The notes below the pieces were generated by a model. The model was not told the DNA's origin and searched no databases. It saw nothing but the letters and a program-made list of their open reading frames with translations. A DNA stretch of 37,458 nt from Ignavibacteriota bacterium. GTDB lineage: Bacteria > Bacteroidota > Ignavibacteria > UBA10030 > UBA6906. The stretch covers positions 1 to 37,458 of the forward strand of contig PMDK01000223.1 in the NCBI GenBank assembly GCA_003154425.1, read 5' to 3'. Below, piece after piece: positions 1 to 37,458 of this stretch (positions are counted from its first letter, which is position 1; the number at the start of each line of letters is the position of its first letter). The position numbers and the translations under genes were made by a program.

Positions 1-1278
1 CAGGACTGCTACGCCGGCGCCGATCCGGCCTACCGGATGCCGATCCGCATCGTCACGGAGCTGGCCTGGCACAGTCATTTCGCCAGGAACATGTTCATTC
101 TGCCGGAGACCCGCGAGGAGTACCGCCGTCACATCCCCGACTTCACGATCCTGTGCGTCCCCTCGTTCAAAGGGATCCCCCAGATCGACGGGACCACCAC
201 GAACACCTTCATCGTCCTGAACTTTGCGGCCAGGATGTGCATCATCGGGAACACCGCATACGCGGGGGAGATCAAGAAATCGGTCTTCACGATTCTGAAC
301 TACCTCCTCCCGCTCGACGGTGTGATGCCCATGCACTGCTCGGCCAACATCGGGAGCGGCGGGGAAGCGGCGATATTCTTCGGGTTGTCGGGGACCGGCA
401 AGACGACCCTTTCCGCGGACCCGGAACGGCGCCTGATCGGCGACGACGAGCATGGATGGAGCGACGAAGGAGTGTTCAATTTCGAGGGGGGCTGCTATGC
501 AAAGGTGATACAGCTTTCGGCCGCCGCTGAACCCGAGATTTACGCCTGCACCAGGAAGTTCGGCACAATACTCGAGAATGTGGTGTTTGACCCGATCACC
601 CGGATGATCGACCTGGATGACGAGTCCATCACGGAAAACACGCGCGCGTCCTACCCGCTCGAATTCATCGCCAACGCGGTTCCGGAGAAACTGGGAGGCC
701 ACCCTAAGAACATCATACTGCTCACCTGCGACGCCTCGGGGGTCATGCCTCCAATCGCCAAACTTACTCCGGACCAGGCGCTGTACCAGTTCATTTCGGG
801 ATATACCTCGAAGATCGCGGGGACGGAAGTCGGATTGGGAAAAGAGCCGGAAATGACATTCAGCACCTGCTTCGGTGCGCCTTTCATGGTCCACCACCCG
901 TCATTCTACGCGGACCTGCTGAAGCGTAAGATACTGAAGTACGATGTCCATTGCTGGCTTGTCAACACGGGATGGATCGGCGGCCCGTACGGCATCGGAA
1001 AGCGCATCAGCATACGGTACACCAGGGCGCTTCTCAATGCCGCGCTCGGCGCGAGGCTTCTTGACGTGAAGTTCACCACCGACCCGGTGTTCGGGTTCGC
1101 CGTCCCCCAGTCATGCGAAGACGTCCCGGCGCACGTATTGAACCCCGGAGACTCATGGCCGGACAGAGCAGCGTACATGCAACGCTACCGGGAACTCGCC
1201 TCCAGGTTTATCGAGAACTTCAAGAAGTTCGAATCCGGGTGTCCGCCCGAAATACGCAACGCGGGTCCCCGACGGTAA
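1..1278 (+). CDS. pckA: Phosphoenolpyruvate carboxykinase (ATP), 5'-truncated by window edge
   Basis: It converts oxaloacetate plus ATP to PEP, ADP and CO2, the first committed step of gluconeogenesis, in the cytosol. The frame is open from base 1, so the gene starts outside the window; 425 residues remain of a family length near 530. Visible signatures are the start-of-core stretch YAGADPAYR (residues 4-12), the kinase-1a loop GLSGTGKTT (128-136), the metal-binding IGDDEHGW just after it, then ENTRASYPLEFI, and the C-terminal NTGWIGGPYGIGKR nucleotide-binding region. These are diagnostic of the ATP-dependent and not the GTP-dependent family. The next gene on the same strand begins 106 bases downstream. 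No terminator is visible in that gap, so read-through into plsC is possible. Confidence 0.97.
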   Translation, partial: QDCYAGADPAYRMPIRIVTELAWHSHFARNMFILPETREEYRRHIPDFTILCVPSFKGIPQIDGTTTNTFIVLNFAARMCIIGNTAYAGEIKKSVFTILNYLLPLDGVMPMHCSANIGSGGEAAIFFGLSGTGKTTLSADPERRLIGDDEHGWSDEGVFNFEGGCYAKVIQLSAAAEPEIYACTRKFGTILENVVFDPITRMIDLDDESITENTRASYPLEFIANAVPEKLGGHPKNIILLTCDASGVMPPIAKLTPDQALYQFISGYTSKIAGTEVGLGKEPEMTFSTCFGAPFMVHHPSFYADLLKRKILKYDVHCWLVNTGWIGGPYGIGKRISIRYTRALLNAALGARLLDVKFTTDPVFGFAVPQSCEDVPAHVLNPGDSWPDRAAYMQRYRELASRFIENFKKFESGCPPEIRNAGPRR

Positions 1279-1384
1279 CAGTCCCGGCGCGATGTCCGCG
1301 AACGATCGTCCGGCGAACGTGGCGTGCCCCGGGGGCAAAGTCCCTGCGCCGGCAATAACCCGCGGTATGTGATACATTGGCCCC

Positions 1385-2167
1385 GTGATGATCTCAACGC
1401 TCCGATCGCTCTGGACCTGGGGCGCCGTGGCCGGACTGATCCTGGCCTGGCTCCCGCTTCTTGCTCTCATTCGACTGCTCGATGCGGACCCTGTCCGGTA
1501 CACAACCGGCCGGTGGTTCAGACGGCTGGGGGTGGCCATGACCAGAGTCAACCCTTCGTGGCGCGTTCACTGTGACGGGGAAAAGATCGAGAACCCCCGC
1601 CGGCCGTATGTCGTGGTCAGCAACCATCAGTCGCTGGCGGATATACCGATCATCTCTCACCTCCCCTGGGAAATGAAGTGGATCGGAAAGGCCGAACTCT
1701 TCAGGCTCCCCTTCGTCGGGTGGATGATGAGGCTTGCCGGAGACATCCCCGTTGACCGTTCCGACAGGCGGAGCGGGGCGCGCATGCTGCTGGCCGCCAA
1801 GCGGTGCCTTCGCCTGAAATGCTCGGTGATGTTCTTCCCCGAAGGGACCCGTTCGCCGGACGGGCGGGTCTGGCGTTTCAATGAGGGGGCCTTCCATCTG
1901 GCCATCAAGGCTGGTGTTCCGGTGCTCCCGGTCGCGATCGAGGGGACCAGGGACTGTCTCCCGAAGCGAAGCTGGAAATTCGGTCCGCCACAGGAGATAC
2001 TCCTGCGCGTCCTCCCGCCGGTGGAGACGCAGGGGCTTTCATCCGATCGTGCCTCTGATTTGAGGGACAGGGTTCGCGGCATGATAGTTGACCAGATCGC
2101 CTCATGGCGGAAGCTGGACTCCGCTTCCGTCGATGCTCTCTCTCAGGGAGGACCGCAGGTTTCCTGA
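1385..2167 (+). CDS. plsC: 1-acyl-sn-glycerol-3-phosphate acyltransferase (PlsC family)
   Basis: It probably transfers an acyl chain to lysophosphatidic acid to form phosphatidic acid at the inner membrane. The N-terminus has a hydrophobic helix (about residues 9-28). The acyltransferase block follows: NHQSLADI (a conserved variant of the HX4D motif, with catalytic His and Asp), then FPEGTRSPDG for phosphate binding, then the VPVLPVAIEGT block typical of motif IV. Its 260 residues fit the family. The start is GTG at 1385 followed directly by ATG at 1388; either could be used, and neither has a clear Shine-Dalgarno sequence. It stands between pckA and a methyltransferase on the same strand. 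The exact acyl acceptor cannot be told from sequence; a lysophospholipid or ornithine-lipid acyltransferase is the main alternative. Confidence 0.88.
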   Translation: MMISTLRSLWTWGAVAGLILAWLPLLALIRLLDADPVRYTTGRWFRRLGVAMTRVNPSWRVHCDGEKIENPRRPYVVVSNHQSLADIPIISHLPWEMKWIGKAELFRLPFVGWMMRLAGDIPVDRSDRRSGARMLLAAKRCLRLKCSVMFFPEGTRSPDGRVWRFNEGAFHLAIKAGVPVLPVAIEGTRDCLPKRSWKFGPPQEILLRVLPPVETQGLSSDRASDLRDRVRGMIVDQIASWRKLDSASVDALSQGGPQVS

Positions 2168-2199
2168 CGTCTTCCTTTGCTCATCAATACGCGCATATC

Positions 2200-3084
2200 A
2201 TGGGAAGAACCATAGACGCGAGACTCTACAAAACGGACAAGCCGTCCTTCGACGTCTACTTCCGCAACTACGAGCGGCTGTTCGGTCCGCTGGCCGGGAA
2301 AGCGGTCCACCTCCTCGAACTCGGGATCAGCCAGGGGGGGTCTCTTGAGCTCTGGCGCGATTATTTCCGAAAGGGGACGATTGCGGGGATCGACGTAGCG
2401 GCGGTCCGTCTTGACGATCCGACGGGACGAATTCATGTCTACCAGGGGCTGCAGCAGGATACCGCACTGCTCGACCGCGTCCGAAGGGAGACGGCACCGC
2501 ACGGCTTTGACATCATTATCGACGATTGTTCCCACATCGGAGAGTTCACAGCGTTGAGTTTCTGGCACCTGTTTGATGCTCACCTGAAACCGGGAGGGCT
2601 TTATGTCATCGAGGACTGGGGGGCGGGGTACATGCGCGGGACTCCGGACGGGAAAGCATATGTCCCCCCCCGCCGGGTCGCGTCGTTCCGTTCCCGGCTG
2701 CGACCGTCCGTGGAAGCGCTCATCACCCGGCCTTCAGTCGTACGGCGGCCGGCACTAAAGAGAGTTATCCATGCTGTAATGAACAGGCTCGTCAGGATGA
2801 AATTCCGGAGCCATACGCACGGACTCGTGGGTTTTGTCAAGCAACTGGTAGACGAAGCCGGGATGGAGGACATCACGCACCCGGCATGGGGGACCCCCCC
2901 TGCCCGGGCGTCGAAGTTCAAGTACATTCAGATCTCGCACGGGCAGGTATTCATTGCCAAGGCCGAGGCGGCCGGCGGTCCGGCGCTCCCTCATCCCCCG
3001 ACCCGTCCCCGCGGATCTGTGCGGACGCCGGCTCCCTCCCGCCGGACCCTTCCGGCAAGGGGGGTACGAAAAAAAAGGCCCTGA
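2200..3084 (+). CDS. SAM-dependent methyltransferase, class I (macrocin/MycE-like O-methyltransferase group)
   Basis: This is probably a small-molecule or sugar O-methyltransferase. The opening TDKPSFDVYF...LLELGISQGGSLELW (about residues 11-52) is the SAM-binding start of this group. FDIIIDDCSHI supplies the acidic, metal-binding-like motif, and LKPGGLYVIED closes the Rossmann core. I chose ATG 2200 because an upstream in-frame ATG (2104) would run 64 bases into plsC and adds unrelated sequence. After FIAKA the protein continues about 40 residues as a Pro/Arg-rich tail that looks like translated intergenic DNA. Its stop codon lies inside the trxA terminator stem coming from the other strand. 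The substrate is unknown; the polysaccharide locus 13 kb away is a possible but unproven client. Confidence 0.75.
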   Translation: MGRTIDARLYKTDKPSFDVYFRNYERLFGPLAGKAVHLLELGISQGGSLELWRDYFRKGTIAGIDVAAVRLDDPTGRIHVYQGLQQDTALLDRVRRETAPHGFDIIIDDCSHIGEFTALSFWHLFDAHLKPGGLYVIEDWGAGYMRGTPDGKAYVPPRRVASFRSRLRPSVEALITRPSVVRRPALKRVIHAVMNRLVRMKFRSHTHGLVGFVKQLVDEAGMEDITHPAWGTPPARASKFKYIQISHGQVFIAKAEAAGGPALPHPPTRPRGSVRTPAPSRRTLPARGVRKKRP

Positions 3085-3106
3085 CGAAAGGGGTCGTCCG
3101 GGCCTT
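3069..3106 (-). terminator. Rho-independent terminator of dnaE-trxA
   Basis: Read on the minus strand, AAGGCCC pairs with GGGCCTT and is extended inward by GACGA/TCGTC around one mismatch. A run of eight T follows directly. It starts 22 bases beyond the trxA stop codon. The same DNA carries the last codons and stop (3082-3084) of the convergent methyltransferase gene. Confidence 0.9.
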
Positions 3107-3127
3107 GCGGAGTCCGCAGAGAAATGC

Positions 3128-3457
3128 TCATCCGGCCGTGAGGTGAGGGGTGACTTTGTCGAGGAGATTGCGCTTCGGGACCGCACCGATGATCTGCTCC
3201 ACAACTTTCCCTCCCTTGAATATCATAAGCGTCGGAATACTCCGGATGCCGAATTTCAGGGGTACCTCCGGATTGTTGTCGACGTCCACTTTTCCGACCT
3301 TGAGTTTCCCGTCGTACTCGCGTGCTATTTCCTCCACGACCGGCGCGATCATCTTGCAGGGTCCGCACCAGACGGCCCAGAAATCGATGAGGACCGGGAT
3401 GGAGGACTCGAGCACCTCCTTCTGAAAATTCGCATCGGTGATTTCAATCGGCTTCAT
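3128..3457 (-). CDS. trxA: Thioredoxin
   Basis: This is a cytosolic dithiol reductase that reduces protein disulfides and is recycled by thioredoxin reductase. It has 109 residues, the classic size. The active site WCGPC spans residues 30-34 inside DFWAVWCGPCKMIAP, and the cis-proline loop is SIPTLM. An upstream in-frame ATG (3499) exists, but ATG 3457 is preceded by a good AAGGAG, and the domain starts exactly there. It lies 66 bases after the dnaE stop with no promoter or terminator visible between them, so it is probably co-transcribed with dnaE. A strong terminator follows. Confidence 0.95.
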   Translation of the reverse strand: MKPIEITDANFQKEVLESSIPVLIDFWAVWCGPCKMIAPVVEEIAREYDGKLKVGKVDVDNNPEVPLKFGIRSIPTLMIFKGGKVVEQIIGAVPKRNLLDKVTPHLTAG

Positions 3458-3523
3458 GACGGCTCCTTCCTTGTGCCCGGGCGGTCCGGCCGCCGGCACC
3501 TAGTTGAGGGAAACGGTTCTGCC

Positions 3524-6500
3524 CTACTGGCTGCTAAACCTGATACTGTGGGGCCCGAGCATCTCTCGGACTTCCTCGATGAATTTTCCCGAAGCGTCCA
3601 CGCTGAACCGCCGGGTCTGAAACATCGTGGTTGAATGGGCGTTTCTCACGCTGAAATAGCACGGACAACTCCCCTTGTGTTCCTCCATCACCTGCCGGAG
3701 CCGGACGATAGTGTCCTCCTTGATGTCGTTCAGGTCGATAGAGAGGATGATCCCCTTCGTGAATTTCACGCGGACGGTGTCCATGGGATGAACTTCGTTG
3801 ACGATGATCTTCAGCAGGTCGCCGTTGGCTTCACCCTTGCCGATGACCATGACCATTGCATCGGGCTGGAGCAACGACTGATATTTCGCGTACGGGTCCG
3901 AGAAGACGATGCATTCGCCTTTCCCTGTGAAGTCCTCGAGGCCGATGAACGCCATTGTGTTGTTCCGCTTATCGATTTTCTTCTTGACGGTCGTGACGAT
4001 CCCGCATGCCCGCACCGTGCTGTTGTTCCGGAAGCCCGAGATGTCCCCCAGCCTCACGGTTGCGAGCTCCTTAATCTCCTGTTCGTACCTGAGCAGCGGG
4101 TGACCGGATACATAGAACCCAAGCACCGATTTTTCACGCGCAAGTTTCTCCGATTCCGACCAGGGCGGAGCAGCTGTCATCGACGGGAACTGCACCTGCG
4201 CTCCGCCGGCGCCTCCTCCGTTGTCAAACAGACTCGACTGGCCGTCGAGTTCCCTTGCCTGGCAGGCCTGCCCGAACGCCGCTGCCCGCTCGAGGTTCTC
4301 CATGTACCGGGCGCGGTGGAATCCCATGGAGTCGAAGGCCCCCGCCTGCACGAGGCTTTCCAGGCATTTTTTGTTGACGAGCCGGAGATCCACACCGCGG
4401 CAGAAGTCGAAGACGTTTTCGAATGCCCCCTTCGCTTCCCTCGCCTTGATGACCGTGTCGATCGCGCTCTCCCCCACATTCTTGATGGCACACAGCCCGA
4501 AACGGATCCTGCCGTCCACGACCTTGAAATCCAGGCCGCTTTCATTGACGTCGGGAGGGAGAACCTCGATCCCCATCTTCCTGCAGTCGTCGATGAGCTT
4601 GACGATCTTCTCCGTGCTCCCGATTTCCGAGGAGAGGGTCGCCGCCATAAATTCCGCCGGATAGTGTGCTTTGAGATATGCCGTCTGGTAGGCGATGACG
4701 GAATACGCAACGCTGTGCGACTTATTGAATCCGTATGACGCGAATTTCTCGATCAGGTCGAAAATCTCCCCCGCAAGCGCCTTCACCGTCCCGAGCGAGG
4801 CCGCCCCGTCGATGAACTCCTTTTTCATCGTCGCCATGAGGACTTTGTCCTTTTTCCCCATTGCGCGGCGCATCAGGTCGGCCTTTGCGAGCGTGAACCC
4901 GGCAATTTCGCTCGCGATCTTCATGACCTGCTCCTGGTACACGATGATCCCGTACGTCTCCATCAGGATCGGCTCGAGCTTCGGATGGATGTACGTTATC
5001 TTCTGCGTCCCGTGCTTGCGGGCGATGAAATCGCCGATCATCTCCATCGGCCCGGGGCGGTAGAGCGCGTTCATGGCAACAAGGTCGGAAATCGAGGAGG
5101 GCTTCAGCTTCCTGAGCCAGTCCGCCATGCCGGAGCTCTCAAACTGGAACACGGCGACGGTGTCGCCGTGGGCAAACAGCTCAAATGTCTTTGCGTCGTC
5201 TTCGGGGATGGCGTCGAGGTCGACGGACGCGCCGTGGTTCTCGCGGATCATCCGCAGACAGCTCTCGAAAACGGAGAGGGTGCGGAGCCCGAGGAAATCC
5301 ATCTTCAGCAGGCCGGCGGTCTCGAGGTCCTTCATGTTGTATTGCGTCATGACCTCGGTCTGGGGCGTTCTGTACAGCGGGACAAAGTCGCTGATATTCC
5401 CCGGGGCGATCACCACCCCGGCGGCATGCATCCCGGCGTTGCGGTTCATTCCTTCCAGGACCAGGGAGGCTTCGATCAGCGTGCGGAACTTTGGATCGGT
5501 GCTTTCGGCGACCCATTTGAGCTCCGGGACAGTCTCGAGCGCCTCGGCCAGGGGGCGGACTTTCCCCTGTTCCACCGGAATCTGCTTCGTGATCGATTCG
5601 ATCGTGCCGAGAGGGATGCCGAGCACGCGCCCCACATCCTTGAGGACGGCACGTGAGGAGAGCGTTCCGAATGTGATGATCTGCGAGACGGAATCCTGGC
5701 CGTATTTCTCCCGTACATACCTGATCACCATCTCACGCTTGCTGTCGGAAAAGTCCACGTCGATGTCCGGCATGCTGATCCTGTCGGGGTTCAGGAACCT
5801 CTCGAACAGGAGGTCGTACTTGATCGGGTCGACATTCGTGATGCCGAGTGAATAGGAAGCCACGCTCCCGGCCGCGCTCCCCCGGCCCGGTCCGACATAC
5901 ACACCCATTTCGCGTGCTGCCCGGATGAAATCCTGGACAATAAGGAAATACCCCGCATACCCCATCCGTTGAATGACCGCAATTTCATGCTCCAGTCTCT
6001 CAATGAGGGGCCTGTCTGCTCCCGGATATCTCCGGGCAAATCCTTCGCGCGTAAGTGCCTCAAAATGTTCGTCGAGAGTCGCTGCCCCGGCACTTTCAGG
6101 GATAGGGAACTGCGGCATGTAATTCCTGCCGAGTTCGAGCTTGAGATTGCATTTCTCAGCCACTTCAAGTGTTGATTCAAGTGCTTCAGGATAATCCTTG
6201 AAGAGCTCATACATCTCGGCAGTCGTCCTGAAGTAGGCCTGATCGGTCTGGTAACGGAGCTGCGTATAATCGGGGGTGCTCGTGCTGCTTGCGTCGGGGA
6301 TCAGCAGCATGATATTATGCGCGAGTGCGTGCTCGTGCTTGATATAGTGTACGTCGTTCGTACAGATGAGCTTGAGGCCGAGGTCCCTGGCAAGCCGCGG
6401 CGCCTTCTCCCGGACAGTCCTTTCCCGGTCGATTCCATGGTTCTGGATCTCGATGTAGAAGTCTTGTCCGAATATCTCCTTGTAGATACCGGCCGCCTCG

Positions 6501-6988
6501 TACGCCTCCTCATCCCTCCCGGAAGCAAGATGTGCGGATACCACGCCCCCGGCGCAGGCCGAAAGCGCGATGATCCCCTCGCTGTGCTCCCGGAGGAGAA
6601 CGGTGTCAATCCGAGGTTTGTAATAGAATCCCTCCAGGTGGGCGCTCGTTGAGAGCTTGAGGAGATTCCTGTAGCCCGCCAGGTCCTTGGCGAGGAGCAC
6701 GATGTGATGGTAGCTTGCGCGCTTGCCCCCCGATTCCGTTTCCTGGCGGGACTTCTCGAAGCGGCTCCCTTTTGTTACTATGTAAGCTTCCACACCGATG
6801 ATCGGCTTGATTCCGGCCTTCGTCGCCTTTTTGTAGAACTCGACGGCCCCAAACAGAACTCCGTGGTCCGTCAGTGCGACGGCCGGCATGCCGTCTTCGA
6901 CTGCGGCTTGAACCAGGTCCTCAATGCGGCAAGCCGCATCAAGGAGGCTGTAGTGCGAGTGGTTGTGCAGATGGACGAATTGTGGCAT
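3524..6988 (-). CDS. dnaE: DNA polymerase III subunit alpha
   Basis: This is the replicative DNA polymerase catalytic subunit, and its 1154 residues match DnaE1 proteins. Order of domains: PHP (HLHNHS at 6-11, TDHG near 40-43, VEAY near 66-69, NDVHY near 211), polymerase core with GPGRGSAAGS (366-375), catalytic PDIDVDF (407-413), YRPGPM and SYGFNKSHSVAYS, a helix-hairpin-helix stretch, and a C-terminal OB fold (about 994-1064). Many PHP metal ligands seem kept, so a PHP-based proofreading activity is possible; this is an inference and needs alignment. The start at 6988 has no Shine-Dalgarno sequence but lies just downstream of a good promoter. trxA follows in the same direction. Confidence 0.97.
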   Translation of the reverse strand: MPQFVHLHNHSHYSLLDAACRIEDLVQAAVEDGMPAVALTDHGVLFGAVEFYKKATKAGIKPIIGVEAYIVTKGSRFEKSRQETESGGKRASYHHIVLLAKDLAGYRNLLKLSTSAHLEGFYYKPRIDTVLLREHSEGIIALSACAGGVVSAHLASGRDEEAYEAAGIYKEIFGQDFYIEIQNHGIDRERTVREKAPRLARDLGLKLICTNDVHYIKHEHALAHNIMLLIPDASSTSTPDYTQLRYQTDQAYFRTTAEMYELFKDYPEALESTLEVAEKCNLKLELGRNYMPQFPIPESAGAATLDEHFEALTREGFARRYPGADRPLIERLEHEIAVIQRMGYAGYFLIVQDFIRAAREMGVYVGPGRGSAAGSVASYSLGITNVDPIKYDLLFERFLNPDRISMPDIDVDFSDSKREMVIRYVREKYGQDSVSQIITFGTLSSRAVLKDVGRVLGIPLGTIESITKQIPVEQGKVRPLAEALETVPELKWVAESTDPKFRTLIEASLVLEGMNRNAGMHAAGVVIAPGNISDFVPLYRTPQTEVMTQYNMKDLETAGLLKMDFLGLRTLSVFESCLRMIRENHGASVDLDAIPEDDAKTFELFAHGDTVAVFQFESSGMADWLRKLKPSSISDLVAMNALYRPGPMEMIGDFIARKHGTQKITYIHPKLEPILMETYGIIVYQEQVMKIASEIAGFTLAKADLMRRAMGKKDKVLMATMKKEFIDGAASLGTVKALAGEIFDLIEKFASYGFNKSHSVAYSVIAYQTAYLKAHYPAEFMAATLSSEIGSTEKIVKLIDDCRKMGIEVLPPDVNESGLDFKVVDGRIRFGLCAIKNVGESAIDTVIKAREAKGAFENVFDFCRGVDLRLVNKKCLESLVQAGAFDSMGFHRARYMENLERAAAFGQACQARELDGQSSLFDNGGGAGGAQVQFPSMTAAPPWSESEKLAREKSVLGFYVSGHPLLRYEQEIKELATVRLGDISGFRNNSTVRACGIVTTVKKKIDKRNNTMAFIGLEDFTGKGECIVFSDPYAKYQSLLQPDAMVMVIGKGEANGDLLKIIVNEVHPMDTVRVKFTKGIILSIDLNDIKEDTIVRLRQVMEEHKGSCPCYFSVRNAHSTTMFQTRRFSVDASGKFIEEVREMLGPHSIRFSSQ

Positions 6989-7010
6989 TGGGGCTCAGAC
7001 GTTAAGCGTC

Positions 7011-7039
7011 ATTCTAGAGAAGCCACACGGAAAAATCAA
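7011..7039 (-). promoter_or_regulatory. Sigma70-type promoter for dnaE
   Basis: On the minus strand TTGATT (7034-7039), a 17-base spacer and TAGAAT (7011-7016) form a near-consensus promoter. The transcript would start near 7004, about 16 bases before the dnaE ATG. A short palindrome, GACG-TTAAG-CGTC (6998-7010), overlaps the expected start point. The rest of the interval between dnaE and the aldehyde dehydrogenase stop (7040-7167) shows nothing convincing. Confidence 0.65.
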
Positions 7040-7167
7040 GAGGAGGCGGGAGCGACTTATGAACATCTTGTGCATTGGAACCGGATGGCGGAAGTCCGGC
7101 GCCTCATGTCACGTTTCAATGCATACGGCACAAGCGCCGGCCGCGCACGGAGGTGCCTCGCTTTCCC

Positions 7168-8589
7168 TCAGAGAAAATTCAGCGCGAGTAGTTTCATTTC
7201 TGTCATCTCTTCAATCGCATACCGGACGCCTTCCCTCCCGATACCCGATTCCTTCACGCCGCCATAAGGCATATGATCCACCCTGAAGGATGAAGCATCA
7301 TTGATGACTACTCCTCCCACCTCGAGTTCGTTGTACGCATAGAAGATGTCCGAGGCGCTGTTCGTAAATATCCCGGCCTGAAGTCCGTATGAGGAGCTGT
7401 TGACGCGCTCCACCGCGTCGCTGAACTCAGAGAACCGGTCTACGGTAAGGACAGGCGCAAATGCCTCCTGGCAGCTCACTTTCATCTCCGGGGCCACGTC
7501 CACGAGCACAGTCGGCTCCAGGAGTGCTCCTGTTCTCCCCCCCCCGCAGAGCACGCGTGCTCCCCCCTCCGTTGCTTCCCGGATCCAGGATTCGACCTTG
7601 CGGGCGGCCTGCTCGTCGATCATCGGGCCCACGATCGTGCTCGGATTGGTGGGGTCACCGATGTCGAGCGATTTTGCACGATTCACAAGCTGGTTCGTGA
7701 AGTCTTCAGCGATGGACTCATGGACGTAAACCCGTTGTACCGATATGCATGATTGACCTGCATTGCCAAATGCTCCCTGCACAATGCTCTTCAGCGCATG
7801 GTCCAGATTGGCGTCCGCGCAAACTACGACCCCCGCATTTCCTCCAAGTTCGAGGAGGACTTTCTTCTTTGGCGCGCGCGCCTTGATGTCCCATCCAACC
7901 ACCGGACTTCCAGTAAAGCTGATCAGCTTAACCCTTTTGTCTGTAATGAGTTGCTCTATCTCACTTCCCATGCAGGGTACGACATTGATTGAGCCTGCCG
8001 GCAGACCCGACTGCACAAAAAGCTCAGCGAACCTGAGGGCCGTCTGAGGTGCGTTGGATGAGGGTTTCAGAACTACAGTGTTACCAGAGGCAATGGCCGG
8101 CCCCAATTTGTGTGCAACGAGGTTCAGCGGATAGTTGAACGGGGTTATTGCCCCGATGACACCGAGCGGAAACCGGCGGACGATCGCGCTGCGGTTTCCC
8201 GGCCCGGGCACGACGTCAAGCGGGAGCACGTGCCCCTCGATCCTTCTTGCCTCCTCCGCCGATGTTGCGATCGTAAACACGGCCCGCTCGGCCTCGGCAC
8301 GGGAGAAGGAGATGGGCTTCCCCGTCTCCGCCGTTATGAGACGCGCAAACTCGTCCTTCTTTTCGGCCAGGGAGTGCGAAACGGAATCAAGGGCGGCCCC
8401 GCGTTCATACGGAGAGAGCTTCCGGGTCAGATGGAACGCGGCCTCCGCGGACCGTATCGCGTCATCGATGTCGCGTGAGGTGGCCTGGTTGACTTCGCCG
8501 ACAGCCTTGTTCTCGAAGGGATTGAATACCTGTCTCGTGATGCCCGTCTGGCGCCATTCGCCGTTGACGAGTATCTTCATGGCTTCCAT
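7168..8589 (-). CDS. NAD(P)-dependent aldehyde dehydrogenase
   Basis: It oxidises an aldehyde to the carboxylic acid (or a phosphorylated analogue). It has the full-length ALDH fold of 473 residues: TPFNYP (149-154), the Rossmann GNTVVLKPS region (169-177), general base Glu247 in LELGG, and nucleophile Cys281 in GQSC. The closing EEMTEMK region is also typical. The sequence resembles the GapN/lactaldehyde-type branch, but the substrate cannot be assigned. ATG 8589 is preceded by AAGGA at good spacing and overlaps the proS stop by 13 bases. ATG 8580 makes an ATGA junction and is the alternative start. It is translationally coupled to proS. Confidence 0.9.
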   Translation of the reverse strand: MEAMKILVNGEWRQTGITRQVFNPFENKAVGEVNQATSRDIDDAIRSAEAAFHLTRKLSPYERGAALDSVSHSLAEKKDEFARLITAETGKPISFSRAEAERAVFTIATSAEEARRIEGHVLPLDVVPGPGNRSAIVRRFPLGVIGAITPFNYPLNLVAHKLGPAIASGNTVVLKPSSNAPQTALRFAELFVQSGLPAGSINVVPCMGSEIEQLITDKRVKLISFTGSPVVGWDIKARAPKKKVLLELGGNAGVVVCADANLDHALKSIVQGAFGNAGQSCISVQRVYVHESIAEDFTNQLVNRAKSLDIGDPTNPSTIVGPMIDEQAARKVESWIREATEGGARVLCGGGRTGALLEPTVLVDVAPEMKVSCQEAFAPVLTVDRFSEFSDAVERVNSSSYGLQAGIFTNSASDIFYAYNELEVGGVVINDASSFRVDHMPYGGVKESGIGREGVRYAIEEMTEMKLLALNFL

Positions 8590-10292
8590 TCTGGTTCCTT
8601 TGAAGTGACGAGACCTCTGACTGTCTCCACCAGCTCAGACTTCGGTACGATCTTCCTTCTCCCCGTCTTCCGTTCCTTGATTTCGATGTTGCCGTTGGCG
8701 AGGTTCTTCTCTCCAACGATTACCTGGTACGGCATGCCGAGGAGATCAGCGTCTTTGAACTTGAATCCGGGACTCGTCTCCTTGCGATCGTCATAGAGGA
8801 CATCCATCCCGCTCCGCCCGAGCTCGCCGTAGAGCGCTTCGGAGGTCTCCGTCACCTGTGCGCTCCGCGTGCTCACGGCGATGAGGTGGACGTCGAAGGG
8901 GGCGATGGACCTGTCCCAGATGATGCCGTTCTCATCGTGGTTCTGTTCGATGTGGCACGCGATGATCCTGTCAATGCCGATGCCGTAGCTCCCCATGATG
9001 ATCGGGGATTCCTTCCCGTTTTCGTCGAGAAACTTCGCTCCGAGCGCATCGGCGTATTTTGTGCCGAGCTTGAATATGTGCCCCAGTTCGATCCCCCGCA
9101 CGATCCGCAGCTTCCCACCTCCGTTCACGGACGTTTCCCCTTCCTGGACGGTGCGCAGGTCGTGGTATCCCTCGATGGTGCAGTCCCGGTCCAGGTCGAT
9201 GTTCCTGAGGTGGTAGTCGTTTCTGTTCGCACCGCTGACAAGTCCGTTCGCCCCCTTGAGACGGGCGTCGGCCAGTATCATGAAGCCTTTGAGGCCGACC
9301 GGTCCGATTGATCCCCCCTCGGCACCGGTCAGTTCCCTGAGCTTCTCCCCTTCAATCGGGCGGACATCAACACCGAGGACCGACATAAGCTTCGATTCGT
9401 TCAGCGAATCGTTCCCCATCATCAAAACCAGCACCGGCCTGTCCCCTCCCCAGTACACAACTGATTTTGCAAGCATAGCCTGATCAACGTGCAGGAATTC
9501 GGCCAGTGCATCGATCGTTTTGACGCCGGGGGTGTGTATTTCTTCCATCCGGGCGTCGCCGGCAACGCGCGCCGCCCCCGGGACCTGCGAAGATGCCACC
9601 TCCAGGTTCGCGGCGTATGAGCCGTCCTCCGACAGCGCGATGACATCCTCCCCGGAAGGAGACTCCATCATAAATTCCTGCGAGCCGGTCCCCCCCATCG
9701 CTCCGCTCGATGCGCCCACCACAAAGAAACGGAGCCCGCACCGCGTGAAAATCCGCCTGTAAGCTTCCGCGTGGAGGTCGTACGCCCGGTCCAGCCCTTC
9801 CCATGAGCGGTCAAGACTGTAGCTGTCCTTCATCATGAACTGTCGTCCGCGGAGGACCCCGGAACGGGGGCGCGGCTCGTTCCGGAACTTCACCTGGATC
9901 TGGTACCAGATCTGCGGCATCTCCTTGTAGGATGAGATGTGGTTCTTGGCGAGCCAGCAGACCACTTCCTCATGCGTCGGTGCCAGGACGAGAGGACGAT
10001 TCTTCACGTGGAAGAGGGTGTCACCAAACGCCTTCACCCGGCCTGTCTGCTCCCAGAGTTCGATCGGACTCAGCGCAGGGAGGAGAAGTTCCTGTCCGCC
10101 GATCCGGTCCATTTCATCCCGGACGATCCGGGTGACCTTTCCGAAAACTCTCTGGGCAAGAGGAAGATACACGTACACCCCCGCGGCCAGCGCGCGCACC
10201 ATCCCGGCACGGATCATCAACTGGTGACTCGGAATCGTGGCGTCAGCGGGGATCTCTTTGACGGTGGGGACGAAGCCCTGACTCAGGCGCAT
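8577..10292 (-). CDS. proS: Prolyl-tRNA synthetase, bacterial type
   Basis: It charges tRNA-Pro with proline using ATP, in the cytosol. It has 571 residues. Class II motif 1 lies in the first 80 residues, THEE is at 106-109, and motif 2 (FRNEPRPRSGVLRGRQF) is near 136-152. The long insertion between motifs 2 and 3 (roughly 223-390) is the INS editing domain found in bacterial ProS. Motif 3 GSYGIGIDR lies at 434-442, followed by the anticodon-binding domain. The insertion separates it from the archaeal/eukaryotic type. The next gene, an aldehyde dehydrogenase, overlaps its end. Confidence 0.97.
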   Translation of the reverse strand: MRLSQGFVPTVKEIPADATIPSHQLMIRAGMVRALAAGVYVYLPLAQRVFGKVTRIVRDEMDRIGGQELLLPALSPIELWEQTGRVKAFGDTLFHVKNRPLVLAPTHEEVVCWLAKNHISSYKEMPQIWYQIQVKFRNEPRPRSGVLRGRQFMMKDSYSLDRSWEGLDRAYDLHAEAYRRIFTRCGLRFFVVGASSGAMGGTGSQEFMMESPSGEDVIALSEDGSYAANLEVASSQVPGAARVAGDARMEEIHTPGVKTIDALAEFLHVDQAMLAKSVVYWGGDRPVLVLMMGNDSLNESKLMSVLGVDVRPIEGEKLRELTGAEGGSIGPVGLKGFMILADARLKGANGLVSGANRNDYHLRNIDLDRDCTIEGYHDLRTVQEGETSVNGGGKLRIVRGIELGHIFKLGTKYADALGAKFLDENGKESPIIMGSYGIGIDRIIACHIEQNHDENGIIWDRSIAPFDVHLIAVSTRSAQVTETSEALYGELGRSGMDVLYDDRKETSPGFKFKDADLLGMPYQVIVGEKNLANGNIEIKERKTGRRKIVPKSELVETVRGLVTSKEPEWKP

Positions 10293-10344
10293 GAAGTATC
10301 GTCTTCAGTGGTGGTTGTCGATCGTGAATAGACGAAGATACGAA

Positions 10345-10656
10345 CTAATGGGAAGAGATTCCAGACGGCTTCAGGCCGAGGAGCCGGGGGTATTCCACTT
10401 TCAACGCGTGCCTTTTAATCTCGTCGATCTCCTTCGGCAAGAACCCGTTCAGGTCCATGTTCGGCATGCCCTCCACTTTCACGTTTTCGAGGATGAAGTC
10501 GGGTTTCCCTCCAGTGGCGATGAAGTGACCCTTGACTTCTACTTCAAACACGATGTCCTGCGTTGCGGTCTTCCTCTCGACTTTAAACTTGAACCGTGTC
10601 GGCACCTTCATGCGGCTTGGCGCCGCCGGTGATTTGAATCTATCGAACAAACCCAA
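10345..10656 (-). CDS. Small conserved-looking protein of unknown function, TTG start
   Basis: I do not recognise this 103-residue protein. It begins MGLFDRFK, then has a charged beta-rich stretch (MKVPTRFKFKVERKTATQ...VFEVEVKGHF, about 16-48) and ends with an Ile/Lys/Glu helix and a short Ser/His tail. No signal peptide, membrane segment or cysteine cluster is present. The only in-frame ATG upstream would start in a poor context. The TTG at 10654-10656 has a near-perfect GGAGGAG six bases before it and gives the natural MGLF start. It lies between the arsR-type regulator (stop 80 bases upstream) and proS (53 bases downstream), all on one strand. A GC-rich hairpin touches its ribosome site. 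Confidence 0.6.
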   Translation of the reverse strand: MGLFDRFKSPAAPSRMKVPTRFKFKVERKTATQDIVFEVEVKGHFIATGGKPDFILENVKVEGMPNMDLNGFLPKEIDEIKRHALKVEYPRLLGLKPSGISSH

Positions 10657-10667
10657 GCGATTCTCCT

Positions 10668-10685
10668 CCGGGGCCACGGCCCCGG
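10668..10685. other. GC-rich hairpin at the ribosome site of the small unknown gene
   Basis: CCGGGGCC and GGCCCCGG form an 8-base inverted repeat separated by 2 bases (in RNA, 7 pairs with a 4-base loop). The Shine-Dalgarno GGAGGAG of the downstream gene (10663-10669) overlaps its 3' arm by two bases. No T-run follows, so it is a weak terminator candidate; translation control or an mRNA boundary after arsR are both possible. Confidence 0.5.
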
Positions 10686-10736
10686 TTCTAGTGTGAGGAC
10701 GATCATTCGCGGCGAACAATGCAACCGATCGACCGG

Positions 10737-11357
10737 TCACACGCCCTTCGTGACTGGCATCGGTTCCTTTTCAGCGTGAGCCGGTGTCTTTTTCTGCACA
10801 CGCCAGTAGGCTCCCCCTCCCCCTTCTCTGGCCATGAACCCGTGTTCCACGAGTGAACGACGGAGGGTGGCGGTATCCGGACTGTACTTCGCAAGGATCT
10901 GGTTCACGCGCTTCTCCGGGTACTTCACCCCGGCTTCGAACTCTTCGAGTATATGCCTGAGTATGACGAGGAATTTCTTCTCCTGTACCGGAAACGCCTT
11001 GATGCGGCCGTTCGCATCAGAAAAGGCAGCAAGAACCTTCCGGTCGTACGCGTCCACGTCCATTCCCAACGCGAGTCCCGGGAGGGTCTCTTCGTGGAGT
11101 ATCTTTTTTGCCATTCCGGCGAGCGCCGCCGTATGCAGCGCGTAGATGCTGTAGTAGCCCTCTGCACGGGCGGATACGAGACCGGCCTGTCCCAGTCTGG
11201 AGAGATGGTGGGAAACGGTCGATTCCCCGACGCGGAGTGTGGAGGCGAGCTGTTCGACCGATTGCGGTTTCTGCGCAAGGAGGCCGATGATCCTGAGCCG
11301 GTTAGGTTCGGCAAGTGCCTTGAAGAAACGGACGAGTTCGTCAACCTGACTTTCCAT
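10737..11357 (-). CDS. ArsR-family transcriptional regulator with C-terminal DUF2087 domain
   Basis: This is a DNA-binding repressor-type protein of 206 residues. Residues 1-90 form the ArsR winged helix-turn-helix (ALAEPNRLRIIGLL near 14-27; recognition helix around GESTVSHHLSRL, 44-55). Residues about 105-178 match the DUF2087 pattern (FSDANGRIKAFPVQEKK...LVEHGFMARE), a pairing known in this family. No metal-binding ELCVCDL-type cysteine motif is visible, so the signal is not obviously arsenic or another metal. ATG 11357 is preferred over ATG 11369 because GGGAG sits five bases before it. Repeats over its promoter suggest autoregulation. The divergent mla genes are a plausible but unproven target. 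Confidence 0.85.
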   Translation of the reverse strand: MESQVDELVRFFKALAEPNRLRIIGLLAQKPQSVEQLASTLRVGESTVSHHLSRLGQAGLVSARAEGYYSIYALHTAALAGMAKKILHEETLPGLALGMDVDAYDRKVLAAFSDANGRIKAFPVQEKKFLVILRHILEEFEAGVKYPEKRVNQILAKYSPDTATLRRSLVEHGFMAREGGGGAYWRVQKKTPAHAEKEPMPVTKGV

Positions 11358-11367
11358 GGAAACTCCC

Positions 11368-11395
11368 ATATAGAATTAATGTTATAAATATAGAA
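11368..11395. repeat. Paired ATATAGAA direct repeat, candidate arsR-type operator
   Basis: ATATAGAA occurs at 11368-11375 and again at 11388-11395, exactly 20 bases apart (about two helical turns). The AT-rich spacer TTAATGTTATAA lies between them. One copy covers the arsR -10 box and the other lies just downstream of the expected transcript start. This placement is typical for an autorepressor site; binding is an inference. Confidence 0.5.
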
Positions 11396-11415
11396 CTACT
11401 TTTACAAAGATGCAA
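11387..11415 (-). promoter_or_regulatory. Sigma70-type promoter for the ArsR/DUF2087 gene
   Basis: On the minus strand TTGCAT (11410-11415), 17 bases and TATATT (11387-11392) form the promoter. The start point would be near 11380, just upstream of the two candidate ATGs. Its -10 overlaps one ATATAGAA repeat and its -35 lies inside an AGATGCAA inverted-repeat arm. Confidence 0.6.
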
Positions 11416-11440
11416 CGAGAATCCTCAGGTGTTTGCATCT
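11408..11440. repeat. Inverted repeat AGATGCAA-17-TTGCATCT between arsR and mlaE
   Basis: AGATGCAA (11408-11415) and TTGCATCT (11433-11440) are perfect 8-base complements separated by 17 bases. Each arm carries TTGCAT reading outward. The left arm is the arsR -35 box. The right arm faces mlaE, but 17 bases on there is only a poor -10 (TTCATT). No clearer mlaE promoter was found. Confidence 0.45.
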
Positions 11441-11517
11441 CGACTTCATATTCCATTCATTTCAAATCAGGCAGTTCTTGCCTGTCCAGAATCACGATCC
11501 CTCGTCCAGCCGACCCA

Positions 11518-12330
11518 ATGGAAGTCGCCACACCGGAAGCCCGCGCGTCGCGCACCCGGGGCCCCCTCGTATTCGACGCAATCGGCCGCCATACCATATC
11601 CTTCCTCGAACACCTCGGGATGTACTTCGGCCTTATCTGGTGGATGGTGCGAAACCTGCGGAACGCCCGGGAATCAGGCACGAATTTCTTCAGCCAGATG
11701 GTCCAGATCGGCAATGACTCGATCCCGATCGTGATATTCGTCTCGACGTTTGTGGGCATGGTGACCGCAGTCCAGTCGGCGTATCAGCTCTATTCGTGGA
11801 TTCCCAGGTCCGTGGTGGGCGGACTTGTCATCAAATCGGTTCTGCTCGAACTCACGCCGCTCCTGACGGCTCTTGTTCTCGCCGGGAAAGTCGGCGCCAC
11901 CATCACGGCCGAGATCGGATCGATGCGCGTGACCGAGCAGGTAGACGCGCTGGAAGCGATGGGATTCGATTCGATCTCGTTCCTCATCACTCCCCGCATA
12001 CTCGCAGGTGTGGTCATGTTTCCCGTTCTTGTGGTCTTCGGAGATCTTCTGGCTGTGCTCGGGGGCCTCTTCGGGGCCGTGATCGTCGCACACATCCCGG
12101 CTGGCGCGTTCCTGGCGGGGATGAAGTCGTCGTTCGTCACGCGTGATGCCCTGTTCGGGCTGACGAAGGCGACGATATTCGGCTACACGATCACATCCAT
12201 CGCCTCATACCAGGGATACTATGTCTCCGGGGGTTCCGCGGGCGTCGGGAAGGCAACGATGTCCACCGTCGTCCTCACATGTCTGGCGGTCGTGATCCTC
12301 GATTTCATACTTGCCTCGACGCTGCTCTGA
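11518..12330 (+). CDS. mlaE: MlaE/YrbE-family ABC transporter permease
   Basis: This is the inner-membrane permease of a lipid transporter that moves phospholipid or other hydrophobic molecules between inner and outer membranes. The 270 residues carry an N-terminal interfacial helix (AIGRHTISFLEHLG) and about five membrane segments. The family core is visible: ELTPLLTALVLAGKVGATITAEIGSM followed by VTEQVDALEAMGFDSI. I chose ATG 11518 because the frame extending up to 11410 adds low-quality sequence and makes the protein too long; no strong ribosome site marks either. The stop codon abuts the mlaF ATG (TGAATG). mlaB, mlaC and mlaA equivalents are absent here. Confidence 0.88.
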   Translation: MEVATPEARASRTRGPLVFDAIGRHTISFLEHLGMYFGLIWWMVRNLRNARESGTNFFSQMVQIGNDSIPIVIFVSTFVGMVTAVQSAYQLYSWIPRSVVGGLVIKSVLLELTPLLTALVLAGKVGATITAEIGSMRVTEQVDALEAMGFDSISFLITPRILAGVVMFPVLVVFGDLLAVLGGLFGAVIVAHIPAGAFLAGMKSSFVTRDALFGLTKATIFGYTITSIASYQGYYVSGGSAGVGKATMSTVVLTCLAVVILDFILASTLL

Positions 12331-13095
12331 ATGATAACGATCAGGGATATCCGGAAGAGTTTTGATGAACGGCCGGTTCTTCGCGGCGTGAGTATCGATG
12401 TCCGGGACAGAGAGACGCTTGTCGTGCTCGGGAGGAGCGGGGGGGGAAAGAGCGTCATGTTGAAGATGATTCTCGGCCTGCTCAGGCCCGACTCGGGGTC
12501 GATCAGCGTGGACGGGATTGATGTGCTGTCGATGACCTATCCCAGGCTGAGGGAACTCCGTTTCAAGTTCGGATTTCTGTTTCAGGGAGCCGCCCTGTTC
12601 GATTCCCTCACCGTGGGAGAGAATGTCGCGCTCGCGCTCCGGAGGGGGCGGGCGAAGGACGAACTCGAGCTGAACGAATCCGAGATCGCCGACCGGGTCA
12701 GCTACTCCCTCGAAGTCGTCGGCCTGAAGAACACCGAGCGTGCCATGCCGGCGAACCTGAGCGGGGGGATGAAGAAACGGGTCGGTCTGGCGCGGGCGAT
12801 CGTCCCGAGTCCCCGGTACATGCTCTACGATGAACCGACGACGGGGCTCGATATGGAGACCGCCGATGAAATCAACGTCCTCATCAACGATCTGCGGACG
12901 AAGCTCGGTGTGACCTCCATCGTCGTGACACACGACATTCACAGTGCATTCGTTGTTGGCGACCGGTTCGCCATTCTGGACGGCGGAATAACGCTCACGA
13001 CCGGCACACGGGCAGAGATCGAGAGCAGCACGAACGAGGATGTCCGGAAGTACATCAGCAGTTCCCTCTCAACCTCAAGGACGCGACTGACATGA
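12331..13095 (+). CDS. mlaF: MlaF-family lipid-transport ABC ATPase
   Basis: This cytosolic ATPase powers the MlaE permease. It has 254 residues. Walker A GRSGGGKS is at 34-41, the Q-loop Gln at 85 (LFQGAALFDSLTV, typical of the MlaF branch), the signature LSGGM at 143-147, Walker B MLYDE at 164-168 with the PTTGLD D-loop, and the switch His at 201. The ATG follows the mlaE stop without a gap, and its own stop overlaps the mlaD ATG by 4 bases, so the three genes are translationally coupled. The C-terminal tail is short and Ser/Thr-rich. Confidence 0.95.
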   Translation: MITIRDIRKSFDERPVLRGVSIDVRDRETLVVLGRSGGGKSVMLKMILGLLRPDSGSISVDGIDVLSMTYPRLRELRFKFGFLFQGAALFDSLTVGENVALALRRGRAKDELELNESEIADRVSYSLEVVGLKNTERAMPANLSGGMKKRVGLARAIVPSPRYMLYDEPTTGLDMETADEINVLINDLRTKLGVTSIVVTHDIHSAFVVGDRFAILDGGITLTTGTRAEIESSTNEDVRKYISSSLSTSRTRLT

Positions 13096-14003
13096 AATGG
13101 AGCAACGAAGCCCGAATCGGGGTGGGCGTGCTGGCTGCCGCCGTGATATTCATCGCAGGTATCGTGTACCTCCGCGGCATCGACCTTCGCTCCAAACAGT
13201 ATGCACTCAAGGTGTCCTACCGCAACGTGCAGGGTCTGAAGGAAGGGGACGTGGTGACAGTCGCCGGACTCGCGATAGGGCGCGTGGAAACCATGTCGAT
13301 GGTGGGACGGGGGATCGGGGTGAGCCTCTCGATTCAGATGAAAGTGCATTTGCCGAAGGACTCGAAAGCGATTTTGAAGAGCGAGACAATCATGGGTGGA
13401 AAGTTCATAGAGATCGCCCCGGGGGTGGACACCGTGATGCTTGCGAACGGGGATTCACTCGGGGGCGTATACGAGGCGGATCTCTCCGAGCTGACCGCAA
13501 CCCTCTCCCCCATCACATCAAACGTGCTGGGGATCCTCGAGAATGTGAATTCCACATTCGACGAGCCGACCCGGAAACGGATTCAGAAGATCGTGTTCGA
13601 GCTTGAGCGCTCGTCGGCCAGGCTGGAGGAGGTCATACACGCCGGGGGAAAAAGCGCCGACGCAAGTTTTTCGGACATCTCGGCTTTCTCGCGTGACCTT
13701 GCGAGATTCGCCAGGACCCTTGACACGATTGCGGTGACCGAGCGGCCGAACATCGACACCAGCGTGACATCGTTTGCACAGTGGTCGCGAAACATGGAAC
13801 GCGTTTCGCTGAAACTCGAGACCACCACGGAGGCGCTCAATGGAGTGCTCGTGAAGATAAGGAACGGCGAAGGGACGCTCGGAAAGCTCGTCCAGGATGA
13901 GCGCCTGTATAATCACATGGACTCCCTGGCAATGAATCTGAACCTGCTCGTAAAGGACCTGCGGGAGAATCCCCAGCGATACGTGAAGCTCAGCCTTTTT
14001 TAG
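13092..14003 (+). CDS. mlaD: MlaD/MCE-domain lipid-transport periplasmic protein
   Basis: This is the periplasmic, membrane-anchored substrate-binding ring component of the Mla-type transporter. Its 303 residues start with one membrane anchor (about 8-28). An MCE domain follows (about 36-115, NVQGLKEGDVVTVAGLAIGRV... to GGKFIEIAPG). The rest is a helical region (about 140-300) with heptad-like, amphipathic stretches and the VKIRNGEGTLGKL motif commonly seen in longer MlaD proteins of this type. It is longer than E. coli MlaD (about 180 residues), so it may form a longer tube; that is an inference. It overlaps mlaF by 4 bases. Confidence 0.9.
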   Translation: MKWSNEARIGVGVLAAAVIFIAGIVYLRGIDLRSKQYALKVSYRNVQGLKEGDVVTVAGLAIGRVETMSMVGRGIGVSLSIQMKVHLPKDSKAILKSETIMGGKFIEIAPGVDTVMLANGDSLGGVYEADLSELTATLSPITSNVLGILENVNSTFDEPTRKRIQKIVFELERSSARLEEVIHAGGKSADASFSDISAFSRDLARFARTLDTIAVTERPNIDTSVTSFAQWSRNMERVSLKLETTTEALNGVLVKIRNGEGTLGKLVQDERLYNHMDSLAMNLNLLVKDLRENPQRYVKLSLF

Positions 14004-14014
14004 CGGGGAATGCC

Positions 14015-14289
14015 ATGGACGAAATTCCAAAGAGGCTGCTCGGGCAGACCGGGCTTCGGACAACGCTGCCGGGATCAACCTCCTGTTTGATCTCAGCAGC
14101 GGCGACTCGGAACTCATCACACCCCTCACTCTCCCTCTCATGGCGTGCAGTGACGGCGTGAGTTCCATTCCTATCGGGTCGAAATCATGTGAAAACGTGA
14201 AGAACGCTGTTCGTCTCAGCGCCTCGGCCGTCGATCCCGGCCTTCTTGAGGACGCTACGGAGCTTGCCCGGAACTCAGCGAAGCCGTAA
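14015..14289 (+). pseudogene. Remnant of an aldo/keto reductase gene, internally deleted and frameshifted
   Basis: From ATG 14015 the frame reads MDEIPKRLLGQTGLRTT, which looks like the N-terminus of aldo/keto reductases. About 50 bases on, the other forward frame carries AAGINLLFD (like the GINFFDTA motif of that family). It then gives DGVSSIPIGSKSCENVKNAV...AVDPGLLEDA and a TAA at 14287, resembling the C-terminal GVxSVIPGxxxPEQVxENV region. Most of the 300-residue barrel is therefore missing and the two ends are in different frames. Codon use in the second frame is gene-like. The 288-base interval between mlaD and dedA contains nothing else that I can see. Family assignment rests on short motifs only. 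Confidence 0.45.
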
Positions 14290-14291
14290 GA

Positions 14292-14894
14292 TCATCGCCC
14301 CTTCCCCCGGCGGAACGTGCGGATAGCCCAGAAGATCAATCCCCCCGACAGTGCAGCCGCAAGAACCCATAGTGCGGTATTCGTCATCGCCTGAGGAAAC
14401 GCCTGCCAACGCTCACCCAGATAGTATCCGGCGGAAATAAAGACCCCGGCCCAGAGGAGCGCACCCGAATACGCAAACAATGCAAACGTCCGGTATTCAA
14501 GACCCGAGCTCCCCGCGACTATCGCGATTACATGGCGGATGCCCGGGACGAAATACCCGATCGTCAGCGACCAGTGCCCCCATCGCTTGAACCACGCATG
14601 CACCCGGTCGATAGACTCCGCCCTGATGTGCAGCCGCTCTCCAAACCTGTGGAGGAATCGCGCGCCTCCGATCCGCCCAATCCAGTAGCTTATGGTAATG
14701 CCGGACACAGTTCCCAGAAACGCGCATGCGAAGCCCGGGACGATGTGAAGCGTCCCTTTGAAAACCAGATACCCGGTCAGTGTGAGTAGTGTCTCATCGG
14801 GTATGGGGAGACCCACAACTCCGAGAACCAGGAGGAAGTAGATTCCCGCGTATCCGTATTCTGTGATCCACGCCAGGAACTCATGTGTGGGCAT
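14292..14894 (-). CDS. DedA-family membrane protein
   Basis: This is an inner-membrane protein of the DedA (SNARE-associated/VTT) family, whose members take part in undecaprenyl-phosphate or phospholipid recycling and membrane homeostasis. The 200 residues have five to six hydrophobic segments. The signature PIPDETLLTLTGYL lies in the first membrane pair, and the re-entrant-loop region reads GYFVPGIRHVIAIVAG, with the conserved Arg. The ATG at 14894 gives the usual compact N-terminus (MPTHEFLAWI); the longer frame up to 14987 enters an AT-rich promoter region. There is no Shine-Dalgarno sequence. Its stop is two bases from the aldo/keto reductase remnant on the other strand. The transported lipid is not predictable. 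Confidence 0.88.
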   Translation of the reverse strand: MPTHEFLAWITEYGYAGIYFLLVLGVVGLPIPDETLLTLTGYLVFKGTLHIVPGFACAFLGTVSGITISYWIGRIGGARFLHRFGERLHIRAESIDRVHAWFKRWGHWSLTIGYFVPGIRHVIAIVAGSSGLEYRTFALFAYSGALLWAGVFISAGYYLGERWQAFPQAMTNTALWVLAAALSGGLIFWAIRTFRRGKGR

Positions 14895-14939
14895 CGGGGG
14901 ACAAGTCGCTATTATTTTATATTTATTCGCAAAAATCTG

Positions 14940-14968
14940 TTGACAATAACGCCGAAAATACATACCAT
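14940..14968 (+). promoter_or_regulatory. Sigma70-type promoter for the dksA-like gene
   Basis: A consensus TTGACA (14940-14945), a 17-base spacer and TACCAT (14963-14968) form the promoter. The transcript would start near 14975, giving a leader of about 75 bases. It is divergent from dedA, whose upstream side is AT-rich (14905-14935) but has no -35/-10 pair that I would call. Confidence 0.65.
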
Positions 14969-14980
14969 TGAACAAGTGAT

Positions 14981-15002
14981 CCGGCAAGAAATTCTCTGCC
15001 GG
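14981..15002 (+). other. Leader hairpin of the dksA-like mRNA
   Basis: CCGGCA (14981-14986) and TGCCGG (14997-15002) form a 6-base inverted repeat with a 10-base loop that can pair further internally. It would be almost the very 5' end of the transcript from the promoter above. A 5'-end stabilising stem or a protein site are possible roles. Confidence 0.35.
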
Positions 15003-15049
15003 CCAGACGTGCTTAGAACATCCGGTTCCAGCGAACCAGTGAGGGACTT

Positions 15050-15406
15050 ATGGCGGTGAGCAAACTCTCAATGAGGCGCGTCATCATCTCCAATTTGTTC
15101 GAGTACCTCAAGCTCAACTACGATTTCGAGCGGCCCGCGGAGCCTTCACCCAGCGTCCAGATCTCGGACCGCGATATAGACATCGCCCTCTCCTACAAGA
15201 GCGACCACAGGCTTGGGGAGCTCCGAGAGGCCCTCTCGAGGGTTGAAAAGGGGACGTACGGCTACTGCATCGGGTGCAAACGGCCTCTCACTCGTGCCGA
15301 CCTGGAAGAAGACCCCGCGAAGCGGGTCTGCGCTTCATGCGAGGAGTCCTTTAAGATGGTCCGCCACACGGCGCGCGCGCCGCAGTCCGCCGACACTTCC
15401 CGGTAG
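15050..15406 (+). CDS. DksA/TraR-family zinc-finger protein
   Basis: This is probably an RNA polymerase secondary-channel binding regulator of the DksA/TraR type, or a relative of unknown role. It has 118 residues. A helical region (DHRLGELREALSRVEKGTYG, about 52-71) leads into a four-cysteine zinc finger, Cys73, Cys76, Cys94 and Cys97 (CIGC ... CASC). It lacks the long N-terminal coiled coil of full DksA, and the DxxDxA tip motif is not evident (an ISDRDIDIAL stretch at 38-47 is the nearest), so transcription-factor activity is uncertain. The ATG has GAGG at good spacing. A strong promoter precedes it and a bidirectional terminator follows. Confidence 0.8.
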   Translation: MAVSKLSMRRVIISNLFEYLKLNYDFERPAEPSPSVQISDRDIDIALSYKSDHRLGELREALSRVEKGTYGYCIGCKRPLTRADLEEDPAKRVCASCEESFKMVRHTARAPQSADTSR

Positions 15407-15466
15407 CGGAGAAAATCCTGCGCGCATTCACCCGCCGCATCAACAGCTCCGTGAAGGGAACAACAG

Positions 15467-15501
15467 ACGAGAAAGGCCCGGAAATTCCGGGCCTTTCTCG
15501 T
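15467..15501. terminator. Bidirectional terminator between dksA-like gene and tRNA-Arg
   Basis: ACGAGAAAGGCCCGG and its exact complement CCGGGCCTTTCTCGT (15 pairs) flank a 5-base AAATT loop. The GGGCCTTT 3' arm is typical for terminators on either strand, though the following T-run is weak. It lies 60 bases after the dksA-like stop and 8 bases beyond the tRNA 3' end. Confidence 0.85.
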
Positions 15502-15509
15502 TCTCGATG

Positions 15510-15584
15510 TGCCCTCGGCGTGAGTCGAACACGCGACCTGCGGTTTAGGAAACCGTCGCTCTATCCATACTGAGCTACGAGGGC
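15510..15584 (-). tRNA. tRNA-Arg (anticodon CCT)
   Basis: On the minus strand the cloverleaf reads: acceptor GCCCTCG/CGAGGGC (perfect), D arm GCTC/GAGC, anticodon loop TTCCTAA giving CCT (reads AGG), variable loop AGGTC, T arm GCGTG-TTCGACT-CACGC (perfect), and discriminator A at 15510. The top of the anticodon stem has an A27-C43 mismatch; the other four pairs are sound. CCA is not encoded (A is followed by CAT), so it must be added enzymatically. Confidence 0.95.
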
Positions 15585-15631
15585 GTCTCCGTCTTCCGAA
15601 ATCGGAGGCTTCCGCTCCTTCTCCCGGTCCC

Positions 15632-15660
15632 ATGATACGGAAAACCCGGAACCCAATCAA
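15632..15660 (-). promoter_or_regulatory. Sigma70-type promoter for tRNA-Arg
   Basis: On the minus strand TTGATT (15655-15660), 17 bases and TATCAT (15632-15637) lie 48 bases upstream of the tRNA 5' end. The start would be near 15625, giving a leader of about 40 bases to be removed by RNase P. The -35 box is the same hexamer as that of dnaE. Confidence 0.6.
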
Positions 15661-15855
15661 GCGGTCAATAGAGCCCACAGTCCGTTGACGTCGATGGCGT
15701 GGTGCTTCAGGTCGATTCCCGGAGGCGGCCATTCCGAGACTTGAATCTTGCAGGGTCCGTTGTTACCTTTGGCCATTGAAAGGGATTTCCCACGAACTCT
15801 ATCGCTTTTGGAGGGCGCGTGGGCACACGGGTTCTCAAATACTGGTGATTGACGC

Positions 15856-16659
15856 ATGAACAATATGGGAAAGGTCTTCAAACGGTACGCGCCTGCCGCA
15901 CTCTCAGAATCGCGTGAGGCCCTCGGCCAGGTCGGGGGTTCGGGGGATCTCGAAGCTGACATCGGGCTCTGTCCACTTCAAACTCTTGAGCCGGCCTTCA
16001 TGAAGTACCTCCCGCGTGAGGGGAAGATCCTGGAGGCCGGCGCGGGTCGTGGCCGCTGGGTGTTCTACCTCCGGCGACATGGGTTTGACGTCGTCGGGAT
16101 GGACATTGCGCGCACGGAAATCGCTGCTGCTAAAGCATTCGATCCCGATGTCCCGATCGAATACGGGGATGTACTCAAGACAGGGTATCCCGACCGGTCA
16201 TTCGAAGCCGTGATCTCGCTCGGCGTCATTGAGCATTTCGAGGACGGACCCCAGGCGGCCTTTGCGGAAGTCCGTCGCATCCTGAAAGCCGGAGGACTTT
16301 TTCTTGTCACTGTCCCGACCCAGAATTTCATGCGCGTCGCCCTCTTCAACCGAATCAAAAGCCTTCAGATCTCCTATCGCAGAATTAAGGGGGTCGAGAT
16401 GGAGTTTGAAGAATACAGGTATTCGCGCGGCCAGTTTGAAGCACTCCTGCGGGAGGCGGGGTTCCTGATCGTGGACAAAGCACCTGATGACTTCCGTCCA
16501 CCGATGAATATGGGGTTGTACGCCGATTCGCGATTTCTCCAGCATCCTGAGCGCCGGTGGGAGCTCAACACTGCAGGTAAAATCCTGAATGCCACGCTGA
16601 GCGCCCTCTCCCCCTGGCTTCATTGCTCGGGGACCCTCTGGGTTTGCCGGTCTCCCTAG
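15856..16659 (+). CDS. Class I SAM-dependent methyltransferase
   Basis: This is a small-molecule methyltransferase of the Methyltransf_11 type with 267 residues. The SAM site is LEAGAGRGRWVFYL (59-72), with the acidic VVGMDIA (79-85) after strand 2. SLGVIEHFED (121-130) and LKAGGLFLVTVPT close the core. The C-terminal 90 residues (YRRIKGVEMEFEEYRYS onward) resemble the cap of sugar or lipid methyltransferases in polysaccharide loci. The ATG has no Shine-Dalgarno sequence. The 190 bases upstream (15661-15855) show no convincing promoter. It is convergent with the polysaccharide operon ending in nadD, so it may belong functionally to that locus. The substrate is unknown. Confidence 0.82.
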   Translation: MNNMGKVFKRYAPAALSESREALGQVGGSGDLEADIGLCPLQTLEPAFMKYLPREGKILEAGAGRGRWVFYLRRHGFDVVGMDIARTEIAAAKAFDPDVPIEYGDVLKTGYPDRSFEAVISLGVIEHFEDGPQAAFAEVRRILKAGGLFLVTVPTQNFMRVALFNRIKSLQISYRRIKGVEMEFEEYRYSRGQFEALLREAGFLIVDKAPDDFRPPMNMGLYADSRFLQHPERRWELNTAGKILNATLSALSPWLHCSGTLWVCRSP

Positions 16660-16684
16660 CCCCGGAGTCCGGCAGGGAGGCCAT

Positions 16685-17269
16685 TCAGGGCTGACGATAG
16701 AGCCTGTGCCGGCCGATATACCGGGAGACGGAAGGAGGGACAAGGTAACTTATTGAAAGCCCCTTCCGCACCCTGCGGCGGATCTCGGTAGCGGAGATAT
16801 CGACGGAGGGGACCGGACACTGGATGACGTCCTTCGGCAGTGACGGGTCTTCCGCAGCGGCGGCAAAACCCGGCCGGTTCATGACGACAAGCTTCGCCAT
16901 CGTCACTATTTCGGCGGGATCCTTCCAGGAGCGGAACTCCCTCAGGTTGTCAGCGCCGATCAGCAGGAAGAATTCGTCCTTCGCGTTCTCCTCGCGCATC
17001 GCCCGCAGTGTGTCCACGGTATACGAAACCCCTCCCCTCTCAATCTCCATGTCTGAGACCCGGAAGAACCGGTTGGCTTTTACTCCTTCCCGGAGCATCG
17101 CAAGCCGGTGGAGTGCGGACGTGACGGCGGCATCGATTTTGTGTGGAGAGATCAGTGTCGGTATGAACACGACACGGTCAAGTCCGACGCTTTCGCGGAC
17201 GAACTCGGCGACGATGAGGTGTCCGTGATGCACCGGGTCAAATGTCCCGCCGAATATCCCCAGTTTCAT
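16685..17269 (-). CDS. nadD: Nicotinate-nucleotide adenylyltransferase
   Basis: It makes deamido-NAD from nicotinate mononucleotide and ATP, an essential step of NAD biosynthesis. The 194 residues contain GGTFDPVHHGH (7-17) with the (H/T)xGH nucleotidyltransferase motif at 14-17, the substrate loop GADNLREFRSW, and the C-terminal ISATEIRRR motif. The ATG overlaps the stop of the upstream glycosyltransferase by 4 bases, so this housekeeping gene is the last cistron of the polysaccharide operon. No terminator is evident between it and the convergent methyltransferase, 25 bases away. Confidence 0.95.
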   Translation of the reverse strand: MKLGIFGGTFDPVHHGHLIVAEFVRESVGLDRVVFIPTLISPHKIDAAVTSALHRLAMLREGVKANRFFRVSDMEIERGGVSYTVDTLRAMREENAKDEFFLLIGADNLREFRSWKDPAEIVTMAKLVVMNRPGFAAAAEDPSLPKDVIQCPVPSVDISATEIRRRVRKGLSISYLVPPSVSRYIGRHRLYRQP

Positions 17270-18357
17270 GCGAGCGACCTGTAGAGATTCAACGTACGTT
17301 CAGCGCACCGGTTCCATGTGAAGAGCTTCGCCCTCCTGAGCCCCTTCTCACGCAGGGAATCCCTGAGGGAGGAATCATCGAGGACCGATACCATTGCAGC
17401 GGCCAGGTCTCCCTGGGCCGTCGGATCAAGGAGGATCCCGGCATCCCCAATGACTTCCGGTATCGACGCAGCGTTCGAGGCGATCACGGGTGTGCCGCAC
17501 GCCATGGCTTCGAGCACAGGGAATCCGAAGCCCTCGTACAGCGACGGCATCACGAGCGCCGAGGCGGCACGGTACGCGGCGATCAGGTCCGGCTCGGCGA
17601 GCCACCCGAGGCTTCGTACCCGGTCGCCCACGCCCGCGCTGATGCAAAGGGAATGGAGCGGCGCATTTTCCTCGAGCCTCTCCCCCACGCACACGACCTG
17701 CACGTGCGTCCGACCCCGGAGCGCGGAAATTGATCTGATGAGGGCGGAGACGTTTTTGTGCGGCTTGAGACTCCCGACGTAGAGAAGAAACCTCCCGTTG
17801 ATATTGTGTTTCCTCCTGAAGTCATCGGCAGACGCGTTGTCAAGAGACGGGGCGAAGTCCCCCGATACGCCGAGCGGGATGACATGGACCTTCCCCGGAG
17901 GACATGGAATGTACCGGAGGAGTTCCTTCCCTGCAAACGCTGAATCCACGATGACTGCGTCCGCCGCCCTGCATGCGTGTCCGATCATTACCCTGGCGTA
18001 TGCGCGCTGGACCGGCGAGAAATACTCGGGAAACCGGAGGTGGATCACATCGTGAATCGTGACCACACGCCGCATTGACAGCCCGAACGGGAGTGTGTAG
18101 TGGGGCGCGTGGAACAATGAGATTCCGGCCCGGTTCGCCTGGAATGACACCGAAATGAGTTCTCCAAGGGAATATTTCCCCGACAAATTGACGATCGTCT
18201 TCCCCCGGTGCGTGCGCCTGATGATTTCCGCGTCCTGCGGCGCTGCAAAGTACGTAAACCGGTCCTGTTCCTGGCGGTCAAAACAGGAGGCGAGATTCCG
18301 GATATACGTCCCGATCCCGAAGTCGAAATACTTCCTGGCGTCAATGCCGATGTTCAT
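17266..18357 (-). CDS. Glycosyltransferase family 4 (GT-B fold)
   Basis: It transfers a sugar from a nucleotide-sugar to the growing lipid-linked repeat unit at the cytosolic membrane face. Its 363 residues have an N-terminal Rossmann lobe ([17 protein letters not shown], 6-22). The donor-binding lobe begins near [12 protein letters not shown], and the GT4 signature [22 protein letters not shown] holds the EX7E-type glutamates. The family branch is that of mannosyl-, rhamnosyl- or glucosyltransferases; donor and acceptor are unknown. The start overlaps the preceding glycosyltransferase by 17 bases, and the end overlaps nadD by 4. Confidence 0.92.
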
Positions 18358-19198
18358 CTGAAGACCGGAAGAGTGTCGGGAAGACGGAGGAAGCGACCGA
18401 CCGCTGATCGCGGGTACCCAGGAGACGGCGGAACAGAAACGAAGCGGCCAGATAGGCTCTGAGGAGAACGTTGTCGATCATCGAATCATGCTGTGAATAG
18501 TACAGAAGCTGCGACCGGCGATACTCCTTCTGGACCGAGGGAGATAGCCCTCCGGGCTGGCTCCCTCCCCCGAGGTGAACCACGCCGACAGCGGGGAGGT
18601 AGTGAATCTCATGGCCCGCATCGTGAATGCGCGCGCAGAGGTCGGCATCCTCGAAGTACATGAAGTATCGCTCGTCAAAACCCCCGGCATCATTGAAGAC
18701 GGTCCGCCGGACCGCGAGAGCCGCCCCGGACACCCAGTCCCGGCGGGCTGTGCCCTGGCTCCCGTACAATTCCTGCCTCCGGCTCATGCGCCACTCAGAC
18801 CAGACCGTGGGGAATTTCCCGGTCGAATACTGCACCGTTCCGTCCTCATTAAGAAGTTTCAGGCCTGCCGCGCCGCAGGAAGGATTTCCTTCGAAATATG
18901 ACTCGATCTGAGGAAGAATTTCCGTCTGTACAAGTGTATCGTTGTTAAGAAACAGGAGAAGATCGCCGTGGGATCCCCGGGCACCCGCGTTATTCGCTGC
19001 GCCGAACCCCGCGTTCACCGGGTTGAATATCACTTTGCAACCGGTCAGTTGTTCCGTGGCCGCACGGGCGTCGGCGTCAGAGGATCCGTTGTCAACGACC
19101 GTAATGTCGAGCTCGCCCCGGTGGTGCAGCCGGAGGGATTCGACCGCCCGCGCCGTCAGGTCGGGATAGTTGTACTGGACGATGACAATAGAGATCAT
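18341..19198 (-). CDS. Glycosyltransferase family 2, WbbL/rhamnosyltransferase-like
   Basis: This is a GT-A fold sugar transferase for polysaccharide assembly. Its 285 residues start MISIVIVQYNYPD at ATG 19198, which forms an ATGA overlap with the upstream gene; the long frame extending to 19477 lies inside that gene and is not real. VVDNGSSD and FLNNDT carry the nucleotide- and metal-binding acidic residues. GGFDERYFMYFEDADLCAR is the conserved acceptor-side motif of the rhamnosyltransferase branch. The C-terminus has a short amphipathic region that may touch the membrane. The sugar specificity is not determinable. Confidence 0.9.
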   Translation of the reverse strand: MISIVIVQYNYPDLTARAVESLRLHHRGELDITVVDNGSSDADARAATEQLTGCKVIFNPVNAGFGAANNAGARGSHGDLLLFLNNDTLVQTEILPQIESYFEGNPSCGAAGLKLLNEDGTVQYSTGKFPTVWSEWRMSRRQELYGSQGTARRDWVSGAALAVRRTVFNDAGGFDERYFMYFEDADLCARIHDAGHEIHYLPAVGVVHLGGGSQPGGLSPSVQKEYRRSQLLYYSQHDSMIDNVLLRAYLAASFLFRRLLGTRDQRSVASSVFPTLFRSSDEHRH

Positions 19199-20232
19199 CG
19201 CGTCCCCGGCGGCGTATCCTCGAGCGTGCGAATACCCGTCAGGCGGAAATACAGATGCGCACATGCGTTGACGGCTTTGCCCGGCACCGACTCCCCGTTG
19301 GTAAGGTCCGATGTCATCCATGTGGTGACCTCGATCTCCGCCACGCTGCTCGCTGCACGGAGCGTCCGGCGTTTCCCGGCAATCCTCACCGGGTGTACGA
19401 GCAGCCATAGGTAGGCGCGGAGAAGGCCCGAAAACGAGTACCGGCGGATAAGGAGCGACGCCGCGAGTTTCGAACAAACGTTCGCGGCGAACAGGGGGAG
19501 GAGCTTCAGGAGCGTCGGCGTGCTGAAGAAGAGGAGCATGTTCAGGAGCCGGTTCCGTTCCTGGTACATGGTCATGAGCGACGCCTGTTGTCTGCGGGTC
19601 GTGTCGCTCCCGAGATGTCGTACCCGGGACGCGGGAGATTGCACGACACCACGGCCGAGAAACCGGGCGCGCAGGCTCAGGTACACGTCCTCAAGGTACA
19701 GGAAGTACTCATCATCGAAGGGCGCTCCCAGGAGGTCACGCTTGTAGATGAGCGATGCTCCGCCTGCGAAGAACGTGTTTTCTGGCCGGTGGAATTTCCT
19801 CATGATGTTATGTCCGAGGAAATTGAGCGAGCCATTCATCTGATAATACTTCTCAGGGATCCCTTCCGTCCGTATCAGCGAACCGGCGATGGCCACGGAG
19901 GGGGGTGCCACAGCTTCGACAAGGGCACGCAGCCAGCCGTCCGCGACGATGGTGTCGTTGTTCAGCAGGACGATCAGGTCTCCTTTTGCATGCCTTACCC
20001 CCTCGTTGTTGCCGCCTGCGAACCCGAGGTTCCGGGGCGCCCGGACGAGCGTGACGGCCGGGAAATTCGTTTCAACGTATCCGGCGCTTTCGTCGGTAGA
20101 GGCGTTGTCCACGACGATGACCTCAAAACGGTCATACGCCTGCGCTAGCACAGCGGTGAGACAGTCGCGGAGAAGGTGCCTTCCGTTGTAATTGACGATG
20201 ATCACCGAACAGAACGCGAGCGGGACATTCAT
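19195..20232 (-). CDS. Glycosyltransferase family 2, WbbL/rhamnosyltransferase-like
   Basis: This is a second GT-A transferase of the same branch with 345 residues. It carries VIIVNYNGRHLL near the N-terminus, VVDNASTDES, RNLGFAGGNNEG and LLNNDT, plus FDDEYFLYLEDVYLSLRA in place of the usual GGFDExFF...EDxD motif. The Val-Tyr-Leu after ED is a departure from the common EDVDL(C/S)xR form. C-terminal hydrophobic stretches (about 235-275) suggest membrane association. It begins 30 bases after the RmlB-like gene and overlaps the next transferase by 4 bases. Donor is unknown; the locally made deoxysugar is a candidate. Confidence 0.9.
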   Translation of the reverse strand: MNVPLAFCSVIIVNYNGRHLLRDCLTAVLAQAYDRFEVIVVDNASTDESAGYVETNFPAVTLVRAPRNLGFAGGNNEGVRHAKGDLIVLLNNDTIVADGWLRALVEAVAPPSVAIAGSLIRTEGIPEKYYQMNGSLNFLGHNIMRKFHRPENTFFAGGASLIYKRDLLGAPFDDEYFLYLEDVYLSLRARFLGRGVVQSPASRVRHLGSDTTRRQQASLMTMYQERNRLLNMLLFFSTPTLLKLLPLFAANVCSKLAASLLIRRYSFSGLLRAYLWLLVHPVRIAGKRRTLRAASSVAEIEVTTWMTSDLTNGESVPGKAVNACAHLYFRLTGIRTLEDTPPGTR

Positions 20233-20262
20233 GGGAGAGACGGCCGGCCTCCGGCAGGGAGT

Positions 20263-21207
20263 TCACCACGTAAACTTGTCTTTGTAGAACTCAACAATCC
20301 GGGTCAGCTCTTGGTCGAAATTCCGAGTGTTCGTCCAGCCGAGGTTCCTCAAACGGGAATCATCCAGCGAATAGCGTATGTCTTCGCCCATGCGGACGTA
20401 GTTGAACTGGGCGTGCTCCTCGAGAGGGACATCCCTTCCGAAATAGCAGCGGAGCACCTTGGCGACCACGTCTTTGTTCTGCGCCTCGTAGTTGCCGGAA
20501 ATATTGTAGATGGAATTCCGTTCACCGTGCTCGACGATATGCAGTATCGCCGACGCGGTGTCATCGGCGTGCAGCCAGTTCCGCACGAATGACCCGTCGC
20601 CGTGAAGAGGTATCTTCTTTCCCAGCGACAGGTACTTGACAGATTTCGGGATCAACTTTTCGGGATATTGATCGATGCCGTAGTTGTTCGTCGGCCTGAC
20701 GATAACGAACGGTACGCCGTGCGTTCTGTGCCAGCCGAGGATGAGCATATCGGCAGCGGCCTTGCTCGCGGAATACGGGTTGCTCGGCCGGAGAGGGTCG
20801 GTTTCCCTGTGGTTGCCGGCGGTCAGGTCGCCGTACACTTCGTCCGTGCTCAGCTGGACGAGCATGGGCATTTCATAGTTGCGCTTTGCGCGGACCAGCT
20901 CCAGGAGGTTCTCCACTCCCATGATGTTCGTGTGGAGAAACCGCTTGCTGTCGACGATGCTGTTGTCGACGTGCGTTTCGGCGGCAAAATTGAAGACGAT
21001 GTCCACTTCATACAGATGGTCCATGGTCGCGATGTCGGCCTCGAGGAACCTGAAGGACTTCGAACGCTGGAATTCTTCCAGATGCTCTGCGCGTGCGGCG
21101 TACGTCTTCTTGTCAACCCCCCATACCCTCCAGCCCCGTCCGAGGCAGGCACGCGTGAAATGAGAACCCATGAATCCGAGGCAACCGGTGACGGCGACGA
21201 CTTTCAT
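20263..21207 (-). CDS. rmlB: dTDP-glucose 4,6-dehydratase-like NAD-dependent SDR
   Basis: It probably converts dTDP-glucose to the 4-keto-6-deoxy sugar, the branching step to deoxysugars. The 314 residues have NAD-binding GCLGFMG (8-14), FAAETHVDNSI (75-84), the dehydratase triad Thr121-Asp122-Glu123 in STDEVYG, and catalytic Tyr145/Lys149 in YSASK. RPTNNYG and DGSFVRNWLHADD are RmlB signatures. The ATG at 21207 overlaps the stop of the fused reductase/methyltransferase by 4 bases and has AGGAG upstream. GDP- or CDP-sugar dehydratases share much of this, but TDE and the RPTNNYG context favour the dTDP family. No rmlA lies nearby. Confidence 0.85.
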   Translation of the reverse strand: MKVVAVTGCLGFMGSHFTRACLGRGWRVWGVDKKTYAARAEHLEEFQRSKSFRFLEADIATMDHLYEVDIVFNFAAETHVDNSIVDSKRFLHTNIMGVENLLELVRAKRNYEMPMLVQLSTDEVYGDLTAGNHRETDPLRPSNPYSASKAAADMLILGWHRTHGVPFVIVRPTNNYGIDQYPEKLIPKSVKYLSLGKKIPLHGDGSFVRNWLHADDTASAILHIVEHGERNSIYNISGNYEAQNKDVVAKVLRCYFGRDVPLEEHAQFNYVRMGEDIRYSLDDSRLRNLGWTNTRNFDQELTRIVEFYKDKFTW

Positions 21208-23189
21208 GTGCGGGGTGCTCCTGCTGAGGTGTCGGAGATCGTGATTGGAACGGGAACGGGGAGTATGTAGCCGCCGGCATAGTGCGCCGCCCGGCAGCGG
21301 GCAATGATCTCTTTCTGAAAATTCCACGCGAGGAGGAGCAGGTAATCAACTCTGGCCCCGCCCAGCTCCTTGATCCCCGCGATGCGCATGTGCGCCCCGG
21401 GTGTATAATAGTCCCATTTTTTCGGATTGTCGTCGATGGCGACCGGAACATCGCGGTCGCTGATCTCGAAGAAGTTCACGAGAGTATTCCCCTTGGCGCT
21501 CGCGCCGTAGGCCCAGATGACCTTCCCCGCTGCAACTTCCCGGTCGATCAGCTCCCGGAGCTGACGCTTGTTGAGAAGGACGCGGTCCGCGAAGGCTCGG
21601 TACGGCCCGGCGGCAGTGATGCCGAACGCGGCCTCGCGGCCGAGGTATTCCTCCACCCTGGGCGTGCGTTCGTGTTCCCCCTTCCTGCACACATACGTCC
21701 TGATCGTTCCGCCGTGCAGGTCCTGGAAGTACTCCACATCGAAGACATCCATCTCATGCATGCCCATCAGGGTCACCAGCGGGGTGATCCCGATGTACGA
21801 GAGATGTTCGTGATAGGCCGTATCGAACTCGTTCTTTCCGATGAAGTCGAGGACGTAGGGGCATTCAATGACAAACACTCCCCGGCGCGCCATGCAGAAG
21901 GCCACCCCCTCGACGAAACTGTGCACATCATCCACATGTGCGAAGACGTTTGTCGCCGTGATCACCACGGGATTGCCGAAGCGCCCGCCGATGTCCTTCG
22001 CGAGGGACGGGGACCAGTAAGCGTTCAGTGTCCGGATGCCCGCCGCGTTGGCTTCCGCAGCGAGGTTTTCCGCGGGGTCGATGCCGACCACGCGCATGCC
22101 GATGTCCTGGAATTTCGAAAGCAGGCACCCGTCGTTGCTGGCGATATCCATCACCAGGTCTCCCGGTTTCGCACCCGCGACACGGGAGGAAGTCAGCGCG
22201 AGCTCTTCGCAGTGCTTCCGGAATGTCGCCGTTGTGGAGCTGACGTACAGATAGTTTTTGAACATCAGGTCCGGATGAACGACTCTGGTCAATTGAGACA
22301 GCCCGCAGGTGGTGCACACCTGAAGCTCCAGCTCCTCTCTGAATTCGGGGGAGGAAAGGTCCGCGGGTTTGACGTACGAGTTCGCCAGGGGCGTCGAACC
22401 GAGGTCGAGGTACCGCAGGAGCGTTCCCGACCCGCATATCCTGCACGCAGATTGTATTTTCGAAGGGGTCGTGGCGTCGGTCATCAGGTTGTTGAACCGG
22501 GTTGTGTTCATCGATGAATCGTGCGGCAGGGCGTAGGGGATCGCGATGTCCCTTCGCCGAACGGGCCGCACGTCTGGATTGAATTCACTCTTGACGATTT
22601 CAAATATCGAGCGGGGTCCCGGCCGGCCGACGTTGATGACGCCGGCGACGTCATCCATGAGCGCCAGGCGGTAGATGGCTTCCGCCGCTTCCTCAATGGG
22701 CATACGGGACGAATACTGGTCGGTGCACCCCTGTGCAAAGCTCAGTGCCCGGTAAAATGATGTGCGCACGATGAGGCTGTTCGCGAGCAAACGGACGGAG
22801 CATTCGCCGCCGAGCTTCGACGTCGCATACCGGTTCACGGGCAGGACCGGCGACTCCTCCGAGTATCCCCCCCTCTCTCCCGGGTAAACGTAATCAGAGG
22901 ATATGTACACCAGCCGGGCGTTGTGCCTCCTGCACCAGAGCGCGACGTTTGCCGTCCCGATGATATTGGACAGCAGGTAACCTTCGTCGGCGTCCTCGTT
23001 GAATCTGTTGGTGACCGCTCCGGCATGGATGACGACAGACACCCCCTTCGTTGCGCAGTACGATTCGATTGAATCGTACGAAGAGAAATCCATCTCCTTC
23101 CTGGACGGCGCCAGGATGTTACCGTCTCTCTTCAGGATCTCCCCTGCCAGCTCCCCTGTTCCGCCGGTGACAAGTATCCTATTTTGCAC
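21204..23189 (-). CDS. Fused RmlD-like sugar reductase and TylC3/TcaB9-type sugar C-methyltransferase
   Basis: It is one uninterrupted frame of 661 residues (numbered from GTG 23189). Residues 1-235 are a short SDR like dTDP-4-dehydrorhamnose reductase: RILVTGGTGELAG (4-16), ISSDYVYPG, Tyr121/Lys125 in YATSK, and VGRPGPRS. Residues about 236-661 are a complete sugar C-methyltransferase. It has a zinc site formed by CRIC (249-252) and a later CTTC, then the DLGSTPLANSY start typical of the family. SAM binding is in DIASNDGCLL, the TATNVFAHVDD core follows, YHEHLSYI carries the catalytic His/Glu pair, and the C-terminal Rossmann lobe contains GASAKGNT. A TTG at 23204 is an alternative start; GTG gives a natural N-terminus with an 11-base overlap of the cupin gene. 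An internal ATG (22484) lacks a ribosome site. Confidence 0.85.
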   Translation of the reverse strand: MQNRILVTGGTGELAGEILKRDGNILAPSRKEMDFSSYDSIESYCATKGVSVVIHAGAVTNRFNEDADEGYLLSNIIGTANVALWCRRHNARLVYISSDYVYPGERGGYSEESPVLPVNRYATSKLGGECSVRLLANSLIVRTSFYRALSFAQGCTDQYSSRMPIEEAAEAIYRLALMDDVAGVINVGRPGPRSIFEIVKSEFNPDVRPVRRRDIAIPYALPHDSSMNTTRFNNLMTDATTPSKIQSACRICGSGTLLRYLDLGSTPLANSYVKPADLSSPEFREELELQVCTTCGLSQLTRVVHPDLMFKNYLYVSSTTATFRKHCEELALTSSRVAGAKPGDLVMDIASNDGCLLSKFQDIGMRVVGIDPAENLAAEANAAGIRTLNAYWSPSLAKDIGGRFGNPVVITATNVFAHVDDVHSFVEGVAFCMARRGVFVIECPYVLDFIGKNEFDTAYHEHLSYIGITPLVTLMGMHEMDVFDVEYFQDLHGGTIRTYVCRKGEHERTPRVEEYLGREAAFGITAAGPYRAFADRVLLNKRQLRELIDREVAAGKVIWAYGASAKGNTLVNFFEISDRDVPVAIDDNPKKWDYYTPGAHMRIAGIKELGGARVDYLLLLAWNFQKEIIARCRAAHYAGGYILPVPVPITISDTSAGAPRT

Positions 23190-23610
23190 TGCGCATCCAG
23201 TCAAACCCCATGGCCTCGACGGTCTTTCGTTCCTCGTCGTCCGGGTTGTATTTTCCCGTAAGCCAGTAGAGGACGACGGCCGGCTCGTTGGTGAAATTGT
23301 AATATCCGTGCCAGATCCCGCGTGGTATGAAAAGCGCGCCGTCCTTCGTGCTCCGTTCCGAGGAGTAGACCCACTCCACGGTTCCTTTCTCGTGGGCCGG
23401 GGCGTCGCAGAAACCGAATTTGAGCGCGCCTTTCACGCAGATCTGATAGTCATCCTGAAACTGGTGCCGGTGCCACGCCGACAGCGCTCCCGGATAGACG
23501 ATCGTCGCATTGACGTCACCTTTCTCGACGGGGAAGATGTCGTTGTATCGTATTCCACGGTCGTCCTCGTGAAACCGGAGTGCGTGGCGCCGTATGAGTG
23601 AGCCTGCCAT
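23179..23610 (-). CDS. RmlC-like cupin (dTDP-4-keto-sugar 3,5-epimerase family)
   Basis: This is a probable sugar-nucleotide epimerase or isomerase acting on the 4-keto-6-deoxy intermediate. It has 143 residues in a cupin barrel. SAWHRHQFQDDYQICVKG (44-61) holds the His residues facing the active site, and FIPRGIWHGYYN (94-105) matches the IPxGxxHGF motif of RmlC. YWLTGKYNPDDEE is the matching end. It is about 40 residues shorter than typical RmlC, so a 3-epimerase or 3,4-ketoisomerase (FdtA-like) is possible. AGGGAGGA precedes ATG 23610 at eight bases. The 3' end overlaps the start of the fusion gene, a sign of one pathway. Confidence 0.75.
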   Translation of the reverse strand: MAGSLIRRHALRFHEDDRGIRYNDIFPVEKGDVNATIVYPGALSAWHRHQFQDDYQICVKGALKFGFCDAPAHEKGTVEWVYSSERSTKDGALFIPRGIWHGYYNFTNEPAVVLYWLTGKYNPDDEERKTVEAMGFDWMRSAK

Positions 23611-23634
23611 AAAGGCGGTCCTCCCTGGGTTGTG

Positions 23635-24594
23635 TCAGATTCGCTCTTCCTGCGGGAAGAGAGCGTATTTTACGTGCCAGGCCGACTCGGTGATCATCCC
23701 CCGGCAGTCTTCCCCGGGTGACACTACGTACCTGATCCGGGCCACGGCCCATCGGCGCGCAAACTGGAACGCGTAGAGCATCCGGGTCGCCAGCGAATAG
23801 AGCCGCCCGTGGTGTTTCGTGAGAAACTTGTTGTACCCTGAGTACATCAGACGGAGACGATACTCCGGTACCTTGCTGAAAGACTGTCCGCCGAAATGAA
23901 TGATCTCAGCAGCGGGAACGTAATACAGCCGCCAGTCTGTGTCATGCCTGATCCGGTAGCAGAAATCGGTTTCCTCGCAATAACTCGTGTAGCGTTCGTC
24001 GAAAAAACCTATGGCGTCGATCACTTCCCTCCTGATCAGCATGTCCGCACCCGAGAGGTACTCGGCTTCCATTGGAGACGCGAGGGACTCATCAGGGATG
24101 ATCCCGATTTGCGGCCATCGAACAAACGGGACGAGGTGGGACATGCCGAAGGCCTGAGTGAACGCCTGAAGGAGACCGGGGAACGACCCGAACGACACCT
24201 GTGTCGTCATATCGCGGTTGCGGAGCTTCCCGGCGCATGCGCCGGCATCGGAATGGGTCTCCATGAATTCGAGCAGGATCTTGATCGCGTTGTTCACAAG
24301 CACCATGTCCGAATTCAGCATCTGGATGTACCTCCCGTGTGCAAGCGCTACCCCCTTGTTGTAGGATTTTGCGACTCCGATGTTTGTCTGGTTGACCGTG
24401 AGGATCACCTCGGGGAATTCCGCCCGGACCATCTCCGGGCTCCCGTCGGTCGAACCGTCATCGACGACGATGATCTCGTACGTCAGTCCGTTTGTCTTCT
24501 CCCGCACGGAATGGATGCAGTCCCGCAGCATATCACGCACATTCCACTGGGTGAACACTATGGAAACATCCGGCTGTGTCACAGCGCCGTCCAT
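23635..24594 (-). CDS. Glycosyltransferase family 2
   Basis: This is a GT-A sugar transferase of 319 residues. IVVDDGSTDGSPE (nucleotide binding), QTNIGVAKSYNKGV and MLNSDMVLV (metal-binding Asp region) are clear. GFFDERYTSYCEETDFCYRIR matches the conserved GxFDExFF...EDxDxCxR motif. The start at 24594, seven bases after the methyltransferase stop, is chosen over the longer frame (to 24696), which lies inside that gene. The first strand ends FTQWN where most relatives have VxYN. The C-terminal 60 residues are basic and partly hydrophobic, consistent with peripheral membrane binding. Confidence 0.9.
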   Translation of the reverse strand: MDGAVTQPDVSIVFTQWNVRDMLRDCIHSVREKTNGLTYEIIVVDDGSTDGSPEMVRAEFPEVILTVNQTNIGVAKSYNKGVALAHGRYIQMLNSDMVLVNNAIKILLEFMETHSDAGACAGKLRNRDMTTQVSFGSFPGLLQAFTQAFGMSHLVPFVRWPQIGIIPDESLASPMEAEYLSGADMLIRREVIDAIGFFDERYTSYCEETDFCYRIRHDTDWRLYYVPAAEIIHFGGQSFSKVPEYRLRLMYSGYNKFLTKHHGRLYSLATRMLYAFQFARRWAVARIRYVVSPGEDCRGMITESAWHVKYALFPQEERI

Positions 24595-24601
24595 GGTCGG
24601 G

Positions 24602-25516
24602 TTACAGTTTCGATTCTGCAATGAGCGTGAATGTGCCCCCCCGATGAATCGCAGTTTCCATTGCGGCTGCGGCCCGGGAGAGCGGACGGCCCACAAGCAG
24701 ACGCCCGAGGCGCCCCCCGAAAGATCCGTTCGCCGCTACCAGTGGAACCAGACTCCCGAGGATCCCGGCCCAGTTGTGCTCCGGGGATCGGTGGAGCTCC
24801 TCCCGCACATCGAAGCCGCCGGCATCGAGGAGGCTCCGCAGCCCGTGAGGGGTAAAGTGATAGAGGTGGCGTGGCACTTCCAGGTGGTACCAGCGACCGC
24901 GGAAGACGCGCGCCTGCAGGCTGTCGAAATTCGGCACGGCGATGATCAGGAGCCCCCCCGGCTTCAGGAGAGCCCGGATCCGCTTCAGAGTCTCCACGGG
25001 GCGCGAAAGATGTTCCAGCACGTGCCACAGCGTCACGATATCAAAAGAACGGTCCGGGAAGTTCGCGTGCAGGAGATCCCCTTCCGTGAGTCGTACGCCG
25101 CCCTCCCTCCTTCCGAATTCGATCGCCTCCCGGCTGAGCTCGATTCCCTGCGCGGAGAATCCCCGTTCCGTTGCCTCCCGCACGAAGAACCCCGCGCCGC
25201 ATCCCACATCCAGAATCGTGCCGGACGACCGGAACCGGCGCAGGATGTCGACCTTTTCCCGCTGCGAAGGCTGTATCTTCCTGCGGTAGTATGCCCGGGT
25301 ATATCCCCCGGTCGGATAATACGATGGCGGATAGTAGCGTCCCAGCGTCTGTTCAGGAGGCCGGGGGGCCGTTTGAGCCGTGCCGCACGCAGAGCAACGG
25401 ACAACCGAAAAGGACTCGTCCGTCGTCTGGAAATTGAAATCCCTGGCCGGGAACAGGAGCTCTCCGGCCGTCCCGCCGCAGATACCGCATTCAAAGAGTG
25501 TGCCCGGTGGATTCAT
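24602..25516 (-). CDS. SAM-dependent methyltransferase with N-terminal zinc-ribbon-like motif
   Basis: This is a probable sugar or lipid methyltransferase in the polysaccharide operon. Its 304 residues open with two CxxC pairs (Cys10/13 and Cys41/44), a putative zinc ribbon. The SAM site is ILDVGCGAGFFVREA (101-115), with GIELS after strand 2 and WHVLEHL and LKPGGLLIIAVPN completing a Methyltransf_11/23 core. YHLEVPRHLYHFT is a common block in polysaccharide-locus methyltransferases. The ATG at 25516 lies inside the end of the flippase gene (26-base overlap). It could be an O- or N-methyltransferase; the substrate is unknown. Confidence 0.85.
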   Translation of the reverse strand: MNPPGTLFECGICGGTAGELLFPARDFNFQTTDESFSVVRCSACGTAQTAPRPPEQTLGRYYPPSYYPTGGYTRAYYRRKIQPSQREKVDILRRFRSSGTILDVGCGAGFFVREATERGFSAQGIELSREAIEFGRREGGVRLTEGDLLHANFPDRSFDIVTLWHVLEHLSRPVETLKRIRALLKPGGLLIIAVPNFDSLQARVFRGRWYHLEVPRHLYHFTPHGLRSLLDAGGFDVREELHRSPEHNWAGILGSLVPLVAANGSFGGRLGRLLVGRPLSRAAAAMETAIHRGGTFTLIAESKL

Positions 25517-26834
25517 GCGCCCGCTTTCTCCGGTGAAGAAAATATATCACACTCGACATCAAAAAGCCAACGAGGGCGCTGAGCGAGAATGCCAGCGCCG
25601 CGCCGAGTGCGCCCATGCGCGGAATGAAGATCGCGTTCCCTGCAATCAGAGCGGCAATGCCCGCTGCCGACATGATCGGAAACACCTCGGACCGGTTCCA
25701 CGCGAACAGCGTCGCATTCAGGGGGTATGCGCCCACGACGCAGAGCAATCCGATGCACATAACCCGGATCATCGTCCCCGTACCCGCGAATTTCGGTCCG
25801 AAAACGATTGTGACAACGAGATCTGCCGCCAGGGCCAGGAGAAGGATGCCGAGAGCGAACAGGCTGACGATCAGGATCGAATGTCGCTGTTTCTTCCTTA
25901 TCATTTCCGGAGTAATCGCCGACGACAGTTCGGGGAGGAGCACCGTGAGATAGGAATTCGTAACGATGATCACGATGGAGGCAATCTTCGACGCAGCCAG
26001 GTACATTCCGAGGGAGCGCGCATCGGCAAGCCCTCCCACGAAAAAGACGTCCATTCGCCCGCCAACCAGATTGAGGATGTAGTACAGCGAGAGCCATTTG
26101 TTGAACGAGAGCATCCTGCGGCGCAGCTGGCGGTCGGCTCTCTGGAACGAGATCACGTTCCGGGGGGCGCACATGTAGCTCAGCACCAGGAATGCGCCGC
26201 CGGTTGCGATCTCAATCCACAGGGCGTCAACCACCTGGAGCGAGCTGGACATGAAACCATATACAAACACGACAAGGACCACCACCTTCATAACCGGCTG
26301 GGAAATCGACACCGCGGCAAGGGTGCGGAATTCCCTGTGCGATTGGAAAATCGGGGGGAAAAATGTCGCCAGCATGCCGAAAGCGACCGCGACAAGCGAC
26401 AGGAGAAAGTACGAGTTGATGCTGCTGTCGACATGTTTGAAGACCATTCCCACGATCGGGTTGATGAATAGGACCGCTCCGGCCAGGACGATCCCGGAGA
26501 GGACAAGTTTCGCGATGAGGGCGACGCTCAGGACCGATCGGAAACCGTTCTCATCCCCGCGGGCAAGCATTTCCGACCCGAACCTCACGATCGATCCGCC
26601 GATCCCGAGATCTGAGAGCGCAATCATCATCGTGACGATGGAGATGATGAGCATCAGGACGCCGTACTCCTCGACACCCAGCGTCCGTGCATACAATCCC
26701 GATATCACGGCCCCGAGGAGCGCGCTCATGGCCGAAGCCGCCCCGACCCAGAAGGTGTTCTCCACCGTTTGAGAATGCCATGCCTTCTGCACGAAGTTCC
26801 TGACGCGTCCGTTGATCCCGTTTCCGTCGGTCAT
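25491..26834 (-). CDS. Wzx-type polysaccharide flippase (MOP/PST superfamily)
   Basis: It flips lipid-linked oligosaccharide repeat units across the inner membrane. The 446 residues are almost all membrane segments (about 12 to 14). The N-terminal FWVGAASAMSALLGAVISGLYARTLGVEEYGVL is the signature start of this superfamily. Basic residues lie mainly on cytosolic loops (RREFRTL-like and RADRQLRRR). ATG 26834 makes an ATGA overlap with the upstream glycosyltransferase; the frame running to 26888 lies inside it. No Wzy polymerase accompanies it, so either the polymerase is elsewhere or a single short glycan is exported. Confidence 0.88.
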   Translation of the reverse strand: MTDGNGINGRVRNFVQKAWHSQTVENTFWVGAASAMSALLGAVISGLYARTLGVEEYGVLMLIISIVTMMIALSDLGIGGSIVRFGSEMLARGDENGFRSVLSVALIAKLVLSGIVLAGAVLFINPIVGMVFKHVDSSINSYFLLSLVAVAFGMLATFFPPIFQSHREFRTLAAVSISQPVMKVVVLVVFVYGFMSSSLQVVDALWIEIATGGAFLVLSYMCAPRNVISFQRADRQLRRRMLSFNKWLSLYYILNLVGGRMDVFFVGGLADARSLGMYLAASKIASIVIIVTNSYLTVLLPELSSAITPEMIRKKQRHSILIVSLFALGILLLALAADLVVTIVFGPKFAGTGTMIRVMCIGLLCVVGAYPLNATLFAWNRSEVFPIMSAAGIAALIAGNAIFIPRMGALGAALAFSLSALVGFLMSSVIYFLHRRKRAHESTGHTL

Positions 26835-28072
26835 GGGTCTGCCCCGACATTCAGGCTTGACAGCATCAATTCCGTGAGCGCGTGCCACGAATGATCGCGG
26901 GCCACCTCGCGCCGCCGATCCTGGACTTCCCCTGCCGGTTCCGCCAGGGCCTCTCTGAGGGCAGAAACGAAACCCTCCCTCCCCTGCGCGAACCGGAGCA
27001 ACCCGTCGTTTCTGAAAGGGAGAAGTTCGTGCATGGGCGTTGAGACGACGGGCTTGCCGAGAGCAAAATACTCGAACAGCTTGACGGGATTCGTTGTCTG
27101 GGAGACTTCGCCTGCCACGAAGGGTATCAGGCAGACATCAAACGCGCTGATGTACCGGGGCATCTCGCCGTATTCCCTCCTGCCTAGCCAGCGGAGGTTC
27201 GGTATCGTGCGTAGGTGAGCATTCCGGAAATCGAAATCGATCGGACCAACGATGATGAATGAGACATCCGGCATCGTCAGCGCAAGGTGGCCGATGAGAT
27301 CGTAGTCGAACCAGGCGCGCAACACCCCGACATATCCCGCCACGGGATGCCTCGTCTCCTGTATGTCGGCCGGCATTCCCCCGCGAGCAGCGCACTCCTG
27401 AAACCAATCGAAATCCACTCCGTTCGGAACGCGGACAACGGGCCGCCCTGGAGCGATTGCGAGAAGCCTCTCCTCCAGCTTTTCGGCTGTGACGAATGTC
27501 ATTCCGGCGATGTCCATCAGATGTCGTTCATAGCCCTCGAATCTCTCAACAGAGGCACGCCCCGAAAACAACGTGATTTCATCCAGGCAATCGTATGCGA
27601 TCGTTGTGAAATCCCCTCTCCGCAGTACAAGTCCCCAGAAAGGATTCTGCACAATGGCAATCGATTCCTCATCTTCGCAGACAAACCGGAGCACCCGCCG
27701 TTTGAGGGCCTGCCGGAATATGGCGGCGTTCACTTTCTCAAGAAGTCCCGAGTCCACGCGGTTCGATGGGTACACCATCGGCATGGGGACAATTGAAAGC
27801 GTCGGTTCTGCGGAGCCTCGTCCCCTCCGGCGCCGGGGTGTGGACCTGCTCCCGGGGATGAGCAACGAGAGGAAGCCGATGGCCTGGTACAGGATCGAAT
27901 ACAGTACCAGCCTCACCAGTCCCTTCTTCCGGCCATCGAGATATTCGCTCAGTCCGCATGGCTCTATGAACGTCAGGGGGATCCCGCGTTTGACGAACTG
28001 GTCTGCGATCTTCTGCGGGCGCTGGTGCAGGAACGAATACGGGATCGGGGAGAAAATGTACACGTGCTTCAA
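26831..28072 (-). CDS. Glycosyltransferase, GT4-like (GT-B), TTG start
   Basis: The N-terminus [21 protein letters not shown] (6-26) is typical for a GT-B group of capsule/teichuronic-acid-like transferases that recognise lipid-linked acceptors. The donor lobe begins near [12 protein letters not shown], and [28 protein letters not shown] holds the EX7E-type donor-binding residues. It has 413 residues, and a hydrophobic helix at about 53-73 may anchor it to the membrane. The start codon is TTG (28072), overlapping the wecB stop by four bases (TTGA). No other start suits the fold. Donor sugar is unknown; UDP-ManNAc from wecB is one candidate. Confidence 0.85.
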
Positions 28073-29208
28073 CGGTGCACACGCAGGTATGTTCGGAGGG
28101 CCCGGACAATGCGGCCGCTTGATTTTCCGTCGCCGTAAGGGTTGTGGGCCCTGCTCATTGTGAGATACGCGGTCCGGTTCGTCAGCAGGCGCTCTATCTC
28201 GCTCACGATCTTTCGTGACGAAGTGCCGACGAGTCGGACGGTGCCCGCCTTCACGGCTTCGGGGCGTTCGGTATGAGCGCGCATTACGAGTACAGGTTTG
28301 CCCAGCGACGGAGCCTCTTCCTGAACGCCGCCGGAGTCGGTAAGGATCAGGTAGCAGACCTCCATCAGAAAAACGAACGGAAGATAGGGCTGGGGGTCCA
28401 TAAGGTGAACGTTGGGGAGATGGCCGAGAATGGAGCGGACGGGTCTCTGCACGTTCGGGTTCAGATGAACCGGATACACGATCTCCACCTCGGGGTGCCG
28501 CCGGGCGACCGTTCGTATTCCCCGGCAGATGTCCAGGAAGCCCTCACCGAAGTTCTCCCGGCGGTGTCCGGTGATAAGTATCATGCGCTTTGAGAAATCG
28601 ACGTCGGAAAACATTTTCTCGAACTGTCTTCTCGACCCTGTGACAGCGGAACGGACATGGAACAGGGCGTCGATGACGGTGTTCCCTGTGACAACAATCC
28701 GTCCGGGGGCGATCCCTTCACGGAGCAGGTTCCTGCGGGCCTGCTGGGTAGGCGCAAAATGCAGGTCGGACAGGTGGGTGGCCATCACGCGGTTGATCTC
28801 CTCCGGGAAGGGACTCCTTTTGTCCCACGTGCGGAGACCGGCTTCAACGTGCCCCACGGGGATCCCGGCATAAAACGCGGCCAGCGCGGCCGCCATCACT
28901 GTTGTTGTGTCCCCCTGGAGGAGAATCATGTCCGGGCGCTCGATGGCGAGAATCTCTTTCATGCCGAGAATGACCCTCGATGTTACATCTTCCAGGGATT
29001 GCCCCTTGTGCATGATGTTGAGGTCATACTGCGTCCGGATCTTGAATATCGCGAGCACCTGGTCCAGCATCTCCCTGTGCTGGGCCGTCACGCACACCCG
29101 CGTGACGAAGTCCTTCGGGTGTTTCAGCAGTTCGCCGATCACAGGCGCGAGCTTGATGGCTTCCGGCCGCGTGCCAAAGACGACGAGTATTTTCTTCCGG
29201 GAGCTCAC
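28069..29208 (-). CDS. wecB: UDP-N-acetylglucosamine 2-epimerase (non-hydrolysing)
   Basis: It interconverts UDP-GlcNAc and UDP-ManNAc, giving a precursor for the surface glycan. The 379 residues have the full family pattern: [13 protein letters not shown] (12-24), [52 protein letters not shown], and [22 protein letters not shown] with ERPEAV. The start is GTG at 29208, sharing four bases (GTGA) with the CorC-type gene upstream. No UDP-ManNAc dehydrogenase (wecC) is in the window, so ManNAc itself may be used. Confidence 0.95.
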
Positions 29209-30542
29209 GCGTGTGTCGCGGACGGAACGGAGTGCGCCGCCCCAGGATCCTTCTTTCGGAGTTTCACCTGCCGGATGCGTCTCTGGCTCTTTTTCATCAC
29301 GGTAAAAGACAGATTGTCGTGATTGATTTCTTCTCCGATTTCAGGAATCCTCCCCGTGAGTTTCTGGAGGAGCCCGCCGATCGTTTCGTAATCCTCCGCA
29401 GGCGGTATGTCTGCAATGAACCGTTCATTGAATTCCTTGATCGGCATCCGGGCGTTGACGAGGAATGTCCCGTCCGAGGCCTGCTCCACATCTTTCAGGT
29501 CTTCGTCATATTCGTCGTGGATTTCCCCCACGATCTCTTCAAGAATATCCTCCATGGTGATGATTCCCGAGGTCCCGCCGAACTCGTCAATCACGATGGC
29601 GATGTGGATTTTCCGCTGCTGCAGCTCGCGCATAAGCTGGCTGATCTTCTTCGTTTCCGGGACGAAGTACGCCGGGCGGATCACATCCTGGAGGATGATC
29701 AAGTCCCGGTACTCCATCAGCCCGAGAAGGTCCTTCGTGTAGACGACCCCGAGAATGTTGTCAATCGTTCCGCGGTAGACCGGCATCCGGGAGTACCCTT
29801 CCTCGAGCACGGTCTTGATGATGCCCTCGCGGGACATGTCCATGCTGAGCGCCACGACATCCGGCCGCGGGATCATTACTTCCTTTGCCGTAGTGTCGGT
29901 GAACTCAAAGATGCTGCGGATGAGTTCCTGTTCCGTTTTGTCGATGACGCCCCTCCGGGTACCTTCTTCGAGGATCAATTTGAACTCCTCTTCGGAGATG
30001 CCGGATTCAGCCGGCACCCGGCGCGTGCCGAAGGGAATCAGGAGAAGGTTACTTGCCCCGGTCAGTATCACCGCGGGATACCGGAATACCGTCTCAACTA
30101 ACTTTATGGCGGGAGCCAAACGGAGGGCAACGCTTTCGGCGGAGCGAAGCGCCAGCGACCTGGGGACGAGTTCCCCGAACACGACCACAAGAAAGCCGAG
30201 CGATATGACGATAATGCTCAGGGAGAGCCATCCGCTGGAATCCCGAACCCAGGATATGCTGAACTCGGAGAGGGAAGGGACGAGATGCTGCCAGCCGAGG
30301 ATGGCCCCCAGACCGGATGCCAGGACGAGGGCGAAAACGATTCCGATATGGACAGTGGCGAGAAATCGTTCGGGGTCTTCCTGGAATCCCAGGACGAGCG
30401 CCGCCCTGCGTTCTCCATCGTCAGCCAGGGCACGCATCCGGCTCTTCCGGCTGGAAAGGACTGCAACTTCGCTGGCGGAGAAGAACCCCACGATTGCGAT
30501 CAGGAGGAGAACGCCCAGAATCTCGATCCAAAGGGTATCCAT
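29205..30542 (-). CDS. CNNM/CorC-type membrane protein (DUF21, CBS pair, CorC/HlyC domain)
   Basis: This is a probable Mg2+/Co2+ transport or efflux protein, formerly called hemolysin-like, of 445 residues. The N-terminal DUF21 membrane domain (about 1-190) starts [22 protein letters not shown] pair of CBS domains follows ([62 protein letters not shown]). The C-terminal CorC/HlyC domain then starts near [17 protein letters not shown] 30542 is chosen because the frame extending to 30644 crosses the putative terminator. It heads the polysaccharide run and overlaps wecB by four bases, although its own role is in ion homeostasis. Confidence 0.88.
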
Positions 30543-30557
30543 CAGACCCACATTGGG

Positions 30558-30586
30558 GGTAGAACGCTGTAATTCGTTGTAATCAA
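30558..30586 (-). promoter_or_regulatory. Weak promoter candidate ahead of the polysaccharide run
   Basis: On the minus strand TTGATT (30581-30586), the same -35 as dnaE and tRNA-Arg, is followed after 17 bases by TCTACC (30558-30563). That -10 is poor. The site lies between the hairpin after nuoI and the CorC-type ATG, where a promoter would be expected. Confidence 0.25.
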
Positions 30587-30616
30587 ACAATTTCCACGTT
30601 GATTTCCAAATGCATC

Positions 30617-30638
30617 GCGGGCGGCCAGAGCCGCCCGC
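30617..30638 (-). terminator. Hairpin after nuoI, probable terminator
   Basis: GCGGGCGGC and GCCGCCCGC pair perfectly (9 pairs) around a 4-base loop, 30 bases past the nuoI stop. The following bases (GATGCATTTGG on the minus strand) hold only a short T-run, so intrinsic termination would be incomplete; some read-through into the CorC-type gene is possible. Confidence 0.5.
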
Positions 30639-30667
30639 GGGCATCCAAAACGCATGTTTTGGAGGGG

Positions 30668-31180
30668 TTATCTCGCCCGACGCAGGAAATCGAGGCGCGT
30701 CTTCAAGCGGTCGGTGGACATCAAGAGCTTCTCCTTGCCGAACACCGCATCCTCTGTGTTCCGGAAGACAAGCTCATATTCGTCGCTCATGATAATGGCT
30801 TCTTCCGGGCAGGCCTCCTCGCAGAAACCGCAGAATATGCACCGGAGCATGTTGATCTCGAATTTTACCGGATATCTCTCTTTCGGAAGCTCGGTCTCGG
30901 AGGCCTGTACTTCGATTGCGAGGGCCGGACAGACGCGGGCGCACAACCCGCAGGCGACGCACCGTTCGACACCGTCTTCTTCCACCAGGACGGGACGTCC
31001 CCGGAACGACGCCGGAGGATTCCACCGCTCCTCGGGATACTGTCGCGTGAATTTGGGACGGAAGACCTGTTTGAGCGTGAGGACAAGTCCCTTGACGATT
31101 TCCAGGATATAGATCCTCTGCAGAAACGTGAGATCCTTGCTGCGGATCTGCTTCACTTTTTCGCCGATCGTGTTCGACAT
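30668..31180 (-). CDS. nuoI: NADH-quinone oxidoreductase subunit I (NuoI)
   Basis: This peripheral-arm subunit of complex I carries iron-sulfur clusters N6a and N6b that lead electrons toward the quinone site. Its 170 residues contain two CxxCxxCxxxC motifs: Cys74, 77, 80, 84 and Cys114, 117, 120, 124. The N-terminal amphipathic helix region (LTFLQRIYILEIVKGLVLTLKQVF) lies against the membrane arm. GAAGGAG is 11 bases upstream of the ATG. It follows nuoH by 36 bases and is the last nuo gene here. Confidence 0.96.
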   Translation of the reverse strand: MSNTIGEKVKQIRSKDLTFLQRIYILEIVKGLVLTLKQVFRPKFTRQYPEERWNPPASFRGRPVLVEEDGVERCVACGLCARVCPALAIEVQASETELPKERYPVKFEINMLRCIFCGFCEEACPEEAIIMSDEYELVFRNTEDAVFGKEKLLMSTDRLKTRLDFLRRAR

Positions 31181-31216
31181 TCGATCCCGTTCTCCTTCAA
31201 AGCGACACGCGCACCC

Positions 31217-32236
31217 TCACTGCAGGAAAATAAGCCACGTACCAGTCACCGCAATGTTCAGCAGCGACAGAGGCAACATGACCTTCCAGCCCAGATTCAT
31301 CAGCTGATCGTACCTGAACCGCGGTATCGTCCAGCGTATCCACATATAGAACACCAGCACGCACCCCACCTTGAAGACGAATGCTGCAACCTGGATCAGG
31401 CTCAGCGCCACCGGAGGGAGGCCCACCTGGGAGAGGAAGGGCACTTGCCAGCCGCCGAAAAAGAGCGTCACAATGAGGGCACTTGAGGTGATCATGTTTG
31501 CATATTCGGCCAGGAAAAACGTGCCGAATTTCATCCCGCTGTATTCCGTATGATAACCTCCCACCAGTTCCGGCTCTGCCTCGGGAAGATCGAACGGAAG
31601 GCGGTTGGTCTCGGCAAACGAGGCGACGACGAATGTGATGAATCCGATCGGCATCCGCCAGAAATTCCAGAACAATCCGTCCTGCAGTTCCACGATACGG
31701 TCAAGGCGGAGCGTGCCGGCCACCATGATGACACCGACGACCGAGAGCCCCATGGACAGCTCATAGCTTATCATTTGTGCGGAGGAACGAAGTCCGCCGA
31801 GCAGCGAGTACTTGTTGTTTGACGACCAGCCGCTGAGTGTGACGCCATAGACACCCATCGAGGTCATGGCGAGGATGTAGAGAACGCCGATGTTGACATC
31901 CGCTATCATGAGCTTGACATCCTGTCCAAACAGGGTGATCCTGTCCCCGAATGGAATCACTGCAAACGTCGCCATCGCCACTGTAATCGAAACGATCGGT
32001 GCCAGCGTGTGGATCGCCCTGTTCGCCTGTAACGGCACGATGTCTTCTTTCATGAAGAGCTTCAGCACGTCTGCCGGAGCCTGGAGAAGCCCCCAGGGCC
32101 CCACCCTGTTCGGTCCGATCCGGTTTTGAATGAACGCACTGATCCGCCGCTCTGCGTAAACGAGGTTGGCGACCGTGGTGAGTATGATGAGCAGCACAAT
32201 GACAATCTTGACCGCAGATATGATGACAAATTCCAT
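31217..32236 (-). CDS. nuoH: NADH-quinone oxidoreductase subunit H (NuoH)
   Basis: This membrane subunit forms the quinone-binding cavity with NuoB and NuoD. Its 339 residues have about eight membrane helices. The AERRISAFIQNRIGPNRVGPWG loop (28-49) and AETNRLPFDLPEAEPELVGGYHTEYSG (208-234), with the acidic residues near the quinone channel, are unmistakable. It lies between nuoG (stop 18 bases upstream) and nuoI. GGAAGAG near the start is a weak ribosome site. Confidence 0.97.
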   Translation of the reverse strand: MEFVIISAVKIVIVLLIILTTVANLVYAERRISAFIQNRIGPNRVGPWGLLQAPADVLKLFMKEDIVPLQANRAIHTLAPIVSITVAMATFAVIPFGDRITLFGQDVKLMIADVNIGVLYILAMTSMGVYGVTLSGWSSNNKYSLLGGLRSSAQMISYELSMGLSVVGVIMVAGTLRLDRIVELQDGLFWNFWRMPIGFITFVVASFAETNRLPFDLPEAEPELVGGYHTEYSGMKFGTFFLAEYANMITSSALIVTLFFGGWQVPFLSQVGLPPVALSLIQVAAFVFKVGCVLVFYMWIRWTIPRFRYDQLMNLGWKVMLPLSLLNIAVTGTWLIFLQ

Positions 32237-32254
32237 TGGAGTCTCTTCCGAATC

Positions 32255-33940
32255 TCAGGCGGATTGGTGAACCCGCACATCCTTCTTGGTCTTCAGCAGC
32301 GTTCCTCTGTTGCCCAGTTTACGATAGGACATCCCGTTAAACGCATCGATATGCGAGGCGATTTCGCCGAACACGTCCTCGGAGGTCTGATACTTGAACT
32401 TGGCCCCCATAAGGACGGCAATCCCCGCGATGATGCGCCAGGGCGGACGTGCGTCACGTTTCGGCCCCTTTGCCCACCTGTCAAACTGGGAGCCGAACTT
32501 GTCGAGGCGGCTCATCGCAAAGCCGTCAAGTGCGCGGTCCTGTTCGAGTGTTGCCACAGAAGGACGAATGCGCTGCACACGGCCCTGGAGATTCGTGAAT
32601 GTGCCGTTCTTTTCCGCGTAAGTGGAAGTCGGGAGGACGATGTCCGCCAGCCGCGTCGTTTCGTTCTCAACGGAAGCCAGGACCACAAGGAATTCGAGGC
32701 GTATGAGGCTCTGCGCGATCTCGGGATCGATTGCGATATTGTCATCAACAAGGAACAGCGCTTTTATCGAACCTTCCCGGATGCCGCGGATGATGCCTTC
32801 GGTGTTCGCGCCGTGTTCTCCGGGCTGGAGCCCCACCTCCAGCGCACCACGCGTATTGGGAGTCCTGTCCGAACTTATGAGAAGCCTGTCCTCCTGACCG
32901 GGGGAGTTGTGCCGCTTGAAGTCCACATGGCGCGTCTGAAGGACCTCCCGTGCGAATTTCTGCAGGGCGTAGTTGTCTTCGTTCGTGTCGAAGGCAGATC
33001 CCAGGACCGCGATCTCCCCCTTCCGGAAGGACTTGAGCTCGGAGGCGACCCTGACGACGGCTTCATCCCAGCCAACCTCGACGACGCCTGTCTCTTTTTT
33101 CATAAGGGGACCCCTGACCCGCGTGTCCGAGTTCACCTGTCGGAGGGTCTCCAGGCGCCCCCAATCGCACATCCAGTACTGGTTCACCTCGGCATTGTAC
33201 CGGGGGGTCTGCCGGAGTATCTCGTTGTTCCTCACCCAGGTGTTCATGTTGCAGCCCCGCGCGCACCCCGGACAAACGGTCTCCGTCGACGACATTTCCC
33301 AGACGCGGGCCTTGAACCGGAATTCACGGCTCGTCAGCGCTCCCACCGGGCAGATATCGATGACGTTCATCGAATACGGGTTATCGAGTTTCTCCCCTGG
33401 AAACGTCGTGAGCTCCACGTGGTCGCCGCGCCGGGTGAAGGTCAGCTGGGGCTTTCCGGCGATCTCGTCGCAGAACCGGACGCAGCGGGAACACATGATG
33501 CAGCGTTCGGTATCAAGCATGACGTGAGGACCGATTTCGACGCGCTTGGGTTTGTGGACCTTCTCTTCCTCAAACCGGCTGTAGCCGATGCTGTGGGTAT
33601 ACGCGTAGTCCTGGAGCTTGCATTCGCCTGCTTCGTCACAGATGGGACAATCAAGGGGGTGGTTGATCAGCAGGAATTCCATCACCGCCTGTCGGGCCTT
33701 TATGACGCGCGGATTTGCGGTGTGAACGATCATGCCGTCTGCTACCTGCGTCGAGCAGGCAATGACGAGTTTGGGCATCTTCTCGACCTCGACAAGGCAC
33801 ATCCGGCAGTTGCCCGCGACGGAGAGTTGTGGATGCCAGCAGAAGTGAGGGATGTCGATGCCATTATTCCTGGCCGCCTGAATAATCGTCAGGCTGTTCT
33901 CGACCTCGAGGGCCTTCCCGTCTATGATTATTGTCGCCAT
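32255..33940 (-). CDS. nuoG: NADH-quinone oxidoreductase subunit G (NuoG), short form with N7 site
   Basis: This electron-carrying subunit of complex I has 561 residues. The [2Fe-2S] ligands are Cys34, 45, 48 and 62. Cluster N5 has His94, Cys98, 101 and 107, and cluster N4 has Cys147, 150, 153 and 197. A fourth site, Cys223, 226, 230 and 258 (CxxCxxxCx27C), fits the off-path N7 cluster known from E. coli and Thermus. The molybdopterin-oxidoreductase-like C-terminal part is short (E. coli NuoG is about 908 residues). ATG 33940 has AGGGGAGAGGA directly upstream; the frame above it would enter the aminotransferase gene. Confidence 0.95.
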   Translation of the reverse strand: MATIIIDGKALEVENSLTIIQAARNNGIDIPHFCWHPQLSVAGNCRMCLVEVEKMPKLVIACSTQVADGMIVHTANPRVIKARQAVMEFLLINHPLDCPICDEAGECKLQDYAYTHSIGYSRFEEEKVHKPKRVEIGPHVMLDTERCIMCSRCVRFCDEIAGKPQLTFTRRGDHVELTTFPGEKLDNPYSMNVIDICPVGALTSREFRFKARVWEMSSTETVCPGCARGCNMNTWVRNNEILRQTPRYNAEVNQYWMCDWGRLETLRQVNSDTRVRGPLMKKETGVVEVGWDEAVVRVASELKSFRKGEIAVLGSAFDTNEDNYALQKFAREVLQTRHVDFKRHNSPGQEDRLLISSDRTPNTRGALEVGLQPGEHGANTEGIIRGIREGSIKALFLVDDNIAIDPEIAQSLIRLEFLVVLASVENETTRLADIVLPTSTYAEKNGTFTNLQGRVQRIRPSVATLEQDRALDGFAMSRLDKFGSQFDRWAKGPKRDARPPWRIIAGIAVLMGAKFKYQTSEDVFGEIASHIDAFNGMSYRKLGNRGTLLKTKKDVRVHQSA

Positions 33941-33953
33941 TCCTCTCCCCTGT

Positions 33954-35378
33954 TCACGCTTCTGCAAATTCCCGGACATACCGATGGTGGAATTTCCTCA
34001 ACTTCACTACGAGTTGCTCGATTTCCTCTCTTGGCGGGAGAAAGGTCGTCCTGAAATGGAGCGTCCCCGGGACCTGACCGAAGCCGCTTCCTGGCACCAC
34101 ACAAATACCGGTTTCCTCCAGCAGTGCCAGGCAATAGTCGGAGTCCCGCTCCTCCATGTGGGCGGCGCGCTGTGCCGCGGGCATGGAGACCGTGTCCTCC
34201 CTCTCGGGCAGTTCAAAGCGCACGAATGCATACATGGCGCCCCGCGGGATATCAACCGACATTCCTTCGATCGCATTGATCCCACGCCCGAGGATCTCAG
34301 CCTTCGCTTTCAGATCGGAGAGGACCCTCTCACGCTCGCCCGCATATACTCCGTAGCTTTCGTCCCCGGGTCGTGGGGGTGCCACCATCATGTACACAGA
34401 GAACTGTCCGACGATATTGGCGCAGAGGCTGATCGACTGTAATTTGACGAACTCTGCGAGCACGTCGTCAGGAATGTTCCGGAGCTCGAGATATCCTCCG
34501 CGATGTCCGCATTCCCCGAGAAATCCCTTGGAAACAGAATGCAGGCTGAAGAGCGAAACCTGCAGCTCCTTCATCTCCCACATGGTCTTCGCGAACGAGT
34601 GAAATCTGAGCGCCGGGTCGTAGACATTCTCCTGGTAGACTTCGTCGGCAATGATAGACAGATTGTACTTACCTGCAAAACCGACGACCATTTTGATGTT
34701 TTCTGCCGATAGTACCGCACCGGTCGGATTTCCGGGGTTTATGACAACGATGCCGACAGGGTTGACTCCGGCCGCTCGGGCCTTGTTAAGGCTCTCAGTC
34801 AGGATTCCTTCGTTCAGCTGCCAGCCCGCCTGCTCATCAAGATAGTATCCGATTTGTTTGCCTCCGTACAGCGACAACGAGGCACTGTAGAGCGGGTACT
34901 GAGGGATCGGAATCATGAACCCGTCGGATGGGGATCGCAGAAGCGCTGTGAGGACTGCCTGCACCCCCTTGCTTGCCCCGTCGGTGAGTATCACATGATC
35001 CCTGTCTGCAGGGATCCCGTCACGATTGGCGATGAAATCCGCGACCGCCTGTCGCACGAACGGGATCCCCGGGCTCTGGCTGTACGCACCCGTGCCGTGC
35101 GGGTGCTTCTCGAGAATGGACGTGGCCCGGGCGACAATGTCCTTCGGATAGAGTTTCAACGTCTCAGGATGATTCAAAAGTTCGGGATACTCTACGAGGC
35201 TCAGGAGCTGGCGGAGGAATGAAAGTGGTTTCTGTTTCAGGGCCTGAGGGTTGCCGATGTTGCAGTAGATGATCTTCCGTCCCTGTTCTTCCAGCTGCTG
35301 GGCCCGGAGGACGATCGGGCCTCGCACCGCATATTCTGCGGTAAGCAAACGCGGGTTCAAAACGTCTTTGGACACCAT
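33954..35378 (-). CDS. Alanine aminotransferase-like PLP-dependent aminotransferase
   Basis: It probably moves the amino group between alanine and 2-oxoglutarate (pyruvate and glutamate). Its 474 residues belong to fold type I. GDPAxxYxxx-like GAYSQSPGIPFVRQAVADFI (97-116) and NPGNPTG (214-220) are present. Asp245 (in IIADEVYQENVY) and the PLP lysine Lys284 in SVSKGFLGECGHRGGY follow. That last block, with the GECGxRGGY continuation, is the hallmark of the alanine-aminotransferase branch best known from eukaryotes. The start has no clear ribosome site. It sits 31 bases after the M16 peptidase and 13 bases before nuoG, likely in one transcript. Substrate assignment is by family likeness. Confidence 0.85.
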   Translation of the reverse strand: MVSKDVLNPRLLTAEYAVRGPIVLRAQQLEEQGRKIIYCNIGNPQALKQKPLSFLRQLLSLVEYPELLNHPETLKLYPKDIVARATSILEKHPHGTGAYSQSPGIPFVRQAVADFIANRDGIPADRDHVILTDGASKGVQAVLTALLRSPSDGFMIPIPQYPLYSASLSLYGGKQIGYYLDEQAGWQLNEGILTESLNKARAAGVNPVGIVVINPGNPTGAVLSAENIKMVVGFAGKYNLSIIADEVYQENVYDPALRFHSFAKTMWEMKELQVSLFSLHSVSKGFLGECGHRGGYLELRNIPDDVLAEFVKLQSISLCANIVGQFSVYMMVAPPRPGDESYGVYAGERERVLSDLKAKAEILGRGINAIEGMSVDIPRGAMYAFVRFELPEREDTVSMPAAQRAAHMEERDSDYCLALLEETGICVVPGSGFGQVPGTLHFRTTFLPPREEIEQLVVKLRKFHHRYVREFAEA

Positions 35379-35409
35379 GGCCGACTGAGCTCTGCGATTG
35401 GTGCGTGAT

Positions 35410-36669
35410 TCACGAGGGACGGATGATGACGGTCGAGAACCGGCTCAAATCAAACAGGTCCACAGCGACCTTCTGGATTTCTCCAGGCGTGACAGCATCG
35501 ACTTTCTTCAGAATGGTATCGAGCGCAATGCATCTCCCGTAATAGAGCTCGGAGCTACCAAGACGCATCATGCGGCTCGACATGTTCTCCAGACCGAGCA
35601 TCATTGTCCCCTTGATCTGCGCCTGGGTTCTCCCCAGTTCGGCCTTTGAAACAGGGGTCTTCATTAACCTGCGAAGTTCTTTGTGCACCAGTGAGATAGA
35701 ATTGACAATGTTCTTTTTGTCCGTCCCGATGTACGTGCCGAACAAACCCGTATCTGAGAGAAGATTGACGAACGAATACACTGAATATGCGAAGCCGTGC
35801 TTTTCCCGTATCGTCTGATAGAGTCGCGAACTCATCCCCTCGCCAAGCAGTGCGTTAAGCAACATCAACGGGAAACGATCCTTGTGGTGGATGCTGTAAC
35901 CCACGGTCCCCAGGCAGATGTGTGCCTGGTTGATTGGCCTGGGGTATTCCTTTTTCAGGGACCGGGTGACACGCGTCGGGCCTGGAAGACGTTTTCTCGG
36001 CGTGGATCGCCCGGTCGTATAGTCAAAGTTCTTTGCTGCGAGCTTGACGAGGCGGTCATGATCGACATTGCCGGCGGCCGCGACGACGATCCGGGAGGAC
36101 TGATAATGGGCCTTGACATGCGAGAAGAGGTCCTGCCGGCTAAAGCTCCTCAGGTTCTTCTCTGTCCCTATGATCGGAAACCCCAGAGCATGGTCGGGGA
36201 AAAGGGCCTTTTCGAAGTAATCGTGTATGATATCTTCCGGATCATCTTCTGCGTTCTTCAGCTCCTCGATCACCACCAGTTTTTCTTTTTCCAATTCCCG
36301 TTCTTTAAACGTCGCGTGCGTCACGATGTCTGAAAGTACATCCATCGCCTCAGCTACGTTCGAGTCAAGCACCCTGGCGTAGAAGCAGGTCTGCTCCTTG
36401 GTTGTGAACGCATTCAGGTATCCGCCAAGGGATTCCAGACTCTGTGCGATATCCCTGACGCTTCTCTTCTTTGTCCCTTTGAACACCATATGTTCAATAA
36501 AGTGGCTGATCCCGTTCTGGGTCAGGGATTCATCGCGGGATCCTACGTCAGCCCACACACCGATGGAGACCGAACGCACATGCGGTATCGATTCCGACAC
36601 GACACGGATGCCGTTGTTAAGCACGGTTTTGCGATAGAGGGGGGTGACAGACGGGGAAGATTTAGACAT
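35410..36669 (-). CDS. M16 family zinc peptidase (processing-peptidase-like)
   Basis: This metallopeptidase resembles bacterial and mitochondrial processing peptidase beta subunits. Its 419 residues have the inverted zinc motif HFIEH (56-60), with the third ligand Glu in VVIEELKNAEDDPEDII near 135-136. The second, inactive-type half follows (CLGTVGYSIHHKDRFPLMLLNALLGEGMSSRLYQTIREK). It is the single-domain, about 420-residue form that works as a dimer; its substrate is unknown. ATG 36669 gives the natural start. The longer frame to 36735 is contradicted by a promoter whose -10 lies just six bases upstream of this ATG. Confidence 0.92.
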   Translation of the reverse strand: MSKSSPSVTPLYRKTVLNNGIRVVSESIPHVRSVSIGVWADVGSRDESLTQNGISHFIEHMVFKGTKKRSVRDIAQSLESLGGYLNAFTTKEQTCFYARVLDSNVAEAMDVLSDIVTHATFKERELEKEKLVVIEELKNAEDDPEDIIHDYFEKALFPDHALGFPIIGTEKNLRSFSRQDLFSHVKAHYQSSRIVVAAAGNVDHDRLVKLAAKNFDYTTGRSTPRKRLPGPTRVTRSLKKEYPRPINQAHICLGTVGYSIHHKDRFPLMLLNALLGEGMSSRLYQTIREKHGFAYSVYSFVNLLSDTGLFGTYIGTDKKNIVNSISLVHKELRRLMKTPVSKAELGRTQAQIKGTMMLGLENMSSRMMRLGSSELYYGRCIALDTILKKVDAVTPGEIQKVAVDLFDLSRFSTVIIRPS

Positions 36670-36675
36670 GTTGGA

Positions 36676-36704
36676 AATATATCCATTTCGGCGTGGATAG
36701 TCAA
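36676..36704 (-). promoter_or_regulatory. Promoter predicting a leaderless M16 peptidase mRNA
   Basis: On the minus strand TTGACT (36699-36704), 17 bases and TATATT (36676-36681) make a strong promoter. Only six bases (TCCAAC) separate the -10 from the ATG at 36669, so the usual start distance places +1 at the A of the ATG. No Shine-Dalgarno sequence is present, which fits. Confidence 0.6.
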
Positions 36705-36714
36705 GGAATTGAGA

Positions 36715-36736
36715 AGTGTCCACAACAAAGGACACT
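36715..36736. repeat. Palindrome between divergent promoters, candidate operator
   Basis: AGTGTCC (36715-36721) and GGACACT (36730-36736) are perfect complements around ACAACAAA. The centre is about 21 bases from the M16 -35 box and 23 from the -35 box of the divergent glycosyltransferase promoter. The position suits a regulator that affects both genes. Confidence 0.45.
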
Positions 36737-36748
36737 CCGGCGGTGTCA

Positions 36749-36777
36749 TTGCATCGTCATCTTTTTTTGGGTACCAT
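36749..36777 (+). promoter_or_regulatory. Promoter candidate for the 3'-terminal glycosyltransferase
   Basis: TTGCAT (36749-36754), 17 bases and TACCAT (36772-36777) form the pair. The -35 equals that of the arsR gene and the -10 equals that of the dksA-like gene. The expected start near 36784 leaves a leader of about 32 bases without an obvious ribosome site. Confidence 0.45.
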
Positions 36778-36815
36778 TATCGCACCTTGAACACTGCCGA
36801 CCGTGGCGATCTTCC

Positions 36816-37458
36816 ATGATTGTTACTCTGCTCTTCTTGTTCAGCGTTGTGTACATGCTCATGATTTTGCTGTTCGCCGGCGCGGCAGCCACAACGAAGA
36901 TTCATCCGGAAAAGGGCTATCGACCACGCGTATCGGTCATTATTGCGGCAAGGAACGAAGAGGAAAAGATCGGACTGTGTCTGAATTCGATTATTGCGCT
37001 CACATATCCGCAGAAGCTTCTCGATATCATCTTTGTTGACGATCGATCCACCGACCAAACGGCGGAAATCCTGAACAAGTTTGCTGCCGCGCATGCCCAC
37101 ATCCGCGTGCTCCGGATCGGAACGGAAACTGAATTTCCCCCCGGAAAGACAAATGCCGTGATGAGCGCGGTGGACATATCATGGGGCGAGATTCTCATGT
37201 TCACGGACGCAGACTGCAGGGTGCCGCCAAACTGGATTGAGAACACCGTCAAGTATTACTCCGATCCGTCGGTGGGGGTGGTTGCCGGATTTACTTCGCT
37301 TGCCGGGGTGTCTTTGTTTGAAGAGATACAGGCGCTTGACTGGTTTGTTCTTTCCTCCGTCGCTGCGGCGACTACCCGACTGGGATTTCCAGTTACTGCG
37401 GTGGGAACGAACCTGTCCGTGCGCCGGGCAGCGTACGACTCAGTCGGCGGGTACAGGA
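36816..37458 (+). CDS. Glycosyltransferase family 2 with N-terminal membrane helix, 3'-truncated by window edge
   Basis: The frame is open to the end of the window; 214 residues are visible. A membrane helix occupies about residues 2-24 (MIVTLLFLFSVVYMLMILL). The GT-A domain follows: VSVIIAARNEEEKIG (39-53), IIFVDDRSTDQTAE (nucleotide binding) and MFTDADCRVPPNW (metal-binding DxD). VGTNLSVRRAAYDSVGGY resembles the conserved acceptor region of processive or lipid-linked-sugar transferases. A C-terminal membrane part is expected beyond the window, as in the bacterial ceramide/dolichol-sugar or polysaccharide synthase-like groups. It is divergent from the M16 peptidase. The product is unknown. 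Confidence 0.85.
   Translation, partial: MIVTLLFLFSVVYMLMILLFAGAAATTKIHPEKGYRPRVSVIIAARNEEEKIGLCLNSIIALTYPQKLLDIIFVDDRSTDQTAEILNKFAAAHAHIRVLRIGTETEFPPGKTNAVMSAVDISWGEILMFTDADCRVPPNWIENTVKYYSDPSVGVVAGFTSLAGVSLFEEIQALDWFVLSSVAAATTRLGFPVTAVGTNLSVRRAAYDSVGGYR

Follow-up and report, generated by a model that had tools for sequence, protein, structure and literature searches.

Conserved promoter-to-start distance among orthologues supports a predicted leaderless mRNA for an M16 peptidase in an Ignavibacteriota bacterium

The mRNA of an M16 peptidase gene in an Ignavibacteriota bacterium (GCA_003154425.1, a 3.84-Mb draft genome in 351 contigs, 85.5% complete) is predicted to start at the A of its initiation codon, ATG 36669, and hence to be leaderless; this is the best reading of the sequence comparisons reported here, and we assign it a probability of approximately 0.85. 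All positions refer to the window, the whole stretch of DNA that was analyzed (37,458 nucleotides of contig PMDK01000223.1). In the proposed model, the primary sigma factor would read TTGACT-17-TATATT upstream of the gene, transcription would begin at the A of ATG 36669 and yield a 5′-terminal AUG with no leader, and ribosomes would initiate at this AUG via the initiator tRNA and not through Shine-Dalgarno (SD) pairing. We infer the exact transcription start, the activity of the promoter, and the ribosome mechanism, the last of which rests on established knowledge of leaderless mRNAs.

On the minus strand, TTGACT, a 17-base spacer, TATATT, TCCAAC, and ATG 36669 follow one another (Table 1), and the gap of six bases between the -10 box and the ATG places +1 on the start codon. 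An initial annotation had drawn attention to this geometry and to the lack of an SD sequence, and inspection of the sequence bears it out on both points: in the 15 bases examined upstream of the ATG no SD was found, the longest SD-like match being GGA. The usual sigma-70 numbering puts +1 at 36669. The rule described for Flavobacterium, by which TAnnTTTG spans -12 to -5 (PMC9723704), places it at the same base. The -10 element and the next two bases read TATATTTC, which is near the Bacteroidota -7 box TAnnTTTG. When the box of the Bacteroidota primary sigma factor (TTTG - TAnnTTTG) was compared with TATATTTC in the window and TATATTTG in G003, another genome of the comparison, the sites were found to fit sigma-70 (TTGAC, 17 bp) equally well. 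The gene product contains both a Peptidase_M16 and an M16_C domain. Since its upstream neighbor, a glycosyltransferase gene, is divergent, the M16 gene needs a promoter of its own in the intervening 146 bp. The 5′ end of the predicted mRNA is open when folded, to a degree that is not unusual (z -0.54).

Table 1. Coordinates of the M16 start region in the window and of the dnaG gene used for comparison.
Feature	Position	Strand	Remarks
-35 element TTGACT	36699..36704	-	same sequence in 15/18 family genomes; TTGCTT in 3
Spacer, 17 bases, 3′ end TGGA	36682..36698	-	mean identity 66% to 14 non-genus family members
-10 element TATATT	36676..36681	-	identical in 18/18 family genomes
Discriminator TCCAAC, 6 bases, between -10 box and ATG	36670..36675	-	length 5-6 in 9/18 family genomes
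Start codon ATG	36667..36669	-	predicted transcription start is its A (36669), by geometry and gap conservation
M16 peptidase gene, 419 aa	35410..36669	-	PF00675 6e-42, PF05193 2.5e-44
Divergent glycosyltransferase family 2 gene, runs off the window	36816..37458	+	PF00535; ATG 36816 read by eye
Perfect inverted repeat AGTGTCC-N8-GGACACT	36715..36736	.	center ~57 bp before the predicted +1
dnaG	L132 (G000 contig C220) 11960-13825; relatives L244-L306	-	leaderless or near-leaderless geometry

Judged from the window alone, the promoter match could be due to chance: positions 35400-37458 hold two promoter-like sites on both strands together, compared with 1.4 expected, and the M16 site is the only one on the minus strand. 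Rarer than the promoter match by itself is a promoter matching at least 10 of 12 bases with an ATG at a gap of 5-7, which was found at one of the 1210 ATGs of the window (0/616 on the plus strand, 1/594 on the minus strand), compared with 2 of 9132 ATGs in 20 single-base shuffles.

The prediction draws its strength from the orthologues. M16 matches at an E value of 0.001 or better were present in all 60 genomes searched (only distant ones in G006 and G026), and 19 of the 21 genomes of the family have a match at 1e-120; the G016 sequence is truncated ahead of the start, which left 18 for examination. In all 18, the best-scoring upstream site has a 17-bp spacer. Scored against TTGACT/TATATT without any bonus for spacing, these sites reach 12/12 in 15 genomes and 10/12 in three, whereas among 900 shuffles of the M16 upstream DNA a score of 12 occurred in none, 11 in one, and 10 in 29, with a spacer of 17 in a third. 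The first in-frame ATG lies 5-6 bases after the -10 box in nine of the 18 genomes, which comprise all four members of the genus and five representatives of three other genera; the gap is six bases in the four genus genomes, G005, and G010, and five in G014, G018, and G020. Because the promoter, the 17-bp spacing, and the gap of 5-6 bases are conserved across four genera, the leaderless start put forward in the initial annotation appears to be well founded. What speaks against it is that the short gap is not universal, the remaining nine family genomes having the ATG at 23 bases or more (23, 26, 26, 35, 56, 56, 62, and 62) or, in the case of G013, no ATG but only a TTG at 53. Outside the family, 11 of 39 order-level genomes were examined, of which seven have the M16 ATG at 32-64 bases and four lack an ATG downstream of the promoter. 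In the family members from other genera (14 genomes), identity to the window is 96% at the boxes, a figure partly built in by the choice of the site on its boxes, 34% over the 26 upstream bases, and 33% over the hexamer that follows the -10 box. Thus, by sequence comparison, the putative promoter is kept and the short distance is kept in half of the genomes, but the surrounding bases are not. A pyrimidine directly before the ATG was considered as a marker of leaderless genes and rejected as uninformative, since it is found in all nine M16 genes with leaderless geometry and also in most of the leadered ones.

The distribution of the two states was placed on an M16 tree of 25 of the 29 sequences, from which four order-level genomes whose promoter is not followed by an in-frame ATG (G046, G035, G025, and G030) were dropped and in which G013, with its TTG only, was kept and scored as leadered. 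The genes with leaderless geometry fall into two groups, one made up of the genus and G005 and the other of G010, G014, G018, and G020. At least two changes of state are needed (bootstrap range 2-3), while strongly supported branches alone force one; gain and loss of the leaderless state cannot be told apart on this tree.

Three other readings of the M16 start need to be weighed. Transcription might begin at A36671 or A36672 and leave a leader of 2-3 nt, which we regard as unlikely. These adenines are the sole purines in TCCAAC, and the dnaG genes of relatives in family f6, whose gaps are 8-10 bases in 8 of 13 genomes, would imply leaders of 1-4 nt; however, such a start needs a discriminator of 3-4 bases, which is shorter than usual, and the leaderless orthologue of G010 has no purine before its ATG (TTTTCC). 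Functionally, an mRNA of this kind and a leaderless one would be almost the same.

It is very improbable that translation starts at the in-frame GTG 36735 or GTG 36723 of a longer mRNA made from another promoter. The listed open reading frame extends to GTG 36735, and two in-frame GTGs are found upstream in all four genus genomes, at -60 and -48 from the -10 box, but their conservation has a simpler explanation, as both are located within a conserved inverted repeat. This repeat occurs as a single copy per genome in the four genus genomes, always between the M16 gene and its upstream neighbor, and we infer it to be a candidate operator with a single target. Moreover, no in-frame ATG, GTG, or TTG precedes the M16 start in any of the five leaderless-geometry genomes from other genera, the scan of 35400-37458 revealed no second promoter-like site on the minus strand, and the promoter itself would have to code for the added residues. 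For annotation, these observations make a case against extending the M16 gene to an upstream GTG.

Least probable of all is that the promoter match arose by chance, as the number of such sites in the window would allow, and that the gene is expressed by other means, given that all 18 family genomes keep the site and its spacing while its flanks diverge.

The wider use of SD sequences and of leaderless geometry was assessed in a 686-kb sample of the source genome, including the window, in which a simple home-made gene caller delineated 540 genes. An SD match of at least five bases precedes 23.0% of 504 starts, compared with 6.3% and 7.7% of decoy positions, and a match of at least four bases precedes 47.6%, compared with 26.0% and 24.8%; SD sequences are in use in this genome, because matches exceed those at decoys. 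No 16S gene was found in the draft, and the anti-SD sequence is intact in all seven relatives with a full 16S 3′ end, one of which belongs to the same family. A fixed consensus was used to count promoter gaps by distinct genes, over 736 candidate ATGs of 461 genes. With a threshold of 9/12, there were 62 hits within 70 bases of an ATG, in 46 genes, including nine hits in nine distinct genes at gaps of 5-8, one at 0-4, five at 9-20, 34 at 21-50, and 13 at 51-69; per gap, the averages are 2.25 hits for 5-8, 0.42 for 9-20, and 1.13 for 21-50. Single-base shuffles yielded 0.45 hits at gaps of 5-8, and at 10/12 there were seven real hits versus 0.05. Since other gaps are also enriched over shuffles, the comparison per gap is the fair measure of the peak, which is only about twofold over the leadered promoters at 21-50. 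A stricter pattern (TTGACN-15..18-TATANT with an ATG within 30 bases) had 33, 41, 28, and 38 matches in G000, G002, G001, and G003, respectively, and 3, 1, 3, and 1 in backward controls, a promoter with two ATGs being counted twice.

The class with leaderless geometry is thus, as predicted from these counts, real but small. The initial annotation had suggested that leaderless or weak-SD initiation may be common in this organism and had proposed a count of ATGs 5-8 bases after a -10 box: SD use is indeed modest and the count does peak at these gaps, but the nine genes are a minority of approximately 2% of the 461, and the suggestion is better put as modest use of SD sequences alongside a small leaderless class. 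Its further examples hold only in part. The dnaE and dedA genes do lack an SD, but the methyltransferase gene at 15856 has GGTGA seven bases upstream, and leaderless geometry is absent at all three; the ATG of dnaE lies 22 bases from a candidate promoter (TTGATT-17-TAGAAT, 8/12), and dedA (VTT domain) has only a weak one (8/12) at 19 bases. We also rejected a mixture model of gene starts with two motifs. The second of these drifted toward pyrimidine-rich sequence, and the model misplaced the M16 start to GTG 36624, probably because the coding-score cut-off had removed the true ATG; the SD motif (AGGAGG-like) was its sole informative output.

A second gene with a short gap that can be traced through relatives is dnaG. 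In the family, where one genome (G001) is truncated here by the end of its contig and two (G006 and G011) have no strong match, TTGCCT-17-TAGATT or a close variant stands 5-6 bases before the start in 12 of the 18 genomes with readable upstream DNA; in G019, a GTG occupies the start position. The dnaG gap is 20 in G004 and 19 in G013, where the start lies 13-14 bases further from the promoter and the leaders contain the SD sequences GAGGAG and AAAGGAG. Across the order, 61 genomes have a dnaG match and readable upstream DNA, and the best site within 75 bases has a gap of 5-10 in 30 of them, as against 178 of 2420 shuffles (7%); when only scores of 9 or more are counted, these numbers become 25 of 61 and 28 of 2420, and several of the dnaG sites match only 8-9 of 12 bases. 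By family, gaps of 5-10 are found in 12/18 genomes of f1, 9/13 of f5, 9/13 of f6, 0/11 of f3, 0/5 of f2, and 0/1 of f4, and the predicted state in f6, where gaps are mostly 8-10, is near-leaderless rather than leaderless. It is conceivable, although we hold this only tentatively, that certain genes of the order have an ancient leaderless start maintained by selection, dnaG being the best example, and that the start codon of such genes slides behind a fixed promoter. If so, the switch between leaderless and leadered forms could tie the output of primase and protease to conditions that favor leaderless translation.

Similar arrangements were noted at a few other genes. An Aminotran_5 gene of G000, which we take to be cysteine-desulfurase-like (L138, contig C337, 17125-18282, minus strand), has TTGACA-17-TATATT at a gap of seven; TTGACA and this gap are kept in all four genus genomes, and inspection by eye of the 12 other family genomes whose upstream DNA is readable revealed the pattern in none, perhaps excepting G009 with a gap of nine. 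A MarR-family gene of the same genome (L178, 626-1063) has TTGACA-17-TATATT at a gap of six, and G002 holds a near-identical stretch with the same gap. In the window, an ArsR/DUF2087 regulator gene (11330-11420) has TATATT 17 bases before ATG 11369 and 29 bases before ATG 11357, the latter with GGAG.

These results indicate that tracing the promoter-to-ATG gap through orthologues can serve, without RNA data, as a test of a leaderless start that was predicted from a single sequence, and they offer the M16 peptidase and dnaG as concrete genes for studying the gain and loss of leaders. They also add an uncultured lineage near Bacteroidota in which SD use is modest and a small leaderless class would exist alongside it. 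A search of the literature on leaderless starts in Bacteroidetes, Ignavibacteria, Chlorobi, and dnaG revealed no report of these cases in titles or the opening lines of abstracts, which is weak evidence of absence.

Leaderless initiation itself is of a known kind. In a survey of SD use, the available portion of which contains no mention of leaderless genes of Ignavibacteria, the value listed for Ignavibacteria is 32% SD (Table 1 of PMC10783764); both this value and the 23% found here by another criterion correspond to moderate use. Leaderless mRNAs make up 5.5% of those mapped in Flavobacterium psychrophilum (PMC9723704) and about 3.7% of 5′ UTRs are shorter than 10 nt in Bacteroides thetaiotaomicron (PMC7366714). 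These two bacteria resemble the source genome in belonging to a related lineage, in the similar minority share, and in a TAnnTTTG-like box, but their values were measured, whereas the leaderless class here is predicted from sequence in a genome that still uses SD sequences. A parallel in geometry is provided by the TA-led genes, a statistical class of leaderless genes over 953 bacterial genomes (Zheng et al. 2011, PMC3160421), which share with the M16 gene a TANNNT -10 box approximately 12 bases before the start codon and no SD. The difference is that here the gap has been traced through the orthologues of single genes, together with switches to longer leaders. By this comparison, the M16 peptidase would be a well-supported case of a known kind, and how well the gap appears to be conserved, above all at dnaG, is of some interest.
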